A DNA stretch of 64,000 nt from assembly GCA_001657325.1 (NCBI GenBank), contig LWRO01000034.1, positions 1 through 64,000 of the forward strand. Direction: 5' to 3'. The notes beneath the pieces are model-generated. The model was not told the origin of the DNA, did no database searches, and worked only from the letters and a program-made list of their open reading frames with translations. Position numbers and translations under genes: made by a program. This DNA comes from Geitlerinema sp. BBD 1991-9. Lineage in GTDB: Bacteria > Cyanobacteriota > Cyanobacteriia > Cyanobacteriales > Geitlerinemataceae. Shown piece by piece: positions 1 through 64,000 of the stretch. The stretch's first letter is position 1; each line of letters opens with the position of its first letter.

Positions 1-439
1 GCGATAAGTGAGAGCTTATCGAGTAAGTTAGCTCGTTGAAGGAGGAACCCCGCACTGTACCCGGAACGGGTCGGTGTCGGGAGGATGTCAGGTCAGTGGA
101 TTGTCGAAACACACTCAAAACTTATCGGTCAATCCGCAGTCGAGTATTTTATTTCTCGAAGATGAAGATCGAACCGAAGAAATTTTTGCACGTCGTCGGT
201 TATCTTTTGATTGCCATGTGGAATCGATCGATCGAGAGACCGAGGTTTGGCATCAAGTTGTCGATCGATTCCACAATCGATTTGGCAAGATCGTAAACCT
301 CCTACACAGCCTTGCTGATTTCCAAATGTTTGCCCTCAAACCGATAGCCGGACGATTTGTCGTGGGTTTCGGTGCCGCTTACGATGTGGATACTCAGGAT
401 CTCGATCGATTAATTCCCGTGAAGCCACAGCGATCGTAA
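1..439 (+). pseudogene. Decayed HugZ / pyridoxamine 5'-phosphate oxidase-like gene (3' part)
   Basis: From about position 92 the frame reads VSGLSKHTQNL, then an SxLFLEDE motif, the signature FARRRLSFDC, and later LADFQMFALKPIAGRF-VVGFGAAYDV. This is the order seen in cyanobacterial HugZ-like split-barrel FMN/haem-binding proteins, and the 3' end looks complete to the stop at 437-439. Upstream, where the family has its conserved GxPxASYAPFV block, all three frames carry stops within the first 40 bases (5-7 and 29-31 in the gene's own frame). Only scraps such as GTPH remain, so the 5' half appears to have suffered small deletions and frameshifts. The window starts inside the gene, so the true N-terminus is not visible. 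It is most likely a pseudogene. An internal GTG at 74 could start a short product, but that would lack half of the barrel. Confidence 0.6.
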
Positions 440-471
440 CGGATTTGCTAACGGTCTCTCGACAGAAGGTT

Positions 472-1476
472 TTACACGTTTTTAAATCGCAGGCGAGAAA
501 GAAAATGACGGAGCGAAGCTTCCAGTCGATTCCATCGATCGTAAACGTTACGTCCCATTAACGACGCGAGGTAGTGCAGTCCAAACCGTAAATTGAACGG
601 AGTGAGTCGCATGGCAAATTGCAGATAACGACGACTGTTTTCCATGGCATCTTTTCGATTGAGGACGCGCCCGTGGTAAAACAATCGCTGACCGATGTTA
701 AACAAACAAGCCGATTTTTGAGCGTTAGATATCGTTCCCAATTTTCGATCGATTAAATTCACATCGTCGTGATATTTATCGAACAGAATATTGTATCCGT
801 CAAGTACAGCTCGATCGTTGGTCGTTGCTTTTTTGGCTTCAACGGACGTGCTAGTCTCCTCATCACAATAGTGAACTAACACCTCGGGAACGATCTCAAA
901 CTCGCAATGCTGCGCCAGTTGCAGATAGAAATCCCAATCTTCTCCGTACTTTAACTGTGGGTCGAAACGAATCCCTCGATTGAGATAGTCCGATCTGACC
1001 ATCACCGTTGATGGCGAACCAATTAAATTAGAAAAGAGCAGGTTTTCTCGCAGATTCCCGCGATAGAGTGGATCTCGAAGGCGCTTAATCGTACCGTTAA
1101 TGTCAGTCAATCCCAACCAAGTGTAAACAACGCCGACCGTTTCGGAACTGTCTTGGAACACTTGAAGCTGTTTAGCTAATTTATCGGGAAGCCAGGTATC
1201 ATCTGAATCGAGAAACGCAATATAGTTTCCCTTCACCGACTCGATTGCCGTGTTACGAGCTGCACAAACGCCGCGATTGACATCGTGGCGCAAGTAACGA
1301 ATACGGGGGTCGTCAAACGCTTCGACAACTTGTTGTGTATTGTCACTAGAACCGTCGTCAACGACGATCAGTTCCCAGTTTTCAAACGTTTGCTCGATAA
1401 TACTTTTAACAGCTCGATCGAGGATGTAGCCCCGATTGTAGGATGGAACGATCGCACTAACTGTTGGATATCGCAC
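472..1476 (-). CDS. Glycosyltransferase family 2 protein (GT-A fold)
   Basis: This 334-residue protein begins with a GTG codon. It has the GT2 nucleotide-sugar fold: N-terminal VSAIVPSYNRG, the VVDDGSSDNT nucleotide-binding motif around residue 40, the FLDSDDTW metal-binding DxD region around residue 90, and a YGEDWDFYLQ segment near residue 180. It probably adds a sugar from an activated donor to a growing surface polysaccharide. It is a close paralogue of the next gene upstream (1514-2509). The two share domain order and length, which suggests tandem duplication. It is the last gene of a three-gene minus-strand group (spacing 37 and 41 bases). Donor and acceptor cannot be told from sequence. 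Confidence 0.9.
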   Translation of the reverse strand: MRYPTVSAIVPSYNRGYILDRAVKSIIEQTFENWELIVVDDGSSDNTQQVVEAFDDPRIRYLRHDVNRGVCAARNTAIESVKGNYIAFLDSDDTWLPDKLAKQLQVFQDSSETVGVVYTWLGLTDINGTIKRLRDPLYRGNLRENLLFSNLIGSPSTVMVRSDYLNRGIRFDPQLKYGEDWDFYLQLAQHCEFEIVPEVLVHYCDEETSTSVEAKKATTNDRAVLDGYNILFDKYHDDVNLIDRKLGTISNAQKSACLFNIGQRLFYHGRVLNRKDAMENSRRYLQFAMRLTPFNLRFGLHYLASLMGRNVYDRWNRLEASLRHFLSRLRFKNV

Positions 1477-1513
1477 GGTTCGCTAATTCATTCATCACTT
1501 GCAAGGGCTGTCT

Positions 1514-2509
1514 TTAGTTTATCTGACTTTCCAATAAATTGCGCTTGAGCAGGCCCCGCAACTGATTTTCGGCGTTGACTGTTTTCGCATAAACCACTCC
1601 CCCGAGAAGCGAAAGTAGGTAGTGTATTAACCGATACATTGAAGTTGGATCGACTTGATACGCCAACGCCAAATAGAAATTTCCTTTTTTTTCGGCTTCT
1701 AACGACCCGATTCGACTGCCGTGACACAGGAGGCGACGACCGATATTGAATAAGTACGCCGCTTTGTCACGATTGGGAAACGTGCCGAACGCTTGATAGG
1801 ACTGAGCGATTTCTCGATGGTGCTTGTTGGTAAAACGAAGATAGCCTTCCACCACGGCGTGACTGTTGGTCGAGCCCCGTTTATCGTCGTCGTGGTCGAG
1901 ATACTGCACGAGAGGTTCGCGAATCACTTCGAAGTCGTAATCGCGGGCAATTTGCAGCCACATATCCCAGTCCCCACAACATCGCAAACTGGTATCGAAT
2001 CTCGCGCCTTTATCGAGACATTCGCGGCGAACGATGACCGTTGAAGGAGTGCCGACAAAGTTGGCGTAAAGGAGATCGCCGTAAATCGAACCCTGAAGTG
2101 TTGGTTGGCGGAGGTTCTTCACCTGACCTTGGGGGTTGACGGCAGACAGCCAAGTGTAGATCGCGCCGACTTGGGGGGGGAGTTCTTCAAAACGCCGAAC
2201 TTGCTTTTCGAGTTTTTCCGGCAACCACCAATCGTCTGAATCTAAAAAGGCAATGGAGTGACCCTTGGCCGCTGCTAAACCTGTATTTCGGGTTCCACAC
2301 TCGCCCGCGTTGCGTTCGTGGCGGATGTAATGAATCCGAGGATCGCCGAAACCACGAACGACCTCTTCGGTGTTGTCTTGGGACGCATCGTCAATAACGA
2401 TCAGTTCCCAATCTGTGAAGGTTTGATCGAGAACGCTTTGAATCGCACGGCTAATGAGCGTTGCGCGATTGTAGGAGGGGATAATAATACTAACAGCAGG
2501 AGAACTCAT
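1514..2509 (-). CDS. Glycosyltransferase family 2 protein (GT-A fold), paralogue of the neighbour
   Basis: This 331-residue GT2 enzyme has VSIIIPSYNRA at the N-terminus, VIDDASQDNT, FLDSDDWW (DxD) and a CGDWDMWLQ block. Its last 90 residues (YLFNIGRRLLCHG and onward) match the same region of the downstream gene, so the whole proteins are paralogous. It likely acts at the cytoplasmic face of the membrane in exopolysaccharide or O-antigen assembly. The ATG at 2509 is placed directly before the first beta strand, as expected for GT2 enzymes. It sits between a GT4 gene upstream and its GT2 copy downstream, probably in one transcript. Confidence 0.9.
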   Translation of the reverse strand: MSSPAVSIIIPSYNRATLISRAIQSVLDQTFTDWELIVIDDASQDNTEEVVRGFGDPRIHYIRHERNAGECGTRNTGLAAAKGHSIAFLDSDDWWLPEKLEKQVRRFEELPPQVGAIYTWLSAVNPQGQVKNLRQPTLQGSIYGDLLYANFVGTPSTVIVRRECLDKGARFDTSLRCCGDWDMWLQIARDYDFEVIREPLVQYLDHDDDKRGSTNSHAVVEGYLRFTNKHHREIAQSYQAFGTFPNRDKAAYLFNIGRRLLCHGSRIGSLEAEKKGNFYLALAYQVDPTSMYRLIHYLLSLLGGVVYAKTVNAENQLRGLLKRNLLESQIN

Positions 2510-2550
2510 GAGTGATACTTAGAATAAAGGAGGGGCAACGATCGACAGTT

Positions 2551-3723
2551 TTATTGAAGCGGTTTAGGTGTCGGAGAAAGTTTCATCAATTGCAGGTAGG
2601 CTTCAACAGCACTGTCATTGGTAAATCGATCGAGCCATTGAGACGGTGCGGATTTACGGTTTCCGTCTAATACGTCGAGCATCGCCTTGGCTAAGGCGTC
2701 GCTATCTCCGACGGGAACTAAGGTTCCGTATTGTCCGCTATTGAGAATTTCTGAAGGACCGCTCGGACAGTCGGTTGAAATAACGGGAATCCCAAGGGCT
2801 AAAGCTTCGATTAAAACGGTGGGAAGTCCTTCCCAAGCGGAGGAAAGCACGAAGGAGATCGATCTAGACATGTATACGTAGGGATTGTCTGCGTATCCGA
2901 GTAAGGCAGCATCTCGCGCTAAATCGAGTTCAGAAATCAGCGTTTCTAGTTGAGATCGATCGGGGCCCCAACCTAAAATTCCCAAACGACAGGGTTTTTG
3001 TTGTCGGACTTTGGCAAACGCGCGAATTAAATTCGGAAAGTCTTTTTGGGTTTCTAATTTGCCAACACCGAGAAAGACAGGCGGTTCTCCCGGCTGAAAC
3101 CAGGGATGTTCGAGGGGCTCTCGGGCGAGATCGCGCATTTCCGGCGTGATGACGGGATTGTAGACGACGCGAACGCGATCTAAACCGCTGGCTTTAGCAA
3201 GTGCGTCAGCGGCTCCTCGGGACACCGTGACCACTTCGTCTGCGAGTGGATAGAGATAACGCACGGCGAAGGGAATGGCAAACCGCTTGGCGCCCCGTAG
3301 GTTGGGGAAAGATTTTGAGACCGTGTTATGTTCTGAGACGAGGATGCGCGTCGAACCGCCGGCGAGGAATTTGGCGAGAATGGCGATTTCGTTGGCGTAG
3401 TGCATCGCCGACAGTAAGGCTGCCGGACGTTCTCGTTTTAGATAATTGACTAATGCGGGTAACATTGCCAGCGTGCGTCCGGCGTTCAAGTCCACGACGC
3501 GCACGTTGGGCGGGACTTTGGGGAGGTGTGGTCCCCAGGCTTTACCCAGGACGAGATCGACGGCAAATCCGCGATCGATTGCGCCTTGGGCGAGATTGAG
3601 ATTCACTCGTTCGGCTCCACCGCCGCCTAGGTAACTCAGAAATAGTGCAATTTTCGGACGATCGGTGGATTTGACGCTGGGAAACGATTTTGGTGTTGTA
3701 TCCGTTCCGATTACATTCGACAT
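2551..3723 (-). CDS. Glycosyltransferase family 4 protein (GT-B fold)
   Basis: This is a 390-residue retaining GT-B glycosyltransferase. The N-terminal domain starts PKIALFLSYLGGGGAERV, with the glycine-rich loop that contacts the acceptor and phosphate. The C-terminal domain carries FLGVGKLETQKDF and the EGLPTVLIEALALGIPVIS segment, whose two Glu residues form the EX7E donor-binding motif, followed by a TDCPSGPSEIL stretch. An upstream in-frame TTG at 3738 exists, but the ATG at 3723 is the better start. It is the promoter-proximal gene of the minus-strand trio and is read away from the plus-strand glycosyltransferase run. Confidence 0.88.
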   Translation of the reverse strand: MSNVIGTDTTPKSFPSVKSTDRPKIALFLSYLGGGGAERVNLNLAQGAIDRGFAVDLVLGKAWGPHLPKVPPNVRVVDLNAGRTLAMLPALVNYLKRERPAALLSAMHYANEIAILAKFLAGGSTRILVSEHNTVSKSFPNLRGAKRFAIPFAVRYLYPLADEVVTVSRGAADALAKASGLDRVRVVYNPVITPEMRDLAREPLEHPWFQPGEPPVFLGVGKLETQKDFPNLIRAFAKVRQQKPCRLGILGWGPDRSQLETLISELDLARDAALLGYADNPYVYMSRSISFVLSSAWEGLPTVLIEALALGIPVISTDCPSGPSEILNSGQYGTLVPVGDSDALAKAMLDVLDGNRKSAPSQWLDRFTNDSAVEAYLQLMKLSPTPKPLQ

Positions 3724-4024
3724 AGTCGCTTCCCTCAAGTTACACGCTCGATCTCACTGCGATCCTATCGACCCCTGAGGCTGATACACAACGACAGCGA
3801 TTTGGGGTTTGCTCGAATTTTACATTTAAGGACGAATTCTAAAAGTTTCTTAAATTTTATCCGTAATTCCACTGATGTCTAGAGGCTGAAAGTACACTCG
3901 TAGCTGAAACACTGTTCCACCGTAGATTGGGTCGTCCGCAAAATTGCTGTTGCGGCTCAAAGCTCGATCGTGGGGCAGTTGAGATGTTACGCTCGCTCTA
4001 GCCCCAGCCGAGGCCATATCGATC
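3724..4024. promoter_or_regulatory. Divergent intergenic region of the polysaccharide locus
   Basis: These 301 bases separate two divergent glycosyltransferase groups and must hold promoters for both. The middle (about 3815-3865) is AT-rich, with stretches like TTTACATTTAAGG and TTCTTAAATTTTATCC. No strong -35/-10 pair, operator or coding remnant could be assigned. Confidence 0.4.
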
Positions 4025-5323
4025 GTGGAAAACGCTTCTTCGACTTTTCAGCTAACGAACGATCGCGCCGTTCGACCGGCCCCCCGATCGGCGGCGGGAA
4101 CGACGGTATTGTTCGATCTGTCCATTCGGGGACATCATCCCAGTTATCTGAGACATTTGATTCGGTATGCGTTGCGGGACGGGTGGGATCGATCGATCTC
4201 GATCGTGGTTTCTCCTGCATTCGTGCGAGAACACGCCGATGTGGTCGCGTTAACGGAAGCTTGCGACTCGATTGAATTCGTCCCGATTTCTGAAGCTGAA
4301 TTCGCCGCCCTCCCTTCGCGCCACTCTAAATGGGGGCGAATCCGTCGCTATTTCGACGAGTGGAACTTGTTGCGCCGCTACGCCGAAAAACTCAACGCCG
4401 CCTATTGCGTAGTGATGTATCTGGATACGTATTTGTTCCCGCTGGCGCTAGGGGCTTCGCTTCCCTGTCCGTTTTCGGGGATTTACTTTCGTCCCACCTT
4501 TCACTACGGCGAGTTTGTCGGCGATCGACCGTCTCGGAAAGACCGCCTGCAACGGTGGCGGGAAAAACTCGTGTTAGGGCAGGTGTTGCAACAGCAAAAC
4601 TGCCATCGATTGCTGTGTCTCGATCGATTGTCTGTCGATGCGGTCGATCGACTCTCCCCGATGGCGAAAGCAGTCCCCATTCCCGATCCCCTGGATTTCC
4701 AGCCCGCATCGCCGGAACGTATCGCCGAAATTCGCGCCGAACTGGGAATCGAAGATCGCCGTCGCGTCGCGCTCTTGTTCGGGGCCCTCAACGAACGAAA
4801 AGGCGTGGTTCCCCTCATCGACAGCTTGCGCCAACTTTCCCCAGAGTCGTGCAGTCAACTCTGTTTGCTACTGATGGGCGAATCGAGTATCGTCGATCGA
4901 TTAGAAGCCCAAATTGCTGAGGTTTGCCGAGAACGACCCGTGCAAATCCTGCGAAAGTACGAGTTTCTCCCCGAAGCTGACATTCCCGCCTATTTCCAAC
5001 TCTGCGATCTCGTCCTCGCCCCCTATCAGCGTCACGTGGGGATGAGTGGGATTTTGATTTGGGCGGCAGCAGCGGGAAAACCCGTCCTCAGTTCCGATTA
5101 CGGGTTAATGGGGGAACTCGTCCGGCGCTATGACTTGGGCATTGCCGTCGATTCGACAAAATCTGAGGAAATCGCTCGAGGATTAACGCAGTGGCTACTT
5201 GACAATAATCACATTTTATGCAATAAGCCCCAATTAGAAGCCTTTGCCCGAGAAAACGCAGCCGAAGAATTTTCTCGAGTCATCTTTGAAGCCGTCGAGG
5301 AAAAACTCAACCCTGTCGCGTAG
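4025..5323 (+). CDS. Glycosyltransferase (GT-B, GT4-like)
   Basis: This 432-residue protein has a Rossmann-like N-terminus (TTVLFDLSIRGHHPSYL) and a C-terminal donor domain: LLFGALNERKGV, then LCDLVLAPYQRHVGMSGIL and AAAAGKPVLSSDYG. It resembles GT4-type enzymes but lacks a clean EX7E motif (the segment reads GMSGILIWAAAAGKPV), so donor handling may differ. The chosen start is GTG at 4025. The first 25 residues look unstructured, so an internal start is possible. It begins the plus-strand polysaccharide run and is followed after 8 bases by the GT39-like gene, so the two are almost certainly co-transcribed. Confidence 0.75.
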   Translation: MENASSTFQLTNDRAVRPAPRSAAGTTVLFDLSIRGHHPSYLRHLIRYALRDGWDRSISIVVSPAFVREHADVVALTEACDSIEFVPISEAEFAALPSRHSKWGRIRRYFDEWNLLRRYAEKLNAAYCVVMYLDTYLFPLALGASLPCPFSGIYFRPTFHYGEFVGDRPSRKDRLQRWREKLVLGQVLQQQNCHRLLCLDRLSVDAVDRLSPMAKAVPIPDPLDFQPASPERIAEIRAELGIEDRRRVALLFGALNERKGVVPLIDSLRQLSPESCSQLCLLLMGESSIVDRLEAQIAEVCRERPVQILRKYEFLPEADIPAYFQLCDLVLAPYQRHVGMSGILIWAAAAGKPVLSSDYGLMGELVRRYDLGIAVDSTKSEEIARGLTQWLLDNNHILCNKPQLEAFARENAAEEFSRVIFEAVEEKLNPVA

Positions 5324-5331
5324 GTACTTCA

Positions 5332-7311
5332 ATGCCGATCGTTCTACCGTTTCTCGCCCTCGCCGTTCTGATTCTCATCTTCCGCAAACGGGGGAATCCC
5401 TGGACGGATGCAGTGTTGTCTGGTGCCTTGTGTTGGGGCGCGTTCGTCGCCGTCACCACGGAACTGTTCGGGGCGTTTCGGGGGTTAACGGGGATAGGAT
5501 TGTCGATGGCTTGGCTGCTGTTCGACGCTGCGGCGATTTTTTATCTCGTCAAATACTCGCATCGCGGTAAAGCGTCCCCCCTCTTTCAAGAAACTGGCTT
5601 GGGCGGCCAGTTCTTCTCGCCACCCGACTTGTCTCGGTTTCAATGGTTTCTCGTCGGATGTTCGATCGCCATTGTTGCCACCGTTGGACTCATCGCCCTC
5701 ATCGCCCCACCGAACAACTGGGATTCGATGACTTACCACATGGGGCGGGTGGTGCATTGGATGCAAAACCGCAGCGTTGCCCACTACCCGACTGCGATTA
5801 CGCGACAAGTCGTTCAAGCACCTTTACCGGGATTCACCGTCACTCACTTCCAACTGCTCAGCGGCGGCGATCGATTTGCCAATTTGGTGCAGTGGTTAGC
5901 GATGGTGGGGAGTTTGTTCGGCGTTGCAGCCATCGCGCGGGAGTTGGGCGGAAATCGGCGAGCGCAAGTGCTCTCGATCGTTGCCTGCGTGACGATTCCC
6001 ATGGGCATTTTACAGAGTTCCAGCACCCAAACGGACTACGTGGGCGCGTTTTGGATGACCTGTTTCGCCTACTACGTTCTGCGGTACTGGCAAAATGAAA
6101 AGCGAATGTCCCAAGTTCCCCAGATGGGGGCGAGCTTGGGATTAGCGGTTTTAGCCAAAGGAACCGCCTATTTTTACCTGTTTCCCTTCGGTTTGTGGTT
6201 TGCAATTTCGAGTATTTGGCGATTCCGAGGTCGAATTTGGAAACCTTGGCTGATAATAGGTGCGATCGCCTTGGGATTAAACCTCGGTCACTATTACCGC
6301 AATCTCGTCGCGTTTGGGTCGCCCCTCGGCGCTACCGACACCTACGATATGGGGGGATGGAGTTTTAAACTCCTATTATCGAACGTCTCGCGAAACTTGG
6401 CGTTACACCTGAGTACTCCCGTTCGCAAAATTAACCTGATTCTGATTGCGGTTGTCGAACAATTTCACAACCTCATCGGTGCCGATGCCAGCGATCCCGC
6501 CACCACGTTTCCGCCGGGGCAGCCGTTCGACGTTCACAGTCGCGTCAATCACGAAGATTTGGCGGGTAATCCCCTACATCTGATTTTAGGGTTTCTCACC
6601 GCAATTGGGTTTGCGTGGAATTGGAAACAGTTCGAGAACCGACAACGGGTCAAAATGGCGTTGTATTTAGGATCGATCGTCGTCGGATTTCTGATGTTCT
6701 GTTCCCTCATCATTTGGTCGCCGTGGCGTTCCCGCTTACACCTGCCGCTGTTCGTCCTTTTAGCGCCGTTTATCGGCGTTATCTTGGAACGAGTCGTCAA
6801 ACCTCAACTCGCCAACGCGATCGCGGTTTTCCTGATTCTGTCGTCGATGCTGTGGCTGTTGTTTAACGAAACGCGCCCGATTATCGCCAATAGTAAATAT
6901 ATTGAGGAAGATCGGTTGGAAAATATTTTCAACACGTCCCGCATCGACCAATATTTCACGCCCCGACCGGAAATTCGCGAGTCTTACAATCAAACGGCGG
7001 ATTGGTTAGCAGAAAGTGGCTGCTCTGACATTGGATTGTCCTTTAGCGGCGATACTTGGGAATATCCACTTTGGATGTTGTTAAAGCCCCGTCTCGAAAA
7101 TCCCGTTCGGATCGAACACGTGCGGCTACTCGATGCCAATCCCACGAAACCCTTAGCCTATCCCAACGGCGAGTTTAGCCCCTGTGTCATCGTTGCCAGT
7201 CAAAACGACGATGCTAAGGCTGACGAGTTGGAATGGGACGCTCGAACCTTTACCCAAGTGGAAAAATACGGTTCGATGTCAATTTTTTCAGATGCCGAAC
7301 GAACGAGGTAA
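5332..7311 (+). CDS. Polytopic membrane glycosyltransferase (GT39/ArnT-like)
   Basis: This 659-residue protein has roughly ten or more hydrophobic helices spread over residues 1-530 and a soluble C-terminal domain of about 130 residues. Near residue 130 the motif PPNNWDSMTYHMGRV places an acidic residue in the first large non-cytoplasmic loop, as in GT-C lipid-phospho-sugar-dependent transferases. Such enzymes use polyprenyl-phosphate sugars and act at the outer face of the plasma membrane. The downstream GT2 gene (7655) looks like a polyprenyl-phosphate sugar synthase and could supply the donor. It starts 8 bases after the previous gene. Confidence 0.72.
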   Translation: MPIVLPFLALAVLILIFRKRGNPWTDAVLSGALCWGAFVAVTTELFGAFRGLTGIGLSMAWLLFDAAAIFYLVKYSHRGKASPLFQETGLGGQFFSPPDLSRFQWFLVGCSIAIVATVGLIALIAPPNNWDSMTYHMGRVVHWMQNRSVAHYPTAITRQVVQAPLPGFTVTHFQLLSGGDRFANLVQWLAMVGSLFGVAAIARELGGNRRAQVLSIVACVTIPMGILQSSSTQTDYVGAFWMTCFAYYVLRYWQNEKRMSQVPQMGASLGLAVLAKGTAYFYLFPFGLWFAISSIWRFRGRIWKPWLIIGAIALGLNLGHYYRNLVAFGSPLGATDTYDMGGWSFKLLLSNVSRNLALHLSTPVRKINLILIAVVEQFHNLIGADASDPATTFPPGQPFDVHSRVNHEDLAGNPLHLILGFLTAIGFAWNWKQFENRQRVKMALYLGSIVVGFLMFCSLIIWSPWRSRLHLPLFVLLAPFIGVILERVVKPQLANAIAVFLILSSMLWLLFNETRPIIANSKYIEEDRLENIFNTSRIDQYFTPRPEIRESYNQTADWLAESGCSDIGLSFSGDTWEYPLWMLLKPRLENPVRIEHVRLLDANPTKPLAYPNGEFSPCVIVASQNDDAKADELEWDARTFTQVEKYGSMSIFSDAERTR

Positions 7312-7334
7312 CAATCGAAAAAAACCCCCCTTTT

Positions 7335-7580
7335 ACAGTGAACAGTGAGCAGTGAACAGTGAGCAGTGAGGACAGTTTTCAGTGAACAGTCAATAACCAA
7401 CAGTGAGCAGTGAACAGTGAGCAGTGAGGACAGTTTTCAGTGAACAGTCAATAACCAACAGTGAGCAGTGAGCAGTGAGCAGTGAGGACAGTTTTCAGTG
7501 AACAGTCAATAACCAACAGTGAGCAGTTACCACTGTTCACTACTCACTACTCACTGCTCACTGTTCACTGCTCACTGTAA
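7335..7580. repeat. Heptamer short tandem repeat array with inverted arms (STRR 1)
   Basis: The array is built of 7-base units AGTGAGC and AGTGAAC. Within it a larger unit containing GACAGTTTTCAGTGAACAGT recurs at 7371, 7429 and 7487, a 58-base period repeated three times. From about 7530 the unit appears in reverse complement (CACTGTTCACTACTCACT). The outer ends are inverted copies of each other (CCCCTTTTACAGTGA at the left, TCACTGTAAAGTCCCC at the right). The whole could fold into one long hairpin between the GT39 and GT2 genes. No ORF lies in 7312-7654. Confidence 0.9.
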
Positions 7581-7654
7581 AGTCCCCCTTGTCCCTACTA
7601 ATTTCCATCGATCGCGCCTAAAATCCCTGGTATTACCATCCACTACCGTCAGCG

Positions 7655-8653
7655 ATGACTAAACTGATTATTCAAATTCCCTGCTACAACGAAGAAGCGA
7701 CCCTGGGGGTAACGCTAGACGCGCTCCCGCGAGAAATTCCAGGGGTCGATCGAATCGAATGGCTGATAATCAACGATGGTAGCGTCGATAAAACCGTCGA
7801 AGTTGCGAAAGCCTGCAAAGTCGACCACATCGTGAGTTTCGACCACAACCAGGGACTCGCCAAAGCTTTCATGGCGGGAATTGATGCCTCCCTCAAAGCT
7901 GGCGCCGATATCATCGTGAACACTGACGCAGATAACCAATACTGCGCCGACGATATCCCCAAACTCATCCAACCCATCCTCGACGGGACCGCTGAAATGG
8001 TCGTGGGGGAACGCCCTATCGCCGATATCGAACACTTTTCCCCCACTAAAAAAGCCCTGCAACGCCTTGGAAGTTGGGTGGTTCGCATTGCCAGCAATAC
8101 CAACATCCCCGACGCACCGAGTGGGTTTCGCGCCTACTCCCGTAACGTGGCGATGCAACTCAACGTTTTTAACGAGTACACCTACACCCTTGAAACGATT
8201 ATTCAAGCGGGACAAAAGGGAATGGCGATTACCTCCGTTCCCATTCGCACCAACGGCTATTTACGACCGTCGCGACTCGTTAAAAGCATTCCCGCCTACA
8301 TCCAACGATCGATCTTTACGATTCTGCGGATTTTTATGACCTATCGCCCCCTGCGATTCTTCTCGTTAATGGGAAGTATTCCGTTTACGCTGGGGGTGTT
8401 ACTGTGCATTCGCTGGTTGATTTTATTCGATCCCAATCGGGCGCGGACTCCGAGTTTGATTCTGGCCGCCATTTTTATCCTCATTGGCTTTCAATTGTGG
8501 ATGTTCGGTCTAGTAGCTGATGTCATGTCTGCGAACCGTAAAATTCTCGAAGACGTGCAGTTGCGCTTGAGGCGGGCAGCTTACAAAAATAGCGAACGGC
8601 AAAGACTCAAGCGTGAGAAGGAAAGTGTGGCTAACAATGTCGTTGATGTTTGA
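7655..8653 (+). CDS. GT2 family polyprenyl-phosphate sugar synthase-like glycosyltransferase
   Basis: This 332-residue protein has the GT2 catalytic domain (IIQIPCYNEEATL, IINDGSVDKT, VNTDADNQY as DxD, and a conserved PSGFRAYSR region). It is followed by two C-terminal transmembrane helices near residues 240-260 and 275-297. This is the architecture of dolichyl/undecaprenyl-phosphate sugar synthases (DPM1/ArnC-like), which load a sugar onto a membrane lipid for GT-C enzymes such as the 5332-7311 product. The stop overlaps the start region of the next GT4 gene. Sugar specificity is unknown. Confidence 0.85.
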   Translation: MTKLIIQIPCYNEEATLGVTLDALPREIPGVDRIEWLIINDGSVDKTVEVAKACKVDHIVSFDHNQGLAKAFMAGIDASLKAGADIIVNTDADNQYCADDIPKLIQPILDGTAEMVVGERPIADIEHFSPTKKALQRLGSWVVRIASNTNIPDAPSGFRAYSRNVAMQLNVFNEYTYTLETIIQAGQKGMAITSVPIRTNGYLRPSRLVKSIPAYIQRSIFTILRIFMTYRPLRFFSLMGSIPFTLGVLLCIRWLILFDPNRARTPSLILAAIFILIGFQLWMFGLVADVMSANRKILEDVQLRLRRAAYKNSERQRLKREKESVANNVVDV

Positions 8654-8670
8654 GAAGAGGGTTTAAGACC

Positions 8671-9873
8671 ATGACGGCGACGAACGAGTCTTCGAGTACG
8701 CCTAAAACCACATCGATCGATGCGACATCGATTCGGGTTGCCTGGCTGTTAACCTCAGCCTTTTACTATTGGCAACCCGCTATGAAATGCTTGACCGATT
8801 TATTTCCCAACACCACGGTTTACACCAGTCGTTGGCACGGATTTGCGCCGGGATTAGAAGATTCGTTTCACGTCGAGATTGTTGGCAAACGTAAACTCGT
8901 TCCGCTTAAAAAGTCAGAGAAGGGATACGGTAGCACGTTCACTTATCTCCCGCTGCAAATTGTCGGGCGATTGTTGAAATTCAAACCCGATATTGTCTTT
9001 TCCAATGCGTTCGGAGTTTGGACGATATTAGCATTGCTGTTCAAACTCCTGGGCGGTTGGCGCGTCGTCATTGCTTACGAGGGAAGTTCCCCGAGTGTAG
9101 ACTATCGTAGTTCAGCGTTGCGGTTGACATTACGTCGTTGGATGGTGAAAACGGCCGATGCTTGTATCAGTAACTCGCAGGCGGGGAAAGACTATTTAAT
9201 TGAGGTGTTGAATTCGCCGATCGATCGAACTTTCGTTCGCCCCTACGAAGTCCCTGGGACGCAATCGCTCGAAACCGATAGTTCGGACGTTGAAATCGAA
9301 CTGACTGATTTACCTTACCCACGATTTCTCTATGTTGGAAGTCTCATTCCGCGCAAAGGTGTAGACTCCTGGCTAAAGGCTTGCGTTGAGTTAGATCGGC
9401 TTGAAATTGGCGATTACAGTATTGTTATTGTGGGTGACGGCGAACGGCGAGAGGAACTCGAAACGTTTTGTCGGGACAACGGCTTAGAAAAACGAGTGCG
9501 CTGGATGGGGCGCGTTCCCTACGATCGACTTGGTGCGTATTTCCAACAAGCGGATGTCTTCGTCTTGCCCACCTTTGAGGATACCTGGGGTATGGTCGTC
9601 CTCGAAGCAATGGTGTTGGGAAAACCCGTTCTCTGTTCGGAATATGCGGGGGCGGTGGAGTTAATTCGCAACGGTGAAAATGGCTATCACTGCAATCCCA
9701 ACCAATTGGAAATGTTTGCCGATGTAATGGCAAAATTTATCAAAAATCCCGATCTAGCTGCTCAATTGGGAGAAAATGCTCGTCAGACGATGGCACAGCA
9801 CACTCCAGAAGCCGCTGCTGAGTTTATGAAACAGGTGATATCAGTGACGTTGGGAGGTGAGATGAATGGTTGA
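8671..9873 (+). CDS. Glycosyltransferase family 4 protein
   Basis: This 400-residue GT-B enzyme has donor-domain motifs FLYVGSLIPRKGVDSWL, VIVGDGERREELE, and TFEDTWGMVVLEAMVLGKPV containing the EX7E pair, then CSEYAGAVELI. The reading frame extends to a TTG at 8650 inside the previous gene, but ATG 8671 is the likely start, 17 bases after the previous stop. It lies in the tight plus-strand run and overlaps the next GT4 gene by 8 bases. Confidence 0.88.
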   Translation: MTATNESSSTPKTTSIDATSIRVAWLLTSAFYYWQPAMKCLTDLFPNTTVYTSRWHGFAPGLEDSFHVEIVGKRKLVPLKKSEKGYGSTFTYLPLQIVGRLLKFKPDIVFSNAFGVWTILALLFKLLGGWRVVIAYEGSSPSVDYRSSALRLTLRRWMVKTADACISNSQAGKDYLIEVLNSPIDRTFVRPYEVPGTQSLETDSSDVEIELTDLPYPRFLYVGSLIPRKGVDSWLKACVELDRLEIGDYSIVIVGDGERREELETFCRDNGLEKRVRWMGRVPYDRLGAYFQQADVFVLPTFEDTWGMVVLEAMVLGKPVLCSEYAGAVELIRNGENGYHCNPNQLEMFADVMAKFIKNPDLAAQLGENARQTMAQHTPEAAAEFMKQVISVTLGGEMNG

Positions 9874-11224
9874 AAATCAGTCACCCGTCACCCGTCACCC
9901 GTCACCCGTTACCCGTCACCCGTCAGGTATGGGAGTTCGGAGACTTAACGTCCTGATGTCGGCTTACGCCTGTCGTCCGGGATTGGGATCGGAACCGGGG
10001 ATTAGTTGGAATTTAGCTAAGGAATTGGCACAATTTCATGAGATTTGGCTGTTGACACGGGAAAACAACCGCCCTCGTATTGAAGAGGAATTGCAAAATA
10101 CGCCGATTTCGGGGTTACACGTTATTTACTGCGATTTACCCGTTTGGTTTCAACGCCTCAATCAAGGTCAGCGACTCGTGCAACTGCACTATTATCTCTG
10201 GCAAATCATCGCCTATTTCGCGGCCCGCGATTTACACGAAACGCAGCCATTCGACCTCGTCCATCACGTCACTTACGTGAAATATTGGAGTCCCAGTTTT
10301 CTCGCGTTACTCCCGATTCCGTTTGTGTGGGGCCCCGTTGGTGGTGGAGAAACCGCCCCGAAACCCTTTTGGCGAGATTTTGGCGGGCGAGGAAAACTTT
10401 ACGAAATCCTGAGAAATTGGGCGCAATGGGTGGGATCGATCGATCCGTTTGTCAGTCTTACCGCCCGACGCAGTTCGATCGCCTTCGCCACGACTGAGGA
10501 CACCGCCCGCTGTCTCAAACGCCTGAAAGCCCGCGACGTTCGGGTGTTGTCTCAGTTGGGACTGTCCGACGAGGAGATCGCCACCCTGGAAGCTTGCGCC
10601 CAAGATCCTCCGAAAACTGCTCGATTCCTCAGTATCGGGCGGTTATTGCATTGGAAAGGATTTCACTTGGGCTTGAAGGCGTTTGCAAAAGCCGATTTGC
10701 CCGAAAACGCTGAATTTTGGGTTGTCGGAGACGGAAAGGAGTTCGATCGACTGCAAACCCTCGCTGCCGATTTGGGCATCTCTCACCGGGTCAAATTCCT
10801 TGGTCAGCTGTCCCGCGAGGACACGTTGCAAACCCTCGGAACCTGTACCGCCTTGGTTCATCCCAGTTTGCACGACTCTGGGGCCTTGGTCTGCGTCGAA
10901 GCCATGGCCGCCAGTCGTCCGGTATTGTGCTTGGACTTGGGCGGCCCGGCGGTTCAAGTGACCGAGGAAACGGGATTCAAGGTCTCAGCCTCCAACCCGG
11001 ATACGGCAATTTCTCAGTTAGCCGATGCAATGTCGATCGTGGCGAAAGAGATCGATCGATGGCATCGTCTCAGCCAAGGCGCACAAATGCGCGTCCGCCA
11101 ACACTACCGTTGGTCGGTCAAAAGTCTGTTTTTCAAGCAACTGTACGAAACCCTATGCAACGGTCGGGGTGAGGTTTCCTCGCCGACGGCTTCGTCCACT
11201 CCCTCACCCAATGCCAATGGATAA
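9866..11224 (+). CDS. Glycosyltransferase family 4 protein with a heptamer-repeat-encoded N-terminal extension
   Basis: This 452-residue GT-B enzyme has VLMSAYACRPGLGSEPG at the true start of the fold (glycine-rich acceptor loop), FLSIGRLLHWKGF, and SGALVCVEAMAASRPVLCL with the EX7E pair. The ATG at 9866 has a good Shine-Dalgarno sequence (GGGAGG, about 9 bases upstream) and overlaps the preceding gene by 8 bases. An alternative ATG at 9929 lies directly before the conserved fold but has no visible ribosome binding site. The 21 residues between these starts are a translated heptamer DNA repeat (SPVTRHP twice), so the enzyme appears to carry a repeat-derived tail. The last 20 residues (PTASSTPSPNANG) are low-complexity. 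Confidence 0.86.
   Translation: MVENQSPVTRHPSPVTRHPSGMGVRRLNVLMSAYACRPGLGSEPGISWNLAKELAQFHEIWLLTRENNRPRIEEELQNTPISGLHVIYCDLPVWFQRLNQGQRLVQLHYYLWQIIAYFAARDLHETQPFDLVHHVTYVKYWSPSFLALLPIPFVWGPVGGGETAPKPFWRDFGGRGKLYEILRNWAQWVGSIDPFVSLTARRSSIAFATTEDTARCLKRLKARDVRVLSQLGLSDEEIATLEACAQDPPKTARFLSIGRLLHWKGFHLGLKAFAKADLPENAEFWVVGDGKEFDRLQTLAADLGISHRVKFLGQLSREDTLQTLGTCTALVHPSLHDSGALVCVEAMAASRPVLCLDLGGPAVQVTEETGFKVSASNPDTAISQLADAMSIVAKEIDRWHRLSQGAQMRVRQHYRWSVKSLFFKQLYETLCNGRGEVSSPTASSTPSPNANG
9880..9925 (+). repeat. Heptamer tandem repeat (GTCACCC) inside coding sequence
   Basis: Six near-perfect units of GTCACCC/GTTACCC run through the 5' end of the GT4 gene. Seven bases times three equals 21 bases, so the peptide repeats every seven residues (SPVTRHP). 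This is the same class of short tandem repeat as the intergenic arrays, here within a reading frame. Confidence 0.85.
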
Positions 11225-11349
11225 AGTTGATAAAGTTTTCACAAATTTTTAAACTCACACTGGACACACCGAATTCTTTCGCTTAGTATCGTAGACAAAT
11301 TACCAAAAATTGCCCCCTCTAAACTGTCAATTTCACCCCATTAATTCCT

Positions 11350-12141
11350 ATGTCTAACATCCCTGTTGCGATTCTTTGTGGTGGCAAAGGAACGCGCCTC
11401 AAAGAAGAAACCGAATTTCGTCCGAAGCCAATGGTCACGGTCGGAGATCGACCGATGATTTGGCATATCATGAAGATTTACGCCCACTACGGATTCACGG
11501 ATTTCATGCTTTGTTTGGGCTACAAGGGGGAAATGATTCGGGAGTATTTCTTAAACTACGATATTCTCCATAGCAATGTGTTGTTAGAGTTGGGCAGTAA
11601 AAATATTACCAAAATCGACAACGGACACACGGAAGAAAACTGGAAAGTTTGGCTGATCGACACCGGACAAGAAACGATGACGGGGGGGCGACTCAAACGT
11701 CTCGGGCCCTACCTCGATAAGATGGGTGCCGATCTCCTGTTAGGAACTTACGGTGATGGCGTTTGTGATGTGAATATTACCCATCTCCTCGACTATCACA
11801 AAAACCATGGAAAACTTGCCACGATCACGACGGTTCGACCGCCCTCTCGTTTCGGCGAACTCGTCATCGAAGATAATCTCGTAACTTACTTCCAAGAAAA
11901 ACCTCAAACGAGTGCGGGTTGGATTAATGGCGGTTACTTCGTTCTCAGCCGCAAAGTGTTAGATTTAATCGAAGACGACACCACTGTTTTTGAAGAACAG
12001 CCCCTCAAAACATTAGCTGCTCTCGGTGAATTGGCAGTCTACAAACACGATGGTTTCTGGCAGTGTATGGACACTTACCGGGAACTCGAGTTTTTGAACA
12101 AGCTGTACAAGTCGGAACAAGCAAAGTGGAAAGTATGGTAA
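11350..12141 (+). CDS. rfbF: Glucose-1-phosphate cytidylyltransferase
   Basis: This 263-residue enzyme makes CDP-glucose from glucose 1-phosphate and CTP. The N-terminal signature [20 protein letters not shown] is the nucleotidyltransferase pyrophosphorylase motif with the catalytic Arg and Lys. The family-typical [10 protein letters not shown] and [14 protein letters not shown] follow. The length fits the family (about 257). It is followed, with a 7-base overlap, by CDP-glucose 4,6-dehydratase, the next enzyme of the pathway, which supports the assignment. The donor CDP-sugars presumably feed the surrounding glycosyltransferases. Confidence 0.95.
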
Positions 12142-13145
12142 GTAATTCAAACCAATTCTGGCAAGATCGATCGGTTTTAGTCACCGGATGTACGGGGCTG
12201 CTGGGAAGCTGGATGACTCAGGAACTCATCAGCCGAGGGGCGAACGTCGTGGGTTTGGTGCGCGATTGGGTGCCTCAGTCGCGATTGTTCTCGGAAGGGT
12301 TGTCGCAGAAAATCACGACCGTCTACGGTTGTATTGAAGATTTGGCAGTCTTGGAACGGGCAATTAACGAACACGAAATCGACACGGTGTTTCATTTAGC
12401 GGCCCAAACGATCGTCGGTGTTGCCAACCGGGAACCTTTGGGAACCTTTGAAGCGAATATCAAAGGAACTTGGAACGTTTTAGAAGCCTGTCGCCGCGTC
12501 GGTGGCGTGAGTCGCATCGTTATCGCATCGAGTGACAAAGCTTACGGCGACCAAGAGATTTTGCCTTACGACGAAACGACACCATTACAGGGAGAACATC
12601 CCTACGACGTCTCGAAAAGTTGCGCGGATTTGATTAGTCGCACGTATTACGTCAGCTACGGTTTACCCGTTTGTATTACGCGCTGCGGAAATTTCTACGG
12701 TGGCGGCGATTTGAATTTCAACCGCATCGTCCCCGATACCATTCGATCGACCCTTCGCGATAAGCCCCTCCAAATTCGCAGTGACGGAACGTTTATCCGC
12801 GATTACTTCTACGTGAAGGATGGGGTTCTCGCCTATCTTCACCTCGCCGAACAAATGGATCGCGAAGAAATTTGGGGCGAAGCCTTTAACTTCAGCAACG
12901 AGTTACAAATTCCGGTCATCGATTTGGTGCGGAAGATTTTGAAATTAATGGGTAAACCACATCTAGAACCCATTGTTTTAAACCAAGCTAAAAACGAAAT
13001 CAAACACCAGTATCTTTCGGCAGAAAAAGCCCGTAAATTGCTAGACTGGTCGCCCCAATACACTATCGATGAAGCGTTGCTGGAAACGATCGAATGGTAC
13101 ACCCACTTCCTCGAAGAAAAGACTCCCTCGGCGATCGCAGTTTGA
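12135..13145 (+). CDS. rfbG: CDP-glucose 4,6-dehydratase
   Basis: This 336-residue extended short-chain dehydrogenase converts CDP-glucose to CDP-4-keto-6-deoxyglucose with bound NAD. Visible motifs are [10 protein letters not shown] (residues 17-26, cofactor-binding glycines), SSDKAYGD (near 132-139) and YDVSK, with Tyr157 and Lys161 as the catalytic pair. The frame extends to 12063, but the ATG at 12135 overlaps the rfbF stop by 7 bases and places the Rossmann fold at the usual distance, so it is preferred. It is translationally coupled to rfbF. Confidence 0.94.
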
Positions 13146-13164
13146 AACGAGAAGGTCACCAACC

Positions 13165-13183
13165 GTCAATCGTCAATCGTAAA
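13165..13183 (+). repeat. Short heptamer leader (CGTCAAT) in front of the epimerase start
   Basis: Units of CGTCAAT/CGTCAATCGTAA end 5 bases before the ATG at 13189 and occupy the place where a Shine-Dalgarno sequence would be. A near-identical leader precedes the gene starting at 14708. Confidence 0.6.
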
Positions 13184-13188
13184 TCCCC

Positions 13189-13740
13189 ATGATGAACCTT
13201 CGAGATACGAAAATTCCAGGTTGTTACGAAATCGACGTGAAGGTGTTTAAAGACGATCGAGGTCGGTTCGTCAAAACCTTTCACGAGGAGGTGTATCGAG
13301 AGTTCGGACTGGTCACCCACTTCGCGGAAACGTACTATTCTGTCTCTCAACAGAACGTGTTACGGGGCTTACACTTCCAGGTTCCGCCGAAAGACCACGC
13401 AAAACTCATTCACTGTGTGGAAGGAGAAATCCTCGATGTGGCGGTAGATTTGCGAGTCGGATCGCCCACTTACGGAGAACACGCCGCTTTCACCCTCACG
13501 CCGGAAAAGGGAAATGCAGTATACGTTCCAGCGGGGTTAGCCCACGGGTTCTATATCGTCAGCGAGATGGCGTTGGTGATGTATCAAGTGTCCTCGGTTT
13601 ACGCCCCAGAACACGAGGGTGGGATTTTGTGGAATTCGGCGGGGATTCCCTGGGAAGCTGAAAACCCAATTGTTTCGGCGAAAGACCAACAGTGGAAATC
13701 GCTGGCTGAGTTTGAAAGTCCCTTTGTGTTTGAGTCATGA
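13189..13740 (+). CDS. dTDP-4-dehydrorhamnose 3,5-epimerase family protein (RmlC-like cupin)
   Basis: This 183-residue cupin has the family length. The catalytic His lies in VLRGLHFQ (His62), the YVPAGLAHGFYI strand follows, and a candidate for the partner Asp is in VSAKDQ (Asp166). The usual WNDP motif near residue 148 reads WNSA. In RmlC this enzyme inverts C3 and C5 of a 4-keto-6-deoxyhexose. Its place directly after rfbF-rfbG suggests that a CDP-4-keto-6-deoxyglucose is the substrate here, which is inference. ATG 13189 is followed by a second ATG at 13192. Its stop overlaps the next gene's ATG by 4 bases. Confidence 0.88.
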   Translation: MMNLRDTKIPGCYEIDVKVFKDDRGRFVKTFHEEVYREFGLVTHFAETYYSVSQQNVLRGLHFQVPPKDHAKLIHCVEGEILDVAVDLRVGSPTYGEHAAFTLTPEKGNAVYVPAGLAHGFYIVSEMALVMYQVSSVYAPEHEGGILWNSAGIPWEAENPIVSAKDQQWKSLAEFESPFVFES

Positions 13741-14651
13741 CGAACCCAACTGTTTTAATTTCAGGGGCCAACGGTTATTTTGGCGGAATCGCCAGCCGGG
13801 ATTTTGCGGCGAACGGCTGGCGAGTGTTAACGGCGACGCGAAAGCCCGGGGCGGACGTGACGATCGATCTCGATCGACTGGAAGACTTCGCCCAGCAAAC
13901 GATCGATACGCCAGTTGATTTGTTCGTTCACGCCGCCGCCGCCCACGATGTCACCTGTCGCGAACAGCCCTATCGCAGTATTTGGCACAATATTGCAGGA
14001 ACACGGGCGGCGTTGGAGTTTTGCGTCAACAACAACATCCCGAAATTCGTCTATCTTTCCACGTTTCACGTTTTTGGACGACCGAAAGGAACCATTGACG
14101 AAACAACGGTTCCCCTTCCTCTCAACGATTACGGGTTGACGCATTTACAAGCGGAAGAATACGTACAGCTGTATCGGCGACAGGGAAAAATTCAAGGGTT
14201 GGTGTTGCGTCCGAGTAACTTTTTTGGCATTCCAGCGGACATCGACGCTTGTAATCGCTGGACGCTAACGCCTTTGGGATTCTGTCGCGAGGGAGTGGAA
14301 CTGAGGAAAATCGTGTTGCGATCGCCGGGATATCAGAAACGCAATTTTATTTCGGTATGGGATATTTGCGGAACGATTCGATCGACGGTCGATCTCCTCG
14401 ATCGGGTTTCTTTGCTTCACGTTCCCGGCCCCGACACGATTAGCATTCGCGCCCTCGCCCAATTGGTGGAAAAAGCGATGAAAGAACGATGTGGAGAATC
14501 GATCGAACTCGTCATTCCCGACGGCGAACCCACCGAAGCGGAGTTTAATTACACCAGCAATCGTATCGCTGAATTTTATCAACCCCAACGCCGCATCGCT
14601 GACTTCATCGGTGAGTTCTGCGAAAAATTGTACGAACGGGCCAAGGGGTAA
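13737..14651 (+). CDS. NAD-dependent epimerase/dehydratase family protein (putative CDP-4-keto-6-deoxysugar reductase/epimerase)
   Basis: This 304-residue extended SDR has the cofactor motif SGANGYFGG and the SSxFHxF-type segment (VYLSTFHVFGRPKG). The active-site segment reads YGLTHLQAE. The Lys of the common YxxxK motif is therefore a His, which occurs in some SDR sub-families but is worth noting. ATGA overlap with the epimerase shows translational coupling. As the last enzyme of the CDP-sugar block it is the best candidate for the 4-reduction that finishes a 6-deoxyhexose. The exact reaction is inferred from position only. Confidence 0.82.
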   Translation: MTNPTVLISGANGYFGGIASRDFAANGWRVLTATRKPGADVTIDLDRLEDFAQQTIDTPVDLFVHAAAAHDVTCREQPYRSIWHNIAGTRAALEFCVNNNIPKFVYLSTFHVFGRPKGTIDETTVPLPLNDYGLTHLQAEEYVQLYRRQGKIQGLVLRPSNFFGIPADIDACNRWTLTPLGFCREGVELRKIVLRSPGYQKRNFISVWDICGTIRSTVDLLDRVSLLHVPGPDTISIRALAQLVEKAMKERCGESIELVIPDGEPTEAEFNYTSNRIAEFYQPQRRIADFIGEFCEKLYERAKG

Positions 14652-14670
14652 TTGTTTGCAATTGCAAATT

Positions 14671-14702
14671 GTCAATCGTCAATTGTCAATCGTCAATCGT
14701 AA
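14671..14702 (+). repeat. Heptamer leader (GTCAATC/GTCAATT) in front of the GT61 gene
   Basis: Four to five 7-base units, GTCAATC or GTCAATT, end 6 bases before the ATG at 14708. The sequence repeats the leader seen at 13165-13183. Confidence 0.7.
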
Positions 14703-14707
14703 CTTCC

Positions 14708-15883
14708 ATGACTGTCCGAACCTCTCCCATTGAAGCCGCACTCAACGTCCTCAAGCCCGCTATCCGACCGATTTACAGTCAGTTGGTTCTATCGCCGTCG
14801 ATTTCACTGTTGTTGGAAACGACAACGGTTGAAAAAGAATACGGAAAAGACCATCCGATTTATCGACTTCCCAAAGAAACGATTTCCACCCCGGAAGTCA
14901 AACAAATGCCAACGTTTGACGATCCGTTTCAATATCTCGAAGGCGAAACCTACACCACTCACGATATTTACAGTTCGGTGGTTGAAGGCGTTCTTTTTGA
15001 ACCGGGTAACGGCCTGGTGATGACGCAGTCTCGCAAGATTTTTGCAGAGTCTATGTATCCCAATATGGATAAAATTACCGTATGGGGGGCGTTCCTAAAT
15101 AAATCTTTTATCAAACGCAAATTTTTCGAGCAACCGGTCGAAACTATTTCCGGTTATACGAGCATTTATCAAGGACTTCCCAACGGCTACTATCACAAGT
15201 TTATCGATTTAGTTCCTCGGTGTTTTCTGCTCGATCGACCCGAGTATCGAGAACTCGATGAAATTAAATTGCTTTATGCCGATCCGACAGCGGAAGCTGA
15301 AGAAATAATTGTTCCCAAGATTGTACCAGAAAACACTAAATTAGTCAAGCTAGAACCTGGTCGTTTGTACTACCTTGAAAAGCTGATTTTACCGACATTT
15401 CTCACGCAATTCGGTTCGGGATATCTACCCAAAGCGTATATTCAAAAAGTGAGAGAAACCTGTCTTCCCAATCGACCTTCGGCACAAAACAAGCGGATTT
15501 ATATTTCTCGATCGAAATCGGCATCGGGATTAAAAAAGCGGCACATTCTCAACGAAGAAGAACTGTTTGCAGAACTGCAAAAATTTGGCTTTGAAAGGTA
15601 TATTCTCGAAAACTATACTCTCGAGGAAAAAATCGAGCTGTTCTACGATGCAGAAACAGTCGTAGGAGCTTACGGCGGTGGAATTACTCACATTTTATTT
15701 TCGCCAAACGTCAACGTTTTAGAGTTGCAAGTTATGGCGAAGATGCAAACTTATTACTACTATCTGGCGAAAGCGCTCGGACATCCGTTTGAGTTTGTTT
15801 GTTCTGATAAAGCCAATAACCGGGAAAACTTCAGTGTTGACATTCCTGCGGTGGTGGAAATCCTGAAAAAATGGCACGGCTAA
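14708..15883 (+). CDS. Glycosyltransferase family 61 / DUF563 protein
   Basis: This 391-residue protein shows GT61-like features: NGYYHKFIDLVPRCFLL in the middle, RIYISRSKSASGLKKRHILN (R-rich donor region), NEEELFAELQKFGFE, and near the end VVGAYGGGITHILFSPNVNVLEL, the typical G-x-H/T-G segment. The frame opens at 14669 within the heptamer leader. ATG 14708 is preferred because the first 13 residues would be repeat-encoded. It closes the polysaccharide run. GT61 enzymes transfer pentoses or N-acetylhexosamines in other systems; specificity here is unknown. Confidence 0.8.
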   Translation: MTVRTSPIEAALNVLKPAIRPIYSQLVLSPSISLLLETTTVEKEYGKDHPIYRLPKETISTPEVKQMPTFDDPFQYLEGETYTTHDIYSSVVEGVLFEPGNGLVMTQSRKIFAESMYPNMDKITVWGAFLNKSFIKRKFFEQPVETISGYTSIYQGLPNGYYHKFIDLVPRCFLLDRPEYRELDEIKLLYADPTAEAEEIIVPKIVPENTKLVKLEPGRLYYLEKLILPTFLTQFGSGYLPKAYIQKVRETCLPNRPSAQNKRIYISRSKSASGLKKRHILNEEELFAELQKFGFERYILENYTLEEKIELFYDAETVVGAYGGGITHILFSPNVNVLELQVMAKMQTYYYYLAKALGHPFEFVCSDKANNRENFSVDIPAVVEILKKWHG

Positions 15884-15906
15884 GGGTTGTGACGAAATCT
15901 AAAAAT

Positions 15907-16097
15907 GGGTCTGTTGGAATTGCGGTGGAATTTCATCAACTCTGCGAGATTCTCGTTCCGAGACGCTTCGCGAACGCACTAATACCATTTCTCGATAATC
16001 CTGCTAGAGATCTTCGGCTGAACTGGGGCGAACACCGTTCGCCCCTACAGACATCGATGGCATGAATTTTTAAAAATGGTATAACTCCAACAGACCC
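15907..16097. mobile_element. Element A, copy 1: small inverted-repeat element with 8-bp target duplication
   Basis: The ends are exact inverted repeats (GGGTCTGTTGGA at 15907, TCCAACAGACCC ending 16097), flanked by the 8-base direct repeat CTAAAAAT (15899-15906 and 16098-16105). No ORF codes for a transposase, so it is non-autonomous (MITE-like). Its core shares GAGATTCTCGTTCCGAGACG and CTTCGCGAAC with copy 2 at 19291. It is interrupted by another element at 15983-16081. The 8-bp duplication and GG ends would fit mobilisation by an ISL3-type transposase, which is inference. Confidence 0.85.
15983..16081. mobile_element. Element C nested inside element A copy 1
   Basis: Relative to copy 2 of element A, this 99-base segment is extra. 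It has inverted ends (TACCATTT at the left, AAAATGGTA at the right) and is flanked by TAA on both sides (15980-15982 and 16082-16084), a possible 3-base target duplication. It contains the palindrome GGGGCGAACaccGTTCGCCCC. Removing it restores CACTAACTCCAACAG, as in copy 2. Confidence 0.7.
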
Positions 16098-16150
16098 CTA
16101 AAAATTCGCTGACTCAAGCTCGAAAGAACGCCGTTCAGCTTGGCATAATC

Positions 16151-16249
16151 GGGTGCATCTCACTTTTGCGATCGCAACCCCACATCCTCCCCTGACTCAG
16201 GGGAGGTGCCGAAGGTGGAGGGGTCATTCTACGAAATTGAGATGCACCC
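16151..16249. mobile_element. Element B, copy 1: small inverted-repeat element with target duplication
   Basis: Terminal inverted repeats are GGGTGCATCTCA (16151) and TGAGATGCACCC (ending 16249). They are flanked by the direct repeat GGCATAATC (16142-16150 and 16250-16258). The 99-base body contains the stem CCCCTGACTCAGGGG and no ORF. The copy at 41783-41913 has the same termini with the central segment in inverted orientation. Confidence 0.88.
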
Positions 16250-16263
16250 GGCATAATCGGTGT

Positions 16264-17028
16264 TTATTCACCTTGAGGTTCTCCTTCAGGTGCCGTGTCG
16301 GTTTCTAGTTGCACTTCCCCATTCTCCGAGGAATCCGGTTCTTCTCCTGTCGGTGTTTCCGTTGCATCGTCGGTTTCCGGCGTCGGTGGCGGTTCGAGTT
16401 GGCTTTCAGGGCTTTGAGGCGGCTGTGCTTTCCAATCTTCGAGCGTTCGATCGACGGCGTTGTCTAGATTCGTCGGTAACAGCAACACCGTTAACGCTTC
16501 CCCTTCGCTCGAATCAGTCGTCCCGTAAACAAAACTATCGGAGAAATCTCGAGTTCCGACTGCGAGACGATGGGTTTCGCCACTGTCGAGATCGATTTGT
16601 AGTGTCGCCACTGGCTCATCCAATCCGTATTCCGCGATCTCCTCAGCCTCGATCTCGATCGATCGATCGACTTTCGCGTTCTCCAACACTGACAGCAAAA
16701 ATACTACGTAAGCTTCGTTCGCTGGCGTGGCCTCCCCCTGAGGGTTTCCGTCTTTCAAGATCGTATATTCCCAGTTCGCATTCTCGAACGTTGTCCCGTC
16801 TTCCGATCGAATTTCCCCGGGTTCCGCCAGTCGCGTCAGTTGGATGGTGTACGCTTCCCGTTCGAGAGTCATTCCCCGAATTCGTTCCATCTCAAAATCA
16901 AACACCTGCTGTTGTTGCGCTTGGCGTTCCTCCTGTTTGGGGGCGATCGCCGCGTCGTAAATCCACACGCCCCCCCCCAACACCACCGCAACCAACAGAA
17001 GCATTTGCGTCGATCGTTTGAGCTTCAT
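16264..17028 (-). CDS. DUF4340 domain-containing protein
   Basis: This 254-residue protein has one N-terminal membrane anchor (residues about 8-27) and a DUF4340-type soluble region. The features are FDFEMERIRGMTL with ITLERE-like repeats, WEYTI...PQGEATPANEAYV, the segment IAEYGLDEPVATLQIDL, and LAVGTRDFSDSFVYG. The Glu/Pro/Thr-rich tail (residues 205-254) is probably disordered. DUF4340 proteins are often found beside gliding/ABC-2 export systems. Here there is no such neighbour, so no role is proposed. It lies 14 bases from element B copy 1 and its 3' end faces the elements. Confidence 0.8.
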   Translation of the reverse strand: MKLKRSTQMLLLVAVVLGGGVWIYDAAIAPKQEERQAQQQQVFDFEMERIRGMTLEREAYTIQLTRLAEPGEIRSEDGTTFENANWEYTILKDGNPQGEATPANEAYVVFLLSVLENAKVDRSIEIEAEEIAEYGLDEPVATLQIDLDSGETHRLAVGTRDFSDSFVYGTTDSSEGEALTVLLLPTNLDNAVDRTLEDWKAQPPQSPESQLEPPPTPETDDATETPTGEEPDSSENGEVQLETDTAPEGEPQGE

Positions 17029-17240
17029 CGACCCTCACCAGAATTCGTTCGATCTCCTAACATACTGGATTTCGACACCGTTGACGCTCGTTTTTTCTCG
17101 AACGGCCACCCGAGACCTCGATACAATAACTAACGAATGCATTAACTCGAGAGTCCCTCGACTCACAAGTGCATTGCGTGCAGTTGGGGATGTTTCCCCC
17201 CTTCGACGCATCAACCCCAGATCGATATAAAACTCGAAGC

Positions 17241-18212
17241 ATGGATATTAAAGACGGCTTTATCGGAACCGTGGGCAACACGCCCCTCATTCGACTAAAC
17301 AGCTTTAGCGAAGAAACGGGCTGTGAGATTTTAGGAAAAGCAGAATTTCTCAATCCCGGTGGGTCAGTCAAAGACCGAGCCGCACTTTATATTATTCAGG
17401 ATGCCGAAAAAAAGGGTTTGTTAAAACCGGGTGGCACCGTCGTTGAAGGAACTGCGGGCAACACGGGAATCGGTTTGACTCACATTTGCAACGCTAAAGG
17501 ATATAAATGTTCGATCGTCATTCCCGAGACACAATCTCAGGAAAAAATGGATGCGTTGCGGACGTTGGGGGCAGAAGTTCGCCCCGTTCCGGCTGTTCCC
17601 TACCGCGATCCGAACAATTACGTGAAACTGTCGGGACGCATCGCTGCTGAGACGGAAAACGCGATTTGGGCAAACCAATTCGACAATCTCGCCAACCGTC
17701 AAGCCCACTACGAAACGACGGGGCCGGAAATTTGGGCGCAAACCGACGGAAAAATCGATGCTTGGGTGGCAGCAACGGGAACGGGCGGAACCTATGCAGG
17801 AACGGCGATGTTTTTAAAGGCGCAAAATCCCGATCTCAAATGTATCGTTGCCGACCCCATGGGAAGCGGACTTTATAGTTACGTGAAAACGGGAAAAATA
17901 AAACCGGAGGGCAATTCGATTACTGAAGGCATTGGCAACAGTCGCATTACGGCAAATATGGAGGATGCGCCCATTGACGATGCAATTCAAATTAACGATC
18001 GAGAAGCCGTCCGCATCATTTATCAGCTATTACACAAAGACGGCTTGTTTATGGGGGGATCGGTCGGCATCAACGTCGGGGCTGCGGTGGCACTGGCCAA
18101 GGAACTCGGACCCGGCCATACGATCGTAACGGTGTTATGCGATGGGGGAGCGCGATATCAGTCGCGGTTGTACAACCGAACGTGGTTGGCGGAAAAAGGA
18201 CTGTTACCCTGA
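17241..18212 (+). CDS. cysK: Cysteine synthase A (O-acetylserine sulfhydrylase)
   Basis: This 323-residue PLP enzyme makes cysteine from O-acetylserine and sulfide. The PLP-binding Lys lies in NPGGSVKDRAA (near residue 45), the substrate loop is EGTAGNTGIGL, and the phosphate loop is AATGTGGTYAG. The C-terminal GGSVGINVGAAVALA stretch is also typical. The frame opens at 17169, but ATG 17241 (MDIKDGFIGTVGNTPLIRLN) matches the normal family start. A bidirectional terminator separates it from convergent psaK. Confidence 0.93.
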   Translation: MDIKDGFIGTVGNTPLIRLNSFSEETGCEILGKAEFLNPGGSVKDRAALYIIQDAEKKGLLKPGGTVVEGTAGNTGIGLTHICNAKGYKCSIVIPETQSQEKMDALRTLGAEVRPVPAVPYRDPNNYVKLSGRIAAETENAIWANQFDNLANRQAHYETTGPEIWAQTDGKIDAWVAATGTGGTYAGTAMFLKAQNPDLKCIVADPMGSGLYSYVKTGKIKPEGNSITEGIGNSRITANMEDAPIDDAIQINDREAVRIIYQLLHKDGLFMGGSVGINVGAAVALAKELGPGHTIVTVLCDGGARYQSRLYNRTWLAEKGLLP

Positions 18213-18268
18213 AACGTGCAAGGTGGGTTCCGATTTTCCTCGCTCCATTCCCAATTATCTACAAAAAA

Positions 18269-18303
18269 CGTGCGATCGAAACTCAACAAAAAACGATCGC
18301 ACG
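18269..18303. terminator. Bidirectional Rho-independent terminator between cysK and psaK
   Basis: A perfect 10-bp stem CGTGCGATCG/CGATCGCACG with a 15-base A-rich loop is flanked by an A run on the left and TTATTTATTT on the right. It can end both convergent genes. Confidence 0.8.
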
Positions 18304-18346
18304 GTTATTTATTTCTGCAAGCAATGTATTTTGAGAAAAATCGGAA

Positions 18347-18607
18347 TTACAGAACGCCTAGGCTTTCTAAGCCTAAAATCGTACCGATTCCTAGGATGTG
18401 ACCGAAGCTGGTCGTAGCCAGAACGGCAGGTAAACCCATGCCCCCGAACAGTTCGGGAGAGGGCATAGCCGGGCCTTCGCTAGGTTTTTGAATGGTATAT
18501 TTTCCGATGGCGATCGCGAGAATGTTGCAAACAATCATCACGACAGCGATCGAAATATTCCATTCGCTTGTCGCTGGTGCTGTAGCAAACAAAAGGCTTT
18601 GTAACAT
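18347..18607 (-). CDS. psaK: Photosystem I reaction centre subunit PsaK
   Basis: This 86-residue thylakoid protein has two transmembrane helices (about 18-38 and 58-82). Signature segments are ATAPATSEWN at the N-terminus, VVMIVCNILAIAIGKYTIQ in helix 1, and GLPAVLATTSFGHILGIGTI in helix 2. PsaK sits at the edge of the PSI monomer and binds antenna chlorophyll. The frame is open upstream to 19012, but ATG 18607 gives the standard size and N-terminus. It shares a terminator with convergent cysK. No other PSI gene is nearby, as is usual for this scattered gene set. Confidence 0.93.
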   Translation of the reverse strand: MLQSLLFATAPATSEWNISIAVVMIVCNILAIAIGKYTIQKPSEGPAMPSPELFGGMGLPAVLATTSFGHILGIGTILGLESLGVL

Positions 18608-19211
18608 AGAAATCCCAAAAACGTGAGAACGAGGGAACTCCGTTCTGCGTCGCGAACGGCGCATCAGGGTGCGAGCAACCGCACGGTGTCGAACGAAATC
18701 CGAAAGTTGCGATCGACAGGGAAAAATACGCTCGATCGCTAGAGACAAACAGATGCTAATCCCATTTCGGAAAACGAATCGCTGACAATATCTATTATCA
18801 AATTTTGCTCGCTCGATCGAACTTTCGTTGCAGGACTTTACATTGATGTGAATTTTTCTGAATTTTCGAGCCAGTTGTCTAATGTTACGCTGGAGCGCAC
18901 CATTCCCAATACACGATCTCTGAGAATCTCGGCTTGACGTCTTCTCGCTTGCCAAAACGATATCGGTTGCTATGTGGGTTCGGTGGACGTTTGAGCCATC
19001 TTTCGAGTGCATTCCATCCTGATACGCAAATTGAAGGTTGTGGCCGTCTACGATAGTGGAGAAACGGAACTCGACGAGGTTGGATCGGATCTCGTTCGTC
19101 TGAGAAAAGTTATAACCGTCATCGAACAGCAGTTATGAGGCAGTTATGAGGTAGAAAACCTGTTCGGGCGAGAGAGTCTCTTTAACATAGACGATCGAAT
19201 GGGGATCGATC
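18608..19211. other. Upstream region of psaK without a confirmed gene
   Basis: These 604 bases include the psaK promoter. No convincing gene was found. Open stretches exist, for example plus-strand 18995-19137 ending ...LVRLRKVITVIEQQL and a minus-strand scrap ending ...VYVKETLSPEQVFYLITAS at 19133. They could be 3' remnants of lost genes but were not recognised. Confidence 0.4.
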
Positions 19212-19275
19212 GGGTGCATCTCAGTTTTGCCAGAACCTGAGGCGTAACACACCCTACCATTACTTCTGTACTGGC
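19212..19275. mobile_element. Left end of an element B copy (fragment)
   Basis: GGGTGCATCTCAGTTTTGCC followed by AGAACCTGAGG matches the left end of the element B copy at 41700. The right terminus is missing here. The downstream part is interrupted by element A copy 2. Confidence 0.65.
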
Positions 19276-19290
19276 ACTCTAGAGCGTCTG

Positions 19291-19451
19291 AGGTCTGTTG
19301 GAATTGCGGTGGAGTTTGATTGCCTATGATACTAAGACTCTTGTCGGGGCGAACGGCCGTTCGCCCCGACGACAACGGTTTCGGAATTTCATAAGCTCTG
19401 TGAGATTCTCGTTCCGAGACGCTTCGCGAACACACTAACTCCAACAGACCC
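19291..19451. mobile_element. Element A, copy 2, with 8-bp target duplication
   Basis: Inverted ends are GGTCTGTTGGA (from 19292; the first G of copy 1 is an A here) and TCCAACAGACCC (ending 19451). The flanking direct repeat AGCGTCTG is at 19283-19290 and 19452-19459. The core matches copy 1 (GAGATTCTCGTTCCGAGACG). Near the left end it carries its own extra segment with the palindrome GGGGCGAACGGCCGTTCGCCCC. It is inserted into element B-related sequence. Confidence 0.85.
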
Positions 19452-19514
19452 AGCGTCTGAGTGATTCCGAGTTTATATTCTTTGCAAAATCATATTTTCA
19501 TAGGTATTCTTCAA

Positions 19515-21104
19515 TCACAATCCTGAAGATTTTAGCAAGTTTATAAACTTATACTTGCGCCCGTGAATCTGTTGTAGCTTCAAGCGATAATCCACCCATT
19601 CCCCTAATCGATCGAGTTGTTCGTAAGCTTTTTTTGTATACTTTAACCAATCGATCTCGTCATCATAGTATTTGGCATCCTTCGCCTTGAGGATTGGCTC
19701 AGCTCGCTGTTTAGAATTGTTTAAAACCCATTCGGGACGCTCGAACAACACTTCGTTCATGACCTCTTGAATTAAGCTCGCATCGCTACTCGATAACTTA
19801 TCGACAACTGCGATCGACTCGTCCAACAGATCTTCAAACAAATAAAGTTGAACTCTCGCGCTCTTTATCTGCCAATACCTTGAAGTTTTCAAAGCCTTTA
19901 ACAAACGTAATTTAAGGGTTTCCCATGTATCACCACTCGCCGATTGAAGTTGTAGGTAATCTCCATAATTCGGTTGCAATTCAAACCCTAAGATTTTCGC
20001 TTCTAGTGCGAGGTCGTGTCGCCCCACTTGACGGGCGAGATCGCTCGTCCAATTGGCAAAATCGTACTCGCTATCGTTGCTTCCTCCGTCAAACGATCGA
20101 TCGTCGTATAAATACTCTAAAGGTTGTTCGTCTAGCCTGACCAAATCCAAACCCAATCCGCGAAATGCCAGGTCTAACGCCGCAGCTAATTCCCCACAAT
20201 TGGCGGACGCGCTCGCAATTCGATTCGCATCTTGCTTCGTTTGTACCATTGCTGCATTTTCGATCGCTTCATCAACCCGATCGAGTCTCAGCAACATCGT
20301 TAAATAAGGGCCGACTTCTCCCGTAAGCAGAAAGTAATGCTTCAGTCCAAGTGCGATCGAGTATTTGGAGAAAGTCCTCACTGTCAATTCCATAGTCGTG
20401 CAGATCGTCAACCTCATCGACGTAACTTTGCGTAATCGCTTCCAAGACTTTCAGCGCTGTTTTGCTTTCATCTCGATCGATATATCCCTGTGCCTCGTCG
20501 AGAATCTCGATTAATTCAGTTTCAACGGGATCTTCTTCACAGTATTCACTTTCAACTTCATACAAACCATTGCGAACAATCTGTTTGACTCGATCGCGAA
20601 ACGGCTTAACCTCGATCTCGATCGGAGCAGAAGTCTGCGGTTTGACTGGACGTGTCGGCAATTTTCCGTTATATCTGAGATACGACTCAATTTCAAGAAT
20701 AAGAGAGGGATCTCGATCGACAAGATGTCTCATCAAAGCGATCGTTTCTAATTCGTTCAAACCGTCGAGGAGATCGTTCAAAGTCGGGCGTTCCTCAATG
20801 ACATCTGCGTCGCGCAAATAGACCATCGCCACGGCAACGAGATGTTTGCACCACCCCCCCCATCGTAAGGACAAGTACAACTTGCCGAAACGACACGATC
20901 GTTCTCGTCCAACATCAAACACGTATGATAGAACGGTTGAACTTCCCCAGAAACCTCAGCTTCGATGAGAGGTTCCCGTCGTCCGATCGAGCCAACATAC
21001 CCTCTCTCGTAGTAATCGAGACCGCGCTCGATCGATCGCTGTGTTGCATACTGACTCAAAGTATTTAAACTGAGTGGGAAAGACATGGCCGGTTCGTAAA
21101 ACAA
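19515..21104 (-). pseudogene. SWIM zinc-finger protein gene, frameshifted and internally deleted
   Basis: Three successive frames together encode one protein. First piece (21104 to about 20860): MSFPLSLNTLSQYAT and onward to SASCTCPYD, the first half of the SWIM CxCx(n)CxH motif. At 20853-20860 the coding strand has a run of eight G; one more G would give CPYDGGGWCKHLVAV and complete the motif. The middle piece (20922-20272) then continues to LDRTWTEALLSA. The frame shifts again near 20330 into the last piece (from GEVGPYLTMLLRLDRVDEA to ANCGELAAALDLAFRGLGL). Between the last two, the Trp-rich spacer normal in this family appears to be missing. Such proteins are of unknown function in cyanobacteria. 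Confidence 0.75.
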
Positions 21105-21237
21105 TAATGAATTCGTCTGGAATATCTCTATTTAACGCCAAACTCAATTTTTCCATCAATTCAATTTTTTCAACAGTTGTTTCAAATGACGATACGATCG
21201 AGAGGTTCGTGAGGTTCCTTGTCTTTTGGAGGCATCA

Positions 21238-23901
21238 ATGAAACATTGCCCGAACATTGCGATCTCAATGGCGCTGTCCGTCATTGTTGCCGAACCCATC
21301 CAGGCACAACTCATTCCCGATAACACCTTACCCACACCCACTCAGATTGAAAACAACAGTTCCACCCAACGCATCACGGGAGGGACTGAAGCCGGAAACA
21401 ACCTTTTTCACAGTTTCGATCGATTTGACATACCGGAAAATACCATTGCCCATTTCGATAATCCTCTCTCGATCGAAAACATTATTACCCGTGTCACGGG
21501 AAGTACCCCCAGCCAAATCGACGGTATCCTTCGCGCGAATGGAACGGCCAACCTCTACCTCCTCAATCCCAACGGCATCTCGATCGGCGAAACCGCCCAA
21601 CTCGACATCGGTGGCGCTTTTTTGGGCAGCACGGGCGATCGATTGCTCTTTGCCGACGGAACCGTCTTTCCCACTAACCCTGAAGTCACCCCCCCCCTCC
21701 TCACCGTCAGTGTTCCCGTCGGCGTGCAACTCGGACGAGACGCGGGTGCAATTGCCGTTGAAGGAACAGGACACAATCTATTCTTTGACAATACCTTAGC
21801 CACCGTCCGAGATAACCGGCCAGACGGTTTTGCGGTAGCCCCCCAACAAAGCATGACCCTCATCGGAGGCGATTTGACCCTCGACGGTGCAAACCTCACC
21901 GCCCCCTACGGACGCATTACCCTCGCAGCTCTCAGCGATGGCATTTGGCACTTCGACCGATTCGATGCCCTCTGGCGTGGCGATCTCCTCGACGATCGAA
22001 TCGCTTACGGTGACGTGCGCCTCCGCAACGCCTCCTCAGTTGATGTCAGTGGTGGGGGTGGGGGTGAAATCCTCGTCCTGTCCGATCGTCTGTTCCTCGA
22101 ATCCGGCTCGACCCTCCTCGCCGATACCTTGGGGAGCGAAACGGGGCGGGGCATTGTCTTACGCTCGATCGACTCGATCGACATTCGCGGTTTGTCTCCC
22201 GACGGGCTGTTTTCCAGTGGTTTTTTCGCCGCTGTCGGGTCAAAAGCCAGTGGCAACGGTGGTCACGTCCTCGTCGAAACCGATCGATTGGCCGTCGTCG
22301 ATCTATCGATTGTGGGTGCAGATACCTTCGGAACCGGTAACGCGGGAATCTTTACCATCCGAGCGCGAGAGGTAGAAACGCACAGTAGTTTTTGGTCGGG
22401 ATCGAGTTTCAGTACGGCAACTGGAAACGGCGGACAGCTCGTTTTCGAGGTCGATCGACTCTCAGTCGGAGAGGGAGCGCAAATCCTCGCGTTTACCTTG
22501 GGTGCAGGTGATGCGGGTAATATCGTGATTCGATCGAACCTGTTGGAAGTGCGCGATGCCCGAGCAGACGGGTCGCGGCTCTTTAACAGCGTCATTGCCG
22601 CGACCGCAGAATCGGGCAGTCGCGGACGCGGCGGCAACATCTCGATCGATACGGGAACGTTGCGACTCGTCAATGGCGGCGCGATTTCCACGGGAACGAG
22701 TGGCGAGACGCCGACCAGTACAGCCGGAGTCCTGACCGTTCGAGCGACAGAGGGGATCGAACTACTCGGTACCGATCTCAGTGGCGTTCCCTCCGCACTG
22801 ACGACCACGACCTTTACCGATGCTCCCGGTTCCGATCTCGTTCTCGAAGCCCCTCAGCTCGTCGTGCGCGATGGAGGACAGGTGAGTGCGGGGACGTTTG
22901 GCAACGGGTCGGGCGGCCGCGTCGTCTTGGAAGTATCGCAGGTCGATTTGAGCGGTCGAACCCCCGCCGTCCCCGTACAAGGTCGCGATTTTTTTCGCGA
23001 CGAGTCGGGAATGTGGTTTCCCAGCGGAATTTTCAGTGGGTCTGAGGGGAGTGGAATTGCTGGAGATTTGCAAGTGACGGCCGATCTCATGCAAGCGAGC
23101 CGTGGAGCCGAGTTAACGGTCAGCAGCCGCGAAACGGGTGGAGCCGGAAATCTATCGATCGAGGCAGAACGGTTGACGCTCAACTCGGGTGGACGGCTCC
23201 GAGCAGACAGTCGTGGCGAGTTGGGGAACGTTCGCGTCAGGGTTCGAGATTTGCGTTTGCTCGGAAACAGTCGCATTTCGACCAATGCCCTCGAAGAAGC
23301 GACAGGTGGCAATATCGAGATCGACACCGAGACCTTGGTGGCGTTGGATAACAGCGATATCACCGCTACAGCGCAACAGGGATTTGGCGGCCGGGTGTTT
23401 ATCGAAGCTCAGGGGATTTTCGGGACGGATTTTCGCGAGGGATTGACTCCCAGCAGCGATATTACCGCTAGTTCAGATCTCGGCTCGGCATTTAGCGGCA
23501 CCGTGAATATTGAAACGCCCGAAGCCAAACCCGATCGAGGTTTAGAGTCGTTAAGCGCCGAACCGATCGATGTGGCGGGATTGGTGGTCGAACGCTGTAT
23601 GGCCTTGAACGCGGGGAGTGAGTTCGTGGTGACGGGGCGAGGTGGTCTTCCCCCGAATCCGTGGCAAATGCTACCGAGTCAATATCTTTGGCGCGATCTC
23701 CGGCTACAGGAAGACGAAACGTTTATCGAACATCCAATCGAAATCGTTCGAGATCGCGATGAGATTGGCACGGCTTTACCCGTGGTTGAAGCCCAAGGCT
23801 GGCGGCGTAATGCAGATGGCTCGATCGAACTCGTCGCACCTCAAGCTGTCCCCCATTCGACTTCCCGATGGAACGTCACTCGTCAAGCTTGTTCCCGGTA
23901 G
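21238..23901 (+). CDS. Filamentous haemagglutinin N-terminal (TPS) domain exoprotein
   Basis: This 887-residue secreted protein has a signal peptide (ISMALSVIVAEPIQA, cleavage near AQA/Q at residues 25-27). The TPS domain follows at about residues 30-170, with NNLFHSFDRFDIPEN, NIITRVTGSTPSQIDG, NLYLLNPNGISIG and LDIGGAFLGSTGDRLLFADG. Then come many GG-N/D rungs of a right-handed beta-helix (for example GNGGQLVFEVDRLSVG). The cyanobacterial C-terminal signature GLVVERCMALN...FVVTGRGGLPPNPWQML is present near residue 790. ATG 21238 has a perfect SD GGAGG six bases upstream. A partner TpsB outer-membrane transporter is not in this window. Likely roles are adhesion or surface coat. Confidence 0.88.
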   Translation: MKHCPNIAISMALSVIVAEPIQAQLIPDNTLPTPTQIENNSSTQRITGGTEAGNNLFHSFDRFDIPENTIAHFDNPLSIENIITRVTGSTPSQIDGILRANGTANLYLLNPNGISIGETAQLDIGGAFLGSTGDRLLFADGTVFPTNPEVTPPLLTVSVPVGVQLGRDAGAIAVEGTGHNLFFDNTLATVRDNRPDGFAVAPQQSMTLIGGDLTLDGANLTAPYGRITLAALSDGIWHFDRFDALWRGDLLDDRIAYGDVRLRNASSVDVSGGGGGEILVLSDRLFLESGSTLLADTLGSETGRGIVLRSIDSIDIRGLSPDGLFSSGFFAAVGSKASGNGGHVLVETDRLAVVDLSIVGADTFGTGNAGIFTIRAREVETHSSFWSGSSFSTATGNGGQLVFEVDRLSVGEGAQILAFTLGAGDAGNIVIRSNLLEVRDARADGSRLFNSVIAATAESGSRGRGGNISIDTGTLRLVNGGAISTGTSGETPTSTAGVLTVRATEGIELLGTDLSGVPSALTTTTFTDAPGSDLVLEAPQLVVRDGGQVSAGTFGNGSGGRVVLEVSQVDLSGRTPAVPVQGRDFFRDESGMWFPSGIFSGSEGSGIAGDLQVTADLMQASRGAELTVSSRETGGAGNLSIEAERLTLNSGGRLRADSRGELGNVRVRVRDLRLLGNSRISTNALEEATGGNIEIDTETLVALDNSDITATAQQGFGGRVFIEAQGIFGTDFREGLTPSSDITASSDLGSAFSGTVNIETPEAKPDRGLESLSAEPIDVAGLVVERCMALNAGSEFVVTGRGGLPPNPWQMLPSQYLWRDLRLQEDETFIEHPIEIVRDRDEIGTALPVVEAQGWRRNADGSIELVAPQAVPHSTSRWNVTRQACSR

Positions 23902-23950
23902 AACGCCTCATCTCGAACCCTTCCCTCTCCTCGAACCCTCCCAAACGCCC

Positions 23951-24718
23951 ATGGTCTTCTCTGGAATTCGATCGCTCAACGTTGCTGTCATCGGTGCCAG
24001 TCAAGGCATTGGTTGCGGCTTCGTCCGACATTTTCTCGCTGACGAACGAATCGATCGACTGTACGCTACCTATCGCAATCCCAACTCTGCCATCCCTCTA
24101 CTCGACCTCGAACGAACTCATCGCGATCGACTGTCCTGTTTTCCCGTGGACGTGACCCGAGAATCGGAAATTGCTGCATGGGTGGAACAAATCCAGCAAG
24201 ATACCGAACAATTGCATCTCGCGATTAATTGTGTCGGTCTGCTTCACGAAGGTGATTGGCAACCGGAAAAAAGCTTACGTCAAATCGATCCCGATCGATT
24301 GTTGCGGTATTTCCAAGTCAACAGTATCGGCGGTGTATTGTTAGCCAAGCATTTGTTACCGCTATTCCGCCACGGCGAGCGCAGCGTCTTCGCCAGTATT
24401 TCCGCCAAAATCGGCAGCATCGGCGACAACCATCTCGGTGGTTGGTACGGGTATCGCGCCTCGAAAGCTGCGTTAAATATGTTGATGCGCACCGTTTCGA
24501 TCGAGTACGCCCGCAAAAGCCCTCAAACACTCGTGGTTTTGCTTCATCCCGGTACGACGGATACGCTACTGTCTCGACCGTTTCGGCGCAACGTTCCGCC
24601 AGAAAAACTGTTTTCGATCGAGCGAACGGTTACACAACTCATTCAAGTCATCGAAGGCTTACAACCGAACGATAGCGGTCAGTTTTTTTCCTGGGACGGC
24701 ACTCGTCTACCCTGGTAG
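23951..24718 (+). CDS. SDR family oxidoreductase (CsgA-like)
   Basis: This 255-residue classical short-chain dehydrogenase has VAVIGASQGIGCGFVRHFL as the cofactor-binding TGxxxGxG equivalent, NCVGLLHEGDWQPEKSL after the NAG-like strand, a Ser-containing FASISAKIGSIGDN, and YRASKAALNML with the YxxxK pair. The long insertion after NCVG resembles C-factor (CsgA)-type SDRs. ATG 23951 starts 49 bases after the exoprotein stop. The frame is open far upstream inside that gene but has no meaning there. Substrate unknown. Confidence 0.85.
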   Translation: MVFSGIRSLNVAVIGASQGIGCGFVRHFLADERIDRLYATYRNPNSAIPLLDLERTHRDRLSCFPVDVTRESEIAAWVEQIQQDTEQLHLAINCVGLLHEGDWQPEKSLRQIDPDRLLRYFQVNSIGGVLLAKHLLPLFRHGERSVFASISAKIGSIGDNHLGGWYGYRASKAALNMLMRTVSIEYARKSPQTLVVLLHPGTTDTLLSRPFRRNVPPEKLFSIERTVTQLIQVIEGLQPNDSGQFFSWDGTRLPW

Positions 24719-24846
24719 GGTTTCTCGAGTTTTGGCGAAAGCTGAAAATTGTCAGCCGAAAATCGTCGTAACATTTTCCGATCTCTAAAACGTTCCGAGT
24801 TCCCAGACAAATCTAAGAACTCGAGAACACTCAAATCACGATCGAA

Positions 24847-26421
24847 TCACGACGCTCCGACCGCTTGCAATCGCGATACCACAAACGACTTTTCGAGATA
24901 CGACAGCAAATTCCCCGCCTTCGGACCGCGCTCTTTCCCGAGGAACGTGTGATACACGGCCGGAAATGCATTTTTCGGGGCTAATCCCAACGCTTTAGAC
25001 GTTGAGAAAATTTCCGTTTGCAGTGTATCCCCATCCCACACGTCGAGGTTTTCTAAATTTTCCGACAACTGCGATAAATACTGCTTCTGCGCTTCATCGA
25101 GTTCTGCCACCGATTCGGGAATTTCATCGAAATACAAAATCAATTTTTCTTCTGGATCGGCATAATCATCAAGCCATTTTTGTGCGACGCGAATCCGCTC
25201 GTTGATAACCGTCCAATCTCCTTCTGAAAGCAGTTTTGCACTGCGTTTTTCTACCTCTGCTTGAAGATCCAAATGTGGCACTTGCAGCAGTGAAATTAAA
25301 GTGCTGAAATCGAAGGGTTGGTACGTGTTAATTTTGTCGTCGAGTTGCGAGTAAAACAGCGATAGTAAATCTTTACTGAGATCGGAATTCGGATCGCTTT
25401 TCAGAAGTGCTTCGTATTTTTCGATTGCGGTATCGTAATCTCGAAATAGCCGTGTAATTGTTTCGTAGTTCGGCGAGAAATTAATCGCCGTTTTCGGTGG
25501 CGTTCGCAACATCAAAAAGCGCAACAACTCCGGTGGAAGCAGTTCGGAAATCTCTTTCGCACTCGCGCCCACACCTTTCGACGAACTCATTTTCGTTCCC
25601 CCTACGAGAATGAACTCGTAAGGGGAGTGGAACGGCGGTTTTTTCCCGTAGACTTTGCGATAAATCGCGTTCGCCACGTCGCGAGAACCCCCTTTTTGCG
25701 AGTGGTCTTTTCCGGCTAACTCGATCGTCACGCCGAGCAAATCCCATTTAGCCACCCATTCCACTTTCCAGGGGAGCTTTCCATTTCCGTCGAACGGCGA
25801 CACCCAACCTGAATGTCCGCAACCTTCAACGTAACTCATCGCATCGGGTTTGCAGGTGTAGAAGACCTCTTTTCCGTTATAATCCGTAACCACAGTGGTG
25901 GCGATTTTGCCACAGTTTTCACAGATCGCCTGGAACGGATACCAATTATCCGGGCGATCGGCGTTGCTGACTTGCTTGTACGCTTCCCGAACGAGGTGAG
26001 CGCTTTGCAACAGTCGATCGATATACGGGTTGAGTTGTCCGGAACGATAGAGATCCCGCAGATGATAAATTTGCGGACGCACGCCGAGATACTCGAAAAC
26101 CTCGAAAAATTCCGAACTGTAGTATTTCGCGTAATCGCTGGCGCCCTCTCCCGGCGAGGGAACGTTACACAGCGGTTGTCCTAAGTACGGTTCAAACTTC
26201 GCTCGATCGAGATACTTCGGTACTCCATCGAACGCATCGTAATCGTCGATGCCGTATAAAAACTTAACGGGTTTCTGGGCTCGCTTGAGAGCGCGATAGA
26301 TGACATCGTGAACGATCACCCCTCGTAACGATCCGACGTGAACCCGTCCTGACGGAGTTTTGGAATCGTTGACGACCTGTTCGCCTTGCGTGCTGGCAGC
26401 GATTTTATCAGCCCAAAACAT
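24847..26421 (-). CDS. lysS: Lysine--tRNA ligase, class I (archaeal/spirochaete type)
   Basis: This 524-residue class I LysRS has PSGRVHVGSLRG with the HIGH-equivalent HVGS (28-31), KMSSS (277-281), and a Cys/His metal site formed by CENC (167-170), Cys190, Cys201 and His203. The Asp-rich GIDDYDAFDGVP segment (58-68) and AGKDHSQKGGSRD are characteristic of the class I enzyme and absent from class II LysRS. It charges tRNA-Lys in the cytoplasm. Most cyanobacteria use the unrelated class II enzyme, so this points to lateral acquisition or replacement. Whether a class II copy also exists cannot be seen here. Confidence 0.93.
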   Translation of the reverse strand: MFWADKIAASTQGEQVVNDSKTPSGRVHVGSLRGVIVHDVIYRALKRAQKPVKFLYGIDDYDAFDGVPKYLDRAKFEPYLGQPLCNVPSPGEGASDYAKYYSSEFFEVFEYLGVRPQIYHLRDLYRSGQLNPYIDRLLQSAHLVREAYKQVSNADRPDNWYPFQAICENCGKIATTVVTDYNGKEVFYTCKPDAMSYVEGCGHSGWVSPFDGNGKLPWKVEWVAKWDLLGVTIELAGKDHSQKGGSRDVANAIYRKVYGKKPPFHSPYEFILVGGTKMSSSKGVGASAKEISELLPPELLRFLMLRTPPKTAINFSPNYETITRLFRDYDTAIEKYEALLKSDPNSDLSKDLLSLFYSQLDDKINTYQPFDFSTLISLLQVPHLDLQAEVEKRSAKLLSEGDWTVINERIRVAQKWLDDYADPEEKLILYFDEIPESVAELDEAQKQYLSQLSENLENLDVWDGDTLQTEIFSTSKALGLAPKNAFPAVYHTFLGKERGPKAGNLLSYLEKSFVVSRLQAVGAS

Positions 26422-26523
26422 ACCTATAAGCCGTTGCGCTCAAAACCTTTCCAGTTTATCACTCAAAGACGCGATTTAGAAACCTCAGGCGCGCGATTGC
26501 CGCATCTGGAACGCAACGATCTG

Positions 26524-26871
26524 TTATTCCCATTCCAGCGTTAGCGAGGGCATCAATCGCTGCAAGTTCTTCAAAGATTTTCCCTGCCAGGGAATGGACT
26601 TCGACCCGCGCACGACCAAATCGATCGTCTTTTTGTGTCGGACTTTGATCGTAAATTTCGACAACATACTAATACCAGAACTGTTGAGAAACTCCAATCC
26701 CTGCAAGTCGAGAACGATTGGCGTCTGTTCTCCATCCGCAACGTTGTCGAGCAGTTCGGTGATGGGCGCGTACTCAGCCATACCACTGAGTCGAAGCGAT
26801 CCTTGACAGTATACGGTGGTCGTGTCCGGATCGTACCAGATGCGATAGTCGTCGGTTTTAATTTCCATCAT
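26524..26871 (-). CDS. STAS-domain protein (anti-sigma factor antagonist-like; Slr1659-type)
   Basis: This 115-residue protein has a STAS-like fold, with VYCQGSLRLSGMAEYAPI and then TPIVLDLQGLEFLNSSGISMLSKF. The Ser in LNSSGISML lies where anti-sigma antagonists (SpoIIAA/RsbV) are phosphorylated. It is the most distal gene of the minus-strand signalling cluster, 101 bases after the ATPase-type regulator. It is probably the substrate of the kinase and of one or more SpoIIE phosphatases upstream. From memory it resembles the Synechocystis Slr1659 family. Confidence 0.82.
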   Translation of the reverse strand: MMEIKTDDYRIWYDPDTTTVYCQGSLRLSGMAEYAPITELLDNVADGEQTPIVLDLQGLEFLNSSGISMLSKFTIKVRHKKTIDLVVRGSKSIPWQGKSLKNLQRLMPSLTLEWE

Positions 26872-26972
26872 TCGCTATAAATTCTTGGTGGGGTCGCCTG
26901 CGGTAGCTGTTCGCACGCGGCATCTGAACAAACAGGTTAGATCGACGTAAGTGTACTATGCCACGAAGCTCG

Positions 26973-27563
26973 CTAAACTGGCAGTTGAACCATCGTGGTC
27001 ACGGTAATCACTTCCGGCTCTTTCTGAACGATTTCAAACTTCCACCCCAACCGTGCCATGTAATCGTTCATCATCGTCAAATACCCCAGTCGGGAACTCG
27101 TCCCCGTTTCTTCAGTTGCATTGTGTTCGAGCTGGCGAACGTACATTTCTTCCGGATCGCATCCTGCCAAGTCTTCGAGATACTTTTGAAACCGGTCAAC
27201 CGTTTCAGCAGGAATGCTGTTTGTGGTAAAAAACATCAGATGGTCGGGGTGCAGTTGAAGCTGAATGCTAATCGGATAGGAAGAGGTTTCGTCGCTAAAC
27301 TTCATCGCATTTTCTAACAGTTCGTTCGCGATAAAGCTGACTGCACTTTTCACCTCAGCTTGGCGGCGCATCGAGGCGGGATCGTCTTCACTGCCTAAAA
27401 AAAAGGTCGTAAGATAGTCTGCCATGAAGTCAGCCGACAAACCGTTATTGCGCCAGCGTTGCTTGAGGGGAACTGAAGTTGGAGAAAAGCCGATGATGAG
27501 AAACTCAGGGCTATTCGGCTGTCCCTCGCAGTAGTCCCCAAAAATTTGCATCATGTGTCCCAA
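26973..27563 (-). CDS. Histidine-kinase-like ATPase regulator (Slr1658-type, anti-sigma/serine kinase role)
   Basis: This 196-residue protein has the N-box ENAMKFSDE in the segment SFIANELLENAMKFSDETSSYPISIQLQL, followed by a strand-turn-strand and RLGYLTMMNDYMARLGW near the end, as in the GHKL fold of serine kinases that act as anti-sigma factors. A clear G1 DxGxG box is not obvious, so activity may be altered. It lies 13 bases after the CHASE-type phosphatase and before the STAS gene. This order is expected for a partner-switching set: phosphatase, kinase, antagonist. Confidence 0.75.
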   Translation of the reverse strand: MGHMMQIFGDYCEGQPNSPEFLIIGFSPTSVPLKQRWRNNGLSADFMADYLTTFFLGSEDDPASMRRQAEVKSAVSFIANELLENAMKFSDETSSYPISIQLQLHPDHLMFFTTNSIPAETVDRFQKYLEDLAGCDPEEMYVRQLEHNATEETGTSSRLGYLTMMNDYMARLGWKFEIVQKEPEVITVTTMVQLPV

Positions 27564-27576
27564 ACTCCCGAACCAT

Positions 27577-29586
27577 CTACTGTTGCTTCATCACCAACAA
27601 GGTAATGTCATCGTAGACCTTTTGTTGGCGAATGTGGTCTCGCAGGTCGTTGATGACAGCTTGGCGAATGGCGTTGGCTTTCTCATGGCGGTGGTGTCGG
27701 ACGATCTCGCACAGGCGATCGAGTCCGTAGAAGTGGCCGGCTTCGTCTTCGGCTTCGGTAATGCCGTCGGTGTAAAGCACCACGACATCGCCTGCGGCCA
27801 GTTCGACGCTGGCTTCGCCGACAAATTCGGCGATGTTGGCCTCGAGGCCGATGGGAAAGCCGAGGTCGAGGGTATCGATGCGTTCGATGATGCCGCCAGC
27901 CCGCACGACAAGGATTTCTTCGTGCTGGCCGCTAATCCGCAACCGGCCGTTTCGATAGTCGAGTAACGCCAGCGTCAAATTGAGATCGGAATTCATGCGC
28001 TGCACGTTCCCGTAAATCGTCCGGTTGAGGGTTTCGAGAAACACCCGCGGATCGGTTTCGTTGGCTTCTAACAACGTTCGCACCGCTGTTTGAACCATCA
28101 ACATCAACACGCCACTTTCCAAACCGTGACCGGTAACGTCGCCAATGCCGATTTTAACCTGTTCCTTGCCACACAGAACGTCGTAGTAATCCCCTCCAAT
28201 TTCTGCGGCCGGTTCCATGTAGTCCGCAATCTCCAGTTCGGTAACGGCTTGGAGGTCTTGCGCTTTGGGCAATAACATCTGTTGCAAGCGATGCGTGACG
28301 TCGAGTTCGGCTTCGAGGCGCAGGTTCTCGGCTTGGGTGTGGTGCAGTTGTTGTAGGGTTTGTTCGAGTCGTTTGGCACGATCGCAGGTTCGCGCTTCGG
28401 AAACGCGATAGGCGGTGTTGGCTTTGCGGAGTTCTTTTGCAAGGGCTTCTGTCTGGAGCGTTCGCCGAATGGACATCCACAAGTAGACGGCTAAAACGCT
28501 CGTTCCCAAACTCCCGATGGCAAAGGTTGCCAAAGACGCCCAAGGAACGCGATTCAAAGGGGAATTCGGTACTATCAGGAGCGTCCATTCGCGATCGGCC
28601 ACGTTGAACGATCGCATACAGACGGTACGATCGCTGCTGTAAGGACAAGATCGAGGCAGGGGATAGCCTTCCTCTTTCTCGGTTTGAGGGCGTCGCGGGT
28701 TCCAGTAGGATTCGAGGGGTTTTCGCGGAGGCGGTGGATTGGAGACGCGATCGAACAGTTGGTGTTCTTTCGCTGCATATCCCATCAAAAATCCCTCCCT
28801 GGAATCGAGACTGGCTTTTTGGAGTTGGGAGTCTAGGCGATCGACCGATAAATCGTACAGGTAAACATCAAGAGTTCGCAGATTGAGACGGGTAAGAGCC
28901 GTTCGGAAGAAGTCCGATTGCGGGTACAGGGCGAAAACCACGCCACTGGCGAAATCTCTCGCATTTAAGGGTTGGTAGAACAGAAAACCCACCTCACCGT
29001 TGGGAAGCGTCACGGACGGTTCGATCGACAGTTGTTGTAACAACCGAGTTTTCCCTGAGTCCAACAACGGCGCGAGATCGCAACCCAGCCAAGCCGTGGA
29101 GGCTTCAGAAGGTTCGATGGCAACGATCGCCAGTTGTTCCCTCTCGGCTTGAGACGGTGATATTTCTGCGAAACAGGCGTTTGAAGCGGCGTCGTTCTCG
29201 CTCCACTGTGCCCAGCCCAGATGGAAGCTGTTCGGATAACCCACAAGCAACTGTTGGGAAAATTGCGCGAATCGTTGGCCCGTGAACTCTTCCGAGATCC
29301 TGTAGAAGGCATTGAGCGCGCCGACGAGTTGTGTTGCACGATCGATCTGTTGTTGCAAGGCAAACGTTACAGCATCGGCTTGTCGAGCGAACAGTTCCCT
29401 CGATCGATCTCGTTCCCACTGACGCACGAATTTCGCGCCCGCCACAGAAGCCGTCAACCCCACTCCCAGCACGATCGCCAAGGGAAGATACTGCCGCCAC
29501 GGACTCGACGCTCGGACGTCTCGCTTCGATAGTTTATTAAAATTATTTTGCAATAAATAACGGTAAAACTTCTTAAGCACAAGCAC
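27577..29586 (-). CDS. CHASE-like sensor with SpoIIE/PP2C-type serine phosphatase
   Basis: This 669-residue membrane protein has TM1 at about 33-51, then a roughly 290-residue extracytoplasmic region of CHASE type (ATQLVGALNAFYRIS, PNSFHLGWAQ, FLFYQPL). TM2 lies at about 352-374, followed by a coiled coil (380-455) and the phosphatase domain (about 465-669). Metal-binding motifs IGGDYYDVL, GDVTGHGLESG, YTDGITEAED and YDDITLLV are complete. It should dephosphorylate a STAS-type antagonist in response to an external ligand. The catalytic half is nearly the same as in the two phosphatases upstream, so they arose by duplication with sensor exchange. Confidence 0.9.
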   Translation of the reverse strand: MLVLKKFYRYLLQNNFNKLSKRDVRASSPWRQYLPLAIVLGVGLTASVAGAKFVRQWERDRSRELFARQADAVTFALQQQIDRATQLVGALNAFYRISEEFTGQRFAQFSQQLLVGYPNSFHLGWAQWSENDAASNACFAEISPSQAEREQLAIVAIEPSEASTAWLGCDLAPLLDSGKTRLLQQLSIEPSVTLPNGEVGFLFYQPLNARDFASGVVFALYPQSDFFRTALTRLNLRTLDVYLYDLSVDRLDSQLQKASLDSREGFLMGYAAKEHQLFDRVSNPPPPRKPLESYWNPRRPQTEKEEGYPLPRSCPYSSDRTVCMRSFNVADREWTLLIVPNSPLNRVPWASLATFAIGSLGTSVLAVYLWMSIRRTLQTEALAKELRKANTAYRVSEARTCDRAKRLEQTLQQLHHTQAENLRLEAELDVTHRLQQMLLPKAQDLQAVTELEIADYMEPAAEIGGDYYDVLCGKEQVKIGIGDVTGHGLESGVLMLMVQTAVRTLLEANETDPRVFLETLNRTIYGNVQRMNSDLNLTLALLDYRNGRLRISGQHEEILVVRAGGIIERIDTLDLGFPIGLEANIAEFVGEASVELAAGDVVVLYTDGITEAEDEAGHFYGLDRLCEIVRHHRHEKANAIRQAVINDLRDHIRQQKVYDDITLLVMKQQ

Positions 29587-29738
29587 CGAAAACCATTTTT
29601 TACGTAATTCTGACTAGATTTTTTTCGGGTATTCCGCAAAACATACAACCCCAGACAATCGAGCCAAATAAGATTAATTTGCAATTATATAAACTGAGAC
29701 GGATTGCTGCAACACTTCGTGACTTCTCGTGACTGCCT

Positions 29739-29846
29739 TAGAGCGTCGGGACAGAAAGCGTAGGAAACTTTTACAGTGAGCAGTGAGCAGTGAGCAGTGA
29801 GCAGTGAGCAGTGAGCAGTTGCTAGAGCGTCGGTATAGAAGGCGTA
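29739..29846. repeat. Heptamer array (STRR 2) between two 24-base direct repeats
   Basis: At 29773-29819 there are six AGTGAGC units (TTTTACAGTGAGCAG at the left edge). The array is bracketed by TAGAGCGTCGGGACAGAAAG (29739 on) and TAGAGCGTCGGTATAGAAGG (29823 on), about 84 bases apart. The bracket sequence occurs inverted at 49832-49853 and in part at 19262. The gap 29587-29950 is otherwise non-coding. Confidence 0.75.
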
Positions 29847-29915
29847 TTAAGTCGAGACCAATTCAATACCCGCGTAACGCACCCACACCGATTTTTACCG
29901 TCTTGAGATGCACCC
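29823..29915. mobile_element. Right part of an element B copy
   Basis: CCCGCGTAACGCACC, GATTTTTACCGTC and the terminus CTTGAGATGCACCC (ending 29915) match the right end of the long element B copy at 41914-42068. The left terminus was not found within the gap, so this is a truncated or rearranged copy. Confidence 0.6.
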
Positions 29916-29950
29916 CGAAAGTTTGCCAAAGTTCCCGAAGAGTCTGGGTG

Positions 29951-32500
29951 TTAAGGTTTTTGTTTTAGCACCAACAAGGTGATATCGTCATGCACCTTTT
30001 GCCGGCCGATGAATTCTCGGACGTCGGCGACGATCGCTTGTCGAATTTCTCGGGCGCTTTTGTGAGCGTTACAACGGGCGACTTCACAGAGGCGTTCTAT
30101 GCCGTAAAAGTTGCCATCTTGGTCTTCGGCTTCGGTAATCCCGTCGGTGTAGAGAATGGCGGTGTCGCCGGATTCGAGTTCGACGGTTGCCTCGGCCACG
30201 AAATCGGCGATACAGGCTTCGAGACCGAGGGGAAAGCCGAGATCGATGGTATCGATGCGCTCGATCTCGCCATTAACCCGGACGATGACGATTTCTTCGT
30301 GCTGGCCGCTGACTCGCAATTGACCGTTTTGGTAGTCGAGGAGCGATAGAGTGAGATTTCGATCGGAATCCATACGCCGCACGTTGCCGTAAATGGTGCG
30401 GTTGAGGGTATCGATAAACCGGCGCGGATCGGTCTCTTCGTGTTCGAGGAGCGTTCGCACTGCGGTTTGCACCATCAAGGTGAGCATTCCACTTTCTAAG
30501 CCGTGACCGGTCACGTCGCCAATGCCGATTTTAACTTGTCCGTTACGACACAAAATATCGTAGTAGTCGCCGCCGATTTCCGTCGCCGGTTCCATATAAC
30601 TCGAAATATCTAACCCGACGACTTGCTGGAGTTCGTAATCTTTGGGTAATAGCATCTGTTGCAAGCGTCGTGTCACCTCGAGTTCTGCGCCGAGACGCAG
30701 GTTTTCAGCTTTGAGGTGGTCGTTGAGCAAGGCGATCTCTTGGTTGGCTTCCGCGAGGGCGGCTTCGGCTTGTTTGCGTTCGGTGATATTGCGAAAGATC
30801 CCGGTGTAAAAGCTGTGTTTGCCAACGTGGACTGTCGTAGCCGTGGCTTCGAGGGGGACGGTAAACCCGTCGGCGTGGCGGCCGAGGAGTTCGGCCCGAC
30901 CTTCGTAAAGCAGTCGATCGAGAGAACTGTTCGCCTCCAGTAACGCCGTTAAAGGCAGTCCGATCGACTCCGCTTGAGTGTAGCCAAAAATCTCTGCTGT
31001 GCTGGGGTTGGCGTTCGTAACGACGAGAGTTTGCGGACAAAACGTCAAAATGGCATCGCTGGCGGTGGTGACGATGGCGTGCGTGCGACTGACGGCATCT
31101 TCGAGAGCTTCCATGACTTCGTTATACCGTTGGGCGATCTGGCCGACTTCGGTAAACGGTTCGACGGGAACTCGCAAGCTCAGGTCTTGGGTGCGGGCTT
31201 GGGAGTCCATCGCCGCAAACAAGTCGTGGATTTCGGTTTTCGCCCGGTGTTCGGAGACGTTCAATCCGATGCGTTCGTCTTCGGGAGAGACGCGCAAGGG
31301 AAAGAATCGATCGCCGAGTTTCAGTAATAAGAAGGTGGTTCCAAACGCCCAAACCCCTGCGACGATCGCGCCGAGTAACTGCACGAGAAACTGTTCCCAG
31401 CGTGTCAGTCCGCTATCGAGGAAGCTGAGGTTGCCGAATAACGCCAAAGCCAAGGTTCCCCAAATCCCGCCTCCTAAGTGAACGGGTACGGCATCGACCG
31501 CATCGTCGATGCGAAAACGCTCGAGAATCGCCCGACCGACGAGGGTGACGACACCGCCACCAATCCCGATGAGAACCGCACCTGGCGTGGTGACGATATC
31601 GCAAGAGGCTGTAATGGCAACCAATCCCGCGAGAGACCCGTTGAGCAATAGTTCGACTTCTGGGACGCGACTGCGCCACCAACTGTAAAGCATGGCCGTG
31701 ACGAGACCGGACACCCCCGCGAGGACTGTGTGAACCATGATGGCGGCAACGCGATCGTTGAGGGCGAGGGTACTGCCACCATTGAAGCCGAGCCACCCCA
31801 GCCAAAGGAGCATGGTTCCTAAGACGGAGAGGGGAAGGTTCGAGCCTTGAATTTTCTGGGGCGTGCCGTCGGGTCGGAAGCGTCCGACCCGCGGACCGAT
31901 AACGAGCAGGGCAGCGAGAGAAATCCAACCGCCAATACTGTGAACGACCGTGCTACCAGCGAGGTCGGTAAATCCGAGTTGACCGAGCCATCCCCCGGCA
32001 ACCCCTTCAGCGTGTAAATTCCACGCCCAGTGGCCGAAGAAGGGATAGATGAGGGCGGAGGTGATACAGGCAACGAGCAAATAAGCGCTGAATTTCATGC
32101 GCTCTGCCACGGCACCGGATACGATGGTCGTTGCCGTTCCACAAAACATGGCTTGGAAGAGGAAGAAAGCGGCCCGGTGTGGCGTGGATTCGATCGCCAA
32201 AAAAAAACCGCTCGTGCCAATCCAACCTGCTTTTGACAATCCGAACATCAAAGCGTAGCCGAACGCCCAAAATAGGGAAACCGAAATGCCGAAGTCGGCA
32301 AAGTTCTTGACGGCGACGTTAATGCTGTTCTTCGATCGAGTCAACCCAGACTCTAAACACATAAATCCGGGTTGCATGAGGAAGACTAGACCCGCGCAAA
32401 CCAGCACCCAAAGAATGTCTACCACCGGGTACCCGCTCCCTTCACTCCCGATGTGATGGACGATTGAAGACAGGAGAGAGAACGAACTGAAGGACGACAC
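29951..32500 (-). CDS. Ammonium transporter (Amt) fused to PAS and SpoIIE/PP2C phosphatase
   Basis: This 849-residue fusion has a complete Amt/Rh channel domain at about residues 25-400. It carries MQPGFMCLESGLTRSKN, AGSTVVHSIGG with pore His187 and VPVHLGGGIWG with pore His341, so both twin-His residues of AmtB are kept. A HAMP-like linker follows (about 430-470; EVGQIAQRYNEVMEALE), then PAS (about 472-580), a coiled coil (580-615) and a SpoIIE-type phosphatase (about 620-849) with GGDYYD (643-648), GDVTGHG (661-667), YTDGITE (784-790) and the DD pair (838-839). It probably acts as an ammonium receptor or transceptor controlling a STAS-protein phosphorylation switch. It lies mid-cluster, 142 bases after the CBS-type phosphatase. 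Confidence 0.93.
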   Translation of the reverse strand: MSSFSSFSLLSSIVHHIGSEGSGYPVVDILWVLVCAGLVFLMQPGFMCLESGLTRSKNSINVAVKNFADFGISVSLFWAFGYALMFGLSKAGWIGTSGFFLAIESTPHRAAFFLFQAMFCGTATTIVSGAVAERMKFSAYLLVACITSALIYPFFGHWAWNLHAEGVAGGWLGQLGFTDLAGSTVVHSIGGWISLAALLVIGPRVGRFRPDGTPQKIQGSNLPLSVLGTMLLWLGWLGFNGGSTLALNDRVAAIMVHTVLAGVSGLVTAMLYSWWRSRVPEVELLLNGSLAGLVAITASCDIVTTPGAVLIGIGGGVVTLVGRAILERFRIDDAVDAVPVHLGGGIWGTLALALFGNLSFLDSGLTRWEQFLVQLLGAIVAGVWAFGTTFLLLKLGDRFFPLRVSPEDERIGLNVSEHRAKTEIHDLFAAMDSQARTQDLSLRVPVEPFTEVGQIAQRYNEVMEALEDAVSRTHAIVTTASDAILTFCPQTLVVTNANPSTAEIFGYTQAESIGLPLTALLEANSSLDRLLYEGRAELLGRHADGFTVPLEATATTVHVGKHSFYTGIFRNITERKQAEAALAEANQEIALLNDHLKAENLRLGAELEVTRRLQQMLLPKDYELQQVVGLDISSYMEPATEIGGDYYDILCRNGQVKIGIGDVTGHGLESGMLTLMVQTAVRTLLEHEETDPRRFIDTLNRTIYGNVRRMDSDRNLTLSLLDYQNGQLRVSGQHEEIVIVRVNGEIERIDTIDLGFPLGLEACIADFVAEATVELESGDTAILYTDGITEAEDQDGNFYGIERLCEVARCNAHKSAREIRQAIVADVREFIGRQKVHDDITLLVLKQKP

Positions 32501-32642
32501 AGTTATCTAAAACAAAACTTTGGGTTAAATCCTGGTAAAATTTTGACATAAAGCGAGGCTGCCGTCACGAGATTGGGTTTAAATTGGCTCGATCGACTCG
32601 AATTCATCCGATCGATCTGTTTTAAGTTTTCCGTTTTCTGTT

Positions 32643-34085
32643 TTAAGTTTTCTGTTTTAAAACCAATAAGGTGATGTCGTCGTAGACTTTTTGGTTGCCG
32701 ATGTATTGGCGCACGTCACCGACAATTGCCTGTCGGATTTCGCGGGCGCTTTTATCCCAATGACAGCGAGCGATGTCGCGCAGTCGATCGAGTCCGTAAA
32801 GGTCGCCATCTTCGTTTTCGGCTTCGGTAATTCCGTCAGTGTAGAGGATGACCGTATCGCCAGGCTGTAGCCTAACAGACACTTCGGAGATAAAGTCGCT
32901 AATGTGTCGATCGAGGCCGATCGGAAAGCCTAAATCGACGGTGTCGATCCGTTCGATCGTTCCTCCTCGCCGCACGATGAGTACGTCTTCGTGTTGGCCG
33001 CTCAAGCGCAATTCGCCCTGACAGTAGTCGAGAACGGCTAGGGTGAGATACCGATCTGAGTTCATCCGTTGGACGTTGTCGTAAATCGTGCGGTTGAGGG
33101 TGCTTAGAAAGCGGACGGGATCGGTTTCTTTCGTGGCCAACAAGGTTCGGATCGCCGTTTGTACCATAATTGTCAGCACGCCACTTTCTAACCCGTGACC
33201 GGTGACATCGCCGATGCCGATCTTCACACCGCCGCTGTGGGGCAAAATATCGTAGTAGTCGCCCCCGACCTCGTCAGCCGGTTCCATATAACCGGCAATA
33301 TCCAATTCGGGAATGCGTTCGAGGTCTTTTTCAGTGGGGAGTAGCATTTGTTGGAGTTTTCGAGCCACTTCGACTTCTGCCCCAAGCCTCAAGTTCTCAG
33401 CTTTGAGACGTTCGTTGAGTTCCATGACTTCGGCATTGGCTCGATCGAGTTCGTCAGTGCGTTCTCTCAGTAAAAGGGTCGCGAGTTCGTACAGCCGCGA
33501 CTGTGCGATCAAGAGTTTGTGAACGTCGAGCAAACGATAGCTTCGATCGTCGAGTGCAACCACGATCGGTTCGTACAAGAGTTCGGGCGAACGCTGTAAA
33601 CACCGACGGGCAGCATCGAAAATTGGCGTGTCTCCCGAACAACATAAAATATCCGTTCGGATAAAGTCATACAACGCTTGAATCGGACGGCGAGAAAACA
33701 GTTCGATGCCGTAAGGACGGCTCATGATTTCTAGAAAATGTCGTCGGGAAATCATCCCGAAAAACGAATTATTTTCGATTAAAATTACACCAGGTAAAAG
33801 GGGATTTCCAGAAAAGGTTTCAACCAGTAAACTTCCAGGAGAAGAAACCTCGATTTCAAATTCGTATAGTGATAAATCTTGTAATGTCGAGTCGAGATGT
33901 AAGGTTTCTAACGAACTACTATCGAACTTAGCGAGAGGTTTGGATTCCAGCATGGCTGTGAATGTCGCGTCGTACTTGCAAGAACAGAGGCAGGGAGGAG
34001 CGCAAGTGTCCTCTCTATCGATTTTCGCCGATTTCGACAGGGGTTTGGCCGTCGAGATCGGGCGGTCGCTCTCAACCGCTAACAC
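32643..34085 (-). CDS. SpoIIE/PP2C-type phosphatase with N-terminal CBS-like domain
   Basis: This 480-residue soluble protein has PGVILIENNSFFGMISRRHFLEIMSRPYG near residues 98-126 and a second half to about 180, which look like a degenerate CBS pair as found in cyanobacterial signalling proteins. A coiled coil follows (190-245), then the phosphatase domain (255-480) with VGGDYYDIL, GDVTGHGLESG, YTDGITEAEN and YDDITLLV. It is promoter-proximal in the five-gene minus-strand set. The catalytic domain is paralogous to the next two genes. The first 45 residues (with CAPPCLCSC, a Cys cluster) are unique and could be dispensable if translation starts at an internal Met near residue 44. Confidence 0.88.
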   Translation of the reverse strand: MLAVESDRPISTAKPLSKSAKIDREDTCAPPCLCSCKYDATFTAMLESKPLAKFDSSSLETLHLDSTLQDLSLYEFEIEVSSPGSLLVETFSGNPLLPGVILIENNSFFGMISRRHFLEIMSRPYGIELFSRRPIQALYDFIRTDILCCSGDTPIFDAARRCLQRSPELLYEPIVVALDDRSYRLLDVHKLLIAQSRLYELATLLLRERTDELDRANAEVMELNERLKAENLRLGAEVEVARKLQQMLLPTEKDLERIPELDIAGYMEPADEVGGDYYDILPHSGGVKIGIGDVTGHGLESGVLTIMVQTAIRTLLATKETDPVRFLSTLNRTIYDNVQRMNSDRYLTLAVLDYCQGELRLSGQHEDVLIVRRGGTIERIDTVDLGFPIGLDRHISDFISEVSVRLQPGDTVILYTDGITEAENEDGDLYGLDRLRDIARCHWDKSAREIRQAIVGDVRQYIGNQKVYDDITLLVLKQKT

Positions 34086-34249
34086 GCTAGAAGCACCCTT
34101 GACTGTCAGGAGATCGTCTCTAAACCCTAATTCAGACTGTAGCTAGTGATATCCGCCAGTGCTAGTTAGCCCGTTCGCTCCAATATTTTTTAATTTATTT
34201 AATTTTGGGTTAAGAAAAGATAAAAGAAAAGCAAGTCTTGCATTGAGGT

Positions 34250-35242
34250 TCAATCCAGCCACGCTTGAGGAGAAGAACCGCGAGGTTTGACAGCTACCAG
34301 TTGCACGTTCGACGTCCAAAATCCCAATTTCGCCCGAAATAAATCGAACCCCGTAAACAGGCTTAACAAAACGACGTTTTGCAGCGGGTTAAAGACCGAG
34401 GCGAGTCGGGTCTGTTGGCAGCCCTCGAGGAGCCAGTGGTGATAAGACAAAATCCAAAACGCATGAGACGGGAGTGCCGCAAACTGCCGAACGTCCAGCC
34501 CGGCATCGTTGGCCAGGCGCGTCAGCGTCGATCGATCGAATAAATTCCAGTGACGGGGAAAGTGATACCCTCCCCAAAATCCCTGGCGAAACAAACGGGC
34601 ATCCCATCCTTCTCGATTGGGCGTTTCCAACACCAACTGTCCGCCCGGGCGCAGCAGTTTCGCCAAGCAGCGGACTGTCCAAGCGGGATTCGCAACGTGT
34701 TCGAGAACTTGCAACATCACGATGACATCGAAATAGTTGTCCGGTAACTCGCGCGCGACATCTTCGAGTCGTCCGTAAAATCCCTGATATCCTTCACGGT
34801 TGAGTCGATCGATCGCCTCTTCATCCATTTCTACTCCAAACAGTTGGTGTTTGGCCAACCCCAGACGATGCAACATGGTTAAATAGCGTCCGTTCCCGCA
34901 TCCCACATCTAACACTCGAAGGGCGCGTTTTTTGGGAAACGGTGCGACCCAAGATTTTACCTTCCCTAAGTCCAGCCATGCTTTCGCCTGTAACGCGATC
35001 GGATGCACCGCTTTATCGTAGTTATAAGCATAGTAATTAGGGGGATAAATCCGAGACAGTTCTGCTTCGACCGGTCGCGGATTGAGGTAGACGTTCCCAC
35101 ACTCTTGACAGCAAACCATTTGAAATACGGTGCCAGACGTCTCGTATTCGTAATCCTTCCCGGAGGCGTAGGGATGCCAGTTATCCGTACCGCAAACTCC
35201 ACAGGGGACGAATTCGAGTTGAAGAGATGGAACGGGAGACAT
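34250..35242 (-). CDS. Class I SAM-dependent methyltransferase with N-terminal zinc-ribbon-like Cys motifs
   Basis: This 330-residue protein has an N-terminal CGVCG...CCQEC set (residues about 13-37) resembling a small zinc-binding motif, then YPPNYYAY. The methyltransferase core starts at ALRVLDVGCGNGRYLTML (motif I, near 110), with FDVIVMLQVLEHVANPAW and LLRPGGQLVLETPN. Similar proteins often sit in polysaccharide loci, but here it stands next to a desaturase-like gene with 63 bases between. Substrate unknown. Confidence 0.85.
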   Translation of the reverse strand: MSPVPSLQLEFVPCGVCGTDNWHPYASGKDYEYETSGTVFQMVCCQECGNVYLNPRPVEAELSRIYPPNYYAYNYDKAVHPIALQAKAWLDLGKVKSWVAPFPKKRALRVLDVGCGNGRYLTMLHRLGLAKHQLFGVEMDEEAIDRLNREGYQGFYGRLEDVARELPDNYFDVIVMLQVLEHVANPAWTVRCLAKLLRPGGQLVLETPNREGWDARLFRQGFWGGYHFPRHWNLFDRSTLTRLANDAGLDVRQFAALPSHAFWILSYHHWLLEGCQQTRLASVFNPLQNVVLLSLFTGFDLFRAKLGFWTSNVQLVAVKPRGSSPQAWLD

Positions 35243-35305
35243 AGGAGAGACGAGAAGATAATGAGATGATGAAACGAAGAGATCGTGAGACGATTTGACG
35301 ATCGA

Positions 35306-36322
35306 TTACTGACGATCGCCGAGTGGTAAATTGCAAAGGACTTTCCATAAGAATGCAACGTAGCTGTAGCGGACAGTCACTTCAGGTCGATGGCGAACCA
35401 AGCGATGGGCTTTGGATAAATTGTAATGAGGCATCGACGGCCAGAGATGGTGTTCCGCGTGATAGTTCATGTGATGAGGTGAAAAGATCTGAGCTTCCCA
35501 CCACGGTGGGCGAAATGAAATCAAGCGGTCGGGATCGCCAGTTTCGTCAGGATACAATAACACGGCGTGATCGCAAAACGCACGAATTTCATCAGTCACG
35601 AAAACGAGGAAGTAAATCGGAGCAATCCATAAGATTAGATACGACCAGAGGGACAGTGGGGACAGTAAAAAGACTAAAATCAAGAGCGGCTGCCACACCA
35701 AAACAGGTATTCTCTGCTTGAAATAATCGTCTAACGCGCGACTGATTTTTGGGTCGTTCGGCCGCTTTAAACGACCCGTTGAAGTCTTGTTTTGAGCTGC
35801 GAGGAGTTTGCCAAACGGTGTAACTTTTAAAACTGTTTTTCCAAAAGTTGCCAACCCCGAACAATATAAGAGGAATTGAAACGGCGAGTTTTTAGCAGCA
35901 AATGTATGCAAATATCGATCCGGATCGTCAGGTGTTCCCATGTAGCGGTGGTGATCGTTATGGCTGCGTCGAGCGTCTTCCAACGCCATGAATAGGGGGC
36001 CGTACACGAGCCACCGCGCTAAATTGTCGTTGATGCGGCGATTGGGATGTAGTGCGCCATGAATAGCATCGTGGGCGAGAATAAATAACTTGTACTGACT
36101 CGTTCCCACGACGAGAAATGCCAACAGATACGTCCAAACGGTCGGGACGACAGCCGCGAGGACGAGCGATGCGACGATTGCCAGCCAGTCGAGTGCGAGA
36201 TCGCGATAAGCGCGTTTCGGTTGGATTTTCAACCACTGCTGCACGTATTCCGTGGGAATCGATTGGCGAATTTTTCGCTCGATTTCGGGCATCGCGGGCG
36301 GTTGTGAGGATGTTGCAGTCAT
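35306..36322 (-). CDS. Membrane fatty-acid desaturase / carotenoid hydroxylase-superfamily enzyme
   Basis: This di-iron membrane enzyme of 338 residues (ATG 36322; a GTG at 36337 would add five residues) has three histidine boxes: LAHDAIHGALH, RRSHNDHHRYMG, and HHMNYHAEHHLWP near the C-terminus. Hydrophobic segments flank them. It could introduce a double bond or a hydroxyl/ketone group into a lipid or carotenoid. The boxes do not match DesA/DesB/DesC or CrtR exactly, so the substrate is left open. It is followed by the methyltransferase gene on the same strand, 63 bases downstream. Confidence 0.82.
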   Translation of the reverse strand: MTATSSQPPAMPEIERKIRQSIPTEYVQQWLKIQPKRAYRDLALDWLAIVASLVLAAVVPTVWTYLLAFLVVGTSQYKLFILAHDAIHGALHPNRRINDNLARWLVYGPLFMALEDARRSHNDHHRYMGTPDDPDRYLHTFAAKNSPFQFLLYCSGLATFGKTVLKVTPFGKLLAAQNKTSTGRLKRPNDPKISRALDDYFKQRIPVLVWQPLLILVFLLSPLSLWSYLILWIAPIYFLVFVTDEIRAFCDHAVLLYPDETGDPDRLISFRPPWWEAQIFSPHHMNYHAEHHLWPSMPHYNLSKAHRLVRHRPEVTVRYSYVAFLWKVLCNLPLGDRQ

Positions 36323-36507
36323 AGCGTGTTCTCTCACGTCAACTCCGAACCGGCCTCGAGGTTTTGTCGAAACCGAATTCAGAATTATGGTACAGGCCTC
36401 AGCACGTTTTCGAGATCGAGATCGAAGCCCGGAACCCTCGATCGAAGTCGATCGAGTGTAAACAAACCGTTACATAATAGGGATGTTGTCGTTAGCGAGG
36501 TCTCTTG

Positions 36508-37179
36508 ATGGTCGAAATCTCTCCGAACCGACGCGCCCAGATTCGGCAAATGGCGACTGAAGCCGATCGAGACACGAATCCGTCTCGATGGTTCGAGCGC
36601 GTTTATGCAAGTGCGAACGGAGAAGCCAATACCATTCCCTGGGCGATCCTACAACCGAACCCCCTACTTCTCAGTTGGCTCGAACAGATGCAAGTCCGAG
36701 GCGACGGCCAGTCAGCACTCGTCATCGGTTGCGGTTTGGGCGACGATGCCGAAGCGTTAGCCCAACGGGGATTTCGCGTTACGGCATTCGACATTTCCGA
36801 CACGGCGATCGAATGGTGCCGTCAACGCTTCCCCGACTCGCCCGTGGACTATCGCACCTGCGATTTGTTTGCTTGCGCTGAAGGGTGGACTCGATCGTTC
36901 GATTTCGTCTTTGAATCGCGCACGGTGCAATCGTTGCCGTTATCCTTCCGCCGCCAAACCGTCGATGCCGTGTGCCAGTTCGTTGCCGACGAGGGAACGC
37001 TACTCGTTATCGCCAACCGACGGAATACTGAAGCCGAACCCGACGGCCCGCCCTGGCCGCTGTCTGACTTAGAATTCAAGTTTTTTGAGGACTTCGGTTT
37101 AACGGAAATTCGGCGCGATCGATTTTCTGGAAACACCCATCCCACCGTTCGCATCGAATATCGCCGAGCTGAGGGGTAA
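36508..37179 (+). CDS. Class I SAM-dependent methyltransferase (thiopurine/halide methyltransferase-like)
   Basis: This 223-residue protein has PWAILQPNPLLLSWLEQ, motif I ALVIGCGLGDDAEALA, VTAFDISDTAIEWCRQRFP, and FDFVFESRTVQSLP. The W-x-x-x-P-N-P and G-x-G-x-G-x-D-A-E-x-L order resembles the TPMT family, whose members methylate thiols, halides or tellurite/selenite. It is a single gene between a divergent desaturase and a convergent DUF3352 gene. The ATG at 36508 is used; an in-frame codon at 36505 is weaker. Confidence 0.8.
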   Translation: MVEISPNRRAQIRQMATEADRDTNPSRWFERVYASANGEANTIPWAILQPNPLLLSWLEQMQVRGDGQSALVIGCGLGDDAEALAQRGFRVTAFDISDTAIEWCRQRFPDSPVDYRTCDLFACAEGWTRSFDFVFESRTVQSLPLSFRRQTVDAVCQFVADEGTLLVIANRRNTEAEPDGPPWPLSDLEFKFFEDFGLTEIRRDRFSGNTHPTVRIEYRRAEG

Positions 37180-37202
37180 CCTGAGCGATCGATCTCCAAA
37201 AC

Positions 37203-38855
37203 TTAGCGATTCTCAACGTTTGAAGAAATCGTCACGTCTAAGACCACCGTCGAAACGTCGGGAGACGACGTGGCAATTCCGATTCCACCCATCGAATTGA
37301 GAAGAGCGAGACTTTCCGGCGTGACGACTTCACCGGCTTGTAAGGGAAGGGGGTTGATCAATTCCATCACCTGCTCGACGTTCGCGTATACGTAACCTGC
37401 ATTGGCTTGAGGTAGCTGTTGTTGGATGCGAACGAACGTTTCGTGACGATCGAGCGGCAATTCCGGCGGTGCGACCATAACGTCTACGATCGGATCGCCA
37501 AACGCGATCGCGAGCGTGTTATTGGCAATCCAACCGTATCCTAAGACCGTTTCCGGCTTCAAGCTAAAAAACGGCAGTTTCCACTGTGTCACTTCAATCC
37601 CGTTCGCCGAGCGAGAATCGATCGAAAGGGGAAACGGAACGTTTCGTTTGACGATCGACCCCAACTTTTCCAGGGTCGCCTCGGTCGTTTTTCGATCGCT
37701 CGTCTCCAACAACAAGGCACCGCCAAATCCCAAGGTCGCCAAAATTCCCTTTTCCGAGGGAATTAAACCAAAGGCAAACTCTCCATCCAACACGCCAAAC
37801 ACGTCTCGATCGACGTCCAATCCGATGCGGGCAAAACCCTGACGCAGTTCAGCGACGAAGGCTCGTCCCTCCTCGGTCGCTGCCGTCGCTTCGAGTAACT
37901 GCTGCCAACTTCGTGCGAGATCCCGTCCCTCTACCAACATCAACGTATCGTCTGGAAATCGTTTCACCAATTTCCCAGAGGGCGGAGCAAATTGCAGTTG
38001 CGAAACCGCTTCGTCGAAGTCAGACACCACCCGGCCGTGCAATCCGATATCCGTAACGCCAACACCCGCCACCAGTGATGTCACCGAAGGAAGTGCGCCT
38101 TCAGTCGGCAAACGTCCGTCCTCGATCGACGACTGTTGCAGCGTTGCCAGATTCGCAACGTAAACCCGCGCGAGGGGTTCGTCTAAACCCACGCCCTGGC
38201 GCAACCGCGCCGTCATGCCCGGTAATTCGGCAAACGACGACGTACTGCGAAACGTATCGATCGAAGATTCCACCAGTGCCAAATTATCGGCGACAGCGAG
38301 ATAATCGCCCAACACGGCGATGCTGTACGACGTACCGTCCGCCTGTACCAGCTTTGAAATCTTCGTTCCGTTATAGTCGATTTCTTCGAGCTTGCTTCCT
38401 TCGAGTCCTTTCACCCGGTTAGCAAACCCGAGAGCTTGGAGCTTGTCCTGAATTTCTACGACAGCCAACAGTTCCGACGATGAGATACCGGGTATCTCGT
38501 CAGGAACGATGGCGATCGCCACGTTGCCAATCCAAGGCTTGAGATCGCGATTGAAATCGAGTTGCGTTCCCCCGACAAACTCTTCCTGCCATCGATCGAT
38601 CTCGTCTCGGACGACCGCCTGGGCTTCCGGCGTTCCGAACTGTTTCAACTTACCCCACATTCGATCGGCAGTGCTAATGTAAGCGATCGCCACCGCTTCG
38701 TCGGGAATGACTTCTGCACTCCCGAGTGGTGAAAACTGGCGACCGAGACCGCCCCGTAGCACCCAATACGCGGCCGCACCACCCGCCACGAGAACCGCAG
38801 CCACAACGGCTGCAAACCCTCCGAAACAACCTAGCTTTTTCTTGGTTTCCGTCAT
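37203..38855 (-). CDS. DUF3352 domain-containing membrane-anchored protein
   Basis: This 550-residue protein has an N-terminal membrane anchor (LGCFGGFAAVVAAVLVAGGAA, residues 8-28) and a long periplasmic or lumenal DUF3352 region: PDEAVAIAYISTAD, FNRDLKPWIGNVAIAIVPDE, LAVADNLALVESSIDTF, GVLDGEFAFGLIP and GYVYANVEQVMELI near the end. This family is common in cyanobacteria and of unknown function. The frame opens at 38915, but ATG 38855 (MTETKKKLG) is directly before the anchor. It converges with the methyltransferase gene, 23 bases apart. Confidence 0.85.
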   Translation of the reverse strand: MTETKKKLGCFGGFAAVVAAVLVAGGAAAYWVLRGGLGRQFSPLGSAEVIPDEAVAIAYISTADRMWGKLKQFGTPEAQAVVRDEIDRWQEEFVGGTQLDFNRDLKPWIGNVAIAIVPDEIPGISSSELLAVVEIQDKLQALGFANRVKGLEGSKLEEIDYNGTKISKLVQADGTSYSIAVLGDYLAVADNLALVESSIDTFRSTSSFAELPGMTARLRQGVGLDEPLARVYVANLATLQQSSIEDGRLPTEGALPSVTSLVAGVGVTDIGLHGRVVSDFDEAVSQLQFAPPSGKLVKRFPDDTLMLVEGRDLARSWQQLLEATAATEEGRAFVAELRQGFARIGLDVDRDVFGVLDGEFAFGLIPSEKGILATLGFGGALLLETSDRKTTEATLEKLGSIVKRNVPFPLSIDSRSANGIEVTQWKLPFFSLKPETVLGYGWIANNTLAIAFGDPIVDVMVAPPELPLDRHETFVRIQQQLPQANAGYVYANVEQVMELINPLPLQAGEVVTPESLALLNSMGGIGIATSSPDVSTVVLDVTISSNVENR

Positions 38856-39083
38856 ACTGAAAATAGTAGGTATGCCTATTCCTTCATCGTGCGGCCAGCC
38901 AAAAATTGCAGTCAATAGACGTTCGATCGAGGCGAGGAGAAACTCAACACTACTGTTGCTGCTCGCTGCACCTGGGCGTTGCCGACAACGTCTAGACGCA
39001 CGCTTCGCTCTTCCCTGTAAAAGCCGCTCGATTGCTAGGATAGCCTTTTATTCCCTTCGTCGATCTGCTCCGAAGCATCCACT

Positions 39084-41675
39084 ATGTCTCACATTAACTT
39101 CGATCCAGACACGCCAAACACTAAAACGTTCGAGCTACCGGGGGCGCGTCCTCACTATACGCCCGATCGACCGGGACAAGTCGAGCATATTTTCCTCGAT
39201 TTAACCCTCGATATTGCCAAGCGCTGCTTTGAAGGCACCTGTCAGATTCAACTCAATCCCGTTCGCAACGGCATCGACACGCTCACCCTCGACGCAGTGG
39301 GAATCGAAATTGCCGAAGTGTCGATCGACCGCGAACCCCAACCCTTCGATAGCGACGGCCAGCAACTGACGGTTCGTCTGACTGAATCCTCGATCGCCAA
39401 CCAGCCAATTCTCCTGAACGTTCGCTATCGGGTCGATCGACCCCGTCGCGGTCTCTACTTCGTGGAACCGAACGAGAACGAACCGGACAAACCGACACAA
39501 ATTTGGACGCAGGGGGAAGACGAAGATTCGCGGTTTTGGTTTCCCTGTTTCGACTACCCCGGACAACTGGCGACTTCTGAAATCCGCGTCCGCGTCCCCA
39601 AAGACTTTCTCGCCATTTCAAACGGCGAACTTCTATCGACCCAAGTCGACGGTGACGAGAAAGTTTATCACTGGAAACAAACCCAGGTACATCCCACGTA
39701 CTTAATGACTTTAGCGGTGGGACGATTTGCTGAGATTCGCGACGAATGGCAGGGAAAGCCGGTAACGTACTACGTCGAACGCGATCGACTCGACGACGCG
39801 AGACGCAGTATGGGGAAAACGCCGCGCATGGTGGACTATTTCAGCAAAGCGTTCGGCTATCCCTATCCGTTTCCGAAATACGCGCAAGTCTGTGTCGCCG
39901 ATTTCATTTTCGGCGGGATGGAAAACACCTCGTGTACGCTGTTGACCGATCGATGTTTGTTAGACGAACGGGCGGCCGTCGACAACGATCGAACGGAAAG
40001 TTTAGTCGCTCATGAGTTAGCACACCAATGGTTCGGCGATTTGGTCGTCGTCAAACATTGGTCGCACGCTTGGATTAAGGAAGGGATGGCCTCTTATGCC
40101 GAGGTGTTGTGGACGGAATACGAGTACGGACTCGACGACGGGGCGTATTACCTTCTTCGAGAAGCCCGCAGCTATTTAGAGGAAGATAAAAATCGCTATC
40201 GCCGTCCCATTGTTACCAACGTGTATCGGGAAGCGATCGAACTTTACGACAGTCACCTTTACGAGAAAGGGGCTTGTGTCTATCACATGATTCGCTCGGA
40301 GTTGGGGGATGAGTTGTTCTTTCGCTCGATCGCCACCTTTGTGCGAGACAACGCTCATTCAACCGTCGAAACGATCGATTTATTGAGAGCGATCGAAAAA
40401 GCGACCGGACGCAATTTACAGTTTTTGTTCGATCTGTACGTGTTCCGAGGCGGACATCCGGACTTTGAGGTGAGCTATACCTGGGACGGGGACAACAACA
40501 TTGCCCAAGTGACCGTGAAGCAAACCCAAGCGCAAGAGGGAAACACGCTGTACGATCGAAACCTGTTCGATTTACAAATTCCGATTGCGTTTGGCACACA
40601 GAACGATACCATCCATCGGTTTACCGTTCGCGTGTGCGAACTGGAACAGAGTTTCTATTTTGCTTTACCGGAAAAACCGCTCTACGTCAGTTTTGACGAG
40701 GGTAATAACTTTCTCAAAACCCTCAAACTCAAATATCCTACGCCGGAATCGATCGCCCAGTTAAAACACGATCGAGATCCGATTTCGCGCATTTACGCCG
40801 CCATCGCATTGGGGAAAGACGGAAGTGTCGCAGCGATCGAAGCACTCTGCGAAGCGTTACGCTCGGATTCTTTCTGGGGCGTGCGCGTCGAGGTGGCCAA
40901 ACAGCTGGCAAAACTCAATTTGGAACAAACTTTTAAGGGATTGGTCGAGGGCTTGAAAGATTCCGATCCGCGGGTTCGTCGAGCGGTGGTGGACGGTTTG
41001 GGAACGATCGAAACTCGTGCGAGTTACAAGTCGGTGAAGTCGATCTTGAAGAAAGGAGATGAGAGTTATTACGTCGAAGCGTCCGCAGCGAAAGCGTTGG
41101 GTTCGATCGCGAAGAACGATCTCGACGAGAAAGTCAACGCCGACAAGGCAATCGAACGTCTAACGTGGGTTCTCGATACGAAAGCGGGTTGGAACGAAGT
41201 GGTTCGCAGCGGCGCGATCGAAGGATTGAGTCGGTTGAGTACGTCGGAAAAGGCGGCTGATTTGATTTTGGAGTACACGCAGCCGACGATACCGCAAGCC
41301 CTCCGTTTGAACGCGATTCGCGCCTTGGGAAAAGTTTCTACGGGACAGTCGGCGGCTAACGTCGAACGCATCGTCTCGCGGCTGAAACAGTTGTCATCGG
41401 AAGAGTTCTTCTTGACTCAGCGTTCTGTGGTCGTGGCGTTGAGAATGATGGAAACGCCGAAAGCGATCGAAATTTTGAGATCGATCGTCGATCGAACGGC
41501 GGACGGACGCATCGTTCGCGTTGCGGAGGAAGCCATCGAGAAAGTCCAGAAAAATCTCGGTTCGGATAAGGCGGTTAAGGTGTTGCGTCGGGATTTGGAG
41601 AAGATGAAGAAACTCAACCGCGAACTTCTCAGTCGTTTGGAAGCGTTAGAAGCAAAAACTGAAAAATCCGTGTAA
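39084..41675 (+). CDS. M1 family aminopeptidase with C-terminal HEAT repeats
   Basis: This 863-residue zinc aminopeptidase has an N-terminal beta domain (about 15-200), the exopeptidase motif as GGMENTS (from residue 277; GAMEN in the canonical family), and the zinc site HELAHQWFGD (from residue 310) with the third ligand in EGMASYAE. After the catalytic core the C-terminal part (about 565-830) is a series of HEAT-like helical repeats (for example SDPRVRRAVVDGLGTIE), ending in a coiled coil. It releases N-terminal residues from peptides in the cytoplasm. The HEAT tail replaces the usual M1 domain IV. The terminator at 42085 was probably closer before element B inserted. Confidence 0.9.
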   Translation: MSHINFDPDTPNTKTFELPGARPHYTPDRPGQVEHIFLDLTLDIAKRCFEGTCQIQLNPVRNGIDTLTLDAVGIEIAEVSIDREPQPFDSDGQQLTVRLTESSIANQPILLNVRYRVDRPRRGLYFVEPNENEPDKPTQIWTQGEDEDSRFWFPCFDYPGQLATSEIRVRVPKDFLAISNGELLSTQVDGDEKVYHWKQTQVHPTYLMTLAVGRFAEIRDEWQGKPVTYYVERDRLDDARRSMGKTPRMVDYFSKAFGYPYPFPKYAQVCVADFIFGGMENTSCTLLTDRCLLDERAAVDNDRTESLVAHELAHQWFGDLVVVKHWSHAWIKEGMASYAEVLWTEYEYGLDDGAYYLLREARSYLEEDKNRYRRPIVTNVYREAIELYDSHLYEKGACVYHMIRSELGDELFFRSIATFVRDNAHSTVETIDLLRAIEKATGRNLQFLFDLYVFRGGHPDFEVSYTWDGDNNIAQVTVKQTQAQEGNTLYDRNLFDLQIPIAFGTQNDTIHRFTVRVCELEQSFYFALPEKPLYVSFDEGNNFLKTLKLKYPTPESIAQLKHDRDPISRIYAAIALGKDGSVAAIEALCEALRSDSFWGVRVEVAKQLAKLNLEQTFKGLVEGLKDSDPRVRRAVVDGLGTIETRASYKSVKSILKKGDESYYVEASAAKALGSIAKNDLDEKVNADKAIERLTWVLDTKAGWNEVVRSGAIEGLSRLSTSEKAADLILEYTQPTIPQALRLNAIRALGKVSTGQSAANVERIVSRLKQLSSEEFFLTQRSVVVALRMMETPKAIEILRSIVDRTADGRIVRVAEEAIEKVQKNLGSDKAVKVLRRDLEKMKKLNRELLSRLEALEAKTEKSV

Positions 41676-41699
41676 ATCTCGCACCTCGACTGAGATATT

Positions 41700-42068
41700 G
41701 GGTGCATTTCATTTTTGCCAGAACATGAGGTGTAGGGTATGTTAGCGGGCTACAAAAAACTCGGCTGAAGTCGAGACGAATTGGGTGCATCTCACTTTTG
41801 CGATCAAAACCCCTCCGCCTTCGGCACCTCCCCTTAGCCAGGGGAGGATGGGAGGGGTGGCGAGCGCTCAGTCGAGTCGCGGAGGGGTCATTCTACGAAA
41901 TTGAGATGCACCCGACGAATTAGATACCCGCATACAGCATTTCCCTAGCAAGTGAGATACATATAGTCCTTGCCACGTCAAAGCTTAAGCCATGAAATCG
42001 TACCTCATCAGGTTGAAAAACGCGCTGTAACGCACCGACAACGATTTTTACAGTCTTGAGATGCAGCC
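41700..42068. mobile_element. Element B, long copy, with 8-bp target duplication; hosts a nested copy
   Basis: Left end GGGTGCATTTCATTTTTGCC, right end CTTGAGATGCAGCC (one base off the consensus CACCC). The flanking direct repeat GAGATATT is at 41692-41699 and 42069-42076. It is 369 bases long in all and is interrupted by the 131-base copy at 41783-41913. It sits between the aminopeptidase stop and its likely terminator. No ORF of note. Confidence 0.85.
41783..41913. mobile_element. Element B, copy nested inside the long copy
   Basis: Termini are GGGTGCATCTCACTTTTGCG and TTGAGATGCACCC. The 8-base duplication GACGAATT is at 41775-41782 and 41914-41921. The interior stem region is the reverse complement of the one in the 16151 copy, so the core is inverted relative to the ends. 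The segment around 41858-41880 (GGCGAGCGCTCAGTCGAG) is extra. Confidence 0.88.
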
Positions 42069-42084
42069 GAGATATTCATAAATG

Positions 42085-42110
42085 AGGCGTGTTATACACG
42101 CCTTTTTTTA
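42085..42110 (+). terminator. Rho-independent terminator (aminopeptidase gene)
   Basis: A perfect stem AGGCGTGT/ACACGCCT with a 3-base loop is followed by seven T. It lies 410 bases after the aminopeptidase stop. The intervening DNA is almost entirely element B. Confidence 0.85.
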
Positions 42111-42574
42111 TATGATTGGTGTCGATCGAGAAACGATCGTCGCTGTTGCCATCGAGCGAAAAATGGAGTCGATCGTCGATCGAGCGATGGGCTTTAAAAA
42201 TGCCGATTCAACAATAGAACGAACAGGGGTTAACGAGGGGTGAAGTCGTCTCATTTCGAGGAATTGGAGTCCAGAAAGTTAACTGAAACGCACGAAATTG
42301 CACTTGAAAGTTTGAGCGTTGTTTGACTTCTGTTCGGCTCTCGATTCCCTCGACACGACACTCAAATTTTGTATCGATCGATACTGTTCTTACCTTACTC
42401 CTATCGCATCGTAGTCTTCAGCCTTCTGGGATCGATCGAAGCAATGGGAATGCTCCCTCGGGGGGGAGAAGCCTGGCAAACCTTAACAGCCTGGATGCAG
42501 CGTGAACTCCCTGGAATCTACCGCTACACTATAAAACCGGTGTTCTAGGATGTAGCAACGATTTCGAGTCGTTC
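42111..42574. other. Intergenic region before the CbiO-like gene
   Basis: 464 bases with no supported gene. An open stretch of about 70 codons ends at 42549 (...WQTLTAWMQRELPGIYRYTIKPVF). It has no good start and no recognisable family. The promoter of the following ABC ATPase gene should be here. Confidence 0.4.
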
Positions 42575-43402
42575 ATGCTTAAAATGTTAAAACGTCGGCC
42601 AGCGATCTCGAACGATCGAATCCCCCCAGCCATCGACCTGCATCGCCTGACCTTTGCCTATCCCAATCTCCCACCCGCCTTGTGCGACCTCGATTTGCAG
42701 GTGAACGTGGGCGAACGGGTCGGACTAATCGGGCCCAACGGTGCTGGAAAAACCACTCTGTTTTTGACGCTCTGTGGAGTCCTCAAACCCATTTCCGGGG
42801 AAATTCGCCTGTTTGGCCTCCCTGTCGTTCCCGGTAATTTTCGTCCCGACGTGGGACTCGTGTTCCAAAATCCAAACGATCAGCTATTTTCTCCATCGGT
42901 TTGGGACGACGTGGCGTTTGGGGTACAAAATATGGGATTTCCACCCGATGCGGTCGATCGTCGGGTTCGGGAAGTACTGGACTTGGCGGGTGTTAAGGCT
43001 TTGGCCGATCGACCGCCACACCATTTATCGGGCGGTCAGAAGCGCATGGTTGCGATTGCCAGCGTGTTAGCCATGAAACCCAAGCTGGTCGTTTACGACG
43101 AACCCAGTGCGAACCTCGATCTGCGATCGCGTCGTCGTTTGATTCAATTTCTACAGGCTTCCCGCGAAACGCTCGTCATCGCTTCTCACGATCTCGAACT
43201 GCTCCTCGAAGTCTGCGATCGAACGATCCTCCTCGATGGCGGATGCATCGTCGCCGATGGCATTCCCACAGACATCATGGGTGATGCCACACTAATGGAA
43301 GCTCATGGACTGGAAAAACCCCACAGTCTCGTTCCCCACGCTCACGCCACCCAGGATCTCAATGCCGATGGACAAAGTTGCAATTCCTCCTATCCCATCT
43401 AA
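42575..43402 (+). CDS. Energy-coupling-factor type ABC transporter ATP-binding protein (CbiO-like)
   Basis: This 275-residue ATPase has Walker A GPNGAGKTTL (near residue 52), the Q-loop in GLVFQNPNDQLFSPSVWDDVAFG, signature LSGGQKRMV, Walker B KLVVYDEPSANLD and switch His in VIASHDLELLLE. QNPDDQ-F-type Q-loops are typical of ECF A-components that power cobalt, nickel or vitamin uptake. No T- or S-component is adjacent, so the membrane partners must be elsewhere. Its last 41 bases overlap the oligopeptidase gene. Confidence 0.87.
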   Translation: MLKMLKRRPAISNDRIPPAIDLHRLTFAYPNLPPALCDLDLQVNVGERVGLIGPNGAGKTTLFLTLCGVLKPISGEIRLFGLPVVPGNFRPDVGLVFQNPNDQLFSPSVWDDVAFGVQNMGFPPDAVDRRVREVLDLAGVKALADRPPHHLSGGQKRMVAIASVLAMKPKLVVYDEPSANLDLRSRRRLIQFLQASRETLVIASHDLELLLEVCDRTILLDGGCIVADGIPTDIMGDATLMEAHGLEKPHSLVPHAHATQDLNADGQSCNSSYPI

Positions 43403-45437
43403 GCCTCCCGTAGCCGACACTCGGCCCTACGTCCTCGAAGACCACGGCGATCGACGCATCGATAACTATTATTGGTTGTGCGATGTTAGCGATCCCGACG
43501 TTCTCGATTACCTCAACGCCGAAAACGCTTATACAGAGGCGATGACCGCCCACCTATCGGATTTTCGCGAAACCCTTTATCGAGAAATGTTGGGGCGCAT
43601 CCGAGAAACCGATCTTGGGGTTCCCTACCGCAAAGGTTCCTATTTCTACTACACGCGCACGGAAGCGGGAAAGCCTTACAGCATTTTCTGTCGTCGGCTC
43701 GATCGACCCGATGCACCGGAAGAAATTTTGCTCGACAGTAACAAACTCGCTGACGGTTACGACTTTTTCGATTTGGGAATTTGCCAAGTCAGTCCGGACG
43801 GACAGATTCTCGCCTACGCGATCGATACGACGGGAGACGAACGATACACGCTCTTTTTTCGCGATTTGTCGACCGGTCAGCTACATCGAGAAAAAATTAC
43901 CAATGTCGATCCGTCCTTTGTTTGGAGTAACGATAGCCGTACGGTCTTTTACTCGCAACTCGACGAGATCTATCGCCCCGAGCGAATTTATCGCCATTGT
44001 GTGGGAGACGACCCAACTTCAGACGTTCTGGTTTATCAAGAAGACGATCGAGCGTTTTACTTATCGTTGAAAAAAACGGCCAGCGAGGCCTATATCTTGC
44101 TGGAGTCGGAAAGTAAAATCACTTCGGAAGTTTGGTTTCTCGATGCCGATCGACCTTTCGAGCGATGGCGAGTCATCCGCAGTCGGACGGCGGAGATCGA
44201 GTACAGCGTCGAACACCACGGGGCGTTTTTTTACATTCAAACGAATGAAAACGCACAAAATTTTAAACTCATCCGCGCGCCGGTCGCCGATCCGGAACCG
44301 CACAACTGGGAAACGGTGGTGCCTCACCGGGACGATATTACGATCGTGGATATGCGTCCATTTGCTACCCATTTAGTACTCCTGGAACGGGAAAACGGAC
44401 TCCCTTACGTTCGCATCCGGGACGTGGAAACGGGAGAGACGCATTCGATCGAGTTTCCAGAACCGACGTATGCAGTTTCCCTGGGTGATAATTTCGAGTT
44501 CGATGCCCCCTACGTGCGCTTGCGATATACCTCCCTCGTCACCCCTCCGTCGATTTTCGATTACCATTTTCAAACGCGAAAATTGGAGTTGAGAAAGGAA
44601 ACGCCGGTGTTAGGGGGTTTCGATCGAACGCAATATCAAAGCGAGCGTTTGTACGCTAAGGCGCAAGACGGAACGTCAATTCCCATCTCGATCGTGTATC
44701 CCAAAGGGTTCCCCCGCGACGGTTCCCAACCTCTATGGCTGACCGGTTACGGTTCCTATGGCTTTCCGTATCCCGCTTCGTTTAATTCGACGCGGCTCTC
44801 GCTGCTCGAGCGAGGAATAGCTTTTGCGATCGCTCACATCCGAGGGGGTGGGGAAATGGGGCGCTCTTGGTACGAGGCGGGTAAACTCCAGAACAAGAAG
44901 AATACGTTTACCGATTTTATTTCCTGCGCCGAACATCTGATCGATCGAGGCTGGACGAGTTGCGATCGGCTGGCGATTTCTGGCGGAAGTGCTGGAGGAT
45001 TGTTGATGGGGGCTGTTTTAAACGAACGCCCCGACCTGTTCCACGTGGCGATTGCTGACGTTCCTTTTGTCGATATTGTCACGACCATTCTCGATCCAGA
45101 TTTACCCCTGTCTGCGATTGAGTGGGACGAGTGGGGCAATCCTCATGAGAAAACGTACTACAACTATATGTTGTCTTACTCTCCCTACGACAACGTCAAA
45201 GCCCAGGATTATCCCCATTTACTCGTGATTTCGGGTTTACACGACGCTCGAGTTAAATATTGGGAACCGACCAAATGGACGGCAAAACTTCGAGCGATGA
45301 AAACGGATAACAATTGTTTGCTGTTAAAAACAAACACCCATGCGGGACACGGTGGCACGTCGGGACGTTACGGACAGTTACGCGATATTGCCTTTGAATA
45401 TGCTTTCGTTCTCGATCGATTGCAATTTTTACTGTGA
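43362..45437 (+). CDS. ptrB: Oligopeptidase B (S9 prolyl-oligopeptidase family)
   Basis: This 691-residue serine peptidase has an N-terminal seven-bladed propeller (about 75-405) and a C-terminal alpha/beta hydrolase. The nucleophile Ser is in SGGSAGGLLMG (near residue 543), the Asp in SGLHDARVKYW (near 628), and the His in NTHAGHGGTSGR (near 660). AHIRGGGEMGRSWYEAGK is characteristic of oligopeptidase B, which cuts short peptides after Arg or Lys. ATG 43362 (or 43368) overlaps the end of the ABC ATPase gene. The frame is open to 43305, but that would deepen the overlap. Confidence 0.9.
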   Translation: MPMDKVAIPPIPSKPPVADTRPYVLEDHGDRRIDNYYWLCDVSDPDVLDYLNAENAYTEAMTAHLSDFRETLYREMLGRIRETDLGVPYRKGSYFYYTRTEAGKPYSIFCRRLDRPDAPEEILLDSNKLADGYDFFDLGICQVSPDGQILAYAIDTTGDERYTLFFRDLSTGQLHREKITNVDPSFVWSNDSRTVFYSQLDEIYRPERIYRHCVGDDPTSDVLVYQEDDRAFYLSLKKTASEAYILLESESKITSEVWFLDADRPFERWRVIRSRTAEIEYSVEHHGAFFYIQTNENAQNFKLIRAPVADPEPHNWETVVPHRDDITIVDMRPFATHLVLLERENGLPYVRIRDVETGETHSIEFPEPTYAVSLGDNFEFDAPYVRLRYTSLVTPPSIFDYHFQTRKLELRKETPVLGGFDRTQYQSERLYAKAQDGTSIPISIVYPKGFPRDGSQPLWLTGYGSYGFPYPASFNSTRLSLLERGIAFAIAHIRGGGEMGRSWYEAGKLQNKKNTFTDFISCAEHLIDRGWTSCDRLAISGGSAGGLLMGAVLNERPDLFHVAIADVPFVDIVTTILDPDLPLSAIEWDEWGNPHEKTYYNYMLSYSPYDNVKAQDYPHLLVISGLHDARVKYWEPTKWTAKLRAMKTDNNCLLLKTNTHAGHGGTSGRYGQLRDIAFEYAFVLDRLQFLL

Positions 45438-45589
45438 ATCGTCATTTGTTATCGGTTATCGATCGCCAGTTATCAGTTTCCCCTCACTCAGACGTTCGAT
45501 TTTCTAATCAGTAGATTCAATCGCTTGCGGTTTACAGTCCAGCTCTACGATCCCGTTTCTTCCGTCGAAATGGGATTCTTTGTTTGGGG

Positions 45590-45618
45590 TTGACACTTTT
45601 GTAGTATATAAGTAGTAT
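45590..45618 (+). promoter_or_regulatory. Sigma70-type promoter
   Basis: TTGACA at 45590-45595, a 17-base spacer, and TAGTAT at 45613-45618 (four of six matches to TATAAT). Transcription would start near 45625 and give a leader of about 185 bases before the small ORF at 45809. Confidence 0.55.
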
Positions 45619-45624
45619 AGAAGC

Positions 45625-45715
45625 GTGAAAGAAATGTTTTCAAGAACATTTTCTTTTCGTAGTGCATCTGTAAATTTTTTTCAAAAAACGGAATTTTTCC
45701 GAATTTTTCTAAGCG
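45625..45715 (+). ncRNA. Candidate structured leader or small RNA
   Basis: Just after the promoter there are two hairpins. The first is GAAATGTT/AACATTTTC around a short loop (about 45629-45655), followed by T-rich sequence. The second is CGGAA-TTT-TTCCG, preceded by an A run and followed by AATTTTTCT. The second looks like a weak intrinsic terminator, so the transcript could end as a small RNA of about 90 bases or be an attenuator for the downstream ORF. Confidence 0.35.
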
Positions 45716-45808
45716 AAAAACCGAACATTGTTACAGAAGGCTCATTGAAAGCCACATCGTTCTGCTCGAGTGAAATCGAGTAAGAGCGATCTAGTTCAGG
45801 GTATCGCC

Positions 45809-46006
45809 ATGGGTAACCTTCAAGTAGAACTCTCGTTCGATCGACCGTTATCGAACTCGGTCAACTGTTCGATCGAACCGCGTAAAAACGTCTTCAAACG
45901 TTGGTTAAAAGAAATTTCCGGCTGGTTTTTAACCTTATCTGTTCCCACAGCCCAACCACCGTTCGACCTTTACACCAACTACAGCCTAGAACGTAATATT
46001 TGGTAG
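45809..46006 (+). CDS. Small hypothetical protein
   Basis: This 65-residue protein has no recognised family. The N-terminal half is polar (MGNLQVELSFDRPLSNSVNC), the middle is basic (RKNVFKRWLKE), then a hydrophobic stretch ISGWFLTLSVPTAQPPF, which could lie on a membrane surface, and the end is YTNYSLERNIW. The frame is open to a GTG at 45770; ATG 45809 is preferred. A good promoter 190 bases upstream supports expression. It is followed by a heptamer repeat array. Confidence 0.5.
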   Translation: MGNLQVELSFDRPLSNSVNCSIEPRKNVFKRWLKEISGWFLTLSVPTAQPPFDLYTNYSLERNIW

Positions 46007-46063
46007 TCGGTGAAGCGCACTTCAGTGTCAATTTCCACTCAAACCTAAACCCCGATTAACGCT

Positions 46064-46293
46064 TCACTGCTCACTGCTCACTGCTCACCGTTCACTACTC
46101 ACTGCTCACTGCTCACCGTTCACTACTCACTGCTCACCGTTCACTACTCACTGCTCACTGCTCACTACTCACCGTTCACTACTCACTGCTCACTGCTCAC
46201 CGTTCACTACTCACTGCTCACTGCTCACTGCTCACTGCTCACTGCTCACCGTTCACTACTCACTGCTCACTGCTCACTGCTCACTGCTCACTG
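46064..46293. repeat. Heptamer short tandem repeat array (STRR 3)
   Basis: About 33 units of 7 bases, mainly TCACTGC, with TCACCGT and TCACTAC variants in a regular higher-order pattern. It is the reverse complement of the AGTGAGC array at 7335. It lies between the small ORF and the zinc-ribbon gene, 23 bases from the latter's start. Confidence 0.92.
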
Positions 46294-46315
46294 AAAAAGG
46301 GGGTGGGTGAAGGAA

Positions 46316-46585
46316 ATGTTCGATCGTGCATATCTCGAATGTCCGAAATGCGGACGGCACACCATTGTCAAAAATGGTGAAGCTCGTTGGAGTTGTATTA
46401 ACTGTGATTTCTCTCGCGACTTGAACGCCAACGATGCCGGACCGTTAAACCTATTGCTGTTAATGGCGATGACCGCCTTAGCCATTGCTCTTGTGGCGGA
46501 ACTGTTGCGTCCTCCAATTCAACCTCGTCGATCGAGCGATCGAATTTCTCCCTCGCTCGTGCAAACACCGCCACCGCTGCAATAA
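46316..46585 (+). CDS. Small zinc-ribbon membrane protein
   Basis: This 89-residue protein has an N-terminal zinc ribbon with CPKCG (near residue 9) and CINC (near 26), about 14 residues apart, and one transmembrane helix (LNLLLLMAMTALAIALVAEL). A Pro-rich tail follows. Function unknown. ATG 46316 (MFDRAYLECP) is chosen over 46307. Its 3' end overlaps antisense the NADAR reading frame, and a perfect terminator starts 4 bases after its stop. Confidence 0.7.
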   Translation: MFDRAYLECPKCGRHTIVKNGEARWSCINCDFSRDLNANDAGPLNLLLLMAMTALAIALVAELLRPPIQPRRSSDRISPSLVQTPPPLQ

Positions 46586-47050
46586 ATCGAAAAAGTGCCT
46601 CGATCGAGGCACTTTTTCAGCAACCCTAACCAATCTTAAAATTTGTCCGAGGCGATTGGTACCTCGACCATCTGCACCACATCCCCAATACGCATCGATC
46701 GGAGAATTTTCAACGATCGATGAATTTCCAGTCTCGAGTAAAAGCGTGCGAAGATCGGCGTGAGTTTTGAATTTCTGGAAAACGGCTTTTTCCATCACGT
46801 CATCTTTCACCTGTTCCCAATCTTCGCGAAGGGGGTGTTTTCGACTACGTCCGAGAGTAGTAGCTTCTTTGGGTGTTTTGACTGTCTGAATTCGATCGAA
46901 CCACTGCGGATCGGTTGTCACGAACTTTTGGGCTTGGAAATAATGCTCGCTCGTCGGCCACCAATATCCATCGAGTTGAAAGCCGTGATGAGAAAAGTTT
47001 GAGAAACAGCCGTAGGGAACTTTTCGCATACCATAAAAGTAAATTGTCAT
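46478..47050 (-). CDS. NADAR family protein (YbiA-like N-glycosidase), with read-through tail
   Basis: The first 150 residues are a NADAR domain: FYGMRKVPYGCFSNFSHHGF, WPTSEHYFQAQKF, then DDVMEKAVFQKFKTHADLRTLL, and AYWGCGADGRGTNRLGQIL. The family acts on ADP-ribose-related or riboflavin-pathway N-glycosidic bonds. The domain normally ends soon after LGQIL. Here the frame runs on through a perfect transcription terminator (46589-46618) and 108 bases of the convergent zinc-ribbon gene, giving a basic 40-residue tail. A lost stop codon or a small indel is likely, and the protein may be poorly made. ATG 47050 is preferred; 47071 is also in frame. Confidence 0.78.
   Translation of the reverse strand: MTIYFYGMRKVPYGCFSNFSHHGFQLDGYWWPTSEHYFQAQKFVTTDPQWFDRIQTVKTPKEATTLGRSRKHPLREDWEQVKDDVMEKAVFQKFKTHADLRTLLLETGNSSIVENSPIDAYWGCGADGRGTNRLGQILRLVRVAEKVPRSRHFFDLLQRWRCLHERGRNSIARSTRLNWRTQQFRHKSNG
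46589..46618. terminator. Perfect palindromic bidirectional terminator
   Basis: A 30-base perfect palindrome GAAAAAGTGCCTCGA/TCGAGGCACTTTTTC, with an A run on one side and a T run on the other. It ends the zinc-ribbon gene on the plus strand and, on the minus strand, falls within the NADAR frame. Confidence 0.88.
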
Positions 47051-47151
47051 CGTTCGATCGACCATTCTCAAACCTCTCTAGTGACTCCATTGAGAAACCC
47101 GCTTGAATTGTTCCATCGTGAAAAAGGTTCAACGGGTTTCCAAACATCAAA

Positions 47152-48773
<1,622 letters not shown>

Positions 48774-49493
48774 ATGAAACCGAATCTTTTCTCGATCGAT
48801 CTGTGGAAACGTCACTTCCAACGGATGGCGCTGGCGTTCTTGTCGGCTATTCTCGTGTTTTCGATCGTCACGCCAGCCCGTGCCATCGGGGTTTACGAGA
48901 TGCCGTTCCTCACCCCCGACGATCCGATGTGGATTGTCGATCGAGGAAATACCATTAGCCGCATCAACGAAAACCAGATCGGCCAAGCCCTCAGTCAACT
49001 CAAAGACGACACGGATATCGAAGTTCGATTCGTCACCATTCGCCACCTCGACTACGGTGAAACCATGCAAAGTTTTACCGATGCCCTGTTCGAGAAGTGG
49101 TTCCCCACACCCGAATCTCAGACGAATCAGGTCTTACTCACACTCGACGTTTTGACGAACAACTCCGCCATTCACGTTGGAGAGGCGGCTCGATCGACCT
49201 TAACGCCTGAAATTGCAGAAAGTGTCGCCCAAGAAACCCTATTATATCCGCTCATCAAAGGCGATAAATATAACGAAGCATTCCTCAGTGCAAAAGACCG
49301 ACTAATCGCTGTTTTATCCGGTGAAGCCGATCCCGGTGCGCCCTCACTCGACAATAACATTCAAGTTGAAGGAACCTTTGCCACAGCTGAAGAAACGGAA
49401 GCTCAAAAAGGAGATTCGACCACGTTAGTGATCGTGTTGTTACTTGCTGCAACGGTCATTCCGATGGTGACGTATTTCGTTTTATATCAGTAA
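48774..49493 (+). CDS. psb32: Psb32-like TPM-domain thylakoid protein
   Basis: This 239-residue protein has a cleavable signal (AFLSAILVFSIVTPARA, cleavage near residue 40). A TPM domain follows (about 50-190) with VDRGNTISRINENQIGQAL, FVTIRHLDYGE, ADALFEKWFP-type and NQVLLTLDV segments. It ends in a C-terminal transmembrane helix (TLVIVLLLAATVIPMVTYFVL). In cyanobacteria and plants this family protects photosystem II and supports its repair. ATG 48774 is used. A strong terminator follows 25 bases after the stop. Confidence 0.9.
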   Translation: MKPNLFSIDLWKRHFQRMALAFLSAILVFSIVTPARAIGVYEMPFLTPDDPMWIVDRGNTISRINENQIGQALSQLKDDTDIEVRFVTIRHLDYGETMQSFTDALFEKWFPTPESQTNQVLLTLDVLTNNSAIHVGEAARSTLTPEIAESVAQETLLYPLIKGDKYNEAFLSAKDRLIAVLSGEADPGAPSLDNNIQVEGTFATAEETEAQKGDSTTLVIVLLLAATVIPMVTYFVLYQ

Positions 49494-49517
49494 GAACTTG
49501 ACATTTAAAGCCTTTGA

Positions 49518-49550
49518 AACCCCGGTATGTGGCGACATACCGGGGTTTTT
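49518..49550 (+). terminator. Rho-independent terminator of psb32
   Basis: A 13-bp perfect stem AACCCCGGTATGT/ACATACCGGGGTT with loop GGCG, followed by TTT. Confidence 0.92.
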
Positions 49551-49739
49551 GAATCTCGAGATCGACGTTCTATCCGTATTGCAGCGATGTGTACCGATCT
49601 ACGGTATGCTTCCTCGTTTTTCCCAGGAAAACGAGAAAAATTTGACCGAAACGTCGATCTCGAGAACCGAGTTCGGATTTAAAATCGGATTTGAAAACTG
49701 TCTTTGTTCTCTCCTAGAGCAACGGTACAAAAGTCACGC

Positions 49740-49857
49740 AGGGTGCGTTCGCGGGTAACAGAATTCGGCAGAAGTCTAGTCAATGAAATTCCCGCGTAAC
49801 GCACCAACCCCATCACAACATCAAACCTCCTGGCTTCTGTACCGGCGCTCTAGCCGA
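49740..49857. repeat. Dispersed palindromic repeat region (GGTGCGTTACGCGGG type)
   Basis: GGGTGCGTTCGCGGGT at 49740 and ATTCCCGCGTAACGCACC near 49786-49804 are near-inverted copies. CTTCTGTACCGGCGCTCTAG (49834-49853) is the inverse of the repeat bracketing the array at 29739. The segment ATACCCGCGTAACGCACC inside element B is related. The gap 49551-49881 holds no gene. Confidence 0.6.
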
Positions 49858-49881
49858 GTGGGGTTAGGAGGGATTACAACT

Positions 49882-51177
49882 CTACAGCGTCAGCGATTGT
49901 GGATTGTGTTCGATGAGTTCGGCTAAATCCTTCAGGAACGCTGCCGCATCAGCACCGTAAATAATCCGGTGGTCGCAGCTCAGGTTCACTTGCATCTGAC
50001 GTTTGACACCGAGTAAGCCGTCTTCCGTCGCCACCACCTGTGGGCGAGACGCACCGATAGCCAGAATCGAACCTTGTCCGGGTGGGATAATGGCATCAAA
50101 TCGATCGACCCCGAACATCCCCAAATTCGACAGCGTAAACGTTCCCGTGCTGTACTCGTCCGGTTGCAGTTGTTTCGATCGAGAGCGGGCGACTAAATCT
50201 TTCCAATTGCGCGAAATCGAATAAATATCCGTCTTGTCCGCATCGCGCAACACGGGGGTAATCAACCCGCCGCCCTCCATGGCCACCGCCACGGAAACGT
50301 TAATATTGCTGTTGTACTGAATGCCCTGTTCCGTATAGCTGGCATAGAGCAGCGGGTGTTTCTGCAACGTCACCGCAACCGCTTTCGCCAACAAGCCGGT
50401 CATCGTAACGCCCTTCGACTTAATCTGCTTGTACAGCGCGTCTAAATTGTCCGTGGTGATGGTGTAACCCGTGCGGAACGTAGGAACCTGCAAGCTCGCC
50501 ATCATATTCCGCACCACTGCCCCTTGGAGGGTGTTGAACGGAACGACTTGACCCAGAGGAGCGCTGGCAGCGGCGGGCGCTGGAACTGTAGTAGAAGTAG
50601 GAACGGTTGGAACCGGAGCTGGAACCGTCGGCAGCGGTGCGATCGCCGCTGCTGTGGGTTGAACCGGTTGCCCAGCTGCGGCTTGTACGTCTTCCGCCAC
50701 AATTCGACCAAACGGACCGCTACCTTTGAGGGACGTGAGATCGACCTTTAACGTCTTAGCTAACTTGCGGGCGCGAGGCGAGGCGACAATTCGTCCACTA
50801 ACCGCCACGGCTGCCGGAGCCTCAGACGCACCGTTGTTGGCGATGGGCGTTGCAGGCGTGGGAGCGGGAACAGACGGCGTGTTCGGTGTCGCAACTGCCG
50901 TTTGTTGCGCTCTTTGCTTGGCTTCTTCGATTTCTGCTTCCGTTTCCGCTAACAGCGCGATCGCACCGCCAACGGGAGCAACTTCACCTTCACCCACGAC
51001 GATCGTCGCGAGAATACCTTCATAAAAGGACTCGACGTCCATGTCGGCTTTATCCGACTCGACAACGACCACCGTTTCGCCTTTTTCCACCTTGTCCCCT
51101 GGGGATTTCGTCCAAGAGACGATTTTGCCTTCCGTCATGGTGGAACTTAGGGCAGGCATGAAAATTTCGTGGATCAT
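49882..51177 (-). CDS. pdhC: Dihydrolipoamide acetyltransferase, E2 of pyruvate dehydrogenase
   Basis: This 431-residue protein has one lipoyl domain (residues about 3-77; lipoylated Lys in VESDKADMDVES), an Ala/Pro-rich linker, an E3/E1-binding domain (about 128-165; RIVASPRARKLAKTLKVDL), a second linker, and the acetyltransferase core (about 200-431) ending with the catalytic LSCDHRIIYGADAAAFLKDL. It transfers acetyl groups to CoA in the cytoplasmic PDH complex. A single lipoyl domain is usual for cyanobacteria. It stands alone; the other PDH genes are not nearby. Confidence 0.93.
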   Translation of the reverse strand: MIHEIFMPALSSTMTEGKIVSWTKSPGDKVEKGETVVVVESDKADMDVESFYEGILATIVVGEGEVAPVGGAIALLAETEAEIEEAKQRAQQTAVATPNTPSVPAPTPATPIANNGASEAPAAVAVSGRIVASPRARKLAKTLKVDLTSLKGSGPFGRIVAEDVQAAAGQPVQPTAAAIAPLPTVPAPVPTVPTSTTVPAPAAASAPLGQVVPFNTLQGAVVRNMMASLQVPTFRTGYTITTDNLDALYKQIKSKGVTMTGLLAKAVAVTLQKHPLLYASYTEQGIQYNSNINVSVAVAMEGGGLITPVLRDADKTDIYSISRNWKDLVARSRSKQLQPDEYSTGTFTLSNLGMFGVDRFDAIIPPGQGSILAIGASRPQVVATEDGLLGVKRQMQVNLSCDHRIIYGADAAAFLKDLAELIEHNPQSLTL

Positions 51178-51500
51178 AGGGGGACTTCCCGTACTCTATA
51201 TTGAAGAAAAACTACCGTTTGCAAATACCCAAACATACCACGTTGCGACGGACAGTGAGGTCATAGCGTGCAAACTACAGATCGATCGAGTCCTGTCGTT
51301 TTCCTCGCTCGTGGCACAGATCCTCAATACTCACCGACATCAAATCGGCGAAGTTTCTGCTATCCAACTTGAGATAGTCAAATGCCAACTCCGTGCTTTT
51401 GATTGTCCGTGTTACATAAGAAAGTAAGAAATACACATATAACTAGAACTTCATGCTGATAGTCTAATATATAGCTTGGTAGTTTAATCTTCTCAAGACA
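51178..51500. other. Divergent intergenic region
   Basis: 323 bases between divergent pdhC and the DUF6745 gene. AT content rises towards 51500 (TATATAGCTTGG, AATATATAGC). Nothing coding or repeated was recognised. Confidence 0.4.
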
Positions 51501-52526
51501 ATGCCAAGACGTGTAAATCCTATGTCGAAACATATCATCACCGAGTTATCTGGTGAAGAAGAGGCGTTGATTGCAAGCTATCGAGAGAAGTGGAAGGCAA
51601 TAGGAACACTAACTCAACCGATCGATCGAGACAAGGTTGTAGCATCAATTAGAGAGGCTTATTTAGCGAGTAACTATCCTGAACCCGAGATTCTTTTCTC
51701 TAGTAGTCCTTTTGCAGCAATCCAAGAAATTTTAACGATAAAAAACCTCGATAATTACCTAGGACGTGACATTCATTCCAAGTTTCTGAAGAGGGTCGTG
51801 GATCGTCTTCGCCATCTAATAGAAAGACAGTTTGAAGCCTCATTTTTTCGCAAGTTAATAAACCAAATTGAATACCCAGAATTTCCCAATCACCTCGATA
51901 CAAATAACAACCCAAAGTCTTTTCAATTCCCGATGGGTGTCGAGTACTGTGTTAAAGCTAAAATCATCAACGATTTTGATGAAACTGAAACAAACGATTC
52001 AGATTTTTTAAAGTTATCACAGGCTCTGAGTAGACCTGCTGCTTGGTCTAGGTGGGGCTGCACGCTTGACTTCTGTATATCAGTTCTCGCCATACAGTAC
52101 GATCGAAAAAAATGGCAAGTGTTTAGAGAATTGATGCAATGCTGTGATTTTATATTCCAATTTGAAAATGTTTGCGTTGTCTGCGAACGGCCTAATAAGT
52201 TGTTGTTTGACGAAAGAAATTTACTTCATGCTGAAGGAGAGCCTGCTCTAGAATTTGCAGATGGTTATAAAGTTTATGCTTTTCATGGAGGGCCGCCTCC
52301 TGAAGGAAGACGGTGTCAGAATGGTGAATATATTAAACCGGGGACGAAAGTAAAGCTGCCTAATACTGGAGAATATGGAATTGTCATACACTGTTGGTAT
52401 AGTGACGAAATTTTTGACTTTGATTGCTATGTGGCATTCTTTGGCACGTCAATTTCCGATCGTGAAACTGACTGTAGACCCTATATTCTACGCTACGCTG
52501 TGGTTTCATTAGAAGTGCTAGAGTAA
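51501..52526 (+). CDS. DUF6745 domain-containing protein
   Basis: This 341-residue protein has the DUF6745-type pattern. It starts with YREKWKAIGTLTQPIDRDKV and a PEILFSSSPFAAIQEIL segment. The C-terminal core has FQFENVCVVCERPNKLLFDE and LLHAEGEPALEFADGYKVYAFHG. Beyond this there is an additional roughly 75-residue segment starting RRCQNGEYIKPGTKVKLP with HCWYSDEIFDFDCYVAFFG, unlike the usual ending I know for the family. Function unknown. It is somewhat AT-richer than its neighbours, suggesting an accessory origin. ATG 51501 or 51522 can start it. Confidence 0.72.
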   Translation: MPRRVNPMSKHIITELSGEEEALIASYREKWKAIGTLTQPIDRDKVVASIREAYLASNYPEPEILFSSSPFAAIQEILTIKNLDNYLGRDIHSKFLKRVVDRLRHLIERQFEASFFRKLINQIEYPEFPNHLDTNNNPKSFQFPMGVEYCVKAKIINDFDETETNDSDFLKLSQALSRPAAWSRWGCTLDFCISVLAIQYDRKKWQVFRELMQCCDFIFQFENVCVVCERPNKLLFDERNLLHAEGEPALEFADGYKVYAFHGGPPPEGRRCQNGEYIKPGTKVKLPNTGEYGIVIHCWYSDEIFDFDCYVAFFGTSISDRETDCRPYILRYAVVSLEVLE

Positions 52527-52760
52527 ACTCAAAAAAATTGCCTAAAAACTCGCTACACTCACCTAATTCTAGACTGTTCGCAGTCACCTAAAGCGTCATG
52601 CGACAGGCGGTTTCAAGGCTGTTGTATTAACATTTAGCGAGGTAAATATGACTTGCCTGTTAGATTTTTTCGATCCGGTATTTGATAAATCTTCAAGCTT
52701 TTCAGGGCTTACATATTTCCAGAACTCAATACTGAAATATTACCTTGTCAATTTTTTCGT

Positions 52761-52806
52761 TGGTGTTGCATTTCATTTTTGAATCTGCAGTTTTAAGATG
52801 CACCCC
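52761..52806. mobile_element. Minimal element B derivative
   Basis: TTGCATTTCATTTTTG followed within 25 bases by TTTTAAGATGCACCCC. It is both ends of element B with almost no interior, so a deletion derivative or an end-to-end remnant. No target duplication could be confirmed. Confidence 0.45.
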
Positions 52807-52857
52807 AAATATCTGTAATTATCTCAAAACCACAATGCTCCCAAGGAGATGTAGAGG

Positions 52858-52912
52858 TGAGGAGATGACGAGTATCTAGGTTGTCTCACCATAAAGTTCG
52901 GTCATCTCCTCA
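52858..52912. repeat. Long-loop hairpin downstream of ylqD
   Basis: Stem TGAGGAGATGAC (52858-52869) and GTCATCTCCTCA (52901-52912) around a 31-base loop, 10 bases after the ylqD stop (minus strand). It may help end transcription, although no T run follows. The arms share the GGTGAGGAG flavour of the tract at 48583. The gap 52527-52922 holds no gene. Confidence 0.5.
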
Positions 52913-52922
52913 CACATCGCTG

Positions 52923-53369
52923 CTAGAGTTCGCCGCGAATCTCGATGATTTCCCCGTCTTTAATCAAGATTTCGGCTTGTAATTTTTGAATTAAATTATC
53001 GCCCTCTCCAGCATAAAACAAGCTTTCAATTTGTCCTTGATTGACTTCTCGATCGAGTTCGACCGTTTGCACCTGTTGCAATTGTTGCAAGACTTGGTTT
53101 TTTTGCTCGAGTAACTGGCTCTTGCGCTGGTTGACCTGAATTTGCAAGTTGTCGATCTGTTGTTGGACTTGCGGCCCGGGCGGTTGAATGCTCTGGGCTT
53201 TGAGTTCCGTAACGGCTTTTTGCGCTTGCATTTCTAACTGCTGGAGTTGACTGTCAAAGCGCTCGATTTGTTTTTGCAGTTGTTCTTGAGCTTCCTCTTT
53301 CCAACGAGGAGTGACGATCGCTTTGATCGTGATGTTGCGTTTGAGCAGCAATTTTGAATTGTCGAGTTC
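52923..53369 (-). CDS. YlqD family protein
   Basis: This 148-residue protein has the conserved N-terminal strand LLLKRNITIKAIVTPRWKEEAQEQLQ. A long coiled coil follows (about 30-110; Gln/Leu-rich), then EGDNLIQKLQAEILIKDGEIIEIRG at the C-terminus, as in Bacillus YlqD, whose function is unknown. ATG 53369 (MELDNSKLLLKRN) is chosen; the frame is open to 53402. It follows the acyl-ACP synthetase gene by 68 bases on the same strand and may share its transcript. Confidence 0.85.
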   Translation of the reverse strand, partial: ELDNSKLLLKRNITIKAIVTPRWKEEAQEQLQKQIERFDSQLQQLEMQAQKAVTELKAQSIQPPGPQVQQQIDNLQIQVNQRKSQLLEQKNQVLQQLQQVQTVELDREVNQGQIESLFYAGEGDNLIQKLQAEILIKDGEIIEIRGEL

Positions 53370-53437
53370 CATAAATCTTTCCGTAGGCGATGGGTCGAAC
53401 ATCTAGTCGAACATCTATTCGAGTTCGGGACAAAATC

Positions 53438-55408
53438 CTACTCGAACATCCCGTCAATCGTATCGCGGTAACGTTCCCGCACGATAGGTCGTTTGATTTT
53501 GAGCGTCTGGGTCATCATGCCATTGTCAATGGAAAAGGGTTCCCGGATCAACTGAAACGGCCCGATTCGATCGTCGGCGCGATAGCCGGGACGATTTTTG
53601 ACCTCGCGGTTGAGTTCTCCTCGGAACAGCTTCTGAACTTCGGAATGGTTTAAATCCACAGGGGGAACAGCTTCGGGGTTTGTCGCGAGCCCCCGTTCCG
53701 TCGCCCACTTCGCCAAGGATTCCCAGTTGGGAACGATTAACGCACCGAGTTGCTTGCGATCTTGTCCCACTAACGTGATTTGGTCGATGTAGGAACTCCG
53801 CACGCAAGCGTCTTCAATGGGTTGCGGTTCGATATTTTCACCGTTACTCAAAACGATGGTATCTTTCGCACGTCCCGTCAAAACGAGGTGTTTTCCAGGG
53901 AGAAGACAGCCGAGATCTCCTGTGTCGAACCAGCCTTGAGGATCGATGGCTTTTTGCGTCGCTTCCGGGTTGCGATAGTACCCCTTCATAATTTGCGGTC
54001 CTCGAGCTAAGACTAATCCTCGATCGCCTTCGTTGAGGACTGCTCGCGTTTCGGGATCGACGATACAAATTTCGGTGTCGATGACGGGTTGTCCCGCTGT
54101 CCCTTGTAAGTTCGCCCAGGTATACCGAACGCTCAATACTGGCGAGGTTTCGGTTAAGCCGTAGCCGACGAGGAGGTTGACCCCGACAATGGCGAAGAAA
54201 TTATCGATGTGATAGGCCAGAGATCCGCCACCACTGATGAGATATTGAACCTGTCCGCCAGTTGCCTCGCGAATCTTGGAATATACGAGTTTGTCCCCGA
54301 GGGCGTGCAGCGGTGCGAGAACCGTTTTTTTGAGTTTGGTTTTCAGTCGTTGTTTTGTAGATGGGGGGTTTACGCTTAAGCTCAACCCTTCGCTGGTGCG
54401 TTTGGCCTCGAGATAGCGCTCGCTCATCCGAATAAAGAAATTCGCGAGTTTTTGTTTGTTGGGCGGTTGTTCTCGGAAGTTTTTTTGAACGCCTTCGTAA
54501 ATGGATTCCCACAGGCGCGGAACACCGACCATAATATGCGGTTTGTGTTGCTTGAGGTCTTTTTTAAAGTGGCGAATGCTGGTGTAAATTTGGCTGCATC
54601 CTTGAGAGAGGAGGTAATACTCACAAGTCCGTTCGTAGGCGTGCCAACTGGGTAAGATACTCAGCGCTCGATCTCCTGGAGTAGGTGGAAATACATAGCG
54701 AAAGGCGTTGATTTGATGGAGGAAGTTACCATGGGTCAGCATTGCACCCTTCGGCCGTCCTGTAGTTCCCGAGGTGTAAATGAGTGTCGCTAAGGTGTCG
54801 CGGTTGGTGGGGGCGCTTTGAAATTCGCCCGACGCACCGAGTTCCATCAGTTGGCTGAAGTTGAGGAGTTTGAACGCCGTTTCGTCGGGAATCTGTTCGT
54901 CCGATAGCAACACCACCCAAGGCAAATCGGCGGGAAGGTGTAGAGCGTCGTCGGTGCTGGACTGAAGTTTTTGGAGGGTGGCGAGATTTTCGACGACGAG
55001 GCCGGTGCTATTGCTATGTTGAAAAATATATAGCAGTTCGTCGCGATCGGCTTCGCTCGATCGAACCACGTTGGCCGCACCAGCGGCAATAATGCCTTGG
55101 TCGGCGACGAACCAATGGGGACTGTTTTCAGCAAATAAAGCAACGCGCGGCGGTTCTTCTGCGAAATGCACGCCTAATGCTTGCAATCCTGTAGCAAACT
55201 GCTGGATTTGCTGCCACAGTTGGCGGTAGCTGACTCGGACAGGGGGGTTGCTATGGGGATCGTGTAAGGCGGTGAGTTGGGAAAAGTGCGTGGCGGCGAT
55301 CGACCACACGTCGGACAGGGACTTGACTTGACTGTAGTCGGTTCCCTTTTGATAATTCGCGCGTTCTCGATCGGTCGGTTCGGTATGGGAGGAGACGGCT
55401 CGGTTCAT
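53438..55408 (-). CDS. aas: Long-chain acyl-[ACP] synthetase / AMP-dependent fatty-acid ligase
   Basis: This 656-residue adenylate-forming enzyme has the P-loop motif LIYTSGTTGRPKGAMLTHGN (near 210), WHAYERTCEYYLLSQG, the GYGLTETSPVLSVRY A-motif, WFDTGDLGCLLPGKHLVLTGRAKD, and the catalytic Lys region NGENIEPQPIED. It matches cyanobacterial Slr1609-type enzymes, which activate and recycle free fatty acids from membrane lipids as acyl-ACP. It carries an insertion (about 330-370) with KKTVLAPLHALGDKLVYSKI, typical of the bacterial/plant long-chain subgroup. Confidence 0.92.
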   Translation of the reverse strand: MNRAVSSHTEPTDRERANYQKGTDYSQVKSLSDVWSIAATHFSQLTALHDPHSNPPVRVSYRQLWQQIQQFATGLQALGVHFAEEPPRVALFAENSPHWFVADQGIIAAGAANVVRSSEADRDELLYIFQHSNSTGLVVENLATLQKLQSSTDDALHLPADLPWVVLLSDEQIPDETAFKLLNFSQLMELGASGEFQSAPTNRDTLATLIYTSGTTGRPKGAMLTHGNFLHQINAFRYVFPPTPGDRALSILPSWHAYERTCEYYLLSQGCSQIYTSIRHFKKDLKQHKPHIMVGVPRLWESIYEGVQKNFREQPPNKQKLANFFIRMSERYLEAKRTSEGLSLSVNPPSTKQRLKTKLKKTVLAPLHALGDKLVYSKIREATGGQVQYLISGGGSLAYHIDNFFAIVGVNLLVGYGLTETSPVLSVRYTWANLQGTAGQPVIDTEICIVDPETRAVLNEGDRGLVLARGPQIMKGYYRNPEATQKAIDPQGWFDTGDLGCLLPGKHLVLTGRAKDTIVLSNGENIEPQPIEDACVRSSYIDQITLVGQDRKQLGALIVPNWESLAKWATERGLATNPEAVPPVDLNHSEVQKLFRGELNREVKNRPGYRADDRIGPFQLIREPFSIDNGMMTQTLKIKRPIVRERYRDTIDGMFE

Positions 55409-55643
55409 GTCAGATGGGATGAAAGCTGCAAACTTCTTTCAACTCTAATATCTGCGCGGATTTACGGAAACTCTGGGGCGGGTGTGACAGCGGTGAAATC
55501 GATCTCGGTGGCGGAGGGGTTCGATCGAGAGGTCGTCGGAGTGCTAAGGTATAAAATTTCATTATCTTGAATTTCATGGTTGCTTTGGCTAATTTAAGCT
55601 CATAAAGCTTTAATCAAGGCATTTTTAGGAATTTTATCAAAAA

Positions 55644-55961
55644 ATGCACTTATTCTACATGATAATCAAAAGCTATCAAAGCCAAGCTAAAAATTCCCGA
55701 GCGGAAGACAGATTAATCGTTCACGTGCGTTACAACATTAGCCTCAATCAATTGGAGTTTTTGGCGACGTTGGTAGAGGGGTATGAGGCAAAAATGGAGT
55801 CGATCGATTTCGTCAGATCGATCGAGGCGTTTTTACATTTACTCGAGTTAGGGAATTTGGAAGCGTCGGAGTTTATGGCGGGGTTGAAGCAGCGAAGGGT
55901 GAGTGATGAGGTAATTCGATTCCGAAAGAGTGTTTTTGTCCGTTCGCCTGAAACCCCGTAG
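55644..55961 (+). CDS. Small hypothetical protein
   Basis: This 105-residue protein (MIIKSYQSQ at 55659 is an alternative start) is not recognised. It is mostly helical and acidic, with VRYNISLNQLEFLATLVEGYEAKMES and SIEAFLHLLELGNLEASEFMAGL. The stop codon TAG lies inside a perfect 28-base palindrome. It is the first gene of an AT-richer accessory stretch. Confidence 0.5.
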   Translation: MHLFYMIIKSYQSQAKNSRAEDRLIVHVRYNISLNQLEFLATLVEGYEAKMESIDFVRSIEAFLHLLELGNLEASEFMAGLKQRRVSDEVIRFRKSVFVRSPETP

Positions 55962-55985
55962 AGTCCTTGCATGCAAGGACTCTAC
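55958..55985. repeat. Perfect 28-base palindrome overlapping a stop codon
   Basis: GTAGAGTCCTTGCA/TGCAAGGACTCTAC, centred at 55971/55972. It contains the TAG that ends the 105-residue ORF. It looks like a dispersed palindromic repeat rather than a terminator, since no T run follows. Confidence 0.8.
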
Positions 55986-56399
<414 letters not shown>

Positions 56400-56477
56400 C
56401 CTAAGTCGATCGGCGGCTAGTTTCCTCGGCTTCGCGGCCAACATCTCTCGCCCGTCCGCTCCAGCGGGTTGTTAGAC
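56400..56477 (-). repeat. attC-like sequence at the 3' end of the antitoxin gene
   Basis: On the minus strand GTCTAAC (56477-56471) fits the integron R'' core RYYYAAC and continues AACCCGCTGGAGCGGACGGG, a wording common in attC sites. The far end reads CGACTTAGGAGG, only a weak match to GTTRRRY. No integrase is present. The antitoxin frame runs through it. Confidence 0.4.
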
Positions 56478-56628
56478 TTCGCTTTGGAGGTAAGCTAACA
56501 ACTTCTCTCCCACTTTCTGCCTGCTTTTTCTGTAAATCGGCAAAAATTGCCTTCAAGTCGTAGTTAAAAGACTGAGCGTATTTCTCACGAAGTCTATGGA
56601 TTTCTTCTACAATTTCATCGTGCCACAT
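56401..56628 (-). CDS. Putative type II antitoxin (partner of PIN toxin)
   Basis: This 75-residue product has a first part MWHDEIVEEIHRLREKYAQ and FNYDLKAIFADLQKKQ, ending in SGREVVSLPPKRS. This is a recurrent small protein encoded next to PIN toxins in cyanobacteria. The remaining 25 residues (TTRWSGRARDVGREAEETSRRST) are translated from the attC-like sequence, so the original stop was probably lost. It starts 3 bases after the toxin stop, so toxin and antitoxin are one transcript with the toxin first. Confidence 0.7.
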   Translation of the reverse strand: MWHDEIVEEIHRLREKYAQSFNYDLKAIFADLQKKQAESGREVVSLPPKRSLTTRWSGRARDVGREAEETSRRST

Positions 56629-56631
56629 GGG

Positions 56632-57105
56632 TTACTCTCCTAGCAATTCGTAAGGTGTACAGATGAGCGGTAGCTGGTAGCCAAAGTCTAAACTGATCTC
56701 GGCAAGTTTTCCCTGAATTTGAGCATTAGCGATGTGTTTACAGTTCCACGTTAGCAAGTAATCCATGCCATGAACAGTAGCCACAGCGATATGAATAGCA
56801 TCAACATCTGCTTTAGTAGGAAGATTGCTGCGTTTGAGGAACTGCACGGCTAATTTTTCAACATTCTGATTCAGCTCTAGCAGCGGATAGTCACGAGCGA
56901 TTGCTAAACGTTGGGCTGCTATCTCTTCATCTCCCTGAGCAGTCTCAACTAGGACTGCTTGAGAAATATATAAAGTGAAATCTTGTCTGCGAGACTCCCA
57001 CCAATTTCTAGTCAATTCTATATTTGCAGCGACGATAAGATCTCTATTCGATCTCGCCGTCAGATAGCCCAGAATGCTGGTTTCAATATAAACAGTTTCG
57101 TTCAT
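56632..57105 (-). CDS. PIN-domain toxin (VapC-like RNase)
   Basis: This 157-residue PIN domain has N-terminal VYIETSILGYLTARSNRDLI. An acidic Glu stands in the place of the usual first Asp, as is common in this sub-family. A central ALVE-type SQAVLVETAQGD follows, and the third acidic cluster is KADVDAIHIAVATVHGMDYLLTWNCKHIANA. These residues bind Mg2+ for RNA cleavage. It is paired with the small antitoxin gene directly downstream. Confidence 0.85.
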   Translation of the reverse strand: MNETVYIETSILGYLTARSNRDLIVAANIELTRNWWESRRQDFTLYISQAVLVETAQGDEEIAAQRLAIARDYPLLELNQNVEKLAVQFLKRSNLPTKADVDAIHIAVATVHGMDYLLTWNCKHIANAQIQGKLAEISLDFGYQLPLICTPYELLGE

Positions 57106-57223
57106 AAGGCATTAAAGTTTTTATCTAATACTAGGGTTGATGGAGAAGAGACAGCTTCTAGATCTGATGGAATAATCGCTCTCTAAAAATAGTCAGACCT
57201 ACTATATTCGGTAAGATCTCCTA

Positions 57224-57274
57224 CTATAAAACTTCACTAACAAGAGATTCATCGATATCGAGTGTAATTCGCAT
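57224..57274 (-). pseudogene. VapB antitoxin remnant
   Basis: The minus strand reads MRITLDIDESLVSEVL then stop. This matches the first 16 residues of VapB antitoxins (M-R-T-T-L-x-I-D-x-x-L). The rest of the gene is not recognisable downstream, so it is a scrap left by deletion or replacement. Confidence 0.5.
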
Positions 57275-57728
57275 AGTGTACCGGTCGGACAATAATCCTT
57301 TACAGCAGCGATCGAATATGGCTCTATGATAGCTGAGGTTCTAAGGTTCTAAGGTAGCCAAATATGGCGTTTCTCATTCCATCCGCTGACTGGCAATACC
57401 TACTTTCCTCTTGAAAGGATAAGCTTACTGAAAGCTTCGATCGAAATTTTATCAAAGTCTGATGTCGGAAAAACTGAATGAATAAGATGTCCAGTGGTCA
57501 GTGCCACCTAACGTTGCCCATCACCCGCCGGAGATAAAATTTGATACTCACAGATAACCTCTTTTTAGTCGGTGTACATAGACGTTGTTCGCCTGTACTT
57601 TGAGTGACTGATTAGATATTGAAAACCCGGTATCCATTCGCTATCAAAGCTTATAGACATTGGATTTAATACCTCAATCTTAACTTACAAGATCGACGAT
57701 TGCATTATTCAGAACCAAATATCTAAAA
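57275..57728. other. Non-coding accessory region
   Basis: No gene found. ACCTAACGTTGCCCATCACC at 57506-57525 begins with a match to the attC R'' core RYYYAAC on the plus strand, but no matching R' was found. GGTTCTAAGGTTCTAAGG near 57338 is a small tandem repeat. Confidence 0.4.
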
Positions 57729-58307
57729 TCATCGAGGATCTAGACTAGCCAAAATTTTATTTAGAAGTTTGGACAGCAAAAATTCAGCATCTGAATATCT
57801 AGTGGAAATTCTTTCAAGATTTCTTCTTATACTTTCAGAATTACTTTGATTAGAATCCCTTAAGTCTCTTATTAAATCTCTAATCTCGACAAAAATCCTT
57901 TCTAGACTTCCCCTTTCTTCCACGCTGAGTTCTGGTAAATTTTGGACGCCCGAAGTAACTCTTGAATAATCTGATTGAATATTATTTGTAAACATAGATG
58001 TAAATTTAATCATTTCTGATGACAAGCCATACAGCTCACCTATTTTATCTGATAAAGCACCTGCAATTCTTATATCTGAGATTGTTCTTGAATAGCTCCT
58101 AATCAGTCGAGACAACTCAGGAAATTTAGTGTTAATCTTGTCTTTTAGATTTTCAACTTGACCTTCTAAAGTAGTAATATGATTTTCTAGATCTTCGTAG
58201 GTGCGCCCACTACCTGGCAGGATCGATCTTGGAATTCTACCAGAAATAGACTTAATGCTATTGATACTTTGAGTAATGCTAATCAGTATTGGAAGAATTT
58301 CACTCAT
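57729..58307 (-). CDS. Helical hypothetical protein paired with a GAF protein
   Basis: This 192-residue protein (ATG 58307; 58316 also possible) is not recognised. It is almost wholly helical, with a membrane-proximal or amphipathic N-terminus (SEILPILISITQSINSIKSI), a coiled coil around ENHITTLEGQVENLKDKI, and Ser/Arg-rich repeats such as RDLIRDLRDSNQSNSESIRR. The start codon overlaps the GAF gene's stop by 8 bases (ATGAGTGA). It is therefore translationally coupled and probably works with that protein. It is AT-rich relative to the window. Confidence 0.7.
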   Translation of the reverse strand: MSEILPILISITQSINSIKSISGRIPRSILPGSGRTYEDLENHITTLEGQVENLKDKINTKFPELSRLIRSYSRTISDIRIAGALSDKIGELYGLSSEMIKFTSMFTNNIQSDYSRVTSGVQNLPELSVEERGSLERIFVEIRDLIRDLRDSNQSNSESIRRNLERISTRYSDAEFLLSKLLNKILASLDPR

Positions 58308-59763
58308 CGCCATCAAGACTACCTCTCACTGAATACAAATCTCTGTTTAGCTTCCAGTATGAAGACAGAGCAATCAACTTTCGATATAGCTCTTCATTCT
58401 CGTTTTTGTGAACAGATTCAATCAGCTTTTGACACATTTCATATACTGAATTAGCTGACTTTGAGGCTTCAATATAATTGCCTGAATCAAGATATTGCTG
58501 GTATAGCTTTGAAGCTGTTTCAAAACTAAGCAAGAGAGTATTATCAAAATAATCATTGTAATCGCTACTTAAATCATTAAAAATTATATTGCGGCTATCA
58601 GCTTGTTCAAGTTTAAATGAGTTCTTCAAACTACCAGTAGAGACAATGGAAGGAGCTGGAACCTCAATATTTTTGATTTTTTCCGATCTAACCTTGAATG
58701 CGGCCAGCAAAAAAGATACATTTTCTAAAAATTCAATATCACTATCAGTAAACTCATGAACATAGCCAGTAAAAAGAGACAGCGTTCCTATGACTTTGCC
58801 AAGCATAAGTAATGGGAAGCAAATAAAAGACTTTAGTCCTTGACGCTTTATCCATGAGAGACTTGAAAATTCTTTTTCCCTTTCTTTTATATTTGAAATT
58901 GCTACAAGATTGCCGGATTCAAAAACTTTTCCTACAATCCCTTCGCCTAGCAATCTTGGTTCATCGTGTCTGCCTATCCAGCCTTTTTTTTCATCAGAAT
59001 TGGCTTTGTCAGTAACAATCAAACTTCTCCCGTCAAATGTAAGGCGGACAATACAGACCTTATAGGGCATAAGATGGTCAACTAATTTTTCGGCAATTAC
59101 TTTATACACAGACTGATTCATTGAGTGAACGGGCTGCTGCTCTAAAGAAGGATCTGCTAATACACGACTTATAGTTGCAAATATCTTATCTTCATCTTTT
59201 TTTCTCAATCTTGATATTGCTGCAGCAACATGAGCACCAACAATAGTCAACCAGCAAATATCAGAATCAGAGAAAACCAAGTTGGAATTTGCCTTTCTGG
59301 TTTCAGAATCAACTCTATTAATAACTTCAAGAGTGCCAAATGTTCTACGCGTTCCATTTAGCGGAACAGATATTCCACATCTGAGAAATCCTAGCTTGTC
59401 AACATAGTCTTGCCCATGAGTAAGCTTGTCTAACTCTTGGTTTAGCGAGTTAGACCAGTGCGTTTCACCATAGGGTTTCCCATATGCAGCCCTTCCAGAG
59501 AAACTAATTCCTGGCTCATAGCTCTCCTTAGAAAGCCACGAATCACTAATTATTTCTTCATATTTATCTATTCCATAAATTTTAAATCTCTCAATACACC
59601 CTTCTTTCGAGAATAAAAATATAGAAATAACCTGTGGAAAAATCTTCTCTTTAATCTTTAAAAAAGTGTATTTTACGACATCTTCTACACTTTTGTAAGT
59701 CAGGATAGTGTTGCCAAATATCCGTAAGTCGTTAATTTCTTGAAGTGTTACACAATCCTTCAT
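58300..59763 (-). CDS. Tandem GAF-domain sensor protein
   Basis: This 487-residue protein has GAF 1 at about 20-190 (VISIFLFSKEGCIERFKIYG, then GISVPLNGTRRTFGTLEVIN) and GAF 2 at about 215-365 (LVDHLMPYKVCIVRL, LLGEGIVGKVFESGNLVAI, FICFPLLMLGKVIGTLSLF). A C-terminal helical region follows (about 400-487; Tyr/Leu-rich, TPR-like spacing in YQQYLDSGNYIEASKSANSVYEMC). There is no output domain such as kinase, GGDEF or phosphatase, so signalling must pass through the helical tail or the coupled partner gene. Codon use is AT-rich, unlike the neighbouring core genes, which suggests transfer. Confidence 0.82.
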   Translation of the reverse strand: MKDCVTLQEINDLRIFGNTILTYKSVEDVVKYTFLKIKEKIFPQVISIFLFSKEGCIERFKIYGIDKYEEIISDSWLSKESYEPGISFSGRAAYGKPYGETHWSNSLNQELDKLTHGQDYVDKLGFLRCGISVPLNGTRRTFGTLEVINRVDSETRKANSNLVFSDSDICWLTIVGAHVAAAISRLRKKDEDKIFATISRVLADPSLEQQPVHSMNQSVYKVIAEKLVDHLMPYKVCIVRLTFDGRSLIVTDKANSDEKKGWIGRHDEPRLLGEGIVGKVFESGNLVAISNIKEREKEFSSLSWIKRQGLKSFICFPLLMLGKVIGTLSLFTGYVHEFTDSDIEFLENVSFLLAAFKVRSEKIKNIEVPAPSIVSTGSLKNSFKLEQADSRNIIFNDLSSDYNDYFDNTLLLSFETASKLYQQYLDSGNYIEASKSANSVYEMCQKLIESVHKNENEELYRKLIALSSYWKLNRDLYSVRGSLDGDE

Positions 59764-60289
59764 TCATTTACCCCTTGCATTAGAGCTAATTTGTAAACTA
59801 AACATTGAAAGAGGCTGGATGCCTTATCTGCGAGTGATTTTAGTTTTCAATCGATCTTCCGATCTACTTTTGTAAAAAACTTGCTGCTAGATAGTTTCGG
59901 CGACTTCATAAATCAGTTATTAAAAAAGTTACAAAAGTTGCAGATATGTTAAATATCTGTAGAAATTTAAATCACCTCATCTGTAATTAACCTGGATTTA
60001 GGATAAGCAGCAACTCTTATTTTACCGTTGCTCGATCGGCTTGCCACGCAACAAGATTACTTGGTTTCAGCGAGTTAGGAGGCAAAAGCTACCCTTAACC
60101 CGAACTGATGTTAATCAAGCATATCTGAGGTTATTCTTTATGTCGAGTTTATATTGAACAATACTGTATGGACATATAATTAAATTACAAATATAGTATG
60201 ATTTCCCTGAGCAGTGTGTCGTCAAGGACTGACGATCGAACTCCCATATTCTGGCTAGTTATCCCGCATTTGCCGGATAATACTCCATA
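59764..60289. other. AT-rich intergenic region
   Basis: 526 bases upstream of the GAF gene; its promoter should be in the first 150 bases. No ORF, repeat of the A/B families or RNA gene was recognised. Confidence 0.4.
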
Positions 60290-60619
60290 TTAGAGACTTT
60301 GACTCATCATCTGGATTTCTCTCAGCGCCCGATCGATCTCTTCAATAGTCTCCTGTAAATCAACGGTTTCGTAGGTACAGTTAAGGAAAAACTGAACTCT
60401 GGCTTTATTTTTGAGGAACCGAGGAATAAATCACACGATCGAGAAATCTTGGCTGTCTCCTGTATCGCGCCCCCGTTCTCGAGCAAGTTGTAAAAATTGG
60501 GTCGATTTCGATCGAAGTTGCGTCACCCGTTCCGGTTCTCGTTGCAAACTCTCCAAATCGGCGAGAGCAGTGGCGGCGTTGAGGTATCTCCCCACCAGGA
60601 GATTCGATCGCCTCATCAC
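60290..60619 (-). pseudogene. 8-amino-7-oxononanoate synthase-like (alpha-oxoamine synthase) remnant
   Basis: The minus strand keeps two C-terminal blocks of a PLP-dependent alpha-oxoamine synthase in the same frame. The first is NAATALADLESLQREPERV and onward to GDSQDFSIV (to 60434). The second, from 60428 to 60293, is RFLKNKARVQFFLNCTYETV with ETIEEIDRALREIQ. Between them is a TGA (60431-60433), and the usual PVIVGDS to VYPAVP segment of about 35 residues is deleted. The N-terminal catalytic two thirds, including the PLP Lys, are gone. Confidence 0.65.
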
Positions 60620-60685
60620 GATATCAGTGCAATGTACAATCGAGAAGATTGCGTATTTCTGTAACTTTACTGTCGCGACCTAACG

Positions 60686-63409
60686 ATGACCGTCAATCTT
60701 CCCTCGCAGTACGACCCCACCGAAACCGAAGCCAAATGGCAGCAATACTGGGAAGACCACCACGTCTTTAAAGCTGACCCAGACGCCCCCGGCGAACCCT
60801 ACTGCGTCGTCATTCCGCCACCGAACGTGACGGGAAGTTTGCATATGGGTCATGCGTTTGAAAGTACGCTCATCGATACGCTGGTACGCTATCAACGGAT
60901 GCAGGGACGCAATACCCTCTGGCTACCGGGAACCGACCACGCCAGCATCGCCGTCCAAGCCATTCTCGACAAGCAACTCAAAGCTGAAGGGACGAACCGC
61001 CACGAAGTCGGACGAGAGAAATTCCTCGAACGCGCCTGGAAATGGAAAGTCGAATCTGGCGGTAAAATTGCCAACCAATTGCGCCGTTTAGGGGTTTCCG
61101 TCGATTGGTCGCGGGAACGCTTCACGATGGATGAGGGACTATCGGAAGCCGTCTTAGAAGCCTTCGTGCGCTTACACGACGAGGGACTGATTTATCGCGG
61201 ACACTACCTCGTCAACTGGTGTCCTGAAAGTCAATCGGCGGTGTCCGATTTAGAAGTCGAACAGAAGGAAGTTCAAGGCCATCTGTGGCATTTCCGCTAT
61301 CCCCTCACCGACGGTTCCGGCTATGTAGAAGTGGCGACAACGCGGCCGGAAACGATGTTGGGCGATACGGCGGTGGCAGTGAATCCCGAGGACGATCGAT
61401 ACAAGTCTATTATCGGGAAAACGGTCACGCTGCCACTGATGGGACGGGAAATTCCGATTATCGCTGATGAGTTGGTCGATCGAGAATTCGGGACGGGTTG
61501 CGTGAAAGTAACTCCCGCTCACGATCCGAACGATTTCGAGATGGGCGAGCGCCACCAACTGCCCCAAATTAACATAATGAATAAGGACGGCTCGCTCAAC
61601 GAAAACGCGGGCGAGTTTGAGGGGCAAGACCGTTTCGAGGCGCGGAAAAACGTCGTCAAACGCCTCGAGGAAAAAGGCTTTTTGGTGAAAATCGAGGACT
61701 ACAGCCACACCGTCCCCTACAGCGATCGAGGGAAAGTCCCCGTCGAACCGCTCATGTCAACCCAGTGGTTCGTCAAAATCGAACCCCTCGCTCAATTCGC
61801 ACTCAAATGCCTCGACGATAACAATTCTCCCGATTTCGTCCCCGAACGCTGGCGCAAAGTTTATCGCGATTGGCTGGTGAATCTCAAAGATTGGTGTATC
61901 TCTCGCCAACTGTGGTGGGGACATCAAATTCCCGCTTGGTACGCCGTCAGCGAAACCAACGGCGACATTACGGAAAAAACGCCGTTGGTCGTGGCGAAAA
62001 CGAACGAAGAAGCCTGGAAAAAAGCGAAGGCGAAATTCGGTGAAGAGGTCGAACTGGTGCGAGATCCCGACGTATTGGATACCTGGTTTTCCTCGGGTCT
62101 CTGGCCGTTTTCGACGATGGGATGGCCGCAACAAACCCAAGATTTAGAGACGTACTACCCAACGGCAACACTCGTTACGGGTTTCGACATTATCTTTTTC
62201 TGGGTTGCTAGAATGACGATGATGGCGGGATACTTTACAGGAGAAATGCCGTTTAAGGACGTGTATATCCACGGCTTGGTACGGGATGAAAACAACAAGA
62301 AAATGTCTAAATCCTCTGGCAACGGCATCGATCCCCTTTTATTGATTAATAAATACGGATCGGATTCTTTGCGCTATACAATGGTGCGAGAAGTTGCCGG
62401 AGCCGGTCAAGATATCCGATTGGAGTACGATCGAAAGAAAGACGAATCGACCTCTGTCGAAGCGTCCCGCAACTTCACGAACAAAATGTGGAATGCGGCA
62501 CGGTTCGTGATGATGAATTTGGACGAACAGACTCCGCAGCAACTCGGCGAACCGGAGACAGCGCAGTTGGAACTCGCCGATCGATGGATTCTGTCACGGT
62601 TCAACCGGACGGTGCATCAAACCTGCGAGTATGTCGATCGATACGGTTTGGGAGAAGCGGCGAAAGGCCTGTACGAATTCATCTGGGGTGATTTCTGCGA
62701 CTGGTACATCGAACTGGTGAAACCGCGCTTGCAGGGGGACGATTCCCAATCGAAGCGAGTCGCACAGCAAACCTTGGCCTTTGTCCTCGAAGGCATTTTG
62801 AAGCTGCTGCACCCGTTCCTCCCTCACATCACCGAAGAAATTTGGCACACGCTGACGCAGGCGGGAGAAGAAACTTGTTTGGCAATTCAAAGCTATCCAA
62901 GGGTGGATGAAAGCTCGATCGATCGAGATTTAGAAGAAGCCTTCGACCTCCTCATCGGCGCAATTCGCACCCTCCGCAACCTCCGCGCCGAACTGGAAAT
63001 CAAACCCGGCGTTCGCATCGCTGCCATTTTACAAAGCGAGAGCGATCGAGAACGGGCTATCCTAACTCAAGGTGCATCCTACATCGAAAACCTAGCGCGC
63101 GTCAGTCAGGAAAAGCTCACAATTACCGGACAGCTCGAGGCTGAGTCTGAAAAGACGATTGCAGGTGTTGTTGGTACAGTACAAGTGTTAATTCCTTTAT
63201 CGGGAGTGGTAGACATCGATGCAATTCGCGCCAAAATAGAAAGGAGACTTGTGAAGGCGGAAGCCGAAGTAAAGTCTTATACCAATCGGTTGAGCAATTC
63301 CAACTTTGTCAACAAAGCACCTGTTGATGTGGTGCAGGGTGCGCGAGATGCTTTAGCAGAGGCGGAAACGCAAGTTTCTATCCTAAAAGAGCGATTAAGC
63401 CGACTATAG
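60686..63409 (+). CDS. valS: Valine--tRNA ligase
   Basis: This 907-residue class I synthetase has the HIGH motif in [15 protein letters not shown] (near 50), editing domain CP1 with [15 protein letters not shown] (near 217), KMSKS in [14 protein letters not shown] (near 535), an anticodon-binding helical domain, and a C-terminal coiled coil (about 840-907; [23 protein letters not shown]). It charges tRNA-Val in the cytoplasm and clears mischarged Thr. The start at 60686 matches the family N-terminus ([15 protein letters not shown]). Confidence 0.97.
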
Positions 63410-63543
63410 CCCTTTAAATTCAGTCGCCGCGAGCCATCGTCAGCTCGGGCGACTCGGCAAACCCTTGCGGTTGGAGGCTAAACCGTTTAAAAAGAGCGAG
63501 TTGCCTGACTTTTGCGCTTCGTCAGTCCGAATGCCATCGACCT
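63410..63543 (+). other. Leader between valS and the last gene
   Basis: 134 bases with several GC-rich self-complementary stretches (GCGAGC...AGCTCG; GGTTGGAGGCTAAACC). No riboswitch or tRNA fold could be assigned. Confidence 0.3.
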
Positions 63544-64000
63544 ATGTTACATCTGGCCCAGGTTACGAAAAAAGGTTTGCTCGGTAAAACGGTGTTGCGG
63601 CTTTTAGCCCGCAGAAGACCAGATGAAACCTGGGCTGTTTTATCGAGTGAAGAAAACGTCGAAACGGATGCGAGTAACTACGGCGAAGGAATACTCGTTC
63701 TCGTTGACGTTGGAGCCAACCGTCAAGTTCAGAGCGTTAAAGAAGCGAAAGACTGGGTTCTCAGCGTGATTTCGGAGTACCTCGCCGCCGGAATCACGCC
63801 AGAATTTTTACAAAAGGAAGCCGAACGGGCCGAACAGTGGCGTCAGTCCCTCACGCTGCAAAGTCAGGATTTGGCCCGGCGAACGGTCGAGTTAGAAACC
63901 CGCCGAGAACAGATTCAGGCGCTAGAGGAAAAACTCAAACGCGAAAAGCGTCTGTTGCAGTCTATGGCGGCTCAGTTAAAGGCCAAGGCGAGACAAGGGT
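63544..64000 (+). CDS. Conserved cyanobacterial coiled-coil protein (truncated by window end)
   Basis: The frame opens with ATG 63544 and stays open to the window edge (152 codons). The N-terminus MLHLAQVTKKGLLGKTVLRL and ETWAVLSSEENV lead to a small alpha/beta domain (VLVDVGANRQVQSVKEAKDWVL, YLAAGITPEFLQKEAERAEQ). A long coiled coil follows, rich in Glu, Arg and Gln (from residue about 90). I recognise it as a conserved cyanobacterial protein of unknown function. The C-terminus is not in the window. Confidence 0.75.
   Translation, partial: MLHLAQVTKKGLLGKTVLRLLARRRPDETWAVLSSEENVETDASNYGEGILVLVDVGANRQVQSVKEAKDWVLSVISEYLAAGITPEFLQKEAERAEQWRQSLTLQSQDLARRTVELETRREQIQALEEKLKREKRLLQSMAAQLKAKARQG

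Follow-up and report, generated by a model that had tools for sequence, protein, structure and literature searches.

Positions 41692-42076 of the 64,000-bp window analysed here (C13:1-64000, from a 5.98-Mb draft Geitlerinema genome in 113 contigs; loci elsewhere are given as contig:position) were described by a first-pass annotation as one small repeated element inserted into another, with the interior of the inner copy turned round relative to a third copy. The locus therefore raises the questions of whether one element really transposed into the other, what could have moved them, and how the inner core came to be inverted. We consider it very probable that these sequences are non-autonomous MITEs whose terminal inverted repeats (GGGTGCATCTCA...) are those of an ISKra4-family insertion sequence (IS) and which have 8-9 bp target duplications, that such a transposase moved them, and that template switching or recombination inverted their core on one or a few occasions, in a form that then spread.

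A nested insertion downstream of an aminopeptidase N-like gene

The outer element is a type-B MITE with two interruptions (41700-42068, minus strand by the convention that B copies elsewhere start with GGGTGCATCTCAAGACTGTAAAAAT), which spans 369 bp as found and has ends GGGTGCATTTCA/TGAGATGCAGCC. Once both inserts are subtracted, about 135 bp remain, compared with about 133 bp in uninterrupted B copies. It is flanked on the left (41692-41699) and right (42069-42076) by the target duplication GAGATATT, whose first base lies 16 bp past the stop codon of a frame (39084-41675) that is aminopeptidase N-like, with scores below the models' cut-offs. Within the outer element lies a type-A MITE of 131 bp with perfect 12-bp ends (41783-41913, plus strand), a member of a subfamily with an inverted core and a tail, which is bordered by its own target duplication, GACGAATT (41775-41782 and 41914-41921). 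Both the outer and the nested duplications are exact and 8 bp long. A third insert, of the form TACAGC...GCTGTA, occupies a TA of the outer element (41933-42029, plus strand, with the TA counted at both ends and limits set by eye); similar sequences occur at C98:57032 and at C66:7350, the latter with a different right end. The inner element had been taken for a second copy of the same kind as the outer one, which is correct for the ends that they share but not for their type, the outer element being B and the nested one A, and the third insert is present as well.

No clean orthologous empty site for the outer element was obtained among the six relatives tried. The end of the aminopeptidase gene had a match in five of the six, but in three relatives (G001, G010 and G012) the best match to the transporter was hundreds of kb distant or on a different contig, and paralogous B copies were used instead. 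Eight of 10 uninterrupted B copies align across the target of the nested element without an insert, with 1 to 7 substitutions over 36 bases and with an exact GACGAATT in one of them, and the other two gave no alignment. Because both duplications are exact and eight of the 10 B copies are empty at the target, the reading of 41692-42076 as one MITE transposed into another is supported, and the proposal of a nested insertion with duplications of its own is borne out. The locus would have been built up by insertion of a type-B MITE 3' of the aminopeptidase N-like gene, followed by entry of a type-A MITE that duplicated GACGAATT; a TA-targeting element would also have entered the outer copy, either before or after the type-A insertion.

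Two other views of the locus were set aside. A structured-RNA reading was rejected, as Rfam gave no match above the gathering score in 41600-42200, and spread by plasmids was rejected because no match to the locus occurred among plasmids.

Common ends and target duplications across the genome

In the window, GGGTGCATCTCA with at most 2 mismatches occurs 11 times against 3.5 expected, a count reached in none of 100 shuffles. In the whole 5.98-Mb genome the exact terminal 12-mer is present 202 times and the reversed pattern not once. The terminal inverted repeats consist of these 12-bp ends, or of 16-17 bp if one mismatch is allowed. The elements lack a transposase gene and mostly measure 76-240 bp, with type A mostly 101 bp.

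End pairs were drawn from 2.26 Mb of fetched sequence, taken mostly from around ends together with 16 stretches picked irrespective of ends, which covers 200 of the 202 exact ends. Ends lying 30-1500 bp apart with at most 2 mismatches each formed 154 pairs, cross-pairs included. The flanks repeat over 8 bp with no more than one mismatch in 87 of these, a number that averaged 0.9 and never exceeded 5 when right flanks were shuffled among pairs. With 8-9 bp duplications, at most one mismatch and pairs under 500 bp, 103 duplications were found (from the 154, with one spanning pair set aside), exact over 8 bp in 55, exact over 9 bp in 13 and with one mismatch in 35. The concern that duplications might be missing from most copies did not materialise, given that 103 of the 154 end pairs, cross-pairs included, have one. 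Insertion sites of these MITEs tend to lie outside long open frames: of 98 testable empty sites, 6 are within a frame of at least 150 open codons, compared with 1151 of 2000 random sites. For annotation purposes, the intergenic hairpins at 16151 and 41700 are best treated as MITEs, neither genes nor RNAs.

Tandem or partly duplicated type-A elements with one common end were also observed, at C58:241127-241296, C91:50216-50447 and C106:5714-5951. At C85:251214-252483 (L103:16542-17811) two ends flanked by an exact 8-bp duplication, AGTTGCTC, stand 1,270 bp apart; they enclose pieces that by eye resemble an aldo/keto reductase, with an E-type MITE at the right end, and the whole is possibly a passenger-carrying element. 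We considered it as an autonomous copy and rejected this on account of the aldo/keto-reductase-like piece.

ISKra4-type insertion sequences as the likely mover

A six-frame family search identified a decayed ISKra4-type transposase between the same ends at C1:2761-3949 (1,189 bp; NF033572, E 3.1e-48, 5 in-frame stops), where no target duplication was seen by eye and the right end has one mismatch. A second remnant lies on C70, and the 113-contig draft assembly yielded no ISKra4 match above the cut-off. Pieces of ISKra4 transposase also occur at contig edges (C80:313853-314135 and C63:1-166) with no such end nearby, and seem to belong to another ISKra4 copy or subtype. From the position of these pieces the draft apparently breaks at insertion sequences, so an intact IS could have been missed by the assembly; equally, the family may no longer be moving here.

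Relatives hold copies of about 1.2 kb that are apparently intact. The same-family relative G010 has 1,227-bp copies with identical 12-bp ends and 8-bp duplications; a Tychonema copy measures 1,177 bp with an 8-bp duplication, and a Baaleninema copy 1,186 bp with a 9-bp duplication and an end, GGGTGCATCCCA, that is one base off. The Tychonema and Baaleninema copies pass the ISKra4 cut-off of 205 bits (259.6 and 267.6 bits, respectively), which the G010 open frame alone (183.4) and a Hormoscilla piece (161.1) do not reach. Three copies (L157, L205 and L208) have a 69-residue first ORF followed by the transposase in the -1 frame. Having directly observed the ends, the duplications, the paralogous empty sites, a decayed autonomous copy in this genome and the apparently intact ones in relatives, we infer that an ISKra4 transposase moved the MITEs, which, being gene-less, would borrow it in trans and leave 8-9 bp duplications behind.

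The family is unevenly distributed. Over 50 copies of the exact end are present in each of 11 genomes out of 195, namely the Geitlerinema genome, Baaleninema simplex and nine others, and at least one copy in 96 of the 195. By our own count, matches to the reversed control occur in 29 of 195 genomes, so single end matches mean little. A 19-base end, GGGTGCATCTCACTTTTGC, is found in Baaleninema, Moorena, Hormoscilla, Tychonema, Microcoleus and others among the matches listed. The analysis names a likely mover for repeats that are very abundant and, across the order, patchy in occurrence.

One set of ends, several hairpin cores

Sorting of the 103 duplication-flanked elements by regular expressions assigned 74 to type A, 13 to B, 7 to C and 5 to D/E, with 4 unsorted. 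The notion of a single family accordingly holds for the ends and fails for the interiors, which are not shared and fall into at least five core types by this sorting. Among 141 elements under 260 bp from the Geitlerinema genome and named relatives, the cores formed 19 clusters at a loose threshold. The fold of the representative core had z below -2 in 12 of the 19 clusters, -1.9 for the type-A representative and above -0.7 in four. Whole elements are predicted to fold strongly as single-stranded DNA, with z of -5.5 for 41783-41913 and -6.3 for 16151-16249.

We also asked how the cores compare with the IS interior, using four IS copies. The type-B core scored above shuffled cores in none of the four, and the type-A core in the Tychonema copy only (38 against a shuffled maximum of 35), while above-shuffle scores were obtained in three of four for a 122-bp Baaleninema type, in one of four for an 87-bp Baaleninema type and in one of four for copy C8:61497. 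These comparisons give no signal of derivation from the IS interior for the B core and a weak one for the A core.

Other repeats, some with ends of the form TAGACCTCCTGCATAAATA..., contain a CCTCCCC..GGGGAGG core at C12:39112, C27:12243, C40:23289 and C1:30354; similar hairpin cores seem to ride on different ends.

Orientation of the type-A core is tied to subfamily

While the nesting is mostly ordinary, the rearranging hairpin core is the part worth following. The type-A core is laid out as ACCCC-a-CTCCCC..GGGGAG-b-GGAGGGGT. In the nested element this 50-bp hairpin core (41809-41858, bounded by ACCCCTCC/GGAGGGGT) is in inverted orientation, on the minus strand, and is followed by a tail segment (41859-41880, plus strand, limits by eye) that holds GCGCTCAGTCGAG and marks the subfamily with most of the inverted cores. 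The claim that the nested interior is inverted relative to the copy at 16151 proved correct: the nested core matches the reverse complement of the core of copy C89:56829 at 50 of 50 positions, and the core of the 16151 copy is in normal orientation, agreeing at 42 of 50 positions that way round and at 26 of 50 when inverted.

Scoring of 88 A-like rows, with 4 spanning pairs dropped and at least one row (C8:61497) that is not type A, gave 57 normal, 12 inverted and 4 half-palindromic cores, the remaining 15 being without full classification. The tail marker of the inverted subfamily is CGCTCAGTCGAG or near forms of it. In the Geitlerinema genome 11 of 12 classified tail-bearing copies are inverted, compared with 1 of 57 classified tail-less copies. 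Among classified rows orientation is linked both to the tail (Fisher p 8e-11) and to the genome (Fisher p 3e-6), in tests that take related copies as independent and leave out 19 of the 88 rows. The exceptions are C89:56829, which is normal with a tail, and C6:54875, which is inverted without one; C102:20438, to which the script assigned no class, looks by eye like a normal copy with a tail. In Baaleninema simplex all 22 classified A copies are normal, 13 with the tail and 9 without, in a sample rather than a census, picked from BLAST matches to one normal copy and the nested copy. Since the tail-bearing Baaleninema simplex copies are all normal, the tail seems to predate the inversion.

Of the 31 copies that are not in the normal class, 9 have perfect inverted arms of 12-26 nt; in the 57 normal copies such arms do not exceed 10 nt. 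The median longest perfect arm of the 12 inverted cores is 8 nt, the same as for normal cores, so arm homogenisation is seen in some copies only. On several occasions, it seems, hairpin cores were inverted or became perfect palindromes.

The first-pass annotation had suggested either a flip-flop core or recombination between the arms. A flip-flop would be a reversible switch, in which a recombinase or homologous recombination between the arms repeatedly inverts the core in place. Both orientations do exist, the inverted segment is bounded by the inverted repeats ACCCCTCC/GGAGGGGT, and the two exceptional copies, together with C102:20438 as read by eye, are what such switching could produce. 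Yet repeated inversion predicts an orientation independent of subfamily, and the orientation found here is tied to tail and genome; neither the 13 tail-bearing nor the 9 tail-less copies in the Baaleninema simplex sample are inverted; and a looser scan of the fetched Baaleninema loci gave 11 inverted-like matches, of which, by eye, 10 come from normal copies entered at their right arm and one is an unrelated sequence. That scan tolerated 3 mismatches, enough for normal copies to fit the inverted pattern in this way, and its counts are left out of the tallies given here. Moreover, the 131-bp element is too small for a recombinase gene, and arms of 8 bp are short for homologous recombination. 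We rejected the switch as the main reading and regard it as improbable. The other half of the suggestion fares better, as template switching between the short inverted repeats, followed by spread, fits best as the account of the ancestral inversion. The inversion would have happened perhaps once or on a few occasions, through a template switch (or recombination) involving the short inverted repeats on either side of the core, and the tail-bearing inverted subfamily would then have spread.

Fragments, chimeric joins and hairpins without ends

The window holds a third complete copy, as had been reported: a 99-bp type-A MITE with a normal-orientation core (16151-16249, plus strand), flanked by the 9-bp duplication GGCATAATC at 16142-16150 and 16250-16258. 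The sequences reported as fragments turned out to be of two kinds. By eye, two of them are portions of type-B elements fused to other repeats: 19212-19246 (plus strand) is a left part that meets another repeat at a TAACACACCCTAC motif common to both, and 29850-29915 (plus strand) is a right half that meets a repeat starting with TAGAGCGTCGG. The fragment placed at 52761 proved to be weak and degenerate, spanning about 42 bp (52764-52805), with a one-mismatch right end and no visible duplication.

Repeats starting with AGAGCGTCGG or similar were noticed at 19280, 29743 and 29824 of the window and at C102:48814-49025, the last within the hairpin loop of a type-A MITE and perhaps with a CTAG duplication. 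Near the B fragment, AGTGAGC units form a tandem run at 29774-29819.

Chimeric joins of this kind bear on the possibility that the stack at 41692-42076 arose through recombination between dispersed repeats, or an assembly error, and not through transposition. Such joins do occur, by eye, at 19212, 29850-29915 and C112:125383 (where an A element follows directly on a D-type left end), and the genome is a draft. However, both the outer and the nested copy have exact 8-bp duplications, which recombination alone does not create, and the inner duplication matches a target held once in uninterrupted B copies. Formation of the stack by such joining, or its origin in misassembly, is extremely unlikely. 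The nested insertion in a large ISKra4-type MITE family is real.

Just as hard to credit is the idea that these are REP-/RAYT-type palindromes or other small dispersed repeats, mobilised without inverted-repeat ends or duplications: strong folding, avoidance of long open frames and the 12 of 81 CTCCCC/GGGGAG hairpins in the fetched 2.26 Mb with no end of the family nearby would suit it, but 59 of the 81 lie between two ends and 10 more have one, and we rejected it on the conserved 12-bp terminal inverted repeats and the 8-9 bp duplications, which match ISKra4-type IS.

Comparison with known systems

Bacterial MITEs, including Nezha and other cyanobacterial ones, are described in two reports as short, multi-copy, mostly intergenic elements with terminal inverted repeats and target duplications, for which mobilisation in trans is presumed (PMC10969869; PMC3542288, on Anabaena sp. 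90). The present family resembles them in all of these structural features. It differs from them in that hairpin cores of several unrelated kinds share a single set of ends and in that the type-A core has inverted and palindromised forms. Our coverage of the literature was partial and yielded no published description of this family or of any ISKra4-derived MITE; as far as that search goes the family is new, while the MITE as a kind of element is already known.

With regard to the mover, an earlier survey assigns to the ISMich2 group of the ISKra4 family a transposase in two ORFs with a -1 frame, and records the wider p-MULT 4 group in cyanobacteria (PMC3942029). The points in common are ends shared with ISKra4 copies in relatives and, in those copies, a transposase spread over two ORFs with the -1 frame, duplications of 8-9 bp and a length near 1.2 kb. 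The elements of the window differ in being without a transposase, and the likeness to ISMich2 is one of ORF layout.

The cores themselves recall the G/C-rich intrastrand triplex motifs that are reported to reach high numbers in some cyanobacteria and to be linked to instability (Holder et al. 2015, PMC4666352); for the E. coli triplex motif the same work reports no association found with mobile elements. When the spacers of the published consensus (PMC4666352) are relaxed, it matches type-C cores: this relaxed form has 6 matches in the fetched sequence, 5 of them between two ends and the sixth inside a duplication-flanked 229-bp element (C12:10074-10302). A Leptolyngbyaceae assembly contains 6 elements with type-C-like cores and 8-9 bp duplications. 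One type of triplex-like motif, that of the C cores, is thereby placed inside a transposable element. The nested type-A core does not match the consensus CCCTCNCCC..GGGNGAGGG..GGGNGAGGG and is a loose fit only, with CTCCCC/GGGGAG and, by eye, a mirror repeat GGGGAGG...GGAGGGG, a likeness at the level of sequence.

A broader proposal, which we offer tentatively and hold to be somewhat less likely than its converse, is that the hairpin or triplex-like G/C-rich repeats of filamentous cyanobacteria are cargo between ISKra4-type MITE ends, that the core is a template-switching hot spot which continually gives inverted or perfected-palindrome cores that found new subfamilies, and that different kinds of mobile end have picked up some of the same core types. 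A parallel is template switching between inverted repeats in yeast coding genes, which is said to yield arm homogenisation and spacer inversion (PMC8604942). Both products are seen here too; the system there consists of yeast coding genes, whereas here the process would be read from copies of a mobile element. With its many copies and its inverted, half-palindromic and minimal-hairpin cores, such an element is a natural record of DNA hairpin rearrangement.
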